This document shows, piece after piece, positions 1-46,686 of a stretch of DNA of 46,686 bases (the stretch's first letter is position 1; every line of letters starts with the position of its first letter). The position numbers and the translations under genes are program-made. The DNA comes from Phycisphaeraceae bacterium (GTDB taxonomy: Bacteria > Planctomycetota > Phycisphaerae > Phycisphaerales > UBA1924): NCBI GenBank assembly GCA_007693965.1, contig RECQ01000049.1:1-46686 (forward strand), read 5' to 3'. Below the pieces are notes generated by a model. It was not told where the DNA came from. It worked only from the letters and a program-made list of their open reading frames with translations, and searched no databases.

Positions 1-43
1 CTCCACCCTTCCCCCGGAACGCCCCACCCCGACCCCTCACCCC

Positions 44-1528
44 TCATCCCTCACCCCCTCCGTATCCCAGCTCTTCGAGGACGCGCTCCCGCGCCACGCC
101 CAGGTCGCGTTTGAGGAGCGCGGTCTCCAGGCGTTCGCGCTCGGTGGTCGGCAGCGGCTCGGGCCATTCGATGCGCACCCCGCGCTCCGATTCGCTTGTC
201 CGGTAGATCCCCGCGCTGTCCAGCGCCTTGAGGACCAGCGCCGCCGCCTGCGACAGGCCGCGCCCGTACATCACCTGCTTGCGCGCTGTCTTGGCGAGCA
301 TCCCCATCAGCGTGACGCGCAGCGCGTTCTCGCTCGAGAGATTGCCAATGCGGTCGCGGATCACCCCCGCGGCCAGCGGCGACACGCTGGACGCCTTGTC
401 CATCGCCTCGCGCACCTGTTCGATGTGGCTCTCTTCACCGGGCGAATCGCCGTCGCCGCCGAAGGCCTGCACGCTCGCCTCGGGGTTGTCGGTGCTCCAG
501 ACCTGCCCCGGCCCGACGCGCGGCGGCTCGGCGCCGGTGAACATCGACTCGACGCCCTTGGCCAGGTACATCTTGAACGACTGCATCGTCACGCGGTGGG
601 CGCGGTCGCTGAGGCGCGTGTTCAGCTCGTCCTGCAGCGGGATCAGCGGCTCGACCTCGCTGAGGCCGGCGTAGTGGAAGGGCTGCGAGATGTTCTGAAT
701 GTGCGCGATCGGCACGACGCCCAGCGGGTTCGGCGCCGATTCGACAAGCGCGCCGTCTTCGTACACGTGGCGGCGCGATGCGGAGATGATCTCGATCACC
801 TCGACCTCGACGCGCCGACGGCGCGAACGCCGCCCCAGCGCCCGCGCCAGCAGGCGAGGCGTCGCGGCGCCCTCTTCAACGCCGCCGCCGGCGCGAACCG
901 TGCGCACCAACATCGCCTGCAAACGCCGGTAGTCGGACGGATCCAGCAGCGGGATCGCCCGCGGCGCCTCGATCAGCTCGATGCGGATGCGCTCGGCGAG
1001 CTCGACATCGCGCTCGATCGGCGCCCCGCTCGCAGCGCCGGCGCCGAATGCATCGTCAGCGCGCACCAGCAGATCGACGTGGCCGTAGACCGAACCCAGC
1101 AGCGCCATGTCCTGCAGCAGCGCCATGCCGCCGGAGGCGGTGAGAACGGCGCCGAGCAGGCGCTCGATCTCGGCGCGGCGCTGCGGATCCTTCGCCTCGC
1201 TGCGCAGCGCCACCGGGCGGCCGAACATGAGATCGACCATGGCGTGGATGCGCCAGGCGATGTCGTTCTCGATGACGATCTCGCGGAGCGCATCGTCGCG
1301 GTCGTCGGCGCCGGTGTCGCGCCGGCCGCGGAGGCGGGAGGGAAGTCCCGCCTCCTGCGCCAGGCGCGTCCGCCCCGCGCCCGCAGGCGCCGAGACGATG
1401 GGATTGCGGTAGTAGGACCAGAGGCGATCGAGCGCGGGCAGGTCGCGCTCTTCGTGCTCATCGAGCAGGAGGCGCAGGAGCGCTTCGTCGAGCCCGATCT
1501 CGTTGAATGGTTGAAGCTGGAATGGCAT
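44..1528 (-). CDS. Phage portal protein, SPP1 gp6-like
   Basis: A 494-residue protein that I read as a tailed-phage portal, the dodecameric ring at the capsid vertex through which DNA is packaged. The visible support is the overall pattern of the SPP1 gp6 family: an N-terminal segment with NDIAWRIHAMVDLMFGRPV near residues 88-106, a central stretch PIAHIQNISQPFHYAGLSEV followed by LIPLQDELNTRLSDRAHRVT, and a helical C-terminal part ending in an acidic tail. The length matches the family (about 500 residues). It starts at the ATG at 1526-1528 with only a weak G-rich Shine-Dalgarno. No terminase gene lies upstream: the next gene on the right is a divergent esterase. Any other phage genes would be left of the window. 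Alternative: a domesticated gene-transfer-agent portal. Confidence 0.72.
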   Translation of the reverse strand: MPFQLQPFNEIGLDEALLRLLLDEHEERDLPALDRLWSYYRNPIVSAPAGAGRTRLAQEAGLPSRLRGRRDTGADDRDDALREIVIENDIAWRIHAMVDLMFGRPVALRSEAKDPQRRAEIERLLGAVLTASGGMALLQDMALLGSVYGHVDLLVRADDAFGAGAASGAPIERDVELAERIRIELIEAPRAIPLLDPSDYRRLQAMLVRTVRAGGGVEEGAATPRLLARALGRRSRRRRVEVEVIEIISASRRHVYEDGALVESAPNPLGVVPIAHIQNISQPFHYAGLSEVEPLIPLQDELNTRLSDRAHRVTMQSFKMYLAKGVESMFTGAEPPRVGPGQVWSTDNPEASVQAFGGDGDSPGEESHIEQVREAMDKASSVSPLAAGVIRDRIGNLSSENALRVTLMGMLAKTARKQVMYGRGLSQAAALVLKALDSAGIYRTSESERGVRIEWPEPLPTTERERLETALLKRDLGVARERVLEELGYGGGEG

Positions 1529-1953
1529 GGTCGCGCCCCCGTTCCCGGTGTCGTCGGCCGGCCCGTCCGACGATCGGGTGGGCCTTCACAACGGAGGGCG
1601 CGGACGTGCAGGAGCGCACAGGTTCGACCATTCCAGTTCCAGCAGATCTGCGCAACGACTGCGAGCTGCACGGAATAAAAAATCTTCACATTGCGGCGAA
1701 TTTTTCCCACGGCTGTGACCACGCCGTGCGCACGGAACCGGCGACTGCGCTCCGGCCTCGACGCCGTCTCTTCAGCAAGCCGCTCCCATGAACCGGAGAG
1801 CGAACAGTCTCAAAATGGAGAGAACTTGCCGAAATTCGATCGGAGATGATCTTCGCCGCAATATAATCATATCCCGGACGTTCCGCCTGTATCCCGGACG
1901 CGTTCGTCTGAATCTGTCCGAGGAGCTCCGATTGCGCCTGACAGGACATCGCC
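1529..1953. other. Divergent intergenic region, no gene seen
   Basis: About 425 bases between the leftward portal gene and the rightward esterase. It holds an AT-rich patch around 1675-1710 (the only such patch nearby), which may carry promoters for one or both flanking genes, but I cannot point to convincing -35/-10 pairs. No RNA gene or repeat was recognised. Confidence 0.5.
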
Positions 1954-3084
1954 ATGAATCTGCACCAGACTCACCGTGTCGATGCGATGGACAACAAACT
2001 CTGGAGAACCCCGTTGATCCGCATCCTTCCCGCAGCCATGCTCGCCCTCGGCTGCGCCGCCGGCGCTCACGCCCAGTGGGTGACGCCCGAGGTGACGGCG
2101 CCGCGGGTGCAGTATCACACCTTCGAGAGCGCCGCGGCCGGCGCCGTCGTCAGCTACCACGTCTACACGCCGCCGGAGTACGACACGCATCCCGAACGCC
2201 GTTTCCCGACGCTCTACTGGCTTCACGGCGCCGGTTCGCCGACGAACGGCATCGCGCCCCTCAGCGCCTGGTTCGGGAGCGCGATCGCGGACGGGCGCAT
2301 CCCGCCGATGCTGGTCGTCTTTCCCAACGGGATGAACTACCGGATGTGGTGCGACTCGAAGAACGGCCTCGTCCCGATGGAGACTGTGGTGATCGAGGAT
2401 CTGCTGCCAGAGATCGACGCCAGCTTCCGCACCATCGACGCCCGCGAAGGCCGCATCATCGAGGGGTTCAGCATGGGCGGCTACGGCGCGGGGCGGCTGG
2501 GCCTGCGGAATCTCGACCTCTTCACCGGCGTCTCCATGCTCGGCGCGGGGCCGATGCAGCTCGATTTCCTCGACGCCCCGCCGGGAAGCACGATCCCCTG
2601 GAAGCTGCGGCTGCAGATCTACGAGCAGGTCTACGGCAGCGACCCCGAGTACTTCCTCGCGCAAAGCCCGTGGGTGGTCGTGGAGCAGAACGCGCAGGCG
2701 ATCATGGAGTCCGGCGTGAAGCTCCGCCTGGCCGTCGGCCAGCTCGACTTCGTCGCCCCCGACAACCTCGAGTTCCAGCAGCACATCACCGGTCTCGGTC
2801 TGCCGCACGAATTTTTCTATCCGGAAGACATCGACCACAGCCCGCTCCAGCTCATGGCGGCGATGGGCGAGGCCAACTGGGATTTCTATCGCGATCTGTT
2901 CGGCGGCCTGTGCTGCTGCCCCGCCGACCTGAACGGCGACGGGCTGGTCGGCAGCGCGGATCTCAGCGCACTGCTCGGAAGCTGGGGACCATGCCCGGGT
3001 TGCGCCGCGGACCTCGATGGCGACGGCGTCGTCGGCGCCGGCGACCTTGCAGCGCTGCTGGGGAGTTGGGGGCCGTGTCCCTGA
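1954..3084 (+). CDS. Secreted esterase (esterase D-like alpha/beta hydrolase) with C-terminal GC-type dockerin
   Basis: A 376-residue exported hydrolase of the putative-esterase (PF00756-like) group. It has an N-terminal signal peptide (hydrophobic run ending GAHAQ near residue 41). The oxyanion/LHG strand is seen as YWLHGAGS near residue 88, the nucleophile elbow is GFSMGGYG with Ser173, and a late DIDHS supplies a likely catalytic His near residue 292. Residues 325-376 form two copies of a D-L-(N/D)-G-D-G...DL..LLGSWGPCP unit, the GC-type dockerin of Phycisphaerae, thought to be a surface-sorting or assembly tag. The chosen ATG at 1954 has AGGAC a few bases upstream; the ATG at 1987 is possible. 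Substrate unknown; feruloyl or acyl esters are typical of the family. Confidence 0.82.
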   Translation: MNLHQTHRVDAMDNKLWRTPLIRILPAAMLALGCAAGAHAQWVTPEVTAPRVQYHTFESAAAGAVVSYHVYTPPEYDTHPERRFPTLYWLHGAGSPTNGIAPLSAWFGSAIADGRIPPMLVVFPNGMNYRMWCDSKNGLVPMETVVIEDLLPEIDASFRTIDAREGRIIEGFSMGGYGAGRLGLRNLDLFTGVSMLGAGPMQLDFLDAPPGSTIPWKLRLQIYEQVYGSDPEYFLAQSPWVVVEQNAQAIMESGVKLRLAVGQLDFVAPDNLEFQQHITGLGLPHEFFYPEDIDHSPLQLMAAMGEANWDFYRDLFGGLCCCPADLNGDGLVGSADLSALLGSWGPCPGCAADLDGDGVVGAGDLAALLGSWGPCP

Positions 3085-3096
3085 GAGGCTTTTTGT

Positions 3097-3137
3097 CTGA
3101 AGCCCGCGCGCCTCGCGCCAGCGCGCTCAGCCTTCAG
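3097..3137. terminator. Hairpin between convergent genes
   Basis: Nested inverted repeats CTGAAG/CTTCAG (3097-3102, 3132-3137) and GCGCGC/GCGCGC (3106-3111, 3121-3126) lie between the rightward esterase and the leftward unknown gene. There is no T-run on either exit side, so intrinsic termination is only a possibility. Confidence 0.35.
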
Positions 3138-3156
3138 GGCAGTGCGCACCATAATC

Positions 3157-3660
3157 TCAAGTAGTAAGACGCGGCGACTCGCAGCGCCCGCCGGGAACGC
3201 CGATGGCGCGGAAGAGCGATGTGCCGGCGTAGAGCAGCGTGCCGCAATCCGCGGTTGAGAGCCCACGGCGCCATGTGGCTCTGAGCAGTCCGCCGGCGTC
3301 AACGTGGTGCAGACCCGTCTGGTGATCTTCGATCCAGCGCGCGGACTGCAATTCGGCCGGATCCGGCGGCGGCAACGCGATCGCCGCGCCGCACGGGGCG
3401 CCATCGGCGTTGGCCAGTGCGAGCCTGGGCTCGATCGTCACAGCGCCGCCGGGTGTGCGCTCGATATGCAGTTCAAGTCGGGCGCGCTGATCGAGATCGT
3501 CCACCACCATCGCTGCGCCCGCGTCTGAGATGACCACGCCGCGGACCTCCCAGGCGATGACAGCGCGAAGCGTCTGCAGCGCCGAGCCGGCCTTCTTCCG
3601 ATCATTCTGTCTCGCCAGCACCGCCACGCGGAGCCATCCCTTTCGCAGTGTCGTCTTCAC
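3157..3660 (-). CDS. Hypothetical protein, translationally coupled to the GbsR-like regulator
   Basis: A 167-residue protein I do not recognise. It begins with GTG at 3658-3660, which overlaps the TGA stop of the upstream regulator (the shared bases read GTGA), so translational coupling is likely and this supports the odd start codon. The sequence has an N-terminal basic stretch (LRKGWLRVAVLARQNDRKK), no signal peptide and no membrane helix. A mid part with alternating hydrophobic residues (ELHIERTPGGAVTIEPRLAL) suggests a beta-rich fold. Its position implies a job linked to the regulator, for example a co-regulator or a stress-response partner, but that is inference. Confidence 0.6.
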   Translation of the reverse strand: MKTTLRKGWLRVAVLARQNDRKKAGSALQTLRAVIAWEVRGVVISDAGAAMVVDDLDQRARLELHIERTPGGAVTIEPRLALANADGAPCGAAIALPPPDPAELQSARWIEDHQTGLHHVDAGGLLRATWRRGLSTADCGTLLYAGTSLFRAIGVPGGRCESPRLTT

Positions 3661-4223
3661 TTGATCTTCGCCAGCGCTGTCGCCGCGATGCGCAGCCCCA
3701 CGCCGCTGGGGCTGGCGAAGCGGTGGCCGAGCTTGTCGAGCGTCGTCACCACGTCGATCAATTCGTCAAGGTTCTTGTTGTGTTGTTCGATCGCCTCGGC
3801 CGTCTCGCCGGTGGGGGCGGTGGGCATCGAGGCGCCGGTCATGTCGCGGATCTCGTGCAGCGAGGCGAGCACGGGCTCGACCTCGCGCTTCATGCGCTCG
3901 CGCACGATGGTGCGCAGCATGGTCCAGACGTCGGTCTCGGCCTGGAAGTATTCCTTGCGGTCGCCGCGCTTGTGGGCCCGGGAGACGAGCCCCCACTCGA
4001 CGAGAGCCCGCAGGCTCATCGACGCGTTGCCGCGGCTGATCTGGAGGCGCTCCATGACCTCGTCGGTGTTCATGCCGCGGCCGGCGATGAAAAGGAGGGC
4101 GTGGGCCTCGGCCATGGTGCGGCTGATCCCCCACGCGCTGCCCATCTGCCCCCATGCGGCGATGAACCGGTCCTGGGCCTCGATCAGCGTCCGCTCCGGG
4201 TTGGTTGCTCGTTCCAGCGCCAT
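3657..4223 (-). CDS. GbsR/MarR-family transcriptional regulator
   Basis: A 188-residue winged-helix DNA-binding protein of the GbsR (OpcR/YvaV) subgroup of MarR-like regulators, which in other bacteria control osmoprotectant or envelope-stress genes. Seen directly: an N-terminal helix (ERTLIEAQDRFIAAWGQMGSAWG), a winged-helix core (residues about 40-95) with the recognition part MNTDEVMERLQISRGNASMSLRALVEWGLV and a wing containing KRGDRKEYFQ, then a helical dimerisation tail. ATG at 4221-4223. The downstream unknown gene is coupled by a 4-base overlap. The target is unknown; nothing in the window resembles a betaine or choline gene. Confidence 0.82.
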   Translation of the reverse strand: MALERATNPERTLIEAQDRFIAAWGQMGSAWGISRTMAEAHALLFIAGRGMNTDEVMERLQISRGNASMSLRALVEWGLVSRAHKRGDRKEYFQAETDVWTMLRTIVRERMKREVEPVLASLHEIRDMTGASMPTAPTGETAEAIEQHNKNLDELIDVVTTLDKLGHRFASPSGVGLRIAATALAKIK

Positions 4224-4327
4224 GCGAGGTTGATGCCCCCTGCTGTTGCTGGAAAGGTAGCGGGCGGATTGGGCTGGATCAAGGAACTTTCAGAAACAAT
4301 TGAAAATTGCTTCGCCACGTGCCCACA

Positions 4328-4407
4328 ACGAGCCCGAAGCGCGAGCGAGGGAGCCATTGGAGAATCCGCGTCCAACCCGGAATCCCTCGCTCGCGCTTCG
4401 GGCTCGT
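4328..4407. repeat. Long inverted repeat, planctomycete-type dispersed palindrome
   Basis: Two perfectly complementary 25-base arms (4328-4352 and 4383-4407), core CGAGCCCGAAGCGCGAGCGA, are separated by 30 bases. They lie between the prenyltransferase stop and the GbsR-like start. Translated conceptually the arm gives SPKRERG, a peptide string I associate with spurious ORFs in planctomycete genomes, so this is probably a dispersed repeat. A partial copy of the same word (GGCTCCCTCGCTCGCGC) occurs at 32140-32156 at the start of the lipase-like gene. It may fold as a terminator-like hairpin, but no T-run follows. Confidence 0.75.
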
Positions 4408-4447
4408 GTATTGGCGTCCCTCTCGGCGTCTCGCGCCGTTGGGCGCC

Positions 4448-5374
4448 TCACCACACAACATCCACACTCCCCGCCACCCCCAGCACGCAGCTCACCACGC
4501 CGTTGAGCGTAAAAAACGCCAGCGGCAGGCCGGCCACGCCTCGCTTCGCCAGCACCACGTGCTCGTACACCAGCAGCCCCCCCACACCCGCGGCCGCCGT
4601 CCCGAAGAGCCAACCGAAGCGCGGCTCGGCGCCCCAGGCCAGGGCCAGCATGGCGAAGGCGCCGAGGTGCAGCAGCCGCGCGGCCCACAGGGCGCCGCCC
4701 GCCCCCAGCTTCGCCGGGACGCTGCGCAGCCCGGTTTCGCGATCGAAATTCAGATCCTGCAGGGCGTAGGCGACATCGAACCCCGCCACCCACAGCAGGA
4801 CCATCCCCGCGATGAGCCAAAGCGCCGGCGTGGCGCCCAGCGCCTCCGGATGCACCGCGATCGCCGCGGCCAGCGGGCTCGCCGCCAGCGCCCCGCCAAG
4901 GAACAAATGGCACAACGCCGTGAACCGCTTGGTGAAGCTGTAGAAACCGATCCACGCCAGCGTCGGCACACTGAGCAGCAGCGGCCATGTGTTCCCGAAG
5001 AAGACCAGGAACAGGCCGCAGGTGGCTAGAAAAGCTGCCGCGGCCCCCAGCGCCACCGCCAGCCCGGCCCGAGCGTCCAGCCGCCCCGACGCCATGGCCC
5101 GCCCCGCCGTCCGCGGGTTGGCGGCGTCAAACCGCCGATCCGCCAGCCGGTTCACCAGCATCGCCCAGGTCCGGGCGAAGAACATGCACACCACCACCAG
5201 CCCGAGCTGCCCGGCGAAGACGCCCCAGGACTCTTCACCCCGGGCCGCGGGCGTGGCCAGGAAGGCCCCGAGGACGGCGAAGGGGAGGGCGAACACCGTG
5301 TGGGCGAGCTTGATGTCGGAGAGGGCGAGGGCGAGGGGGTGAGTGCGCGGAATTGAAACCGAAGGCGTGGTCAT
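4448..5374 (-). CDS. UbiA-family polyprenyltransferase (4-hydroxybenzoate or futalosine-pathway type)
   Basis: A 308-residue integral membrane prenyltransferase that attaches a polyprenyl chain to an aromatic ring. Both Asp-rich motifs are visible: NRLADRRFD near residues 75-83 and DVAYALQDLNFDRETG near residues 200-215; between and after them are about eight hydrophobic helices. Length is usual for UbiA/MqnP. With the flavin prenyltransferase UbiX encoded nearby, it fits the decarboxylation/prenylation end of quinone synthesis. In planctomycetes, which usually make menaquinone, the MqnP role of the futalosine route is a reasonable inference; classical UbiA is the alternative. Its ATG (5372-5374) lies at the edge of the palindrome at 5373-5400. 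Confidence 0.85.
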   Translation of the reverse strand: MTTPSVSIPRTHPLALALSDIKLAHTVFALPFAVLGAFLATPAARGEESWGVFAGQLGLVVVCMFFARTWAMLVNRLADRRFDAANPRTAGRAMASGRLDARAGLAVALGAAAAFLATCGLFLVFFGNTWPLLLSVPTLAWIGFYSFTKRFTALCHLFLGGALAASPLAAAIAVHPEALGATPALWLIAGMVLLWVAGFDVAYALQDLNFDRETGLRSVPAKLGAGGALWAARLLHLGAFAMLALAWGAEPRFGWLFGTAAAGVGGLLVYEHVVLAKRGVAGLPLAFFTLNGVVSCVLGVAGSVDVVW

Positions 5375-5400
5375 TTCAAAATTACATGGTATATTGAAAT
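5373..5400. promoter_or_regulatory. Palindromic operator-like site 1 upstream of the first Fic gene
   Basis: Arms ATTTCAA (5373-5379) and TTGAAAT (5394-5400) separated by 14 bases, total 28. The arms and spacing are identical to site 2 at 5445-5472. It is AT-rich against a very GC-rich background. It touches the start codon of the leftward prenyltransferase gene, so binding could affect both directions. Operator function is inference. Confidence 0.6.
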
Positions 5401-5444
5401 TGGATCGATTTCCTTTTCAGTGCTTTGAAATGATGGGCCGATCT

Positions 5445-5472
5445 ATTTCAATATTGCGGCTATTTTTGAAAT
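5445..5472. promoter_or_regulatory. Palindromic operator-like site 2 upstream of the first Fic gene
   Basis: Arms ATTTCAA (5445-5451) and TTGAAAT (5466-5472) with a 14-base spacer, the same design as site 1 and 72 bases downstream of it. An extra half-site TTGAAAT lies between them at 5425-5431. The site ends 64 bases before the Fic ATG. It is a likely binding site for a dimeric regulator, possibly the Fic protein itself through its C-terminal winged helix. Confidence 0.6.
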
Positions 5473-5536
5473 AGCAGGACAAAAAGGACTCTTCAGGCCG
5501 GCCAAGAGGGCTTTTCCCGGACGGAGCGGCGATCAG

Positions 5537-6691
5537 ATGGACACAACCCTCTTTCAATCATCGGCGCCCGGCGAGCTGGTGCGGATCGCGAATGGGGAAT
5601 TCGCCTTCGTGCCGGCGCCGTTGCCGACGACGATGGCGCTCGGGCCGGAACAGTACACGCTCATGGCCCGGGCCGCCGGGGCGATCGGCGAGATCAGAGG
5701 CCTCACCGCGCCAGAGCTTGTCTCGACGCCCAGCGTCCTGCTGCGTCCGCTTCAGCGCGAGGAGTCGCTGCGAAGCTCGAGCCTCGAAGGAACGCATGCG
5801 ACGCCGGAGGAGCTGCTCCTCTTCGAGCTCGGTCCGACCGACGCCGCATCCGAGCGCGACCCCGTGAACCGCTGGCGCGAAGTGCACAACCACGACCTGG
5901 CGCTTCAGCAGGGCGAAAACCTTCTCGAGAGCGCCGGTCTCACGCTGTGGACAATTCGCGCCCTGCATCAGACGCTTCTCAGCGGCGTGCGCGGCCAGGA
6001 CAAGTCGCCGGGGAAGCTCCGGCCGCGGCAGGTCTTCATCGGCTCCGACCACCGCTTCATCCCGCCCCCGCCGGAGCTCGTCCCGGAGTTGATGGAGAGC
6101 CTCATCGAATGGTGGAGCGACTCTGACGACGAGGCGCCGCCGTTGGTGCGCGTGTTCCTGTTCCATTACCAGTTCGAAGCGATCCACCCTTTCCTGGACG
6201 GAAACGGGCGCGTGGGCAGGCTGCTCTTCTCGCTGATGCTGGCGAAGTGGTGCGGCCTCGACAGACCGTGGCTCTACCTCAGCGCCTACTTCGAGGCGCA
6301 CCGCGATGAATACTTCACCGGGCTGCACACGGTCAGCGTGCGCGGCGACTGGATTCGCTGGATCAATCTCTGCCTGCGCGCCGTCGTCGCGCAGGGCGCC
6401 GACACGGCGAGGAGGATCCGCCGGCTCATCGAACTTCGGAAAAACTGGCTCCAGGCCGTTCAAGCTGGAAAGCTGCACGCCCGCACACTGAAACTCGTCG
6501 ATCCGCTCTTCGAGCGGCCGATCGTCAATGTGCCGCTGGCGCAGGAGATTCTTGGCGTCGCCTACAACACCGCGCGAAAAGATCTCGACAATCTTGTGAC
6601 GATCGGTGTTCTCTCGCTCATGCTTCACGCCGACCAGCGCACCTACATCGCGCACGAAGTCATGCGCATCGTGCATGGCTCAGACCGCTGA
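5537..6691 (+). CDS. Fic-domain protein (AMPylase-type) with Fic_N and C-terminal winged helix
   Basis: A 384-residue Fic protein, a family that transfers AMP (or another nucleotide moiety) from a nucleotide to a hydroxyl on a target protein. Domains in order: a Fic_N region (residues about 20-110) containing the self-inhibition helix SSSLEG, which fits [S/T]xxxE[G/N]; the Fic core with HPFLDGNGRVGRLL near residues 213-226, matching HxFx[D/E]GNGRxxR; and a C-terminal winged-helix segment VPLAQEILGVAYNTARKDLDNL. All catalytic residues are intact, so it is an auto-inhibited active enzyme by family knowledge. The ATG at 5537 is preceded by a region with two matched palindromes. It converges with ubiX, leaving 22 bases. 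No antitoxin-like partner gene is adjacent. Confidence 0.9.
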   Translation: MDTTLFQSSAPGELVRIANGEFAFVPAPLPTTMALGPEQYTLMARAAGAIGEIRGLTAPELVSTPSVLLRPLQREESLRSSSLEGTHATPEELLLFELGPTDAASERDPVNRWREVHNHDLALQQGENLLESAGLTLWTIRALHQTLLSGVRGQDKSPGKLRPRQVFIGSDHRFIPPPPELVPELMESLIEWWSDSDDEAPPLVRVFLFHYQFEAIHPFLDGNGRVGRLLFSLMLAKWCGLDRPWLYLSAYFEAHRDEYFTGLHTVSVRGDWIRWINLCLRAVVAQGADTARRIRRLIELRKNWLQAVQAGKLHARTLKLVDPLFERPIVNVPLAQEILGVAYNTARKDLDNLVTIGVLSLMLHADQRTYIAHEVMRIVHGSDR

Positions 6692-6713
6692 CCCGGGCGG
6701 GGTTGAATGCGGC

Positions 6714-7358
6714 TCACCCCTCCCCCTTCTTCTTCGCCAGCGCCTCGTCCCAACGCACGTCCAGCCCGTGCTCGACGCGCAGCAGGTCCAGCGCTTTGGC
6801 CGCCACGAAGTCCACGATGTCCTCGATCGACCGCGGCAGCAGGTAGAACCCGGGGTTCGTCGGGCAGATGATGGCGCCGGCCAGCGTCAGCCGCTCCATG
6901 TTCTGGATATCGATCAGCGTCAGCGGCGCCTCGCGGTGCATGACGATGAGGGGGCGGCGCTCTTTCAGCGTGACCGCGGCGGCCCGAGTCAGCAGGTTCT
7001 CGCCCAGGCCCTGCGCGATCGCCGCCAGCGTGTGGCTGGAGCAGGGGACGACGATCATGCCGTCGTGCAGGAACGAGCCCGATGCGATGGCGGCGCCGAT
7101 GTCGCGGTGGTTGTAGAGAAAGACGCCGTGCGCCTTCGGGTCCGCATCTTCGGGCAGGCCTGCCAGCTCGCGGGCGTTCACGCCCTCCATGCCCAGCTCG
7201 TCGTGCAGCAGGCGGGCGCCGGGGGCCGTGACCGTCAGGTGGACTTCGTGGCCCAGGCTCACCAGCAGGCGGATGATGCGCTGCGCGTACAGCGCTCCGG
7301 AGGCGCCGGAGATTCCGATCACGAAGCGTTTGTTTCGGCCGTGTTCTGGGCTGGACAT
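6714..7358 (-). CDS. ubiX: Flavin prenyltransferase UbiX
   Basis: A 214-residue flavoprotein that joins a dimethylallyl group to FMN, making the prenylated FMN cofactor for UbiD-type decarboxylases in quinone synthesis. Visible family signatures: N-terminal GISGASGALYAQRI, the central IVVPCSSHTLAAIAQGLGENLLTRAAAV (split here over residues about 101-128), LKERRPLIVMHREAPLT, and the late PTNPGFYLLPRSIEDIVDF. Length is typical. ATG at 7356-7358 with GGAG seven bases upstream. Probably works with the prenyltransferase at 4448-5374, although the Fic gene separates them on the other strand. No ubiD is in the window. Confidence 0.93.
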   Translation of the reverse strand: MSSPEHGRNKRFVIGISGASGALYAQRIIRLLVSLGHEVHLTVTAPGARLLHDELGMEGVNARELAGLPEDADPKAHGVFLYNHRDIGAAIASGSFLHDGMIVVPCSSHTLAAIAQGLGENLLTRAAAVTLKERRPLIVMHREAPLTLIDIQNMERLTLAGAIICPTNPGFYLLPRSIEDIVDFVAAKALDLLRVEHGLDVRWDEALAKKKGEG

Positions 7359-7546
7359 ACGGAGGCTCCGGGAGGCTTTCAGGCGCGGGTCATGCGGCCG
7401 GGCCGGGTGAGTCCGCCGAACTCAGCGGCAGCCGCGGCGGGCACATGATCTTTCGCCGCTCGGGGGCTCCGGATTCGCGGCAGCGAATACGTGCCCCTGT
7501 TGAACAACGAGAGTCTCCTGTGTGCGGAGGCAACTGTCGGAAGCAG

Positions 7547-7576
7547 CGTGGCAGGCCGCAGAGCCGGCCTACCACG
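7547..7576 (-). terminator. Possible terminator hairpin after yggS
   Basis: An 11-base stem with one mismatch (7547-7557 and 7566-7576) and an 8-base loop, located 33 bases beyond the yggS stop in the direction of transcription. No T-run follows. The remaining bases of the 7359-7608 gap contain nothing I recognise. Confidence 0.35.
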
Positions 7577-7608
7577 GCACCCTCTGCGTCAGGGCATGCT
7601 GACCGGGC

Positions 7609-8415
7609 TTACTCGTCGTCCTCGCCCTCGTCCTCCGCGCCGTCCGCCGGGCCCTCGCCGAAGATGGCCGAGCCGATGCGCACCATGTTGGCGCCGTGCT
7701 CGATGGCGAGCTCGAAGTCGCCGCTCATGCCCATCGAGAGGATGTTGAACTCCTCGCCGGCGACGCCGGCGGTACGGATCTCTTCGAAGCACTCGTGGGT
7801 GCGCTCGAAGACCAGCCGCAGCTCGGACTCGTTCTGTGTCAGCGGCGCCATGGTCATCATGCCGCGGAGGTTGACGTTGACCATCGTGCCGATCTGCTCG
7901 GCGACGTGGATCGCCGCGGGGATGGCCACGCCCTGCTTCACCGTCTCGCCCGAGCTGTTCACCTGGAGCAGGATGTCGACGCCGACATCCTTGCGCAGGG
8001 CGATGGTCTGCACTTCTTCGGCCAGACGCAGTGAGTCAACGCTGTGGATGAGGCGGCAATGCTCGACGACCTTCTTGACCTTGTTGCGCTGAAGTCGCCC
8101 GATCATGTGCCAGCGGGCGGACTCGGGGGCGCCCTTCGTCGAGGCGTCGTGGGCGGCGGCGACGTTGGGGGCGGTGCGCAGGCGGCCCAGGTATTCCTCC
8201 ACCATCGCCGCCCGCTGCACGAGCTGCTGGACGCGGCTCTCGCCGAAGTCGCGGTGGCCGTGGTGGAGCAGCTCGCGGATCTGCTCGGGCTCGGCGTACT
8301 TGGTGACGGCGACCAGGATCACGTCGTTCGGGCCCCGGCCCGCCTTTCCGGCGGCGTCGGCGATCCGGCCCTGCACCTCCGTGAGTCTCTCCTGCACTGA
8401 TGTGAGCGTGGTCAT
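7609..8415 (-). CDS. yggS: PLP homeostasis protein, YggS/PROSC family
   Basis: A 268-residue pyridoxal-phosphate-binding TIM-barrel protein that buffers free PLP in the cytoplasm; it has no known enzymatic reaction. Seen: VILVAVTKYAEPEQIRELL with the Schiff-base Lys, FGESRVQQL, WHMIGRLQRNKVKKVV, LLQVNSSGETVKQG (family form: LLQVN...E..K.G), and SMGMSGDFELAIEHGANMVR, which holds phosphate-binding residues, closing with GSAIFG. An acidic tail EDEGEDDE extends past the usual end. I place the start at the ATG 8413-8415 because GGGAGGA lies just upstream; the open frame reaches 8499 but that extension lacks family similarity. Divergent from the peroxiredoxin gene. Confidence 0.92.
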   Translation of the reverse strand: MTTLTSVQERLTEVQGRIADAAGKAGRGPNDVILVAVTKYAEPEQIRELLHHGHRDFGESRVQQLVQRAAMVEEYLGRLRTAPNVAAAHDASTKGAPESARWHMIGRLQRNKVKKVVEHCRLIHSVDSLRLAEEVQTIALRKDVGVDILLQVNSSGETVKQGVAIPAAIHVAEQIGTMVNVNLRGMMTMAPLTQNESELRLVFERTHECFEEIRTAGVAGEEFNILSMGMSGDFELAIEHGANMVRIGSAIFGEGPADGAEDEGEDDE

Positions 8416-8612
8416 TCGTCCTCCCTGCCTCGCCACGGACTTCCATGGGCCTGCGGCCTTCGCGGACCCACCTTCAGGATACGCCCGTGCCGCATCCACG
8501 CCAATGCGCTCCGCGAATCATCCAGCGGGCGCCCCCCGTCGCCCGCCCCCTCTTCGAGGTCCGCGCCGCTATTCTTCCCGCCGCCCGCTTCACCCAACAG
8601 GACCACACCCGC

Positions 8613-9095
8613 ATGAGCAACGAGCACCTGACCACCCGCGACACGCCCATCGCCGCCGGCGAGGCCGCGCCCGACTTCACGCTCCCCGACCAGGACAAGA
8701 ACGATGTCAACCTGCATGCGCTGCTCGACCAGACCGGCGCCGACGTCGTCCTGAGCTTCTATCCGTTGGACTTCAGCTCGGTCTGCTCGGCGGAGATGGG
8801 CTGCTTCACGCGCGACATCGACAAGTTCCGCGCGAAGAAGGCGACGGTGCTGGGGATCTCGTGCGACAGCTTCTATGCGCATAAGGTGTGGCGCGAACAG
8901 CTCGGAATCGGGATCCCGCTGCTGGCGGACATGCACCGCGCGGTGTGCCGGGCGTACGGCTTCTACTTCCCGCCGCTGAACGTGGCGGGGCGCGGCACCG
9001 TGGTGGTCGGGCCCGACAAGACGGTGAAGTGGGTGAGCGCCCGCGAGCTCGGGGTGGCGATCGACAACGAGGCGCTGCTGGGGGCGGTGGGGTGA
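8613..9095 (+). CDS. Peroxiredoxin (AhpC/TSA family)
   Basis: A 160-residue thiol peroxidase that reduces hydrogen peroxide or organic peroxides. The thioredoxin-fold start GEAAPDFTLPDQD, the active site YPLDFSSVCSAEMGCF with the peroxidatic Cys of the VC pair, and the conserved PLLADMHRAVCRAYG and TVVVGPDKTVKW strands are all visible. A second Cys lies six residues after the first and a third in RAVCRAYG, so an atypical 2-Cys mechanism is possible. ATG at 8613 with AGGA ten bases upstream; the open frame begins farther left at 8445 but that part is not family-like. Divergent from yggS across 197 bases. Confidence 0.88.
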   Translation: MSNEHLTTRDTPIAAGEAAPDFTLPDQDKNDVNLHALLDQTGADVVLSFYPLDFSSVCSAEMGCFTRDIDKFRAKKATVLGISCDSFYAHKVWREQLGIGIPLLADMHRAVCRAYGFYFPPLNVAGRGTVVVGPDKTVKWVSARELGVAIDNEALLGAVG

Positions 9096-9175
9096 TTGTA
9101 TCGGCGGCCGTGGGGCTGCCGGCGCCGGTGATCGGCCCGTACAAGCATCCCCCGCGGCCCGTGTAAACTGCCCGC

Positions 9176-10834
9176 ATGACCACGCCGCAGGGATCGCGTC
9201 CGCTCGTTCTCATCATCCGCGACGGCTGGGGGCGCAACCCGAACGCCGGGCACGACGCCTTCAACGCGGTCAAGATCGCCGAGACGCCCGTCGCCGATGC
9301 GCTGGAGCGCGACTGGCCCACAACGCTCATCCGCACCAGCGGCGAGGACGTCGGGCTGCCCGAGGGGACGATGGGCAACTCGGAGGTCGGGCATCAGAAC
9401 ATCGGCGCGGGGCGCATCGTGGATCAGGAGTCGGTGCGCATCACCAAGGCGATCCGTTCGGGCGAGTTCTTCGAGAACGAGGCGCTGGCCGGCGCGGTGA
9501 AGAGCGCCCGCGACGCCAACCGGGCCGTCCACCTGCTGGGCATCGCGTCGGATGCGGGCGTGCACGGGCTGCTCGAACATCTGTACGCCTGTCTTGAGTT
9601 GTGCAAACGCCACAAGCAGGAGCGCGTCTCCATCCACTGCTTCACCGACGGGCGCGACACCGGGCCATTCAGCGGCAAGGCGTTCATCGAGCGGATCGAG
9701 AAGAAATGCAGGGACATCGGCGTGGGGGAGATCGCCTCTGTCATGGGGCGCTACTACGCCATGGACCGCGACAACCGCTGGGAGCGCGTCGCCCTCGCCT
9801 ACGCCTGCCTCACCGGCCACGGGGCGCGGAAAGCGGACACACCCTTCGCGCGCTCCGCCGCCGAAGCGGTGAAGAACTACTACGACCGCCCCTCCAGCGA
9901 TTCGCACAAGGGCGACGAGTTCATCACGCCCACCATGATCGGCGCCGATCTGGACGACGCCTTCACCTCGCGCATCGAGAGCGGCGATTCGGTCATCTTC
10001 TACAACTACCGCGGCGACCGGCCGCGTGAGATCATCCGCGCCTTCGTGCTGCCCGAGTTCCACGGCGCCGTCCCCGCCTCGCCCGACACCGGAGAAAAAG
10101 GCTTCGAACGCGGCGCCCGGCTCGATCTGCGCTTCGTCTGCATGACCGCATACGCCGAAGACCTCAAGCCGCACGTCGATGTCGCCTTCGCCAAGCCGCC
10201 CAAGCTGAAGAACATCTCGGGCGAATACCTCGCCTCGCTCGGGCTCACGCAGTTCCGCTGCGCCGAGACCGAGAAATTTCCCCACGTCACCTTCTTCTTC
10301 AACGACTACCGCGACGAGCCCTTCGAGGGCGAGCATCGGAAGATCATCCAGTCGCCCAGGGTTTCGACCTACGACCAGCAGCCGGAGATGAGCGGCCCCG
10401 GCGTGCGCGATGCGGTGCTGGAGCGACTCGGCGCCGACGACTGCGAGCCGCTCATCGTCGTCAATTTCGCCAACCCCGACATGGTGGGACACACCGGCGT
10501 GCTCGAAGCGGCGGTGAAGGCGTGCGAATTCGTGGACGACGCCGTCGGCGCGATCATGAAGGCCACGCTCGGCCGCGGCGGGGCGCTCATCATCACCGCC
10601 GACCACGGCAACGCCGAGCAGATGTGGGACCCCGAGTCCAACGCCCCGCACACCGCCCACACCACCTACGACGTGCCGCTGTCCATCGTCGGCGAGCCTT
10701 TCAAAGATCGCACACTGCGCAGCGAAGGGCGCCTGGCCGATCTGCTCCCCACAGCGCTCGACATGATGGGGCTCGACAAGCCCGAGGAGATGACCGGGCG
10801 ATCGCTGCTTGAACCGACCGGGAATCAGCGATGA
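9176..10834 (+). CDS. gpmI: 2,3-bisphosphoglycerate-independent phosphoglycerate mutase
   Basis: A 552-residue alkaline-phosphatase-fold enzyme that interconverts 3- and 2-phosphoglycerate in glycolysis using two Mn ions. Seen: the N-terminal metal site IIRDGWGRNPNAGHDA, the phosphoserine motif GNSEVGHQNIGAGRIV, VHLLGIASDAGVHG, the substrate-binding FTDGRDTGPFSG, the YYAMDRDNRWER segment, NYRGDRPREI, and the C-terminal metal site IITADHGNAEQMWD. The length is slightly above the usual 510-550. Its TGA overlaps the ATG of anmK (ATGA), so it heads the peptidoglycan-turnover run. A glycolytic enzyme here may reflect co-transcription rather than a shared pathway. Confidence 0.95.
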   Translation: MTTPQGSRPLVLIIRDGWGRNPNAGHDAFNAVKIAETPVADALERDWPTTLIRTSGEDVGLPEGTMGNSEVGHQNIGAGRIVDQESVRITKAIRSGEFFENEALAGAVKSARDANRAVHLLGIASDAGVHGLLEHLYACLELCKRHKQERVSIHCFTDGRDTGPFSGKAFIERIEKKCRDIGVGEIASVMGRYYAMDRDNRWERVALAYACLTGHGARKADTPFARSAAEAVKNYYDRPSSDSHKGDEFITPTMIGADLDDAFTSRIESGDSVIFYNYRGDRPREIIRAFVLPEFHGAVPASPDTGEKGFERGARLDLRFVCMTAYAEDLKPHVDVAFAKPPKLKNISGEYLASLGLTQFRCAETEKFPHVTFFFNDYRDEPFEGEHRKIIQSPRVSTYDQQPEMSGPGVRDAVLERLGADDCEPLIVVNFANPDMVGHTGVLEAAVKACEFVDDAVGAIMKATLGRGGALIITADHGNAEQMWDPESNAPHTAHTTYDVPLSIVGEPFKDRTLRSEGRLADLLPTALDMMGLDKPEEMTGRSLLEPTGNQR

Positions 10835-11940
10835 GCAAGAACGCTCACCGCTCCACCCGACTCGTCTTCGGCTTCATGACCGGCACCAGCCTCGACGGGC
10901 TCGACGGCGCTGCAGTGCGCATCGAGGGCCGGGGGCTCGACATGCGGTGCGCGCTTGAAACCTCCGTCTCCCTCCCGCTCGACGCCTGCGAGCCGATCCT
11001 GCGCGCTCTGGCCGAGGGGCGGGCGCTGATGGGCGCCGAGATCGCGGCCGGCGCCCTCGGCCTCGGCGAGCTGCACGCCGAAGCCGTTCGCCGCCTGATC
11101 GACCAGTCCGGCCCGCCCGACCTTGTCGCGCTGCACGGGCAGACCGTTTTTCACAGCCCGCCGCTGTCGTGGCAGCTTGTGAACCCGTGGCCGGTGGCGA
11201 AAGCCGCGGGGTGTCCGGTGGTTCACGACTTCCGCGGCTCCGACCTCGCAGCGGGCGGACAGGGGGCGCCCATCACGCCCATCGCCGACTGGATCCTCTT
11301 CCGCTCGAAGGAGAAGTCTCGCGCTGTCGTCAACCTCGGCGGCTACTGCAACATCACCATGCTTCCCGCCGGCGCCGGCCCTGAAGATATCCGCGCCTTC
11401 GACGTCTGCGCCTGCAACCAGCTCCTCGACGCCGTGGCGCGGCGGGCGCTCGATACGCCGTACGACGCCTCCGGCGCCCGTGCCGGCGCTGGCGAAGCGC
11501 ACACCGGGGCGCTCGACGATCTACTGAAACTCCTCGATGCACAGCGCCGATCGGGGCGCTCGCTGGGAACCGGCGATGAGAGCGGCGGGTGGATCGACGC
11601 GTGGATCGACAGGCTCGGGCCCGAAGACCTCGCCGCCACTGCGGCGCGGGGCGTCGGCGAGACGATCGCCCGAGCCGCGGCGGGCGCGGACGAAACCATC
11701 GTCGCCGGCGGTGGCGCCCGCAACCTGGCGCTCGTCGGCGCCATCGGCGAATCCGTGCGCACAACCGACGACATTGCCGACATCCCCGTGAACCTCCGCG
11801 AGGCCGCCTGCATGGCCGTTCTCGGCGCGTTGTGCGCCGACGGCGTGCCGATCACACTCCCGAATGTGACGGGCGCCGCCCCTCCAGCGCCGATTGCAGG
11901 AGCCTGGGCCGGACTCGACCGTTCGAAAACCAATGCCTGA
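10831..11940 (+). CDS. anmK: Anhydro-N-acetylmuramic acid kinase
   Basis: A 369-residue ASKHA-fold kinase that converts 1,6-anhydroMurNAc plus ATP to MurNAc-6-phosphate, the step before MurQ in peptidoglycan recycling. Visible: the N-terminal GFMTGTSLDGLDGAAVRI, LHGQTVFHSPP, WQLVNPWPVAKAAGCPVVHDFR, the GGQGAPITPIADW loop, and VNLGGYCNITML, then VAGGGARNLALV near the C-terminus for nucleotide binding. All are family hallmarks. Four-base overlap with gpmI; murQ follows after six bases, so the three are almost surely one transcript. Confidence 0.95.
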   Translation: MSKNAHRSTRLVFGFMTGTSLDGLDGAAVRIEGRGLDMRCALETSVSLPLDACEPILRALAEGRALMGAEIAAGALGLGELHAEAVRRLIDQSGPPDLVALHGQTVFHSPPLSWQLVNPWPVAKAAGCPVVHDFRGSDLAAGGQGAPITPIADWILFRSKEKSRAVVNLGGYCNITMLPAGAGPEDIRAFDVCACNQLLDAVARRALDTPYDASGARAGAGEAHTGALDDLLKLLDAQRRSGRSLGTGDESGGWIDAWIDRLGPEDLAATAARGVGETIARAAAGADETIVAGGGARNLALVGAIGESVRTTDDIADIPVNLREAACMAVLGALCADGVPITLPNVTGAAPPAPIAGAWAGLDRSKTNA

Positions 11941-11946
11941 TGCCCG

Positions 11947-12903
11947 ATGCCTGATGCCTCTCTTCAATCCATGCCTTCCCACGCCACGCCAACACCGCCC
12001 GACCGCTCTTCGCTCCTGACCGAGCAGCGCAACCCGCGCACCATGCGTCTCGATGCGCTGAGCATCGACGAGTGCGTGCGCCTGCTGAACGAGGAGGACG
12101 CGACCGTCCCCGGCGCTGTGGCGAAGGCGGCGGGCGCGATCGGGGGTTTCATACGCGATGCGGAGTCGCGCCTGCGCGGCGGCGGCCGGCTGATCTACAT
12201 CGGCGCGGGGACGTCCGGGCGACTCGGAGTCCTCGACGCGGCGGAATGCCCGCCGACGTTTCAGACTCCGCCGGAGATGGTGGTGGGAATCATCGCGGGG
12301 GGCGATGCTTCGCTGCGCAGATCGAGCGAGTCACGCGAGGACGAGCGCAGCGGCGCCGTGACAGAACTGGAATCGCTGGGCGTCGGTGAGCGCGATGCCC
12401 TGCTCGGCATCGCGGCGGGGGGAACCACGCCGTATGTCCTCGGCGCCCTCGAACACGCCCGCGCTCGCGGCGCGCTGACCGGGCTGCTCGTCTGCTCGCC
12501 CGTCGAGCGAGTGAAATTCGTGCAGCATCTCATCGTCATCGAGACCGGCCCCGAGGCGATCACCGGATCGACGCGCATGAAGGCGGGCACCGCGACAAAG
12601 CTTGTCCTCAACACCATCTCGACCACGCTCATGGTGCGCCTGGGCAAGGTGCACGAGAACCTGATGGTCGATCTGCGCGCGACGAACGACAAACTCCGCG
12701 ACCGGGCGGCCCGCATCGTCGCAGAGCTGACCGGCCTCTCGCGCGATGACTCGTTCACGCTGCTGGAGCAGGCCGGGGGCGCTGTGAAGACGGCGGTGGT
12801 GATGCACGAACGAGCCATGAATCGCGATGCGGCCGAGGCGGCGCTCGCCCGAGCAAATGGCGTCCTCCGCGCTGCGCTCCTGGAAGCGGAGCCGGAGTCA
12901 TGA
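11947..12903 (+). CDS. murQ: N-acetylmuramic acid 6-phosphate etherase
   Basis: A 318-residue SIS-domain lyase that splits the D-lactyl ether of MurNAc-6-phosphate to give GlcNAc-6-phosphate. Seen: LLTEQRNPRTMRLD, the SIS core GGRLIYIGAGTSGRLGVLDAAE (in pieces, residues about 79-100) with the catalytic Glu in the AAECPPTF motif, and ETGPEAITGSTRMKAGTATK, which binds the phosphosugar. One deviation: the usual AASGRTPYV reads AAGGTTPYV here. The start could be the ATG at 11947 or 11971; the upstream bases are a short run of ATGCCTG-like repeats that hides any Shine-Dalgarno. Its stop overlaps the next ORF by ATGA. Confidence 0.94.
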   Translation: MPDASLQSMPSHATPTPPDRSSLLTEQRNPRTMRLDALSIDECVRLLNEEDATVPGAVAKAAGAIGGFIRDAESRLRGGGRLIYIGAGTSGRLGVLDAAECPPTFQTPPEMVVGIIAGGDASLRRSSESREDERSGAVTELESLGVGERDALLGIAAGGTTPYVLGALEHARARGALTGLLVCSPVERVKFVQHLIVIETGPEAITGSTRMKAGTATKLVLNTISTTLMVRLGKVHENLMVDLRATNDKLRDRAARIVAELTGLSRDDSFTLLEQAGGAVKTAVVMHERAMNRDAAEAALARANGVLRAALLEAEPES

Positions 12904-13424
12904 ACATCGTCCCCCAGCACGACAGAGCGATGACACGCGCGCACAAACAGGCGCCCGGCGACACTCTGCGAAACGCCCTCCGAAACGCCCGACGAAACGC
13001 ACTACAAAACGCACGACGAGACGCACAACGAGACGCCGAGGCTGAGGAGTCTTCGACGAAGCCTCGGAAGCGGCGCACGCACAACCACAAATCCCCATGC
13101 GCGCTCGAACGCCGGCCCGACTCGCCTTCGAGCGTGCTTCCTGTCCCGAACGCACTTCCCGAGGCTTCGAAGACTCAGCCTCGGCGTCTCCTTTGCGCTG
13201 CGCCTTTCAGAAAATCGGCGCAGCGATCTCTGGAAATTCAGACTCGGCGTTTGTCATTCGGAGCGTTGACCACACTTCCCGAGGCTTCGAAGACTCAGCC
13301 TCGGCGTCTCCTTTGCACTGCGCCTTTCAGAAACTTGGCGCAGTGCTTCCTGGCAACTCGATCTCGGCGTCCTTCATCCGGAGCGTTGACCACTGCGGAC
13401 CGTGGTCGGCGGTGCGGCTCATGA
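12900..13424 (+). CDS. Uncertain 174-codon ORF filled with repeats, bounded by ATGA overlaps
   Basis: An open frame that starts in an ATGA overlap with murQ and ends in another ATGA overlap with the symporter start. That arrangement is typical of a real coupled gene. Its content is not typical: residues about 22-46 are a four-residue periodic Arg-rich run (LRNALRNARRNA...), encoded by six 12-base repeats. Residues about 85-164 are two copies of a 40-residue unit (LPEASKTQPRRLLC...), encoded by a 120-base tandem duplication. Codon third positions are GC-rich at the start but not in the second half, and a second frame is also open across the 120-base units. No family is recognised. It may be a translated spacer rather than a functional protein. 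Confidence 0.35.
   Translation: MNIVPQHDRAMTRAHKQAPGDTLRNALRNARRNALQNARRDAQRDAEAEESSTKPRKRRTHNHKSPCALERRPDSPSSVLPVPNALPEASKTQPRRLLCAAPFRKSAQRSLEIQTRRLSFGALTTLPEASKTQPRRLLCTAPFRNLAQCFLATRSRRPSSGALTTADRGRRCGS
12967..13038 (+). repeat. Six tandem 12-base repeats
   Basis: Units of 12 bases, loosely NACGARACGCNN (for example TGCGAAACGCCC, GACGAAACGCAC, GACGAGACGCAC), run without interruption from just after the murQ stop. The period divides by three, so any frame reads a four-residue repeat. Confidence 0.8.
13153..13392 (+). repeat. 120-base tandem duplication carrying two hairpins per copy
   Basis: Copy 1 is 13153-13272 and copy 2 is 13273-13392, with no length difference. Each copy holds a hairpin CCGAGGC/GCCTCGG with a 12-base loop (13159-13184 and +120) and a second hairpin with a 9-base stem and 12-base loop (13196-13225 and 13316-13345). 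In the second hairpin, pair G13197-C13224 in copy 1 is A13317-T13344 in copy 2, a compensatory change. A related CCGAGGC/GCCTCGG hairpin in opposite orientation lies at 13036-13067. Function unknown; a structured RNA or a palindromic mobile repeat are both possible. Confidence 0.8.
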
Positions 13425-15001
13425 TCGCTGCGCTGCTCGCGATGGCGCTCGCTCCTGTCGCGCCTGCGCCCGCCGGGTTCACTGCGCTGGACTGGTCCGT
13501 CGTTGTCGTCTACTTCCTGTGTGTTCTCGCGCTCGGGATTTGGTTCGCCCGTCGCCAGAAGAACGCCGGCGATTATTTTCTCGCCGGGCGGCGCATCCCC
13601 ATGTGGGCCGCTTCGATCTCGATTCTCGCCACAACGCTCTCGGCGGTCACGTTCATCGGGGCGCCGGAGGAGGCTTTCGCCGGCAACCTGACCTATATCT
13701 CCGCCAACCTCGGCGTCGTCATCGCCGCGGTTGTCGTCGCGGTCTTCTTCATCCCTGTTTTCTACCGGCACAACGTCACCACCGTCTACGAGCTGCTCGA
13801 GATTCGCATGGGGACGAACGCGAAGCTCGGCGCCAGCGCCATGTTCATGCTGGGGCGCATCTTCGCATCGGGTTCGCGACTCTTCGCCGCGGCGATCCCG
13901 CTCTCGCTCATCGTTTTCGGGAACATCGAGCCGCAGCACATGGTGCAGTCGATCCTGATGATCGCCTTCGTCGCGGCCCTCTACACCACCTTCGGCGGCA
14001 TCGCGGCGGTGATCTGGACCGACACGGCCCAGGTGATCATCCTCGTCGGGGCTGCGCTGGTCGCCGCGTTTCTTCTCGTGCAGCGGATCCCCGAATCGCC
14101 GCTGGAGATCGGGCGCATCCTGGCGGAATCGCAGGCCGCCGACGGCTCGTCGAAGCTGGCGCTCTTCGACTTCCGTACCGACCTGTCGCTCCCCTACACC
14201 GTCTGGTCCGCGATCTTCGGCTTCAGCCTGCTCAACATGGCGTGGTACGGGACCGACCAGGACCTGGTGCAGCGCATGCTCACCTGCCGCTCGGCGTTCC
14301 GCGCCAGCATGTCGCTGATCCTTTCGGCCTTCATCGCCATCGGCGTGGTGGCGATCTTCCTCGCGCTCGGCCTGCTGCTCTATGTCTACTACGCCCGCCC
14401 GGACATCATGGGCGCCGCGGCGCCGGCGCTCGACATCGCCGACACGCGCCGGGTCTTCCTCGTTTTCATCCTTGATGAAATGCCCGTCGGCCTGCGCGGT
14501 CTGATGATCGCGGGCCTCTTCGCCGCGGCGATGAGCAGCCTCGACTCCGGCCTCAACGCGATGGCCTCGACCGCCGTGAGCGACTGGTACCGCCCGCTGC
14601 GCCGGGGGAAGAGCGATCGCCACTACCTGCGCGTGTCGCGCCTGGCGGTGGCGCTGTGGGCGATGGCGCTCGCATCCTTCGCGTGCATCTGCGTCTGGTG
14701 GCAGCAGGCCAGCGGCGAGGGGCTGCTGCAGTTCGCGCTGGGCGTCATGGTCTTCGCGTACGCGGGGCTGCTGGGGGTGTTTCTGACGGCGATCTTCACG
14801 AAGCGGGGGAGCAGCGTTTCGGTGTGCATCGCGCTGGTGGCCGGGTTCGTGACCGTGCTGTTCCTTCAGAATGCGCCGGCGCTGGGGATCAATCTGAATC
14901 TGTCGCTGGGGTGGCGGATGCTTGTTGGAACTGTCGTGAGCTTCTCGATTTGCGCTTCCGGGAGGCCGAAGCGCCGTGATTCCACCGTGCAGGCAGAGTG
15001 A
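13421..15001 (+). CDS. Sodium:solute symporter (SSS family), likely for a cell-wall sugar
   Basis: A 526-residue polytopic inner-membrane transporter of the SSF/SSS family (PF00474), which moves sugars, sialic acid, amino acids or organic acids with sodium. Seen: TM1 DWSVVVVYFLCVLALGIWFA followed by RRQKNAGDYFLAGRRIPMWA, a family hallmark; LSAVTFIGAPEEAF; TTVYELLEIRMG; FGGIAAVIWTDTAQ; and AGLFAAAMSSLDSGLNAMAS, the sodium-site region. About 13 hydrophobic helices can be counted. I start it at the ATG 13421, which overlaps the upstream ORF by ATGA; the frame stays open to 13097 but that part is repeat sequence. Its place after anmK and murQ suggests MurNAc, anhydro-muropeptide sugar or GlcNAc as substrate (inference). 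Confidence 0.88.
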   Translation: MIAALLAMALAPVAPAPAGFTALDWSVVVVYFLCVLALGIWFARRQKNAGDYFLAGRRIPMWAASISILATTLSAVTFIGAPEEAFAGNLTYISANLGVVIAAVVVAVFFIPVFYRHNVTTVYELLEIRMGTNAKLGASAMFMLGRIFASGSRLFAAAIPLSLIVFGNIEPQHMVQSILMIAFVAALYTTFGGIAAVIWTDTAQVIILVGAALVAAFLLVQRIPESPLEIGRILAESQAADGSSKLALFDFRTDLSLPYTVWSAIFGFSLLNMAWYGTDQDLVQRMLTCRSAFRASMSLILSAFIAIGVVAIFLALGLLLYVYYARPDIMGAAAPALDIADTRRVFLVFILDEMPVGLRGLMIAGLFAAAMSSLDSGLNAMASTAVSDWYRPLRRGKSDRHYLRVSRLAVALWAMALASFACICVWWQQASGEGLLQFALGVMVFAYAGLLGVFLTAIFTKRGSSVSVCIALVAGFVTVLFLQNAPALGINLNLSLGWRMLVGTVVSFSICASGRPKRRDSTVQAE

Positions 15002-15078
15002 GACTGAATGGGCCCGGGATCGAAACGGTATGTGCCCGGGCGCCGCAACGCTCCGGAGGAGCGCCGGAATGTCGCAAT

Positions 15079-15384
15079 GGGTGGAGCGGAGTCCGTCGCA
15101 ACGCGGGCGCAGCCCGCGGCCGACGGGCGGAGCGCAACCCGTGGTTGAGAGCGCCCCTTCCACACTCACCCCGGAGGGGTGAAGGCATTGTCGATCGACA
15201 GAACTTGAATTTCGTGAGTGCGCCGCAGCGCGAATACACCTCCTCCGCCCCGTCCCGGGGCGGTTGAGTTTTCTATCGACTCCTCTCCCCGGGTTGCGCT
15301 CCGTCCGACTTGTCTCGGGCTTCGCCCTCGACTGCGTCGGACTGCGCTCCACCCGGGGCTACATCCCTGCACCCCTTCGGGGTG
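15079..15384. repeat. Inverted pair of a dispersed palindromic element filling the symporter-nagZ gap
   Basis: The 444-base gap holds no gene. Copy 1 (15079-15144, reads GGGTGGAGCG...GGAGCGCAACCCG) and copy 2 (15287-15359, the reverse complement of a similar sequence) face each other. Each has a companion CACCCC-N3-GGGGTG hairpin (15167-15181 and 15370-15384). I recognise the pattern as a dispersed repeat type of planctomycete intergenic DNA. The rest of the gap shows nothing else. Confidence 0.65.
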
Positions 15385-15445
15385 ATGTCCTTCAATTCAG
15401 TCGTGTCAACGTCCGCGCCCCGCCTTCCTTTACACTCTCACCCGC

Positions 15446-16678
15446 ATGCCCGGCCACGATCTCCACCAACTCATCGGCCGCCTCCTCATGGTCGGCGTCC
15501 GCGGCGACGGGCCTTCCCACCCCGACTTCCGCCGCGATCTCGAAGCCTGCAAGGCCGCGGCGGTCAAAAACATCATCCTCTTCGACGTCCACCTTCCCCG
15601 CGCCCGTGAGCTCGAGGCGCAGGGGCTCTGCCCGGAAGAAGCGCGCACACAGGCGACTCGCAACATCACCTCCCCCGAGCAGCTACGAGCCCTCACCGAC
15701 CTGCTCCGTGAAGATCTCGGCGACGACCTGCTCATCGCCGTCGATCAGGAGGGCGGCGCCGTGGCACGACTCTCCCCCGCCCGCGGCTTCGCGCCCTCCC
15801 CCTCCCCTCGTGAATTCGCAGCGCTTCCCGAAATCGAGCAGCGTCGTGAGGCCGAAATTCTGGCGCAGCAGGTCCGCGCCGTCGGCGTCGACATCAACTT
15901 CGCCCCCTGCATCGACCTCGCCATTAATCCGGACAACCCCATCATTGCCCGACTGGGCCGCGCCTTTTCCGCAGATCCCGAAGTCGTCACGGGTTGCGCC
16001 CGCGAAATCATCGACGCCCACATCCGCGCCGGCGTCGCCCCATGCCTGAAGCATTTTCCCGGTCACGGATCTTCGACGGCGGACTCCCACCTGGGCGCCG
16101 CCGATGTGACGGAGACATTCGACGCCGAGCTCGAGCTCGCCCCCTACCTCGAACTCCTTTCGTGCCACCGACCGTCGTCCTCGACGGTCGGTGCTGCGTC
16201 GGAGCACGGTTCATCATTGGAAGGCGATTCAACTTCCACAGGAGCACCGACCGTCGCGGACGACGGTCGGTGGCACGGATTCGACCACGACTCCCTCCTC
16301 GTCATGACCGCCCACATCCTCGACCGCGCTGTCGACCCCGAATTCCCCGCCAGCCTCTCCCGCGCCCACACCACCGATCTGCTGCGGAAAAAACTCGGCT
16401 TCGAGGGCGTCGTCATCATCGATTCGCTCGACATGAACGCCGTCGCCGATCGCTGGCCACCCGGCGAGAGCGCCGTACACGCCCTCAACGCCGGCGCCGA
16501 CCTCATCCTGCACGGCTTCAACGCTTCCAGCGCAGAATCTGAACATCCTGCCCTTGTCATGAGCGATTTCATCGCCGGCGCCATCGAAAGCGGCCAGATC
16601 GAGGGCGGCGTCGACCGCCTCGGCCGCAGCGCCGAGCGGGTGAACCGGCTCCGCCATCGCCTTCGTTCCGGACGCTGA
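15446..16678 (+). CDS. nagZ: Beta-N-acetylhexosaminidase NagZ (GH3) with an in-frame repeat insertion
   Basis: A 410-residue GH3 enzyme that removes GlcNAc from anhydroMurNAc or muropeptides, feeding AnmK. Seen: MVGVRGDGPSHPDF near the N-terminus, LLIAVDQEGGAVARL (substrate-binding Asp/Arg), VDINFAPCIDLAINPDNPIIARLGRAFS, the catalytic His loop KHFPGHGSSTADSH, and the nucleophile region VVIIDSLDMNAV. Typical NagZ is about 340 residues. Here codons 239-278 (16161-16277) are a Ser/Thr-rich stretch without family similarity, encoded entirely by a palindromic repeat element. It sits between the His-loop domain portion and the segment DHDSLLVMTAHI, so it probably forms a surface loop. No signal peptide: cytoplasmic. 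Confidence 0.9.
   Translation: MPGHDLHQLIGRLLMVGVRGDGPSHPDFRRDLEACKAAAVKNIILFDVHLPRARELEAQGLCPEEARTQATRNITSPEQLRALTDLLREDLGDDLLIAVDQEGGAVARLSPARGFAPSPSPREFAALPEIEQRREAEILAQQVRAVGVDINFAPCIDLAINPDNPIIARLGRAFSADPEVVTGCAREIIDAHIRAGVAPCLKHFPGHGSSTADSHLGAADVTETFDAELELAPYLELLSCHRPSSSTVGAASEHGSSLEGDSTSTGAPTVADDGRWHGFDHDSLLVMTAHILDRAVDPEFPASLSRAHTTDLLRKKLGFEGVVIIDSLDMNAVADRWPPGESAVHALNAGADLILHGFNASSAESEHPALVMSDFIAGAIESGQIEGGVDRLGRSAERVNRLRHRLRSGR
16161..16277. repeat. 117-base palindromic element inside nagZ
   Basis: Two outer arms of 35 bases (16161-16195 and 16243-16277) are reverse complements with one mismatch. Each arm is itself a hairpin built on CACCGACCGTCG/CGACGGTCGGTG. The inner 47 bases are unrelated. 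The total of 117 bases is 39 codons, so the reading frame is kept. This is the double-hairpin layout of REP/BIME-like elements. No target-site duplication is obvious. Confidence 0.85.
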
Positions 16679-16823
16679 CGCCTCACAAACGGGGGCGACC
16701 GCTCCGATCGTGCGGCCTGTGTGAGCGTCTGGGACCGGAAACACTTTGAAATTCGCGCCGCGTCCGTGGTCCAGATGTCGCTTCCGGTATAGATTCCGAG
16801 CATCGCCTGCCGATGGAGAGGCC

Positions 16824-17612
16824 GTGAAGAACCACATGCCAGAGCACGAGCACAGCCCGGACCGACGCGATCCAGCGCTGAGCCGCCGCGCATTGATCCA
16901 TGGCGGGATCATCGCCGGCGCCGGCCTCCTCCTGACCGGCTGCACCTCCGGATCCCGGCCGCAGCGAACCGCGTCCCGCCTTCCGGAACCGCGCTGGCCC
17001 TCAACGCCTGAATACACGCGCCGCCCGCGCGAATGGGACGAGCCCGCGCCAAGGCCGGAGCCGATGCAGCCCGAGACCCAGCCGCTCCCCCGGGAAGCCG
17101 GAACGATCATCCCGCGCAACAGCTGGGCAAGCGCCCCTCCCATCCCGCGCCGCATGGACCGGATGCGTCCCGTATGGCGCATCACCGTGCACCACGACGG
17201 CATGCCGCCGGTCTCGCTGCAGTCGCAGTCCGACGTCGCGTCCCGCATCGACCGTATACGCAGCGCCCACCAGGGCCAGGGATGGGGCGACATCGGCTAC
17301 CACTTCGTCGTCGATCCCTTCGGGCGCGTCTGGCAGGGCCGGCCCCTCGAGTTCCAGGGCGCGCACGTGCGAGCCGAGAACGAGGGCAACCTCGGCGTGC
17401 TGGTGCTCGGCAACTTCGAGCAGCAGACCCCCACCGGCCAGGCGCTCTCGACGCTGGACCGCTTCGTCATCGCGCAGATGCGCCGCTTCAACGTCGGCGT
17501 CTCCCGCGTGCTGACGCACCGCGAGCTCGGGCCCACCGCCTGCCCCGGGCGCACCCTGCAGGCGCACATGCAGCGCATCCGCCATTCAAACGGCGCGTTG
17601 AGCATGGCCTGA
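16824..17612 (+). CDS. N-acetylmuramoyl-L-alanine amidase, PGRP/Amidase_2 type, exported lipoprotein
   Basis: A zinc amidase of about 262 residues that cuts the MurNAc-L-Ala bond of peptidoglycan or released muropeptides. The N-terminus has a twin-arginine-like SRRALIHGG followed by a hydrophobic run and lipobox LTGC, so it is probably a Tat-exported lipoprotein. After a Pro/Arg-rich linker, the catalytic domain shows the zinc ligands in ITVHHDGMP and in LTHRELGPTACPGR, plus GDIGYHFVVDPFGRVWQGRP and NEGNLGVLVLGNF. The GTG at 16824 has GGAG five bases upstream; the ATG at 16836 is the alternative. It follows nagZ by 145 bases on the same strand and completes the turnover set. Confidence 0.88.
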   Translation: MKNHMPEHEHSPDRRDPALSRRALIHGGIIAGAGLLLTGCTSGSRPQRTASRLPEPRWPSTPEYTRRPREWDEPAPRPEPMQPETQPLPREAGTIIPRNSWASAPPIPRRMDRMRPVWRITVHHDGMPPVSLQSQSDVASRIDRIRSAHQGQGWGDIGYHFVVDPFGRVWQGRPLEFQGAHVRAENEGNLGVLVLGNFEQQTPTGQALSTLDRFVIAQMRRFNVGVSRVLTHRELGPTACPGRTLQAHMQRIRHSNGALSMA

Positions 17613-17671
17613 GTCGATTCGATCGACCCGGCCAGCCCCCGGCATCCGGTTCATGCAAAGTCCCGTCGCGA

Positions 17672-18745
17672 TCAGTCCATCGGCTCGGGAGCGCCGAGGT
17701 CGTAGGCGCTCACCCCTTCGAAGATGCGGAATCGCTCGCCGTTCTCGATCACCAGGGCCGCGGGCGCCTCTCCCGTCATCTCCGGGATCTTGCTCTCGAC
17801 GTGGTAGATGTTGCCGCGGCGGACGCTGCCGCGCTCCGGCGAGTGACCCACGACCATCGCCCGCGCATTCAGCGACTTCAGGATCTCCCGGATCCGATCC
17901 TCGAGGTTTTGATCCTGCGAGCGAGACAGCTCCGTCCACCACACCGGATTGGTCTGGTCCACCAGCAGCGAGGTGATGACGGGAACCTCGTCAACCAGGC
18001 GCCGGATGCGGTCGTTAATCTCCGGCAGCGGCAGGTGGGCCCAGTCTTCGCTGATGCCCGTCGAGACGAAGATGACGTCGCCGAGGCGGATGGCGACGTT
18101 GTGCGAACGCATCCAGTCGCCCATCGGTGAGCCGGGGGCCAGCGTCTCGAGAAACTCGGGACCGCCGGGATAGACATTCATCTCGAAGTGGTTGCGATAC
18201 CCGCTGAGGATCCCCTCCAGGCGGGGGTCATCCGCGAACTGCTCGCGCAGGACGTCGAGCCCCTCTTCCAGCAGTTGTGCACGCTTCTCCTCGGTGTCGG
18301 GACCGGCCATGTGCGTGTAATGGGTGTGCTGGGGGCCGATGTTCACGCGCGACAGGTCGTTGCGCAGGATCATGTGGTCCAACCGCGCGTGCAGAACATG
18401 CACCTTGCCCCCCGCCGCCGCGGCCTGTTCCTCCAGCTTCATCAGCAATTCGGCGCTGTCCGTGAGATACGGACCCGTGCCGAACAGGTCGCCCATCTGC
18501 ACCAGGTGCGTCTCGCCGCCGATCCAGTTCTCGTGCTCGTCGATCACATCCGTGCGCTGCAGGATGTCCACGAACAGGTCGTGATGGCCGGCGATCATCC
18601 CGACCACAACCACGCGATCCGGCATCGGGAACTCGCAGGGAATCTCCCCGCCGTCCTTCTGCCCCTGGGCGCCGACAACGCCCGGACCCACACCGGCGAC
18701 ACCGACCACGGCGATCATGAAAGCGACAATCAGGCGAACAAGCAC
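17672..18745 (-). CDS. Secreted Shewanella-like phosphatase homolog with degenerate active site
   Basis: A 357-residue exported protein of the calcineurin-like phosphoesterase fold, closest in pattern to Shewanella-like phosphatases. The framework is clear (VHVL...; RSHNVAIRLGDVIFV; TNPVWW; AMVVGHSPERG), yet most metal ligands are replaced. The GDxHG box reads GMIAG (residues 49-53), GDxxDRG reads GDLFGTG, GNHE reads ARLD, and the later HGG reads STG; only the first Asp of the second box and the last GHS His remain. It is therefore probably catalytically dead, or uses other chemistry. Signal peptide at residues 1-26. The start is fixed by a perfect Shine-Dalgarno six bases before the GTG at 18743-18745. 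Confidence 0.75.
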   Translation of the reverse strand: MLVRLIVAFMIAVVGVAGVGPGVVGAQGQKDGGEIPCEFPMPDRVVVVGMIAGHHDLFVDILQRTDVIDEHENWIGGETHLVQMGDLFGTGPYLTDSAELLMKLEEQAAAAGGKVHVLHARLDHMILRNDLSRVNIGPQHTHYTHMAGPDTEEKRAQLLEEGLDVLREQFADDPRLEGILSGYRNHFEMNVYPGGPEFLETLAPGSPMGDWMRSHNVAIRLGDVIFVSTGISEDWAHLPLPEINDRIRRLVDEVPVITSLLVDQTNPVWWTELSRSQDQNLEDRIREILKSLNARAMVVGHSPERGSVRRGNIYHVESKIPEMTGEAPAALVIENGERFRIFEGVSAYDLGAPEPMD

Positions 18746-18751
18746 GGACAG

Positions 18752-18760
18752 ACCTCCTTT
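18752..18760 (-). promoter_or_regulatory. Near-perfect Shine-Dalgarno that decides the phosphatase-like start
   Basis: On the minus strand the bases read AAAGGAGGT, then six bases, then GTG at 18745. This rules out the upstream TTG at 18772 as the start. Confidence 0.85.
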
Positions 18761-18871
18761 AGAATCATTCAAAACAACATCCGGAGCATATCCGGACCCG
18801 GGCCTCCGACGCCCGGTCTCTCTGATCGTATCGACGCCCGAGCGACTCCATCAGTTCCCCGCGGGAAACCC

Positions 18872-19825
18872 TCAGGGAGCGGGGTCGAGCCGCGTCATCG
18901 TGACTTCCGTCTTCAGGCGGGCCACCGCCTCCATCCACTCGCCGCCGTGCGAAAGAACCACCTCCTGCACCGTCTCATACCGCTCCAGCCGCCCGAGGCG
19001 CCGGTCCCACACCACTTTGAACTCCATATCCTGGCGTGAGATCTCGGTCTCCGAGCCGGCGATCAGCGGCGGGGCGTCGGGATCGACCTCGATCTCCCCG
19101 GTCCCGGTGATGACCACCCGGTCATTCTCCACCGATTCAATCCGGTGCAGCACGATGGTGTCGCCGTCTCCCAGCCCGCCGGCTCGCGTGGCGCTGCGCT
19201 TTTTCCATCCCTCGCCCGGCTCGCGCAGACGCTGCCCGCCGCAGATTCCGAAAATTTCCTGGGCCGTCCCCTCGAACCATTCACGATTGAGGATGGGGAA
19301 GAGGTCGCGGGCCGCCCGCTCGCGCTGCATCAGCCGCTCGACGGCGTCGAACCCCTCCGAGTTGACGACTTGCCCGGCGCTGTCCATCACCATCACCAGC
19401 GGCAGATCGAGCAATCCTTCGAGAAACCGCGACCGCGATCCGACGGGGTTGCCCATTTCGCGCTCGCTGTCGTATTCCCAGATTTCATCCAGCGGCGGGA
19501 GGACGCGCAGCGCGATGGCCGTCAGCCGCAGCTCCACCCGGGCGCCGCCATCGTCGAGCGTCTCCAGCGTCCGCACCGCGATGCGCCGCGTCATGTCGGC
19601 CGTGAGTGTGTGCTCGCCGGCGAACTCAGCTCGCTGCATCTGCTCGATACGCATGACATGCTCGAACTCCGACGACTCCGCGGCGTCGAAGTCGGGCCCG
19701 ATGTCGATCGCCGCTTCAGGCCCCGCGGTTTCCGACTGGGTGGACGCAAGAGCAGTATGGCCCGTCACCAGCAGCAGGCCGATCGCCCCCCAGATGCACA
19801 CGTTCATGGACAGATTCAATTTCAC
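18872..19825 (-). CDS. Exported hypothetical protein
   Basis: A 317-residue secreted protein I cannot assign with certainty. An N-terminal signal peptide (hydrophobic run ending TALAS near residue 28) is followed by alternating beta-rich and charged segments. The central part (VELRLTAIALRVLPP, LPLVMVMDSAGQVVNSEGFDAV, then IVLHRIESVENDRVVITGTGEI) resembles the layout of DUF6263-like exported proteins of planctomycetes that describe a boundary value and its derivative; I hold this only loosely. The GTG start at 19823-19825 is supported by CAGGAG nine bases upstream. It follows the same strand as the phosphatase-like gene, 126 bases before it, so the two may be co-expressed. Confidence 0.7.
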   Translation of the reverse strand: MKLNLSMNVCIWGAIGLLLVTGHTALASTQSETAGPEAAIDIGPDFDAAESSEFEHVMRIEQMQRAEFAGEHTLTADMTRRIAVRTLETLDDGGARVELRLTAIALRVLPPLDEIWEYDSEREMGNPVGSRSRFLEGLLDLPLVMVMDSAGQVVNSEGFDAVERLMQRERAARDLFPILNREWFEGTAQEIFGICGGQRLREPGEGWKKRSATRAGGLGDGDTIVLHRIESVENDRVVITGTGEIEVDPDAPPLIAGSETEISRQDMEFKVVWDRRLGRLERYETVQEVVLSHGGEWMEAVARLKTEVTMTRLDPAP

Positions 19826-19961
19826 GCGTGAAGACTCCTGCGTTCATTCGTTTCATCGCCTGCGCAGCCGCGGCGTGCGGCCGTCGGCCTGACGCGGCCC
19901 GGGACCTGGAAGTCTATTCGTCCCGCATCCCTGTGAGTTCCCCCCGACTCTCCCCGGCCCC

Positions 19962-20339
19962 TCAGCCTTCCGAGGCGGGGACCTCCCCATGCCGAGCCCG
20001 GATCGTGGATCGGATGCCCCCCCGGCCCCGCCACCGCGTCTCGATCTCCAGCCACACCGGCTTCATCAGCCCCGCCAGATCGTCCCGAATCCGGTTCGTC
20101 ACCGCCTCGTAGAAAATCCCCTCGTTGCGGAACGACTGCAGGTAGAGCTTGAGCGACTTGAGCTCGACGCACACCCCCCCATCCCGCCCCGGCGCCGGAC
20201 AGAACCGCACCACCACATCGCCGAAATCCGGATGCCCCGTCACCGGACACAGCGAGGTGAACTCCTCCGCCACGTGCTCGATCACGTACGGCGCGTCGGA
20301 GGGGTTCTTGAAGGTCTCAAGCATGCTCACATCTGGCAT
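19962..20339 (-). CDS. queF: PreQ1 synthase (7-cyano-7-deazaguanine reductase), QueF
   Basis: A 125-residue T-fold enzyme that reduces preQ0 to preQ1 with NADPH in queuosine synthesis. Seen: EFTSLCPVTGHPDFGDV with the nucleophilic Cys and catalytic Asp, and the family box ELKSLKLYLQSFRNEG followed by FYEAVTNRI. Size fits the short, type I (YkvM-like) QueF. ATG at 20337-20339; no clear Shine-Dalgarno. No other queuosine gene is nearby. Confidence 0.93.
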   Translation of the reverse strand: MPDVSMLETFKNPSDAPYVIEHVAEEFTSLCPVTGHPDFGDVVVRFCPAPGRDGGVCVELKSLKLYLQSFRNEGIFYEAVTNRIRDDLAGLMKPVWLEIETRWRGRGGIRSTIRARHGEVPASEG

Positions 20340-20357
20340 GACGGCAGCATAGCAGAG

Positions 20358-20440
20358 GAGTTCTGAGTTCTGAGTTCTGAGTGCTGAGTGCCGGGCGCGA
20401 TCCCATCCAACTCAGAACCCAGAACTCAGAACTCAGAACT
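20358..20440. repeat. Heptanucleotide arrays forming a long hairpin (queF / TPR gap)
   Basis: Five units of GAGTTCT/GAGTGCT/GAGTGCC (20358-20392) face four units of ACTCAGA/ACCCAGA (20410-20437). The two arrays are mutually complementary and can form a stem of about 30 pairs with a 17-base loop. It lies between the TPR gene end and the queF start, both on the minus strand. Confidence 0.85.
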
Positions 20441-20444
20441 TCCC

Positions 20445-21509
20445 TCACCCGTACCGGCTGATCAGCTCGATGATCCGCGGCTGGTCGCGGTTGATGCGCA
20501 CGCTGCGGCGGAGGGCCTCGATGGCGGCGTCGCGGGCGTCGTGGTCGACGCGCCCGCCGGTCAGATACTGGTTCAGCAGGCAGACGCCCACGCCGTTCAG
20601 CGCCGGGTAATGGTTGCGGTCAAGTCGCAGGGCATTCTGGAACGACTCGAGCGCCATTCCATAGTCGCGCAGCCGGAAATGGGCGAAGCCCATCCGCTCG
20701 TAGGCCTGAGCCGTCGGCTCGATCCGCAGCGCCTGCTCGAGCGTGTTGAGCATCTCCTGGTGACGCCCCGCCTGGCCCAGGCTGTCGGCGAGGTTGAGCA
20801 GCAGCGGCGAAGCGGGCTCCATCAACTCCGCCGCCGCCTGGTATTCCAGCACCGCTTCGTTGTGGCGCCCGAGGGCGGCGTAGACCGAGCCGAGGTTCAC
20901 CCGGGCGGCGCCATCGCGCGAATTGATCGACACCGCCCGCCTTGCATACGACAGCGCCTGCCGCGGCTCATTGAGCTGGAGGTAGGCGGTCGCGAGGTTC
21001 AGGTTCGCATCGAAGTCCTGCGGCCGCAGCGACAGTGCCCGCAGATACGCACGCACCGCCTCGGTCAGACGCTCGAGCAGTTGCAGCGCCAGCCCGTGGG
21101 AGAACTGGGCGTCGAAGTTCGAGGGCTCCAGCTCGGCGGCCCGACGGAAGCTCTGCTCGGCGGCGCCGTAGTCGCCACGCTCGCGGTGGATCTCGCCGCT
21201 GGTCATGTAGGCCGAGGTGAGCGTGGGATTGATGGCGATCGCCTGGATGAGATAGGCGAGGGCCTCCTCGTCACGCCCTTGGCCGCGCAATTCCTGCGCG
21301 TTGGCGAGAAGGTCCTGTGACTGAGCCCGCACCTGCTGGCTCTGCGAGGGGCCGAAGATGCGGCAGCCGGCCATCGGGGCGGTGGTTGCGGCCGCCGCCG
21401 CCAGCGCGAGCACGAGCCACGTTCGGGCCACGCCCCCGGAACCACCCCCGGAACCGCCCCCGGAACCAACCCCGCCTCGGCGTTTCGCTGGTGTGATCGG
21501 TGTCTTCAT
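20445..21509 (-). CDS. TPR-repeat lipoprotein
   Basis: A 354-residue protein with an N-terminal basic, Gly/Ser-rich stretch (GGVGSGGGSGGGSGG, from a 12-base DNA repeat). Then come a hydrophobic helix and a lipobox (MAGC near residue 49), followed by about eight TPR units from residue 65 to the end (for example GEIHRERGDYGAAEQSFRRA, NLGSVYAALGRHNEAVLEYQ). TPR units are helical scaffolds for protein contacts; the partner is unknown. The ATG at 21507-21509 overlaps the nfo stop (ATGA), so it is translated from the nfo message. Location: periplasmic side of a membrane. Confidence 0.85.
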   Translation of the reverse strand: MKTPITPAKRRGGVGSGGGSGGGSGGVARTWLVLALAAAAATTAPMAGCRIFGPSQSQQVRAQSQDLLANAQELRGQGRDEEALAYLIQAIAINPTLTSAYMTSGEIHRERGDYGAAEQSFRRAAELEPSNFDAQFSHGLALQLLERLTEAVRAYLRALSLRPQDFDANLNLATAYLQLNEPRQALSYARRAVSINSRDGAARVNLGSVYAALGRHNEAVLEYQAAAELMEPASPLLLNLADSLGQAGRHQEMLNTLEQALRIEPTAQAYERMGFAHFRLRDYGMALESFQNALRLDRNHYPALNGVGVCLLNQYLTGGRVDHDARDAAIEALRRSVRINRDQPRIIELISRYG

Positions 21510-22444
21510 CGAGTGGCGGCGCCCCGGCTGGCGCCTGTCCGGCGACGAGCGGACCCCGACGCGGGGCCACCATCTCGCATCAACCGCCTCAGACGCCGAA
21601 GATTCAGCGTATCGAGCGGAGTCCCTTTCGGCGTTTTGCCCTTTGGCGTTTCCATGATTTTCGGTACTGCCGCCACGGCCGGGTGGTTCACCACTCCTCG
21701 AAAGCCGTCGAGCCCCACGCCTCCCTCGCCGATGTGCTCGTGGCGGTCGATGCGGCTGCCGAGGGCGCCCTTCGAGTCGTTCAGGTGCACGACCGCCAGC
21801 CGCTCCAGGCCGCAGACCCGGTCGAATTCATCAAGCATGGCCCGGGCGCCCGCTTCGGTGGCGATGTCGTATCCCGCGGCGAAGGCGTGGCAGGTGTCGA
21901 GGCAGAAGCCGATGCGATCCTCTGCATCCGACCCCGCCTCTTGGAAGATCAGCTCGCGCAGCGTGGCCAGCTCCTCGAAGGTGCGCCCCAGCGTCGAGCC
22001 GCCCCCGGCGGTGTCTTCGAGGCAGATCATGACGCTGCAGCCGCGGGTCTCGCGCAGCAGACGCTTGTAGGCCCGTGCGATGCGGAGAAGGCCGGCCTCG
22101 ACGCCCGAGCCCGTGTGGGCGCCGGGGTGGCTGACGAGGCGCCCGATGCGGAGGCGTTCGCAGCGCTCGATCTCTTCGCGCATGAGGGCGATGGATTTCT
22201 CCCACAGGTCGTTGTCCGGGCTGGCGAGGTTGATGAGGTAGCTGTCGTGGGCGACGGTGCGCCCCAGCCACCCCAGGCGCGCCTGCTCGGCGACCCACGC
22301 GTCGGCCGCGCCTTTGTCGAGCGGCTTCACCGCCCACTGCCGCTGGTTCTTGGTGAAGATCTGCACGGTGTCGAGACCGAGCGACTCGGCTTCGCGCAGG
22401 GCGTTGGACAGATCACCGGCGATGGAGAGATGGGAGCCGAACAT
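21506..22444 (-). CDS. nfo: Endonuclease IV (AP endonuclease family 2)
   Basis: A 312-residue TIM-barrel enzyme with three zinc ions that cuts DNA at abasic sites in base excision repair. Seen: MFGSHLSIAGDLSNAL, DTVQIFTKNQRQW, VAHDSYLINLASP, SHPGAHTGSG (zinc His), LEDTAGGGSTLGRTFEEL, GFCLDTCHAFAAGYD, LNDSKGALGSRIDRHEHIG, and the C-terminal METPKG with the last zinc Glu. The C-terminal 35 residues after METPKG are Arg-rich and longer than usual. The segment right after METPKG (KTPKGTPLD) comes from short DNA repeats. ATG at 22442-22444. Operon with the TPR lipoprotein gene. Confidence 0.93.
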   Translation of the reverse strand: MFGSHLSIAGDLSNALREAESLGLDTVQIFTKNQRQWAVKPLDKGAADAWVAEQARLGWLGRTVAHDSYLINLASPDNDLWEKSIALMREEIERCERLRIGRLVSHPGAHTGSGVEAGLLRIARAYKRLLRETRGCSVMICLEDTAGGGSTLGRTFEELATLRELIFQEAGSDAEDRIGFCLDTCHAFAAGYDIATEAGARAMLDEFDRVCGLERLAVVHLNDSKGALGSRIDRHEHIGEGGVGLDGFRGVVNHPAVAAVPKIMETPKGKTPKGTPLDTLNLRRLRRLMRDGGPASGSARRRTGASRGAATR

Positions 22445-22678
22445 GGCTCCATCGTAGTGGAAGCCGGGAATCGTCGCGGAAATGGCAGGTTGGGTAAATC
22501 ATGTCGCAGCGGCGGCGACGGCGACAGCCGCGCCGACGCCGAGCCTGATCAACGCCGCAACGATGGACGGACACAACACGACTCACGCAGCGCCCCGGGC
22601 TTTCTCAAAATGTCCCGGGTCGATTTTTACTTTGAAGAGCGGTGCGAAAACAACGTGCAGCGCCCATTCCACCTCCCC

Positions 22679-22699
22679 ACATTTCACATTCCACATTCG
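22679..22699 (+). repeat. Short heptanucleotide array in the atoE leader
   Basis: Three units ACATTTC, ACATTCC, ACATTCG end 14 bases before the transporter start. The rest of the 22445-22713 gap shows nothing I recognise. Confidence 0.6.
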
Positions 22700-22713
22700 A
22701 TATCCTTCCCCAC

Positions 22714-24162
22714 ATGCTCGCCCGTCTCGGTGAACGCCTCGCCGCGCTCTTCCGCGCCACCGCGCCGGATCCGTTCGTCATCGCGATTCTGCTGACGGCG
22801 CTCACCTTCATCCTCGGCGTCTTCTTCGGCGCCGACTCGCCGCGGATCGTTGATCGACCGGGCGAGATGCTCGACTACTGGCAGGGCGGCTTCTGGGATC
22901 TGCTCGCCTTCGCGATGCAGATGAGCCTGATCCTGGTGACGGGTCACACACTGGCGTCGACGCCTATCATCGCGCGGCTGCTGCGCCGCCTGTCATCCAT
23001 TCCGCGCTCCGGACGCCAGGCGGTCGCCTTGACCTCCGCCGTCGCCATCTGCTTCGGCCTGGTGAACTGGGGGCTCGGGCTGATCGTCGGCGCGATCCTC
23101 GCCCGTGATGTCGGGCGGGCGATGAAGGCACGCGGCGTCGCCGTGCCCTATCCCCTGCTCGCCGCGGCGGGCTACACCGCCATGCTCTGCTGGCACGGCG
23201 GTCTCTCCGGCTCGGCGCCACTGCAGGCCGCGAGCTCGGACGAGGTCGCCCGACTCGTCGGCGCCGAACTCGCCGCGGCGGTCGGCGACCTGCCAGCCTC
23301 CACCACCATCTTCACCCTCCACAACGCCATCACCACCGGAGGCCTGCTGGTGGGGATCCCGCTGTTGCTCGCGCTGATGTGCCCGAAGAGAGTTGAAGGC
23401 AATGGGCAATGGGGAATGGGCAATGGGAAAAGCGCCAAAGAGCCAAATGGCCAAAGCGCCAAAGCTCGGAACTCGGAACTCGGAACTCCACCCCCAGAAC
23501 TCAGCACTCAGCACTCAGAACTCCGCTCCCCGACGTTTCCCGAGCGGCTCGACCGCTCCCCCATCGTCGCGTGGCTGCTCGCGGGTCCGGCGCTGGTCTG
23601 GCTTTCGCTCCACTTCGCCGACCGCGGCCTGGACGGGCTGACGCTCAACACCGCGAACCTCACCTTCTTTGCCCTCGGCATGGTCCTGCACGGATCGCCG
23701 GTGCGGTACATGGAGGCGGCGACGGAGGCCGCGGGGTGCTGCGCCGGAATCATCATCCAGTTCCCCCTCTACGCCGGGATCATGGGGATGATGCGCGACA
23801 GCGGCATGGCGGCGGGGGTCTCGCGGGCCTTCGTCGAGGCCTCGGGAGGCAGCCACGGCGGACTGGCGGTCATGACCTTCCTCTCCGCAGGGCTTGTGAA
23901 CCTCTTCGTGCCCTCCGGGGGCGGTCAGTGGGCCATCCAGGCGCCGGTGGCGCTGCAGGCGGCCCACGACGCGGGGGCGGATCCCAGCCGCATCGTCATG
24001 GCCGTGGCCTACGGCGACCAGTGGACCAACATGCTCCAGCCCTTCTGGGCCCTGCCGCTGCTGGGCATCACGGGGGTGAAGGCGCGGGACATCGTGGGGT
24101 ACACCGCGGTGGCCCTGGTGGCGGCGGGGGTGTGGTTTGTGGCGTGTTTGTGGCTGCTGTGA
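22714..24162 (+). CDS. AtoE-type short-chain fatty acid transporter with an in-frame repeat insert
   Basis: A 482-residue inner-membrane protein of the AtoE family (PF02667), proposed to take up short-chain fatty acids such as acetoacetate or butyrate. Seen: DPFVIAILLTALTFILGVFFG, FWDLLAFAMQMSLILVTGHT, NWGLGLIVGAILAR, CWHGGLSGSAPLQ, HGSPVRYMEA, FPLYAGIMGMM, and LFVPSGGGQWAIQAP with AYGDQWTNMLQPFWALP near the end. Typical members are about 440 residues. Residues about 229-272 are a Gly/Asn/Lys/Ser/Glu-rich insert made wholly of heptamer and octamer DNA repeats, placed in the cytoplasmic loop between two helices, so folding may be spared. ATG at 22714. Converges with the second Fic gene. Confidence 0.88.
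   Translation: MLARLGERLAALFRATAPDPFVIAILLTALTFILGVFFGADSPRIVDRPGEMLDYWQGGFWDLLAFAMQMSLILVTGHTLASTPIIARLLRRLSSIPRSGRQAVALTSAVAICFGLVNWGLGLIVGAILARDVGRAMKARGVAVPYPLLAAAGYTAMLCWHGGLSGSAPLQAASSDEVARLVGAELAAAVGDLPASTTIFTLHNAITTGGLLVGIPLLLALMCPKRVEGNGQWGMGNGKSAKEPNGQSAKARNSELGTPPPELSTQHSELRSPTFPERLDRSPIVAWLLAGPALVWLSLHFADRGLDGLTLNTANLTFFALGMVLHGSPVRYMEAATEAAGCCAGIIIQFPLYAGIMGMMRDSGMAAGVSRAFVEASGGSHGGLAVMTFLSAGLVNLFVPSGGGQWAIQAPVALQAAHDAGADPSRIVMAVAYGDQWTNMLQPFWALPLLGITGVKARDIVGYTAVALVAAGVWFVACLWLL
23399..23524 (+). repeat. Composite of four short tandem arrays inside the atoE coding region
   Basis: In order: GCAATGG-type heptamers (23399-23427), CGCCAAAG-type octamers (23432-23464), CGGAACT heptamers (23466-23488) and CAGCACT/CAGAACT heptamers (23495-23524). 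The same words occur outside genes at 20358, 26224, 34549 and 45868. The frame of the transporter is kept through the whole block. Confidence 0.85.
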
Positions 24163-24193
24163 CTCCGCAAAGCGGCGCAACGCGCGCACTTTC

Positions 24194-25522
24194 TCAGGAC
24201 ATCGCATCCGCGAGCTTCGGGCCGGCGGCGAAGACGAACTTCCTGCCTTCTCGCGATTTGACCAGATAGCCGCGCTCCGCCAGCTTCAACAAATCGGTGC
24301 GCGCTGTTTCGTAGATCACTCCGTGCTTGTCTCGATGTTCGTCGATTGTGAAGAAGCGATCCGGGTTCCTGCTTATTTCCAGAAGTGTTTCGCGTTGACG
24401 ATGGTTCAGCGCCGCATCACTCGAAAAAACTGTGCGGGCCGTGCGCATCTCCGCATGCTTCCTGGCAATATAGGCGGAAAGTTGCTTCCGCGCCCTGCTG
24501 ATGACCGCGATGTGATACCGAAGAAAATAAGTGATGTCGTAATCATCCGTTTCAGAATACAGGTACGCGCGGACGTACTTGCCCGGCGCATCGTAGATGA
24601 GGCGTGAAATCGGCAGGTATTCGAAGAGCCAGTATCCACTGCGCAGCATGAACCAGTAGAAGAGCGCCCTGGCCGTGCGCCCATTGCCGTCGCAGAATGG
24701 ATGATCGAAACCGATCTGAAAATGCAGGATGCACGCCTTGATGACCGGATGGATGAATTCCGTTGCGTCGTTGTCATCCTCATTGGCGAATGTGTACAAC
24801 GCATCGAGGCGTTCGCGAAGCTCAGCAGCGTCCGGCGGCGTGTGGACGACTTCTCCATCGCGTTGATCCACCACCGCGACTTCGTCATCGGAGGTGCGAA
24901 ACCGCCCCACCTGCTCCGGGTCGTCGAGCGTGTCCACAGTCAGCATGCCCTGAAGTTCGAGCAGGAACTCGTCGGAGAGGTTCGTGCTGCCATGCTCGCG
25001 GATGAACTGGATCGCGCGGTAGTTGTTCAGCACCATGCGCTCGCCGCGGGTCCGCGGCTTGCGGCCTTTTTTCAGCATCCGACGCGCCTCGACCCGCGTC
25101 GTCGCGGCGCCTTCCAGCATGCTGGAGGCGATTGCCTCCTCCCGCAGCGCCCGCACGATGAACCGCTCACGGTCACTCCGCGAAAACGGCTGCTCGTCCC
25201 CCACACCGATCTGCCCCGCGAGTTCGCGATCGATGAGCATCAGCGATCGCTGCATCCCGTCCGTGGAGAGAAACCTGAGCGGACGATCGGCCCCGCGCAG
25301 TGGAAGCTCGCGATATCGGACCATCCTCCCCATCTTGACCATCGCCCACGCCGGCTCGGGCTCGAGCCCTTGCCCGCGAGCGATGAAGACGAGTTTGTCC
25401 CAATGCAGATATCGCTCCTCGCACAGCCGCGCCAGGGCCTGATACTCAGGCCCAGCCGCCTTGGCGAGGAGTCCTTCCACACCGATGTCCCAGATGTCAG
25501 GCGGCTTTTTCGGAATACGCAC
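24194..25522 (-). CDS. Fic-domain protein (second), with C-terminal winged helix
   Basis: A 442-residue Fic protein of a different subgroup from the one at 5537. Residues about 1-120 form an unassigned N-terminal helical region. The inhibitory helix reads SSMLEG near residues 133-138, matching [S/T]xxxE[G/N]. The active-site motif is HPFCDGNGRTARALFYW, complete for HxFx[D/E]GNGRxxR. The C-terminal part has FFTIDEHRDKHGVIYETART followed by a wing, a likely DNA-binding helix. I prefer the GTG at 25520-25522 over the TTG at 25531 because GGGAG lies nine bases upstream of the GTG. Two matched palindromes sit just upstream. Target and partner unknown. Confidence 0.88.
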   Translation of the reverse strand: MRIPKKPPDIWDIGVEGLLAKAAGPEYQALARLCEERYLHWDKLVFIARGQGLEPEPAWAMVKMGRMVRYRELPLRGADRPLRFLSTDGMQRSLMLIDRELAGQIGVGDEQPFSRSDRERFIVRALREEAIASSMLEGAATTRVEARRMLKKGRKPRTRGERMVLNNYRAIQFIREHGSTNLSDEFLLELQGMLTVDTLDDPEQVGRFRTSDDEVAVVDQRDGEVVHTPPDAAELRERLDALYTFANEDDNDATEFIHPVIKACILHFQIGFDHPFCDGNGRTARALFYWFMLRSGYWLFEYLPISRLIYDAPGKYVRAYLYSETDDYDITYFLRYHIAVISRARKQLSAYIARKHAEMRTARTVFSSDAALNHRQRETLLEISRNPDRFFTIDEHRDKHGVIYETARTDLLKLAERGYLVKSREGRKFVFAAGPKLADAMS

Positions 25523-25531
25523 TTGGACCAA

Positions 25532-25536
25532 CTCCC
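25532..25536 (-). promoter_or_regulatory. Shine-Dalgarno favouring the GTG start of the second Fic gene
   Basis: GGGAG on the minus strand lies nine bases before GTG 25522, but only zero to one base before the TTG at 25531. Confidence 0.65.
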
Positions 25537-25542
25537 AGAATA

Positions 25543-25567
25543 CTACTAAACCTGTCTGGATTAGTAG
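25543..25567. promoter_or_regulatory. Palindromic operator-like site 1 upstream of the second Fic gene
   Basis: Arms CTACTAA (25543-25549) and TTAGTAG (25561-25567) around 11 bases, total 25. It lies 20 bases before the GTG start, right behind the Shine-Dalgarno, so binding could block transcription or ribosome entry. Confidence 0.6.
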
Positions 25568-25593
25568 TTCGCCCAGAGCTTACTCCCAATCAA

Positions 25594-25618
25594 CTACTAA
25601 TTCAAACTGCATTAGTAG
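25594..25618. promoter_or_regulatory. Palindromic operator-like site 2 upstream of the second Fic gene
   Basis: Identical arms and spacing to site 1 (CTACTAA at 25594-25600, TTAGTAG at 25612-25618), 51 bases away, which is close to five helical turns. The rest of the 25523-25847 gap before rpsL is GC-rich from about 25640 on and shows no recognisable promoter. Confidence 0.6.
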
Positions 25619-25847
25619 ATAGCTAGTATATTGGCCTTCGAGGCGCCAGATCCGAGCTCGCAGAACCCGCTGAACGCCCCTCACCGGCAATCGGCGGCCG
25701 AGCCTCCGGCCGGACCCCGCTTCCGATCGACCCCCCGCCCCCGCTTGCATCCCCCTCCGGTGCGGCTACACTGCCCGGCTCGCCTGAAAACAGGCCGAGG
25801 CCGGGGGGCCCGGCCCGCGAACCCGATCCAATTCTCACAGAACGCCC

Positions 25848-26219
25848 ATGCCCACGATTAATCAGCTCATCCGCAATCCCCGCCGCCCGCAGGTGGCCAA
25901 GTCGAAGGTCCGCGACATTGAGAAGTGTCCGCAGCGCCGCGGCGTGTGCCTCCAGGTGCGCACCGTCACGCCCAAGAAGCCCAACTCGGCGCTTCGCAAG
26001 GTCGCTCGCGTGCGCCTCTCCAATGGTCGTGAAGTCACCGCCTACATCGGCGGCGAGGGCCACAACCTGCAGGAGCACTCGATCGTGCTCGTCCGCGGCG
26101 GACGCGTGCGCGACCTTCCCGGTGTGCGCTACCACATCGTCCGCGGCTCGCTCGACTGCCTCGGCGTCGACGGCCGCAAGCAGGGACGATCGAAGTACGG
26201 CGCCAAGCGAGGGAAGTAA
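25848..26219 (+). CDS. rpsL: 30S ribosomal protein S12
   Basis: A 123-residue S12, part of the decoding centre of the small subunit. The universal stretches are intact: [32 protein letters not shown] (the Lys pair of the streptomycin-contact loop), [20 protein letters not shown], and [19 protein letters not shown] with the loop that is methylthiolated in many bacteria, then [11 protein letters not shown]. Length is standard. The ATG at 25848 has no strong Shine-Dalgarno. It is followed by repeats and then rpsG. Confidence 0.98.
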
Positions 26220-26223
26220 GAGA

Positions 26224-26331
26224 AGTACCGAGTACCGAGTACCGAGTACCGAGTACCGAGTACCGAGTACTGAGTACTGAGTACTGAGATTCGAGTTCGG
26301 ACGCCCATTGCCTATTGCCCATTCCCCATTG
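26224..26331 (+). repeat. Two heptanucleotide arrays between rpsL and rpsG
   Basis: Nine perfect-register units AGTACCG (six) and AGTACTG (three) run 26224-26286. After a 17-base spacer come four units of CCCATTG/CCTATTG/CCCATTC at 26304-26331. The arrays take up half of the 216-base gap between two co-oriented ribosomal genes. Confidence 0.9.
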
Positions 26332-26435
26332 CCTTTCCCCAACACCCACGGCAAGTAATCCCGATCGCCCGGCCGGCGACGGGGTGAACAAAGATCCCTC
26401 ATTGCAGGGCAGATGAGCCGAAGGAGATTTTCATC

Positions 26436-26942
26436 ATGGCCGGTCGCATCACCAAATCAGACGAACAGCTTCGCCCGGACCCGCGCTTCAACAGCAAGGT
26501 TCTGTCCAAGTTCATCAACTGCGTCATGCTCGAAGGCCGCAAGACCAGCGCCACCCGCGCCGTCTACGACGCCATCGACATCATCCAGAAGCGCCTCGAC
26601 AAGGAGAACAACCCCGACGCCCCCAAGGAGGCGTTCGAGGTGTTCACCATGGCCATTGACAACGTCAAGCCCCCCGTCGAGGTCCGCTCCAAGCGCATCG
26701 GCGGCGCCAACTACCAGGTGCCGATGCAGGTCAACCGCAAGCGCCAGCAGTCGCTCTCGATGCGATGGATCCTCAACTCCGTCCGCGGCGAGAAGGGCCG
26801 GCCCTTCGCGCGTCGCCTCGCCGACGAGCTCTACAACGCCGCCCGCGGCGAGGGCAAGGCGATGAGCACCCGCGAGCAGACCATCCGCATGGCCGAAGCC
26901 AACCGCGCCTTCGCCCACTTCGCCGGGCCCAGCCGGGACTGA
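26436..26942 (+). CDS. rpsG: 30S ribosomal protein S7
   Basis: A 168-residue S7, which binds the 3' domain of 16S rRNA and starts assembly of the small-subunit head. Family landmarks: DPRFNSKVLSKFINCVMLEGRKT, NVKPPVEVRSKRIGGANYQVPMQV, RRQQS-like NRKRQQSLSMRWI, and ARGEGKAMSTREQTIRMAEANRAFAHF. Slightly longer than the 156 residues usual in bacteria. The ATG is preceded by AAGGAG with nine bases between. The next gene is on the other strand, so fusA and tuf of the usual str operon do not follow here. Confidence 0.98.
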   Translation: MAGRITKSDEQLRPDPRFNSKVLSKFINCVMLEGRKTSATRAVYDAIDIIQKRLDKENNPDAPKEAFEVFTMAIDNVKPPVEVRSKRIGGANYQVPMQVNRKRQQSLSMRWILNSVRGEKGRPFARRLADELYNAARGEGKAMSTREQTIRMAEANRAFAHFAGPSRD

Positions 26943-27045
26943 GCCGGAAGCGCCAGCGCCCGGTGCGATCCACGGTGGACGCCCAAGCTGTCTTTTGGGA
27001 TCGGTCATCCGCTACGCGTCTGCCAGTCCGCCAGGCAGGGATGCT

Positions 27046-27588
27046 TCACTGCTTCTGCAGCGGAGCAATCGACTGATATACATCCCACAACGCATCGCAG
27101 TCGATGCCACCGCTTTGCAACGCCGCAGCGTATTCGACTCGCATCTGTCCAAGCCATTCCTGCAGGATCTGCACGCGCTCGTTGTCCATCGACGCCCTGA
27201 TCGTCCGCCCGGGCTCAGCGCCACCGCACAGAACTTCGACCATCGGGCCCTCGAACGCCGCGGCGTTCCTCATCACAACGCCGCGCGCAGTTGCGATGAA
27301 ATTCAACCCTTCCGGATGCGAGAAGAGATAGTTCAACACGATCCAAGCCTGATCACTCGAAACTTCGCGAAAAGTGATGCTCAGGCGAGCCAAGCCGACT
27401 TCAGCCAGCTCAGGATCGCCCTGAGCAATCAGTTCGATCGGCCCCATCTTGTTCAGCATCGCCTGCCTGGCGGCGCGTTCGCTCACGTAGGGCAAAAGAA
27501 GAAATGCGGCGCCCGATACCACTGCGATCGAGAGCAACCCGATGCCGATCCAGATGATGCTGGTTCTTGATTTCGTGAACATCATCAT
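27046..27588 (-). CDS. Hypothetical single-helix membrane protein
   Basis: A protein of about 180 residues with one N-terminal membrane helix (SIIWIGIGLLSIAVVSGAAFLLL) and a soluble domain of about 140 residues that I do not recognise. It reads as mixed helix and strand (EVGLARLSITFREVSSDQAWIVLNYL). The start is one of three successive ATGs; the third, at 27582, has GGAAG at a normal distance. Lower third-position GC than its neighbours suggests a more recent or less constrained gene. It faces rpsG tail to tail. Confidence 0.6.
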   Translation of the reverse strand: MMMFTKSRTSIIWIGIGLLSIAVVSGAAFLLLPYVSERAARQAMLNKMGPIELIAQGDPELAEVGLARLSITFREVSSDQAWIVLNYLFSHPEGLNFIATARGVVMRNAAAFEGPMVEVLCGGAEPGRTIRASMDNERVQILQEWLGQMRVEYAAALQSGGIDCDALWDVYQSIAPLQKQ

Positions 27589-27693
27589 CTTCCGCAGCCC
27601 TTTCCAAGGCTGGACACGAGCGGGAGAAACCCATGAACACCGCCGCGCTTCACGACTGAGAAAGGCATTGCAGCCATGACGCTGACTCCGTAA

Positions 27694-27978
27694 TCACGGG
27701 TAAGTCGAATCATCCACCAATCGCCAGTCGAATTCCTCGTCAAAATCATCAAAGCACTCGGCGCATATCCACCGGTAGCCATCTGCGGTGGCGTATCCAT
27801 GCCTGAGATCATCCGCGGCGCAAGAGAATTTCGCTCCGCAAAATTCACAGTGATCATGATCCCATCCCGGGCGGGATGGACGATACGGACGCGCAGTGAG
27901 GGATGCGCCTTTCAGGAATTGCTCCTGGCCCTGTCGTCGCCAGTCATCCGGCTCAGGTCTTGGTCGATTCTTCGCCAT
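27694..27978 (-). CDS. Small putative zinc-binding protein
   Basis: A 94-residue protein with two CxxC knuckles, HDHCEFCGAKF and WICAECFDDF, separated by about 27 residues, the layout of a zinc ribbon. The N-terminus is polar (MAKNRPRPEPDDWRRQGQEQFLKGASL) and the C-terminus acidic/aromatic (FDEEFDWRLVDD). I recall similar short proteins, with HDHCEFC and WICEECF, scattered in many bacteria without assigned function, but I cannot name a family. The start at 27976-27978 was chosen because the upstream open frame (to 28143) has no similar character. Its neighbour is a TM protein on the same strand, 105 bases away. Confidence 0.6.
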   Translation of the reverse strand: MAKNRPRPEPDDWRRQGQEQFLKGASLTARPYRPSRPGWDHDHCEFCGAKFSCAADDLRHGYATADGYRWICAECFDDFDEEFDWRLVDDSTYP

Positions 27979-28123
27979 CTCAGCGCCCGACACCCAGTGG
28001 TGCTCCTGTTGATCCGGGTGCAGGTCCCCGCGAATCTGGCTCAATATCCTACCCTGACCTCTCCAAGGGCTCCAGCAAATCGGACCGGCGCCGAACCATC
28101 CCAACGTTGTATTCTTTCCCGCA

Positions 28124-28510
28124 ATGCTCAAGCTCACCCTCATCGCGCTCGGCGGCGCCCTCGGGGCCGTGCTCCGCTACATGATCGCCGGGGGCGTGCA
28201 GCGTATGGGCAGGGCGGAGGGCTTCCCCACCGGCACGCTCATTGTGAACGTCGTCGGCTGTTTCGCCGCGGGCTTTCTGGTGGCCCTCTTCGCGTCGCCG
28301 CACACCATCCGTGAGGAATACCGCCTCGCCCTGCTCGTCGGTCTGCTGGGCGGCTTCACCACCTTCTCGACCTTCGCCAAGGAGACGCTCTCCTTCATCG
28401 AGGACGGCCAGTGGGCCATGGCGGCGACGAACGTGCTGATCAGCAACAGCGCCTGCCTGGTCGGCGTGTGGCTCGGCTACCGCATCGCGCAGCGCATCTA
28501 CGGAGCATGA
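28124..28510 (+). CDS. fluC: Fluoride channel FluC (CrcB)
   Basis: A 128-residue, four-helix membrane protein; as a dual-topology dimer it lets fluoride leave the cell. Seen: LIALGGALGAVLRYMI, GTLIVNVVGCFAAGFLVALF with the conserved Asn of the pore, and LLGGFTTFSTFAKET with the Phe box and the sodium-site turn. Length is standard. ATG at 28124. I looked for a fluoride riboswitch in the leader and did not see one. The DUF190 gene follows after four bases, a common pairing. Confidence 0.94.
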   Translation: MLKLTLIALGGALGAVLRYMIAGGVQRMGRAEGFPTGTLIVNVVGCFAAGFLVALFASPHTIREEYRLALLVGLLGGFTTFSTFAKETLSFIEDGQWAMAATNVLISNSACLVGVWLGYRIAQRIYGA

Positions 28511-28514
28511 ACCC

Positions 28515-28850
28515 ATGGACCGATTCGAAGAAGGCTGCCTGCTCCGCATCTTCCTCGGCGAGAGCGATCGCCACGACGGCAAGCCCGTGTATGAGCAGAT
28601 CGTCCTCAAGGCGCGCGAGCTGCAACTCGCCGGCGCCACCGTGCTGCGCGGGCCGATGGGCTTCGGCGCCGATTCACGACTGCACACGGCCAAGATTCTG
28701 CGCCTCTCCGAGGATCTGCCCATCGTGGTGGAGATCGTCGACACGCGCGAGCGGATCGATTCGCTCCTCACCCACATCGATGGGATGATGCGCGGCGGAC
28801 TGATCACCATCGAGAACGTGCGCATGCGCCGCATCAGCTCGGACGACTGA
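28515..28850 (+). CDS. DUF190 protein (PII-like fold)
   Basis: A 111-residue cytoplasmic protein of the DUF190 family, small PII-like trimers often encoded next to fluC. Visible family features: LLRIFLGESDRHDGKPVYEQIV, GATVLRGPMGFGADSRLHTAKILRLSEDLP, and VVEIVDTRERIDSLL. Its job is not settled; the tight spacing after fluC suggests a modulating role in fluoride handling. ATG at 28515. Confidence 0.9.
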   Translation: MDRFEEGCLLRIFLGESDRHDGKPVYEQIVLKARELQLAGATVLRGPMGFGADSRLHTAKILRLSEDLPIVVEIVDTRERIDSLLTHIDGMMRGGLITIENVRMRRISSDD

Positions 28851-28872
28851 TCCACGCCGCGCCGATGTCGGC

Positions 28873-29238
28873 TCAGATCGGCCGGCGCAGCAGCATCGTC
28901 GTCTCTTCGGTTCCTGAAGGCACGGGAACGACTTCCCACCCCGCCGGGCCGACGGCGTTGAGGTGGTGGATGAGAAGCGGCTTCACCAGGCGCAGACGTG
29001 TCGAGCCCTCGACGCGCTCAGCATCGCGGCGGTCGGGGCCCTCGATGAAGTAGGCGCCGCCGTTCGTCCACAGCACCGCATCGTGGCCGACCAGCCGGAG
29101 CTGACCATATTCCCACACCGGCGCCGCCGCTCGACGCTGCTGGGCGCCAGATGTCGCCACGAACACGGACAACGCCAGCGCGCCGACAATCACCGCCGAC
29201 ACAATCGCGAAGACTCGTTCTCTTTTGGCTGTACGCAT
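28873..29238 (-). CDS. Exported or membrane-anchored DUF4177-like protein
   Basis: A 121-residue protein. Residues about 9-31 are a hydrophobic helix (VFAIVSAVIVGALALSVFVATSG), either signal or anchor. The rest resembles the small DUF4177 fold: VWEYGQLRLVG at the beginning and LNAVGPAGWEVVPV near the end, the pattern W-E-Y...L-x-x-x-G-x-x-G-W-E-(L/V). Function of the family is unknown. ATG at 29236-29238 with AGGAG about eight bases upstream. Same strand as atpD, but a strong hairpin lies between. Confidence 0.7.
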   Translation of the reverse strand: MRTAKRERVFAIVSAVIVGALALSVFVATSGAQQRRAAAPVWEYGQLRLVGHDAVLWTNGGAYFIEGPDRRDAERVEGSTRLRLVKPLLIHHLNAVGPAGWEVVPVPSGTEETTMLLRRPI

Positions 29239-29377
29239 GCATCGACTCCTGCGTGAGCGGCGCGCTGCGGCGAGGGAACGATCGATCGCGACCGCGCGGC
29301 CTGTCAGACGGACGCCGGGACTCTATGCCCGCCGCGGGGCCCGGCCCCCGGGGCCTTCACGCCCGGCGCGCACAAAC

Positions 29378-29410
29378 ACGCCGCGGCGACGGGGTTCGTC
29401 GCCGCGGCGT
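29378..29410 (-). terminator. Terminator-like hairpin after atpD
   Basis: A perfect 13-base stem (29378-29390 with 29398-29410) and a 7-base loop, 37 bases beyond the atpD stop. On the minus strand the exit reads GTTTGTG, a weak T-tract. This is the strongest hairpin of its kind in the window. Confidence 0.7.
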
Positions 29411-29446
29411 GGAGATGTTGAATCAGAGATCGGGGCCGGAATCGGC

Positions 29447-32139
<2,693 letters not shown>

Positions 32140-32328
32140 GGCTCCCTCGCTCGCGCCTCTATGGTTGGGGCAGGCGCCCCGACGCCGGCGGCCGGGAGTG
32201 AGTCTATCCCCCGGGACACGCTCCGTCGTCGATCCACGCGCAATCGCGGCTTCGGGAGCCATACAGTTACAGGTCGCCAAGAGTCACCCGGCGCCGGGCG
32301 GCGCCACACCGCACAGGGCTTCACCTCC

Positions 32329-33909
32329 ATGATCAAGAAACTGCTTCTCACCCTCGCAATTCTCGTGCTGCTCGCTGCGCTCGGCGCCGGCGCCTTCGTG
32401 TACATGTTCTTCAAGGGTCAGCCGGGCATCGGGAATTGGGTCGCCCAGCAGGTGGTGAACATCGCCAACACCTACCTGGTGCCGCAGATCACGTTCGAGA
32501 GTTTCGCCTATGACCATCCGGGTCGCCTGACATTGAACAATGTCGTGCTCACCGCGCCCGCGGGCGAGCGCGTCATCGAAATGCCCGCCCTGCGCGTGCA
32601 GCTCGCCGAGATTCCGCGCCGAGGCCAGCCCATCGTGATCGAGAGCATCGAGGTCGACCGCGGGAACCTTCACCTCATCCAGTCGCGGCGGGAGGATGGC
32701 GCCATCGAATTCGCGGGGCTCGTGCCCGCCGTGCGCACCGATCGTGTGCGCCAGCAGGATGAACTCACCGAGGATGTGCGCCTGAGCAACGTTCTCCAGA
32801 TGCGCAAGATCGTGATCAGGGATGGCGCCCTGACCTACGACGCCGGCGCCGGCCATCCGCCCATGTCCATACCAGGACTGACGCTCGATCTCGACATCGA
32901 GCCCATCACCGATGGTGAAGAAGCGGGCTGGTACGGGGTCAGCACCAGCGCGGAGCGGCGCCCGATCTGGAACATGGATGTGGACGGACGCATCAACCTC
33001 GACACCTTTGTCGCGGAGATCGCGAGCCTGAACTTCAAGGTTGATCTCCATGAAGAGGGATACGTCGCGCTGCCGCCGCAGATCCAGAGCATCCTGCGCC
33101 AGCATGACATCCAGGGCGATCTGTCCGCCAGCGGGCGCGGCCGCATTCCCCTGACGGACCCGACCAACGCCTCGCTCAGCATGGACATCAAACTCTCGAA
33201 CATCAACGCGGCGTTCGGTGAGGGACGTCTGCCCATCCAGAGGGGAGAAATGCTCGTCGAGGTGGCTGAGGGGCTCGCCAACATCGGGCCGATCGAGATG
33301 CGCATGCTCAACGGCATGCTGGAGGCCGGCGTCGAAGTCGAACTGAACAAGCCCGGCATGCCAACACAGGCGAACTGGAGGATTCGCGACTTCCAGATGC
33401 AAGATGCGCTGCGCACGCAGGCGCCCGAGGGACAGCCGCCGCGGATCGCGGGCGTGCTCGCCTGCGATGGCCAGGCGTCGCTTCTCCTGGCCGACCCGTT
33501 CGAGCAGCTCACGGGCCAGGGCAAGCTCACCGTGGCCAATGGTCGACTGGTGCTGCTGCCCATCATCAACGAGATCGCCGCGGCGATGAACCTGCTCGAT
33601 CGCGTGCAGGGCGCCGTTTCGCTGCGCGACACCGCCACCGCCGAATTCCACCTCACGCCCGAGTCCATTGACGTGCGCTCCTTCGAGGTCGTCTCGCAGG
33701 TCGTCGCCGCCCGCGGTTCGGGGAATATCTTTTACGACGGAAGGCTTGATCTTATCGTCAACGCCGGACCCCTCGAGCGCATTCAGGGCCTGCTGGGACA
33801 GGTCGGCGGCATCCTCGGACGCATCACCGATCAACTCGTCCGCTACCGCGTCCGCGGCACCATCGGCGACCCGAGCGTGAGCATGCAGCCGCTGCGCATC
33901 GGGTCGTAA
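32329..33909 (+). CDS. AsmA-like membrane-anchored protein
   Basis: A 526-residue protein with one N-terminal helix (LLLTLAILVLLAALGAGAFVYMF) and a long beta-rich periplasmic body, the AsmA/DUF748 layout. Such proteins are now seen as beta-groove carriers of lipids between membranes. Seen: repeated strand pairs such as FESFAYDHPGRLTLNNVVLTAP and VIESIEVDRGNLHLI, and a C-terminal AsmA-like part (GQGKLTVANGRLVLLPIINEIAAAMNLLD, then FYDGRLDLIVNAGPLERI; quoted in part). ATG at 32329, chosen because the helix begins there; the open frame to 32161 is non-homologous. Stands alone, divergent from the lipase-like gene. Confidence 0.75.
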   Translation: MIKKLLLTLAILVLLAALGAGAFVYMFFKGQPGIGNWVAQQVVNIANTYLVPQITFESFAYDHPGRLTLNNVVLTAPAGERVIEMPALRVQLAEIPRRGQPIVIESIEVDRGNLHLIQSRREDGAIEFAGLVPAVRTDRVRQQDELTEDVRLSNVLQMRKIVIRDGALTYDAGAGHPPMSIPGLTLDLDIEPITDGEEAGWYGVSTSAERRPIWNMDVDGRINLDTFVAEIASLNFKVDLHEEGYVALPPQIQSILRQHDIQGDLSASGRGRIPLTDPTNASLSMDIKLSNINAAFGEGRLPIQRGEMLVEVAEGLANIGPIEMRMLNGMLEAGVEVELNKPGMPTQANWRIRDFQMQDALRTQAPEGQPPRIAGVLACDGQASLLLADPFEQLTGQGKLTVANGRLVLLPIINEIAAAMNLLDRVQGAVSLRDTATAEFHLTPESIDVRSFEVVSQVVAARGSGNIFYDGRLDLIVNAGPLERIQGLLGQVGGILGRITDQLVRYRVRGTIGDPSVSMQPLRIGS

Positions 33910-33929
33910 GCAGCGATGTGATGATTCAG

Positions 33930-34009
33930 TTCAGCGAACCGGGGCGTCCACGCCCCGATTCTGCAAATACGATTCAGCGAGCCGGGGCGTCCCGCCCCGA
34001 TTCTGCAAT
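33930..34009 (+). repeat. 43-base tandem repeat with GGGGCG hairpins
   Basis: Two copies start at 33930 and 33973 (TTCAGCGA(A/G)CCGGGGCGT...). Each contains a CGGGGCG/CGCCCCG hairpin with a loop of three to four bases. It begins 20 bases after the AsmA-like stop and could act as its terminator. Confidence 0.7.
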
Positions 34010-34129
34010 TGCATCAACGCCCCGGCGCCAGACAGAAGTCGTCAGGCGTGAACCGGATCTGTTCTTCCGAACGTCTGCATCTGATCGCTCCCCGCGATGT
34101 CGCCTCGCGGATGTTCGTCGGGGCGGGGA

Positions 34130-34205
34130 CGCCCCGGCTCGCGAGGTGTCAACAGATCACGCCTGAACGCCCCGGCTCGCGTGGTGTCAATGGATCACGC
34201 CTGGA
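34130..34205 (-). repeat. 38-base tandem repeat that includes the erpA stop codon
   Basis: Copies 34130-34167 and 34168-34205 match at about 34 of 38 positions. The erpA TGA (34195-34197) lies inside the second copy, so the other copy looks like a duplicated gene end. Confidence 0.75.
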
Positions 34206-34527
34206 AGCTGGACCCGCAGCCGCAGGACGCGGTGGCGTTGGGGTTGTTGAAGACGAAGCCGCGGCCCATCACCTCGTCCTTGAAGTCGATGGTGACTCCA
34301 TTGAGATAGAGGTAGCTCTTGGGATCGCAGATCACCTTGACGCCGTGCTGATCGAAGAGCTCGTCGTGCTCCTTCTCGCTCTCAGTGAGATCGAGAATGT
34401 AGCTGAAACCGGAGCACCCGCCGCCCTTGACGCCGACGCGCAGGCGCACCTTGTCGGAGTCCAGCTCCTGCTGGTCAATGATGGTCTTGATCTCGCGGGC
34501 TGCGGTCTCTGAGAGTGTGATGGCCAT
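34195..34527 (-). CDS. Iron-sulfur cluster insertion protein (ErpA/IscA family)
   Basis: A 110-residue A-type Fe-S carrier that passes clusters to apoproteins. Three conserved Cys are present: VKGGGCSGFSYIL and the C-terminal SCGCGSSF. Other landmarks: MAITLSETAAREIKTII, YLNGVTIDFKDEVMGRGFVFNNPNA. Length matches the family. The ATG at 34525-34527 has AGGAG about eleven bases upstream; the leader beyond that is a heptamer array. The extra upstream frame to 34683 is repeat sequence. Confidence 0.94.
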   Translation of the reverse strand: MAITLSETAAREIKTIIDQQELDSDKVRLRVGVKGGGCSGFSYILDLTESEKEHDELFDQHGVKVICDPKSYLYLNGVTIDFKDEVMGRGFVFNNPNATASCGCGSSFQA

Positions 34528-34548
34528 TCGTAAAACTACTCCTGGGAA

Positions 34549-34620
34549 GTTCTGAGTGCTGAGTGCTGGGTGCTGAGTGAGTTCCGAGTGCCGAGTTCCG
34601 AGTTCCGAGTTCCGAGTGTC
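34549..34620 (-). repeat. Heptanucleotide arrays in the erpA leader
   Basis: Units AGTTCTG, AGTGCTG, GGTGCTG (34549-34580) are followed by AGTTCCG/AGTGCCG units up to 34620. The same families appear at 20358 and 23466. Confidence 0.85.
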
Positions 34621-34691
34621 GGGTTTGGGCGCCGGGTGTCGGTGTGGAGACATGCTCAACTCGCCGAATCCAGCATTCCGCATCTCCCCGA

Positions 34692-35453
34692 CTATACGCC
34701 CTGATCGGGCATCATTCGCAGTTCGTCCCGCAGGATCGACGCCAGCTCGTAGTTCTCCTGCTCCAGGGCCTTCTTGAGGCGGTCCCGGAGCTCGCTGCGG
34801 GGGCTGACGGGCAGTTTGGGGGCCAGGGCGTCGCGCATGCCCTGCAGGAGCTGCACTTCGGCCGACTGGTCAAACTGGTCCGGGGAACCTGCCTCCTCGA
34901 AGTGGCCTCGGATTCGCTCCAGGGCCTCGTCGATCGCCAGCATGGCGGCCTTGGGCTCCTTGTCCTTGATTGCCTGGCTGGCCAGGGCCCGCGCCCGCAT
35001 CATGGTGATGTAGGGCCGGAACTGCTCCAAGGCGGTGCGGTCCTCCTCGGTCTGGCCGTGCTGGGCGCAAAGATCCAGAGCCCGCAGGTTCCGCGAGGTG
35101 TCACGGATCACGCCCTCGTAGTCCTCAAGGATGAAGAGGGCGACGTAGCGGTGGTAGTACTGGGCCGCCTCCTCGCGGATGGAGCGGCACGCCTCCGGGT
35201 CCAGGGCGAATGCATCGGGCTCGCCCCCCTCGCCCATGTGCTCGTCCAGGTGGGCCTCGTACAGCTCCAGCAGGCTCTCGAACCCCTCGGGCCGCTGGCC
35301 GTCGGGGCGGCCCTCGACCTCCATCTGCAGGATTCCGAGGTCGAGGCGGAGCTGAATCTTGGAGCGGCCGTCCTCGCCCTCGATGATGCGCACCGAGAGC
35401 TGGCCCGGTTCATAGGGCCATTCCCGCAGCAGACTGGTCAGATCGTGCGACAT
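34692..35453 (-). CDS. UVR-motif (UvrB/UvrC domain) protein
   Basis: A 253-residue cytoplasmic protein. The C-terminal 30 residues ([20 protein letters not shown] followed by ILRDELR) are a clear UvrB/UvrC motif, a helical hairpin for protein contact. The N-terminal part is strand-rich ([24 protein letters not shown]), and the middle is a helical array ([26 protein letters not shown]-like). Such proteins are common in planctomycetes and in Clp-adaptor-like McsA relatives, but no zinc CxxC is present, so it is not McsA. ATG at 35451-35453; ATG 35489 is an alternative. Divergent from the sigma factor gene. Confidence 0.75.
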
Positions 35454-35801
35454 CGGTCCGTGACAGCCTCCTCGCGTCTTTCGCTCCATGTCAGGACTAT
35501 AGCCGGGTTCCCAGACCTGCCCCGGCGGGGCCCGCCGCCGATATCCAGCCCGGGAACCTGTCCGGACCCCTTCGCATCGGCCGATCACGCCCCAGCCTCA
35601 AGCGGAGGGAACCGCCCGCCGATCTTGGACGAACAGTTCGATGAGCAGGCGTACAGGCGAACGTCCCAAAATCCAGCATTGTCTGGGATCGACCCATGTC
35701 CGGTCGAGACGCTCGCGCATGGCGACGGTGAATCCCACCGGCGCGACCTGGGCGCCCGCTGCCGAACTCCGCGGCCGGAGGACGGAGGGAGTCACGGGTT
35801 C
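35454..35801. other. Divergent intergenic region, no gene seen
   Basis: About 350 bases between the UVR-motif gene and the sigma-factor gene. It should hold their promoters, but I see no convincing promoter pair, repeat or RNA structure. The open frame that runs through it in front of the sigma gene lacks family similarity. Confidence 0.5.
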
Positions 35802-36740
35802 ATGCGCAGGTCATACGCCAAATCCGATCTCGACGCCTACATGCGCGAGATCAACCGCGTCGACATGCTCACTCCCGAGGAGGAGAAGGAGCTCGGCTGG
35901 CGCGTCATCAACGACAACTGCCCCGAGGCCCGCGAGCGCATGGTCCGCGCCAACCTCCGCCTCGTCATCTCCATCGCCAAGCGCTACACCAACCGCGGCC
36001 TCTCTCTCTCCGACCTGATCGAAGAAGGCAACATCGGCCTCATCCGCGCCGTCGAGGGCTTCGACCCCGCCCAGGGCGCCCGCTTCAGCACCTACGGCTC
36101 GTGGTGGATCAAACAATCCATCAAGCGGGCCCTGATCAACGCCGTGCAACCGATCCACATCCCCGCCTACATGGTCGAACTCATCGCGCGCTGGAAACAG
36201 GCCAGCCGCGACCTGGAGCGTCAGAACGGACGCCAGCCCTCCAGCCAGGAGCTGGCGGAAGTGATGAACATCCCGCTCAAGAAGGTTCGCATCATCCGCA
36301 AGGCGGTGAAGGCCTTCCACTCGCCCACGCAGGCGCCCATCGGCGAGGACGGCGAGGTGATGAACCTCTCCGGAAGCCTCGCCGATCCCCGCGGCTCCAC
36401 GCCGGAAGAGGAAGTGCTGCTGCAGGATGAACTGGACACCATCCAGCGCCTGCTCGAAACCATCGACGACCGCGAGGGCGCCGTCCTGCAGATGCGCTTC
36501 GGCCTCGACGGCGAAGAGCCCAAGACGCTCAAGCAGATCGGCGAGGAAATCGGCGTCACACGCGAACGTGTGCGCCAGATCGAGCTCGAAGCCCTGCGCA
36601 AGCTCAACAAACGCCTCAGCGACGACAAGCCCAGCCGCTTCTTCAAGAAGACCGAAGGGGAAGAAGCGGACAGCGACGCCGGCGCCTCGAAGCGCCGGCG
36701 CGAGCCGCCCGATTCACCCTTCGTCCGCGCGGCGGGATAG
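35802..36740 (+). CDS. RNA polymerase sigma-70 factor, RpoD/RpoS-like (group 2)
   Basis: A 312-residue sigma factor. Region 1.2 ([21 protein letters not shown]), region 2 ([57 protein letters not shown] with the aromatic row that melts the -10), region 3 ([20 protein letters not shown]), and region 4.2 ([20 protein letters not shown]) are all present. It lacks the long region 1.1 and the non-conserved insert of a housekeeping RpoD, so it is group 2-like or a compact primary sigma. The C-terminal 30 residues are charged and outside the family. ATG at 35802 with GGAGGGAG about eleven bases upstream. Confidence 0.92.
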
Positions 36741-36757
36741 TCGTTGCGCCGCCAGGC

Positions 36758-38170
36758 TCAGGGGCAGGGCCCCCAGTTGCCGAGAAGCGTCGCCAGGTTC
36801 GATGCGCCGATCATGGTCGTGCCGCCGCAATCAAACGCAGATTCGCACGCGGAGGATGTCGAGCCCCAACATCCCAGCAGCGTCGCCAGATCGCCGCCGC
36901 CCACGCTTCCGGAGCCGGTGAGGTCGCAGGGACACGGCGCGCCGGCACCGTTGAACTCGATCGAAACATCGTCGAGCAACATCACCATCTCGTTGCCCAT
37001 CCCCTCGCCTCGGTAGCAGAAACGGAGCAATGTCGGACCGAAGTCCGGATCAGGGTCAATCGGCAGCGACACGGGCGAATCCCCATTCACGGAGGCCGAG
37101 ACCTCCATCGCGCCGAAGCTCAGGGCCAGCTCGATGCGCACCCATTGCCCGATCGCCGTGGCGCCGGAGAGCGGGTACAGCGAGGTCGAAGCGTCCGGAC
37201 CGCCGATCCCGGTGACCACCAGATTCGCCCCGGCGTCGTCAAACTCGACTCCCCAGGCGTTCGTGAACCCGGAGTCGCCGACGTGCTGGATCGTCAGCCG
37301 CGGCTTCACCGCCGACCCGCCGGGAGGCGTCGTCTCAAGATTCACGTAGAAAGTCCAGGTGTAATCCTCCTCCGCCGGCGCGACGATGGGCAGGCTGTAG
37401 AAGCGATTCTGCACATCGCCCGGATCGCGGTCGCGGATCCGGAGCCAGCGCGTCGACGTCGAGCCCGGCCTCGGGCCCACGACGCCCTGAGCGTCATTCA
37501 CAACGCGCACTGAGAAGCGACCGGGGTCGCTCGAATTCACGATGAACCAGCCATCAATCGCCTCGACCTCCTGTCCGAGCGGCACAGACTCGAAATCCTG
37601 CAGGCCGCCGGGATACTCGAGAGAGGACGGGATCGAGCCCGCATTCGTCATGAAGGGCGCCCCGAGCGAGGGAAGCTCGTTGGTGAACCAGTCCACGGGT
37701 GTGAATCCGAACTCCTCCCACACCAGCGTCATTCCCGCAGGCGGCGAGGCAGTGAACGCCGCACCGCTCGGCCAGAGACCCGCCGTCGAAGCCAGCCCGG
37801 TGCGCCCCACATTGGCCTGCGGCCCGTACTTGAGCCCATGCACGATGTTCGCCGCCTGGTTGAACGGAGTCTGGGAATACAGCCACAGGTCGGAATCGGT
37901 GTTGTTCAGGCTCGTGACCGCGAAGACCCTGCGCTCGCCTGCGTCGAAGGATGTTCCCGACGGGATGACTGACTGGTAGTTGAACCGATGACAGAACGGG
38001 TGATTCGAGCCGGTCGTGAAAGCGGGACCCGTGTTCAAAATCTCGACCATGTTGCCCGACGGACTCACCTCAGTGATGCGCAGGTTCGCCACCTGCGCAT
38101 ACGTGGTGGAGCACGCAAGAAGCCCCGACAGGGCGCAGCCCGTCGCCAATGAACGCGCGATGCTTGACAT
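36758..38170 (-). CDS. Secreted lamin-tail-domain protein with GC-type dockerin
   Basis: A 470-residue exported protein. Signal peptide residues 1-25 (ending STTYAQ). Residues about 27-150 look like a lamin-tail domain (LRITEVSPSGNMVEILNTGP, then FDAGERRVFAVTSLNN). Residues about 200-400 form a beta-sandwich resembling a concanavalin-like lectin fold (WTFYVNLET, WVRIELALSFGAMEVSASVNG, MLLDDVSIEF). Residues 415-470 are the dockerin: CDLTGSGSVGGGDLATLLGCWG, then a degenerate second half CGGTTMIGASNLATLLGNWG and PCP. The calcium Asp residues are weaker than in the esterase. ATG at 38168-38170 with AGAGGA eight bases upstream. Role unknown; probably a cell-surface or extracellular structural protein. 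Confidence 0.78.
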   Translation of the reverse strand: MSSIARSLATGCALSGLLACSTTYAQVANLRITEVSPSGNMVEILNTGPAFTTGSNHPFCHRFNYQSVIPSGTSFDAGERRVFAVTSLNNTDSDLWLYSQTPFNQAANIVHGLKYGPQANVGRTGLASTAGLWPSGAAFTASPPAGMTLVWEEFGFTPVDWFTNELPSLGAPFMTNAGSIPSSLEYPGGLQDFESVPLGQEVEAIDGWFIVNSSDPGRFSVRVVNDAQGVVGPRPGSTSTRWLRIRDRDPGDVQNRFYSLPIVAPAEEDYTWTFYVNLETTPPGGSAVKPRLTIQHVGDSGFTNAWGVEFDDAGANLVVTGIGGPDASTSLYPLSGATAIGQWVRIELALSFGAMEVSASVNGDSPVSLPIDPDPDFGPTLLRFCYRGEGMGNEMVMLLDDVSIEFNGAGAPCPCDLTGSGSVGGGDLATLLGCWGSTSSACESAFDCGGTTMIGASNLATLLGNWGPCP

Positions 38171-38591
38171 GTCTGGATCCTCTCTCACTTCTCTGTCCGG
38201 CGCCGAAGTGGCAATCTTCGTCACACGCTCAGGACACAGAATGATACTTTTCGAGGGTCGCTGGTCATATTGAAAAACCGTGACCCTCCGGTGAAAATCT
38301 CGCGATCCCCGAGTCCGTTTTCCCGATCCTGTCGCCCCGACCCTGAGTGGCAGCCCCCGGGCCACCCGGCGACGCCGCCACGTTGACCGAGACGCTTTCG
38401 GATGAATATTGAGAACGCAAGCCTCTCTCAGACAGATGCTTCGAACGCTTCGGGCCTGAGCCTCGGACCTGAGTGGCGACGAGGCGTCATGGCCATCCCG
38501 CCGGAGATGAAGCCGCATGAGAGGCCGGATCTTCCCTGAACTGCCGGGCGAAGCCGCCCCGGCGTCCTGTCGACCGATCAGGCGCGTTCCT
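38171..38591. other. Intergenic region, no gene seen
   Basis: About 420 bases between the gcvT end and the lamin-tail gene start, both on the minus strand. The stretch near 38215-38285 is less GC-rich and probably carries the promoter of the lamin-tail gene. No ORF with family similarity, RNA gene or repeat was found. I checked it for a glycine riboswitch because gcvT is adjacent; it is downstream of gcvT, and no such fold is evident. Confidence 0.45.
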
Positions 38592-39728
38592 CTATGCCGC
38601 CGGCTGCTTCTTCGGCGCCTTGTAGAACGGCAGCGCCGTCGCCATCGCCTCCAGCCGCGCCCGGCCCGCATCCACCTCCAGCGCCGTCCCCGGCTCGCAC
38701 AGGGCCGAGTCCACCATCGCCATTGCGATCGGGCGCTCCAGCGTCGGGCTCAAACAAGCGCTGGTCACCACGCCCACCTGCTTCTCGCCCTGCATCACCG
38801 GCATGTCGGCCCGGGCGGTGCGCCGGCCCTCGATGAGCAGGCCTGTCAGCTTGCGCGGCAGGCCGTTCTTCTGCGCTTCGCGCAGTGCGTCAAGCCCGAT
38901 GAAGGCCTCGCCCCGTTCGTCCTGGTCCTTGTCCATGGTGATGGCGAAGTCCACGCCGCAGGCGAGGGCGTTGATGTCCTCGCCCAGCTCGTGGCCATAC
39001 AGCGGCATGCCCGCCTCCATGCGCAGCGTGTCGCGGGCGCCGAGGCCGATGGGGCGGATGGCGCCCTGCGGATCATCCAGGTCGATTCCCTTCTTGATCA
39101 GCTTCATCACCATCTCGACCTTGTCCGCCGGCATCATCACCTCGACGCCGTCCTCGCCCGTGTAACCCGTGCGGCTGACGATCAGCTTCATGATCAGCAG
39201 GTTCTTCACCGTGAAGCGATACCGCTTGAGCGTCGGGATCTCGGTGCTGAAGTTGCCGATGCGCTCCATCACCGCGGGGCCCTGGATGGCCACCATGCCG
39301 GTCTTCATGGTCTGGTCGTCGATTGTGACCTTGAACTCGCTCGCCGCCCGCACATCCTCGAAGTGCCCGAGCAGCTTCTCGCGGTTGCTGGCGTTGACGA
39401 CCATGAGAAATTCGTCGTCGTCCATGCGGTAGACCAGCACATCGTCGCGCACGCCGCCGGTTTCGTTGCACACCAGCGAATAGCGGCACTGGCCCTGCTG
39501 CATGTCGCTGAGGCGGCGCGTGCAGAGCTTCTCCAGCAGCCGCCGCGCATGGCGCCCGCGAAATCGCACCCGCCCCATGTGCGAGACGTCGAACAGGCCG
39601 CCGGATGAGCGCACCTGCCGGTGTTCCTCAACGATGCCGGTGTAGAGGATGGGCATCTCCCAGCCCGCGAAGTCCACCATCTTGGCGCTGTGGCGGACGT
39701 GGAACTGATGAAACGGCGTGCGCAGCAA
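38592..39728 (-). CDS. gcvT: Aminomethyltransferase (glycine cleavage T protein)
   Basis: A 378-residue folate enzyme that takes the aminomethyl group from lipoyl-H protein and gives 5,10-methylene-THF plus ammonia. Seen: TPFHQFHVRHSAKMVDFAGWEMP, LFDVSHMGRVRFRG, GGVRDDVLVYRMDDDEFLMVVNASN, the IQGPAV segment, SRTGYTGEDGVEV, IRPIGLGARDTLRMEAGMPLYG, and the C-terminal barrel with VGVVTSACLSPTL. Start is the TTG at 39726-39728 because GAGGAGG lies exactly six bases before it and the family begins there; the frame to 39791 is extra. gcvH and gcvP are not in the window. Confidence 0.93.
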   Translation of the reverse strand: MLRTPFHQFHVRHSAKMVDFAGWEMPILYTGIVEEHRQVRSSGGLFDVSHMGRVRFRGRHARRLLEKLCTRRLSDMQQGQCRYSLVCNETGGVRDDVLVYRMDDDEFLMVVNASNREKLLGHFEDVRAASEFKVTIDDQTMKTGMVAIQGPAVMERIGNFSTEIPTLKRYRFTVKNLLIMKLIVSRTGYTGEDGVEVMMPADKVEMVMKLIKKGIDLDDPQGAIRPIGLGARDTLRMEAGMPLYGHELGEDINALACGVDFAITMDKDQDERGEAFIGLDALREAQKNGLPRKLTGLLIEGRRTARADMPVMQGEKQVGVVTSACLSPTLERPIAMAMVDSALCEPGTALEVDAGRARLEAMATALPFYKAPKKQPAA

Positions 39729-39734
39729 GGGGAG

Positions 39735-39741
39735 CCTCCTC
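39735..39741 (-). promoter_or_regulatory. Strong Shine-Dalgarno selecting a TTG start for gcvT
   Basis: GAGGAGG on the minus strand, then six bases, then TTG at 39728. No ATG or GTG in frame is better placed. Confidence 0.8.
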
Positions 39742-39854
39742 AATCCATCTGTTTCCGCGGCGGGGCCGCGTCGAGAGCGAACCCCCAACATACCCGCGCC
39801 AAGGGCCCCCCGCCCGAGCAGCCCGCCCGGGCCCCGCCGGCCGATCCAACGGCC

Positions 39855-40679
39855 TCAAACACCCCACGGCATGTTGTCGATCAGGCGCACCCCGCCCACG
39901 ACGCCCGCCGCCAGCGCCCGCGCCGGCCGACCGGGGCGCACCGCCTCCAGCGTGGCGGCGTCGCGAACCGCGGCGTATTCCACCTCCACCCCGCCGACCT
40001 CCATCATGCGGCGCATCGCCCGCTCGGCGGCGGGCGGGTCGGTCTCGACCTGCGCCGCCTCCAGGCCGCGCCAGATCGACAGCCCCCGACGACGCGCATC
40101 GGCCGACAGCAGCGCGTTGCGGCTGCTCAGCGCCATGCCGTCCGCCTCGCGCACCGTCGGGCAGGGCTCGATCTCAATCTTCCCGCCGGCGCGCTCCACC
40201 ATCGCGCGGATCACGCAGAGCTGCTGCCAGTCCTTCTCGCCGAAGACCGCGGCCCGCGGCCTGGTCAGCTCGAACAGTCGCGACACTACCGCGCACACGC
40301 CGGCGAAGTGGCCCGGACGGAAGCGGTCCTCCAGCCCCGGCGCGGTGGCGACGCGCGGCAGGGCGGACTCCGGCGCCGATTCGACGCCGCGGGGATACAC
40401 CGCGCCGACATCCGGCGCGAACAGGCACGCCACGCCCGCGGCTTCGCACTTGCGGGCGTCGTCCTCCAGCGAGCGCGGGTAGCGCTCGAAGTCGGATGGA
40501 TCGTTGAACTGGGTGGGATTGACAAAGAGGCTCACGACAATGTCGCCGCCGCCTTCACCGGCCAGCGCCGCCGCCCGCTCGATCAGCGCCATGTGCCCTG
40601 CGTGCAGCGCCCCCATGGTCGGGACGAGGACGCCGCCGGAGAAATCCGCCAGCCCGGACGCATCGCGCACGATCTGCAT
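39855..40679 (-). CDS. panC: Pantothenate synthetase
   Basis: A 274-residue enzyme that joins pantoate and beta-alanine with ATP to make pantothenate, the precursor of coenzyme A. Seen: VPTMGALHAGHMALI with the first nucleotide-binding His motif, VVSLFVNPTQFNDPSDFERYPR, FRPGHFAGVCAVVSRLFEL, VFGEKDWQQLCVIRAMV, and ADGMALSSRNALLSADARR with the KMSKS-like Ser motif. Length is normal. ATG at 40677-40679; the TTG at 40688 is possible. It runs in the same direction as gcvT after 126 bases. No panB or panD is present. Confidence 0.93.
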   Translation of the reverse strand: MQIVRDASGLADFSGGVLVPTMGALHAGHMALIERAAALAGEGGGDIVVSLFVNPTQFNDPSDFERYPRSLEDDARKCEAAGVACLFAPDVGAVYPRGVESAPESALPRVATAPGLEDRFRPGHFAGVCAVVSRLFELTRPRAAVFGEKDWQQLCVIRAMVERAGGKIEIEPCPTVREADGMALSSRNALLSADARRRGLSIWRGLEAAQVETDPPAAERAMRRMMEVGGVEVEYAAVRDAATLEAVRPGRPARALAAGVVGGVRLIDNMPWGV

Positions 40680-40712
40680 GAGGAGCAAGGCTGATGGGGT
40701 CGGGCGACGGCG

Positions 40713-41015
40713 TCAAGCGGGAGGGGCAGAGGATGCAGTGGGCTGTGGGCAGCAGGCGACAGGATCGTTTGCGAGCGCCTGCACGCTGCGCAGGATGTCG
40801 AGCTGCTCCTGGAGCTGCATGGCGCCGGTGTCGGTGTGGTCGAAATCGAGATCCGACCCCGACCCGGAATCCGTCGGGTCCGCGTAGTCGGTGATCTTGG
40901 TGATCTCATTGGCGAAGTTGTGCTCGCGCTCCTGGAGGGAGTCGTTGGCGCCGCCGAAGGCGCCGTCGCCGTTCACATCCTTCTCGAACTCGCCCCAGTT
41001 CCCGAGCATGTCCAA
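40713..41015 (-). pseudogene. RHS/YD-repeat remnant (fragment C)
   Basis: About 100 codons that align with the middle of fragment B: MDMLGNWGEFEKDVNGDGAF, then SLQEREHNFANEITKITDYA and TDTGAMQLQEQLDILRSV. The homologous DNA spans about 40790-41014 and matches 43357-43578. It has no 5' start of its own and its tip is gone: after SVQALAND the frame runs briefly through unrelated GC-rich sequence to a stop. I read it as the oldest, decayed member of the RHS array. Confidence 0.75.
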
Positions 41016-41081
41016 CGTCTAACACTCACCCCAGCGAGCTAGCATTCAAGATCATTAAGTACGCTTGTGACACTGAGAGCA

Positions 41082-41786
41082 TCAATCTTGATCGGCTTCC
41101 TGATAACCACACTCGGAACACGGATGTCCGCGCGGTGTTCCAGAGAGATTATACGCACACTTCACACATCTCACTCGACACTTTCTGATGCTACGAATAA
41201 TTCCCCTATGCGTCGCAATCACGCAAAAAGAAAGGGAGCAGAGAAATACAGCCGTGACCGCAGAGTTAATAATAAATGGGATTGCATGAAAGCGAAGTGG
41301 AATTGTCCTTGCGTTACGATCGCCTGCTCTCCATCCCCCTATCAACACTGTTTTGTCACTTCGAAAATCCCCCCACTCATGCCAGCTCATCCAACGAAAT
41401 GGAAACCCGTACGCCCTCTCAATCGTCACAATCTCACCAGGCACGAACTGCCTTCGCATAGAATCAACGTGCCACATCGCCCAACCGGGCGGCTCTGAAG
41501 TTGTGTCTATGATGGGACTGAGCTTTCTCCCAAACGCATCTGTGTCACTTGGGTGAATATTACATTGTTCCGAAAGTTTCAAATGCGACATCGACCATAT
41601 GCAATCAATACTCGAGTTGCGGTAGTACTTGAATGCCAAGTGCCGCCTCTCGTCGACAACGCTTGTAAATACTATGACTACCTGTAGAGCCGCGCTTAGC
41701 CCCAACGCTAAAGCGATCGCAACACACACTCGGTTACAATGACCAAATGTTGACAACTTTCGCATACTATGCAATGCTTTCAACAA
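41082..41786 (-). CDS. Putative membrane protein with zinc ribbon, candidate immunity protein
   Basis: A 234-residue protein with an N-terminal helix (VCVAIALALGLSAALQVVIVF), an extracytoplasmic part of about 130 residues with two Cys, a second helix (IINSAVTAVFLCSLSFCVIA), and a C-terminal zinc ribbon CVKCAYNLSGTPRGHPCSECGYQ (split here: CVKCAYNLSG, then CSECGYQ). The ribbon type is common in planctomycete membrane proteins. The gene is AT-rich compared with the genome, lies right after the tip of fragment B on the same strand, and is followed by fragment C. By position it could be the immunity partner of tip B. No family name recognised. Confidence 0.6.
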   Translation of the reverse strand: MLKALHSMRKLSTFGHCNRVCVAIALALGLSAALQVVIVFTSVVDERRHLAFKYYRNSSIDCIWSMSHLKLSEQCNIHPSDTDAFGRKLSPIIDTTSEPPGWAMWHVDSMRRQFVPGEIVTIERAYGFPFRWMSWHEWGDFRSDKTVLIGGWRAGDRNARTIPLRFHAIPFIINSAVTAVFLCSLSFCVIATHRGIIRSIRKCRVRCVKCAYNLSGTPRGHPCSECGYQEADQD

Positions 41787-41968
41787 TGTGCCAGTGGAGA
41801 GATATTGTTTCTATGGAATTCACAAACTCCCTCCGATCGACTCGGGTAGTTCAATTTCATAATGCGATTGCAACTGTTGCGATTCATAGCTCTCGCCACC
41901 AAATGATTTTAATCGTCTCGCACCCGCCGCCTGCGGGGCCTGCCTGCTCCTTATCGGTAAATCCACAA

Positions 41969-43879
41969 TTATTGCGAGCAGCCACCGACGCCGATCAAAG
42001 GGTTTGCGATGAAACACGTATTGCAATAGCGTAGACAATTCTGCCATGTTTCATCAACGTATTCCGACCAACCAGAATCCTCTCGCCTAGGAAATGCGTT
42101 GCACGCTATTCTGAACCAATTAGGAGGCGTGCCAGGAGGGCCCTCGTCATCATAAATGCAATCAATCTCCTTTCTATATGATAGGCATTCATCGCATGCC
42201 GATGACATTGGTGGCTCCAATCCACACCTTGAAAGATGGTCCAGCTCGTGAGCCTCTACACATCGGATTGTCTTTGCTCTTTCGTTTTGACTGGACAGTG
42301 GGAATCGCCATTGAATGTTTCCAGTGCATACACAGCACCGTGGTCCCCATTGCGTTTCGCAGTGATTTCCGCCGAGATCGTCTCGGGACTCGTTACAGGT
42401 CTGGTTGCACCAAGATCCTGCGGCAGTTGGATGCGTGTCCTTGACACAACTGCCTCCTACATTCCTCCCAATCTGTAATCCATTGCGGTTTGTGCGTATT
42501 TCATATTTGTGTGTGTAATAGGAAACTATGAATAATGCGTCGACGGACTGAATAGATCGACCAAGTGCGGTCGAGAGGTACAGTTGAGAAGCATAGCTAT
42601 TTCCTATAATTTGGTCCGCAAGCGTGCTTGCGTGGCCAACTGCTGAGTCCGCCCCTCCGCCGCCGGCGTCCGCATCGCTCACCATCCCATCCGGCAGCGC
42701 CGCGGCGGCGGCCGCGGTGATGGCGTTGATGTCGGTTGAGTCCACCACCCCGTCGCGGTTCACATCCGCGTCCACGTTGTAGCCAGCATCCGCGATCGTC
42801 TCGTTCAGGGCGTCGTTCGCGAGTGAGACGTCCGAAGTGGGGTCGCCGGAGTCCGTCGTCACAGCGCCGTCGCCATTCACATCATGGGCCCAGTGGTGGC
42901 GGGCCACGCCATAGGGGGTGTAGCTGACACGCTCGGCCAGAGCGCCGGTGTGCGTCACCAGCGCCACCGGGCTGAAGAGGGCGTCGGTCAGGTAGTAGTG
43001 CAGCGTCTCCCAGGTCGTGTTGGGGTCGTCGTTGCCCAGGTTCGTGCTCTGGCGGCGGAGGATCGCGTCGTCCACATACCGCGGCCCCCAGATTTGCTGG
43101 GCGATGCGGTCGATTCCCGGGTTCTCGTCGAGATCGTCGTCGATCCACTCCTCGACGATCCGCCAGCGCGAGTCGTAGAGCATGACGCGCTCCTGCGTCA
43201 GCGTGCCGTCCGGCGACTCCTGCATGTCGGCGCGCTTCACCACACGCCAGTTCAGCCCGTTGTATTCGTACTCGGCGCGCAGCTCGACGCCGAACTCGAC
43301 ACGGACCAGCCGCTGCCAGGCGTCGTGCGTGTACGCCAACACCTTTATCTGCCGGAAAACGTCGAGCTGCTCCTGCTCGGCCATCGCGCCTGTGTCGGTG
43401 TAGCCGAACTCCAGATCATCCCCCGTCGCCGGGTTCGTCGGGTCGGCGTAGTCGGTGATCTTCGTGATCTCGTTGGCGAAGTTGTGCTCGCGCTCCTGGA
43501 GCGAGTCGTTGACGCCGCCGAAGGCGCCGTCGCCGTCCAGGTCCTTCTCGAATTCGCCCCAGTTCCCGAGCATGTCCAGGCTCCACCTCTCGCCGCCCGG
43601 CCCATCCGCCCACGACCCGTCCCGCACGCCGCGGCGGGCCTCGATCAGGCGGTTCAACCCATCATACGCGTACTCCCAGTCGCGGTTCTCGCGGCTCGCG
43701 CCGGGCCTCGCGTCGTACATGTGCGTGCGATTGCCCATCTTGTCATAGCCGTAGGCCAGGGCCACGATGGGCGGGATGTTGGGGACGGTGGTGTCCGTTG
43801 AGTGCGTGGTCAGGGCCCCGTCCACCCAGCTCTGCCGCGCGATGCGGCCGAAGCGGTCGTAGCCGTTCAGGCCCGGCAA
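41969..43879 (-). CDS. 5'-truncated RHS/YD-repeat protein with dockerin-like insert and HExxH tip (fragment B)
   Basis: A 636-codon frame. Residues 1-330 carry YD-repeat sequence (GYDRFGRIARQSW, YAYDGLNRLIEARRG, EYEYNGLNWRVVKRAD, YYLTDALFSPVALVTHTGAL, VSYTPYGVARH). Residues about 335-400 are a dockerin-type calcium pair (DVNGDGAVTTDSGD and DVNRDGVVDSTDINAI). At GADS (42645) RHS similarity ends and an AT-rich Cys-rich tip of about 225 residues begins. Near residue 543 it has CVEAHELDHLSRCG, an HExxH zinc-peptidase motif, followed by a downstream Glu in CLSYRKEIDC. The 5' end (about 43890) joins unrelated DNA, so there is no N-terminal RHS module or proper start; the frame may be silent. It lacks the usual RHS core DPxG end found in fragment A. 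Confidence 0.75.
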   Translation of the reverse strand: MPGLNGYDRFGRIARQSWVDGALTTHSTDTTVPNIPPIVALAYGYDKMGNRTHMYDARPGASRENRDWEYAYDGLNRLIEARRGVRDGSWADGPGGERWSLDMLGNWGEFEKDLDGDGAFGGVNDSLQEREHNFANEITKITDYADPTNPATGDDLEFGYTDTGAMAEQEQLDVFRQIKVLAYTHDAWQRLVRVEFGVELRAEYEYNGLNWRVVKRADMQESPDGTLTQERVMLYDSRWRIVEEWIDDDLDENPGIDRIAQQIWGPRYVDDAILRRQSTNLGNDDPNTTWETLHYYLTDALFSPVALVTHTGALAERVSYTPYGVARHHWAHDVNGDGAVTTDSGDPTSDVSLANDALNETIADAGYNVDADVNRDGVVDSTDINAITAAAAAALPDGMVSDADAGGGGADSAVGHASTLADQIIGNSYASQLYLSTALGRSIQSVDALFIVSYYTHKYEIRTNRNGLQIGRNVGGSCVKDTHPTAAGSWCNQTCNESRDDLGGNHCETQWGPRCCVCTGNIQWRFPLSSQNERAKTIRCVEAHELDHLSRCGLEPPMSSACDECLSYRKEIDCIYDDEGPPGTPPNWFRIACNAFPRREDSGWSEYVDETWQNCLRYCNTCFIANPLIGVGGCSQ

Positions 43880-44430
43880 GTTGTGGGCGCGGTCGGGACA
43901 AGAGCATTTGATTGCTTGCGCCGAGAAGGCGAAAATATTTTAATATCATTAGCATTTGACTTCGACATAATTCTTTCGAATGCGTCGCCGACTTCGTCGT
44001 CACAGTATATCATCCGCAGGCGCGGCGACTGAAGCAGGACATACATCGCACATCTGTCAACAACGCAGTTGTTGATCGCAATTTCCCTTGTCTTGGTTTC
44101 GATAACTGCCGACGCTACCGATGCTGTGATGTGGTGACCAGACAGACCGAGGTGATGAAGCGATATGTTGAATCGCTGACTCCGTATGGCGTCTACCAGT
44201 ATCACCTCCTCGATTTCGCCTATATATTTTGTTCCCAAAGATACTTCCGAAGATCCAAGCGGCCAGCCGGGGGCAGGTAGGTACCATCCTCCAAGATTTC
44301 TAACATGCCCAATAGATAAATGATGGGTTGCCGCCAAGTAGATCGCCGGAGCAGATAAGAATCCAACAAATATAATGCATAAAACCACGAGAACTCTAGT
44401 TCTGCTGCTACAACATCTTTGACTCATCAT
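43867..44430 (-). CDS. Putative membrane-anchored protein, candidate immunity protein
   Basis: A 187-residue protein with one N-terminal helix (VLVVLCIIFVGFLSAPAIYLAA) and a soluble domain with several Cys. I do not recognise a family. It lies 35 bases after the tip of fragment A, on the same strand, in AT-rich DNA, which is the usual place for an RHS immunity gene. Its last nine or so codons (after SRRKQ) run into the RHS-derived sequence of fragment B in another frame, so the present C-terminus was set by the recombination junction at about 43890. Confidence 0.55.
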   Translation of the reverse strand: MMSQRCCSSRTRVLVVLCIIFVGFLSAPAIYLAATHHLSIGHVRNLGGWYLPAPGWPLGSSEVSLGTKYIGEIEEVILVDAIRSQRFNISLHHLGLSGHHITASVASAVIETKTREIAINNCVVDRCAMYVLLQSPRLRMIYCDDEVGDAFERIMSKSNANDIKIFSPSRRKQSNALVPTAPTTCRA

Positions 44431-44465
44431 AATATCCGTCTAATGGGCCAGTGGTGAATTGAGCG

Positions 44466-45893
44466 CTATGGGCATGGTGATCTGATGGGGGTTCCATACG
44501 TGAACGGGGAGGGAGCGCATGAATACCCGCTCAAGTATCCGGGACAATCCCAACCAATCGGTTTTGAGAATATTCCGGTCGACCAAGGAATTCCAATGCC
44601 ACACTTATCAGTCACACATCTGAGGTGCCAGTTGCTGTTGGCGCACAATGTGTCTCTTGGGATATTCATACCATTCCAACGGTCGTGCTCGGTGCGTAAA
44701 CAATCGCATGTGCTGTCAGAGAATTCGCAGTTTTGTTCGGTGTAAAAACTACCCTCGTGAGGATTGTCCGGATCGTATTCTCGTATTTTTGGCAGGTGAG
44801 TGCTCCCTCCGCTGCCATCGTATAAAAAGCAACCGGTGTCATCACAAAATGTTAATCCACAATGAGTCCCGAGCCCGAAGGCCACCCACTTGCATCGTAC
44901 ACCGATGCAACACAGTAGTCCGGAAGGATCTATCCGTGTGGTTGGCGAAGATCGAGCATATTGCATGGCGTTCAACGTGTCAGCTTGGTTGAGTTGAGTG
45001 GCGGTTTGAAGAAAACTTTGGATTGCCGAATTTTGCCCTCTCAGCAATGGGTCATACTGCATCCATCTTCCGAGCTCATGCGACAGTGTCCGATGCCTCA
45101 CAAGGCTCTTCTTCGTCTCCGCATTGAACACATACCCCGCCAGCGTCAGCGGCGAGTCCGCCCCGCCGCCGCCGGCGTCCGCGTCGCTCACCAGCCCGTC
45201 CGGCAGCGCCGCCGCGGCGGCCGCGGTGATGGCGTTGACGTCCGTCGAGTTCACCACGCCGTCGCGGTTCACATCCGCGTCAACGTTGTAGCCCGCGTCC
45301 GCGATCGTCTCGTTCAGGGCGTCGTTCGCGAGTGAGACGTCCGAAGTGGGGTCGCCGGAGTTCGTCGTCACAGCGCCGTCGCCATTCACATCGTGGGCCC
45401 AGTGGTGGCGGGCCACGCCGTAGGGCGTGTAGCTGACGCGCTCGGCCAGGGCGCCGGTGTGCGTCACCAGCGCCACAGGGCTGAACAGCGCATCCGTCAG
45501 GTAGTAGTGCTGCGCCTCCCAGGTGGTGTTGGGGTCGTCGTTGCCCAGGTTCGTGCTCTGGCGGCGGAGGATGGCGTCGTCCACATACCGCGGCCCCCAC
45601 ACCTGCTGGGCGATGCGGTCGATCCCCGGGTTCTCATCCAGATCGTCGTCGATCCACTCCTCGACGATCCGCCAGTTCTTGTCGTAGAGCATGACGCGCT
45701 CCTGCGTCAGCGTCCCGTCCGGCGACTCCTGCATGTCGGCCCGCTTCACCACACGCCAGTTCAGCCCGTTGTACTCATACTCCGCCCGCACATCGAGCCC
45801 GAACTCGACCTTCACCAGACGCTGCCAGGCGTCGTGCGTGTACTTGAGCACTTGCATGCTGCGCATCCCCATTGCCCATTCCCCATTGCCCAT
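44466..45893 (-). CDS. 5'-truncated RHS/YD-repeat protein with complete RHS core and Cys-rich tip (fragment A)
   Basis: A 475-codon frame whose first codons come from a heptamer array (MGNGEWAMGM); true RHS similarity starts at YTHDAWQRLV. DNA 45154-45852 aligns without gaps to 42645-43343 of fragment B. Unlike B, it continues past GADS into a full RHS core (GYVFNAETKKSLVRHRTLSH, ELGRWMQYDPLLRG, YARSSPTTRIDPSG), then a tip of about 150 residues. The tip is Cys-rich and contains GTHCGLTFCDD, LYDGSGGSTH, DCLRTEHDRW and ANSNWHLRCVTDKCGI. The His/Cys and the ANSN turn recall papain-like or NlpC-like RHS tips with GPNSN, so a cysteine-protease or transferase fold is a guess. A dockerin-type pair precedes the core (residues about 175-235). 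Confidence 0.75.
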   Translation of the reverse strand: MGNGEWAMGMRSMQVLKYTHDAWQRLVKVEFGLDVRAEYEYNGLNWRVVKRADMQESPDGTLTQERVMLYDKNWRIVEEWIDDDLDENPGIDRIAQQVWGPRYVDDAILRRQSTNLGNDDPNTTWEAQHYYLTDALFSPVALVTHTGALAERVSYTPYGVARHHWAHDVNGDGAVTTNSGDPTSDVSLANDALNETIADAGYNVDADVNRDGVVNSTDVNAITAAAAAALPDGLVSDADAGGGGADSPLTLAGYVFNAETKKSLVRHRTLSHELGRWMQYDPLLRGQNSAIQSFLQTATQLNQADTLNAMQYARSSPTTRIDPSGLLCCIGVRCKWVAFGLGTHCGLTFCDDTGCFLYDGSGGSTHLPKIREYDPDNPHEGSFYTEQNCEFSDSTCDCLRTEHDRWNGMNIPRDTLCANSNWHLRCVTDKCGIGIPWSTGIFSKPIGWDCPGYLSGYSCAPSPFTYGTPIRSPCP

Positions 45894-45895
45894 TG
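45868..45895. repeat. Heptanucleotide array at the break point of RHS fragment A
   Basis: Four units CCCATTG, CCCATTC, CCCATTG, CCCATTG. It lies where RHS similarity stops and seven bases before the ACT gene end. The same family is at 23399 and 26304. Confidence 0.85.
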
Positions 45896-45902
45896 CCTTC
45901 CC

Positions 45903-46379
45903 CTACCTCGGCAGATCCGCCTCGCCCAGCAGGCGGAAGTTTTTCTTCCGCAAAATCTGGCCGGCGAAGACGATGTCGTCGACGGCGATGGCGATGGTGG
46001 GCGTGCCGTTGGGGCGGAGCATGAGCGGATAGGCGAAGTGAATATTCAGCTCGGCGGCGAGCAGACACAGGCACAGACTCTCCAGCGTGTGCCCGTTCAC
46101 CAGCTCGACGACCAGCACATCCATCTCGCCGAAGGCCAGCCCCCGGCCGCGAAGGGCGCGTTTGGTCTCGTCGCAACCGTTGGTGATGAGGCGCACCACA
46201 GCGTGGTCCGACGCCTCGTGCACACTGATCGCGCAGATGCGCGAAGTGGTGTGGTTGTCCAGCGTCTCCACCAGGTCGAGCAGTTTGCCGACGCGGTTGT
46301 CGAGGAACACGCTGAACTGCGTCACGCTGGGCGGTGCGTAGTCCCTGGCTGTTTCAAGCGGATACGAAGCCTGGCTCAT
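45903..46379 (-). CDS. Tandem ACT-domain protein
   Basis: A 158-residue cytoplasmic protein with two ACT domains: VTQFSVFLDNRVGKLLDLVETLD near the N-terminus, and LVVELVNGHTLESLCLCLLAAE and LNIHFAYPLML in the second half. ACT domains bind amino acids or similar ligands. The type is frequent in planctomycetes and is often mislabelled as an acetolactate synthase regulatory subunit; nothing nearby supports that role. ATG at 46377-46379 with GGGAG four bases upstream; the TTG at 46382 is less well placed. Confidence 0.8.
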   Translation of the reverse strand: MSQASYPLETARDYAPPSVTQFSVFLDNRVGKLLDLVETLDNHTTSRICAISVHEASDHAVVRLITNGCDETKRALRGRGLAFGEMDVLVVELVNGHTLESLCLCLLAAELNIHFAYPLMLRPNGTPTIAIAVDDIVFAGQILRKKNFRLLGEADLPR

Positions 46380-46686
46380 CAAACTCCCTCGGGCCCGGAT
46401 TCCATGCCCGGAAGCGCGGCGACACGGGCACGGCCCGTGACGCGGTCAATCCATCGCGCGAAGCAACGCAGCGCCCCCGGACGCACCCGCATGGCCGACA
46501 GATGGAGGAGAAATCGGCACGAGGCGGATGCGGATTCAACGATGGCCCAAACCCCATTATCACACCCAACGGCCGGGTTACAAGCTTTTCTCGCCCGTTT
46601 TGCTTCATCTTCCCACAACCCACGCCGCCCCGCCCCCCCCGCCGCCCCACCCCGCCAACAAAGAAAGACCCTATAAACACTCACCC
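46380..46686. other. Upstream region of the ACT gene, no gene seen
   Basis: About 300 bases to the window edge. There is a run of C-rich bases near 46626-46660 and a slightly AT-richer patch near 46550-46620, a plausible promoter area for the ACT gene. No supported ORF, RNA or repeat. Confidence 0.4.

What the first reader, a model, noticed from the sequence alone, without database searches (positions are those of the whole stretch)
25543..25618. The second Fic gene has the same design with a different word
CTACTAA-N11-TTAGTAG occurs twice, with identical arms and spacers, 51 bases apart, just behind the Shine-Dalgarno of the second Fic gene. Arms and spacer differ from the first Fic gene, but the logic is the same: two matched inverted repeats and a C-terminal winged helix. 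Two independent cases in one 46 kb window argue for a general rule of autoregulated Fic-winged-helix proteins with cognate operators.
Basis: partly seen in the sequence, partly recalled or inferred. Interest (0 to 1): 0.75.

Follow-up and report, generated by a model that had tools for sequence, protein, structure and literature searches.

The report
Fic genes with matching self-operators
A suspected bacterial toxin gene carries, just in front of its start, paired DNA words that its own DNA-binding tail appears to read, and in related genes the words change together with two amino acids of that tail.

Summary
Observation confirmed with one correction: CTACTAA-N11-TTAGTAG lies at 25543-25567 and 25594-25618; the spacers agree in length, not sequence. 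An imperfect fifth half-site lies one turn further out (25623-25629). 89 of 156 loci have a matched palindrome pair before the gene (>=28/32), against 6 of 780 shuffles and 4 of 151 in each of two natural controls. The word follows the protein: in a blind scan of 2461 protein-column/half-site pairs the top three involve residues 404 and 405, the first two of the modelled recognition helix. Y404 goes with TA (58/60; other residues 3/28), A/G405 with TC (11/11), Q/E405 with CT (60/69). A rule frozen beforehand was right in 7 of 7 held-out loci with an operator call; 12 further held-out loci had no call. In 20 of 88 loci a -10 box sits in an operator arm. Best reading: class II Fic enzymes repressing their own promoter through cognate operators. 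CccR of Yersinia is the experimental precedent; I found no family-wide code in print. In the first Fic's family operators are enriched, but the helix link is only suggestive.

The parts
24194..25522 (-). Second Fic gene (P0002, 442 aa, GTG start): class II Fic AMP-transferase with C-terminal winged helix
   Evidence: PF02661 63.1 bits; translation; AF2 model pLDDT 88.6; nearest fold SoFic 3eqx
25109..25126 (-). Inhibitory motif SSMLEG (residues 133-138)
   Evidence: S133, E137, G138 invariant in 29 aligned sequences; motif definition (S/T)xxxE(G/N) from PMC10628234 (passages)
24668..24703 (-). Fic active-site motif HPFCDGNGRTAR (residues 274-285)
   Evidence: Translation; H274, N280, G281, R282 invariant in 29 aligned sequences
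24224..24403 (-). Winged helix-turn-helix, residues 374-433 (helices 374-385, 393-400, 404-416; wing strands 420-425, 428-433)
   Evidence: AF2 model
24308..24313 (-). Codons of Y404 and E405, first two residues of the modelled recognition helix, which covary with the operator half-site
25532..25536 (-). Shine-Dalgarno GGGAG, 9 nt before GTG 25522
   Evidence: sequence
25543..25567 (.). Proximal operator O2: CTACTAA-N11-TTAGTAG
25594..25618 (.). Distal operator O1: CTACTAA-N11-TTAGTAG
25623..25629 (-). Outer half-site ATACTAG, 11 bp outside O1 in the same orientation; imperfect fifth half-site (core TACTAG, one mismatch to TACTAA)
   Evidence: sequence; outer half-sites at 10-11 bp of O1 in 45 of 76 loci, this one included
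5537..6691 (+). First Fic gene (P0001, 384 aa), SoFic-like, same overall design
   Evidence: PADLOC SoFic 4.3e-94
5373..5400 (.). First Fic gene, distal palindrome ATTTCAA-N14-TTGAAAT
5445..5472 (.). First Fic gene, proximal palindrome ATTTCAA-N14-TTGAAAT

Best explanation
The two palindromes are the cognate operator pair of the Fic protein's own winged helix. Each half-site has the form N-T-n3-n4n5-A-A-T. The first two residues of the recognition helix go with n3 (residue 404) and n4n5 (residue 405). Fic dimers would sit on the two palindromes and often on a further half-site one turn outside. In some relatives the -35 box lies between the operators and the -10 box is built into the left arm of the proximal operator, so occupancy would shut RNA polymerase out and hold a potentially toxic AMP-transferase at a low, self-limited level. 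Shown: the sites, their recurrence before the gene in several phyla, covariation with the two residues, held-out prediction, and promoter overlap in 20 of 88 loci. Inferred: binding, repression, dimer occupancy, toxicity, and the signal that relieves repression (unknown). For the window's own promoter the -10/-35 boxes were not resolved.
For: Operators: 89 of 156 upstream regions >=28/32; 65 of 156 >=29 with 0/780 shuffles and 0/151 in each natural control at that level. Blind scan: residue 405 x pos 5 z 14.2, 404 x pos 3 z 14.0, 405 x pos 4 z 12.9; next best pair 10.0. Helix 404-416 in the model. Tables over 88 loci: Y404->A 58/60, other residues 3/28; A/G405->TC 11/11; Q/E405->CT 60/69 and TC 0/69; similar after thinning to <70% identity (47/49, 3/27, 11/11, 48/57). 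Tree built without the winged helix: 8 supported independent pairs for Y404/A3, 7.3 the same way on average, 0 opposite, median p 0.016; 4 of 4 pairs for 405. Frozen rule: 7 of 7 held-out called loci right at both positions; in three of them the nearest called relative carries another word. Outer half-sites at 10-11 bp: O1 45/76, O2 31/76, both 25/76. -10 box in the left arm of O2 in 20 of 88 loci, against 0.5 expected from shuffles and 2, 1 and 1 of 88 for the three other arms. Only two such sites in the genome. Experimental precedent: CccR (PMC9755527, passages).
Against: 67 of 156 loci have no call at the threshold. None of 8 distant plasmid homologues (three Vibrio, and Aeromonas, Rahnella, Persicobacter, Ilyobacter, Aureibacter) reached it, nor did 7 of 9 viral-contig loci. 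Nine of 69 Q/E405 loci lack CT (three Actinomycetota, two Bacteroidota, two archaea, one Gemmataceae, one of the window's class), two Y404 loci lack A and three other loci have it. The 405 class changed only 5 times on the tree, too few for a significant sign test (p 0.125). When all 405 residues are scored as Q/E or not against CT or not, 4.1 of 8 independent pairs do not differ in the base. In the coarser window scan, protein window 317-322 correlates nearly as well as the helix window (0.387 against 0.409). No sigma70-like promoter was found at the window's own site. No wet evidence here.
Confidence: 0.9

Rival explanations
1. The palindromes belong to the divergent rpsL-rpsG ribosomal promoter and are bound by another regulator; the Fic gene is a bystander.
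For: rpsL starts at 25848, 229 bp beyond the distal palindrome, on the opposite strand.
Against: Among the family loci searched (flanks of about 0.5 to 2.5 kb) rpsL was found beside the Fic gene only in the window's own locus, while the operators recur before the Fic gene; half-site bases track residues of the Fic protein itself.
Confidence: 0.03
2. Chance, or AT-rich promoter composition, gives repeated words in front of any such gene.
For: Weaker scores do occur in controls: 9 of 142 downstream stretches reach >=26/28 in the looser setting and 4 of 151 reach >=28/32.
Against: Dinucleotide shuffles of the same regions reach >=29/32 in 0 of 780 cases and natural neighbours in 0 of 302, against 65 of 156.
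Confidence: 0.01
3. Shared ancestry alone: related proteins keep related operators, and the helix tracks phylogeny without contact.
For: Half-site similarity correlates with whole-protein identity (r 0.41).
Against: The top-ranked columns of the scan are the first two residues of the modelled recognition helix; changes go the same way on independent branches, none opposite; in three held-out loci the helix predicted the word and the nearest called relative did not.
Confidence: 0.04
4. The sites serve as an allosteric platform: operator DNA switches the enzyme (AMPylation or deAMPylation), with repression secondary.
For: [quoted passage not shown]
Against: Promoter elements overlap the operators in 20 of 88 loci, as expected of repression; sequence-specific activation was not shown for CbFic2 in the passages read.
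Confidence: 0.15

Closest known systems
CccR of Yersinia pseudotuberculosis (PMC9755527; passages read)
   Same: N-terminal class II Fic domain plus C-terminal HTH; represses its own promoter through inverted repeats near the -35 and -10 boxes; footprint, EMSA and reporter data; dimeric in the crystal.
   Different: One palindrome AGATAATCAT-N26-ATGATAATCT, not two palindromes of 7-bp arms with N11 plus outer half-sites; secreted T6SS effector; no family-wide operator survey or residue code in the passages read. CccR's structure (7xux) is only a distant match to Fic2 (phmmer 3.4e-10).
SoFic (SO_4266) and the Sofic anti-phage system (3eqx; PMC12249575, passages)
   Same: Fic domain with class II inhibitory helix and C-terminal winged helix; best Foldseek match of Fic2; PADLOC's SoFic model matches both window genes.
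   Different: No cognate operator of Sofic appears in the passages read, and PMC10628234 states that DNA binding by SoFic had not been experimentally demonstrated. The NCBIfam SoFic equivalog cut-off (550 bits) is met by neither gene (136 and 55 bits).
CbFic2 of Coxiella burnetii (PMC10628234; passages)
   Same: Class II Fic with C-terminal wHTH that binds DNA.
   Different: Tested with random DNA sequences; no cognate operator in the passages read; host histone as target.
Phd-Doc toxin-antitoxin operons (recalled; PMC13034048 seen in search listing only)
   Same: A Fic-fold toxin under self-regulation by operator binding.
   Different: There a separate antitoxin carries the DNA-binding domain; here enzyme and DNA-binding domain are one chain.

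Membership tests
Class II Fic AMP-transferases | Fic motif HxFx(D/E)(A/G)N(G/K)R | tested here: met
   HPFCDGNGR at 274-282; catalytic residues invariant in 29 aligned sequences; motif definition from PMC10628234 (passages)
Class II Fic AMP-transferases | Inhibitory helix (S/T)xxxE(G/N) N-terminal to the Fic fold | tested here: met
   S133..E137G138, invariant in 29 aligned sequences
Class II Fic AMP-transferases | AMPylation activity | not testable with these tools
   needs biochemistry
SoFic anti-phage defence | Match to the PADLOC SoFic model | tested here: met
   Fic1 4.3e-94, Fic2 9.2e-43; no cut-off is printed for PADLOC
SoFic anti-phage defence | NCBIfam SoFic equivalog cut-off (550 bits) | tested here: not met
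   136.2 and 55.3 bits; so not filed as SoFic equivalogs
SoFic anti-phage defence | Protection against phage | not testable with these tools
   needs plaque assays
Fic-HTH autorepressors (CccR-like) | Fic domain and C-terminal HTH in one chain | tested here: met
   AF2 model, helices 374-416 and wing 420-433
Fic-HTH autorepressors (CccR-like) | Inverted repeats in the gene's own upstream region, matched to the protein's own HTH | tested here: met
   (by covariation, not by binding)
Fic-HTH autorepressors (CccR-like) | Sites overlap -35/-10 | tested here: inconclusive
   seen in 20 of 88 loci; no promoter-like match at the window's own site
Fic-HTH autorepressors (CccR-like) | Binding and repression in vitro and in vivo | not testable with these tools
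   needs gel shift and reporter assays

The most novel reading that the evidence does not exclude
Fic-winged-helix genes are single-gene toxin modules in which the operator stands in for the antitoxin: up to six symmetric half-sites take up the enzyme and shut its promoter, and the pairing of helix and operator diverges by a simple two-residue code, giving mutually insulated self-repressing toxins in many bacteria and some archaea.
Probability: 0.25. Interest if true: 0.88.

Novelty: new variant of a known kind. Interest (0 to 1): 0.72.

Why it matters
The C-terminal winged helix of SoFic-like proteins has, apart from CccR, no shown function that I found. Here it gets one that can be tested gene by gene: read the helix, write the operator, do one gel shift. 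The code (residue 404 with base 3, residue 405 with bases 4-5) is a compact natural set of winged-helix specificities. It also offers a way to explain how a potentially lethal AMP-transferase without a partner antitoxin is kept in check, and shows where to look for the signal that releases it.

Tried and rejected
Single 7-mer counting gave the first lead and was replaced by a paired-palindrome score with shuffles and natural controls. Helical phasing of the two sites: strong in the first Fic's family (47 loci at >=25/28, pairs closer than 25 bp left out; 31-32, 40-41, 71-72, 82, 92 bp; R 0.93 near 10.15 bp) but absent in the second's, where the promoter in between is the likelier reason for the spacing. 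Helix-word link in the first Fic's family: helix window 342-347 5th of 351 with 23 non-redundant loci, not among the top ten with the looser set of 38 (there only window 338-343, which touches Y343, is 5th), and 20th against 203 other adjacent column pairs in a stratified test; left as suggestive. Carrying the second family's code over to the first Fic gene (Y-N, ATTTCAA) does not work by eye. A sigma70-type promoter at the window's own operators was not found. rpsL as the real target was rejected. A regulon beyond the own gene: no further site with <=2 mismatches for Fic2; six further 2-mismatch places for Fic1 were not followed. 'Six half-sites as the rule' was cut back: both outer half-sites are present in 25 of 76 loci, and extra half-sites also occur at 10-11 bp on the inner sides (O1 7, O2 16 of 76).

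Rows dropped before counts: of 163 Fic2-lineage loci handed to the caller, 7 were dropped (L015, L144, L207, L237, L238, L245, L246) by the rule of at least 180 nt in the upstream stretch. From 80 viral-contig loci only the best 9 were used. L239 was left out as a second copy of L078. The table has 88 of the 89 called loci (L079 lacks the helix). The MI scan used 82 called loci thinned to 76. The half-site scans used the 76 of 88 loci with a fully resolved core. Of the first-Fic-family matches in 116 genomes 90 loci were fetched and 89 scored. Of 19 plasmid records hit 8 were fetched.

Full report
What is there. The second Fic gene lies on the minus strand (24194-25522). The listed ORF begins at a TTG at 25531, but the GGGAG at 25532-25536 is well placed for GTG 25522, and most aligned homologues begin with the same MRIP-like N-terminus. 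Upstream of this Shine-Dalgarno stand two perfect copies of CTACTAA-N11-TTAGTAG, at 25543-25567 and 25594-25618, 51 bp apart. Arms are identical; spacers agree in length only. With up to 3 mismatches they are the only matches in the window (0.07 expected); with up to 2 they are the only two places in the held genome of 3.48 Mb. A further half-site, ATACTAG on the minus strand at 25623-25629, lies 11 bp outside the distal palindrome. The first Fic gene has ATTTCAA-N14-TTGAAAT twice, 72 bp apart. These are the only two PF02661 genes found in the genome.

The protein. Fic2 has an intact Fic motif (HPFCDGNGR) and class II inhibitory motif (SSMLEG), with the key residues invariant in 29 aligned sequences (motif definitions from PMC10628234, passages). 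The AlphaFold2 model (mean pLDDT 88.6) shows a C-terminal winged helix: helices 374-385, 393-400 and 404-416, wing 420-433. The nearest solved fold is SoFic, 3eqx.

Is it a rule? For each gene I looked from -260 to +30 for the best pair of equal-spaced palindromes whose four half-sites agree. With 8-bp arms and 8-10 bp between them, 89 of 156 loci scored >=28 of 32, against 6 of 780 shuffles, 4 of 151 downstream stretches and 4 of 151 stretches at -550 to -260. At >=29 it was 65 of 156 against 0, 0 and 0. An independent setting (7-bp arms, spacers 4-20) gave 92 of 147 at >=26 of 28 against 8 of 735 shuffles, 9 of 142 downstream and 0 of 143 further upstream. Called loci with named records include Planctomycetota (4 of 7), Pseudomonadota (12 of 16), Bacteroidota (6 of 17), Actinomycetota (5 of 10), Verrucomicrobiota, Nitrospirota, Omnitrophota, Hydrogenedentota and archaea (Methanobacteriota 3 of 3, Microcaldota 1 of 1); misses include Myxococcota 0 of 3, the other members of the window's phylum 15 of 21, and 7 of 9 viral loci. 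Many records are metagenome-assembled, so single placements should be read with care.

Does the word follow the helix? Half-sites were aligned blind to the protein, and mutual information was computed for 2461 pairs of protein column and half-site position over 76 non-redundant loci. The three highest z-scores were residue 405 with position 5 (14.2), residue 404 with position 3 (14.0) and residue 405 with position 4 (12.9); the next best was 10.0. Residues 404 and 405 are the first two of the modelled recognition helix. In 88 loci the half-site is N-T-n3-n4n5-A-A-T. With Y404, n3 is A in 58 of 60; with any other residue in 3 of 28. With A or G at 405, n4n5 is TC in 11 of 11; with Q or E it is CT in 60 of 69 and never TC. 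Thinned to under 70% identity: 47/49, 3/27, 11/11, 48/57. The nine Q/E loci without CT are L067, L156, L178, L186, L189, L191, L201, L212 and L219: three Actinomycetota, two Bacteroidota, two archaea, one Gemmataceae and one of the window's class. Rarer residues give other words in one or two loci each: V, T, R and part of H and P at 404 with TG, D at 405 with CC. Within the window's own clade (54-57% identity) Fic2 (Y-E) has TACTAA, while its relatives with Y-G or Y-A have TATCAA and the one with N-A has TCAA in the same place.

Relatedness. On a tree built without the winged helix, Y404 and base A3 changed 16 and 17 times. Eight independent supported pairs differ in Y404, and A3 went the same way in 7.3 on average and the opposite way in none (median p 0.016). 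For residue 405 (A/G against Q/E) there were only 5 changes and 4 supported pairs, all 4 the same way (p 0.125). With 405 scored as Q/E or anything else against CT or anything else, 3.9 of 8 pairs went the same way, none opposite and 4.1 did not differ. A coarser window scan also put the helix first (403-408, partial r 0.41), but a stretch at 317-322 was close (0.39).

Held-out test. I froze the rule, then fetched 11 new genomes and 8 plasmid homologues. Seven of these 19 reached the operator threshold, all from the genomes, and all seven agreed at both positions; one of them (L337) lacks the usual T at the second position. For three of the seven (L330, L336, L337) the nearest called relative carries a different word, so relatedness would have predicted wrongly. 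Below threshold, L329 agrees, L333 agrees at n3 with n4 unresolved, L334 is unresolved, L338 shows no usable site. None of the 8 plasmid loci reached the threshold.

Architecture. In 76 loci with a resolved core, extra half-sites in the same orientation peak 10-11 bp outward: 45 loci outside O1 and 31 outside O2, against 0-4 loci at other offsets scanned. Both outer half-sites, hence six in two-fold symmetry, are present in 25 of 76 loci and at least one in 51; inner ones at the same offset are rarer (7 and 16). The window has the outer one at O1 only. A sigma70-like promoter with its -10 box in the left arm of O2 (TATACTAA and the like) is found in 20 of 88 loci, against 0.5 expected from shuffles, 18 matches at one offset, and against 2, 1 and 1 of 88 for the three other arms, which carry the same word. 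This is repressor geometry. At the window's own site no such promoter was found.

The first Fic's family. 28 of 89 loci reach >=26 of 28 against 2 of 445 shuffles, 3 of 87 further upstream and 0 of 29 downstream. The two sites are phased: in 47 loci at >=25, distances are 31-32 (20), 40-41 (18), 71-72 (4), 62, 82, 92, 140 and 143 (one each), R 0.93 near 10.15 bp. Some loci are close relatives, so these are not 47 independent cases. Subgroups with the same helix start share words by eye (SKP/TKP with TAGTCAA-like words), but the formal tests are only suggestive.

What is known. Kinch et al. 2009 suggested that HTH domains fused to Fic may regulate fic expression (PMC2686095, passages). CccR of Yersinia pseudotuberculosis is an experimentally shown Fic-HTH autorepressor binding inverted repeats near -35/-10 (PMC9755527, passages). 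CbFic2 binds DNA and is stimulated by it (PMC10628234, passages). Sofic is an anti-phage toxin (PMC12249575, passages); both window genes match PADLOC's SoFic model but miss NCBIfam's SoFic cut-off. A 2026 AMPylation review mentions CccR's autoregulation and, in the passages shown, no operator survey (PMC12894286, passages). A 2009 survey of toxin-antitoxin systems mentions separate DNA-binding partners of Fic/Doc in the passages shown (PMC2701414). Seven searches of the paper library (an eighth was unspecific) showed no family-wide operator survey or recognition code in their listings, six of which were cut to the best 10-20; preprints and most subscription papers are not held.

Verdict. The kind (Fic-HTH autorepressor) has one shown member that I found; the two-palindrome operator with outer half-sites and the two-residue code are a new variant of it as far as I could search. 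Binding, repression, toxicity and the releasing signal remain to be shown.

Noticed in passing
window 26224-26288: Nine-copy 7-bp tandem repeat AGTACCG between rpsL and rpsG, followed at 26303-26341 by a second short-unit array (GCCCATT).
   Followed up: no
window 5425-5431: Additional half-site TTGAAAT between the two palindromes of the first Fic gene.
   Followed up: no
first Fic's family, L033-L062 and L082-L141: Distances between the two upstream sites fall on whole helical turns (31, 40-41, 72, 82, 92 bp), unlike in the second Fic's family.
   Followed up: partly
L040 (G221): The SoFic-like hit lies in a long open frame (1100 codons as listed), perhaps a fusion or merely a stop-free GC-rich frame.
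   Followed up: no
window 44-1528: SPP1-type phage portal gene at the contig edge; both Fic genes found in the genome lie on this one contig.
   Followed up: no
L189, 2315-2339: Upstream of its own TGTAAA operators this archaeal locus (Methanoregulaceae) holds an exact CTACTAA-N11-TTAGTAG, the word of the window's Fic2, which its L-Q helix does not explain; a second Fic-motif frame lies at 4820-5917.
   Followed up: partly
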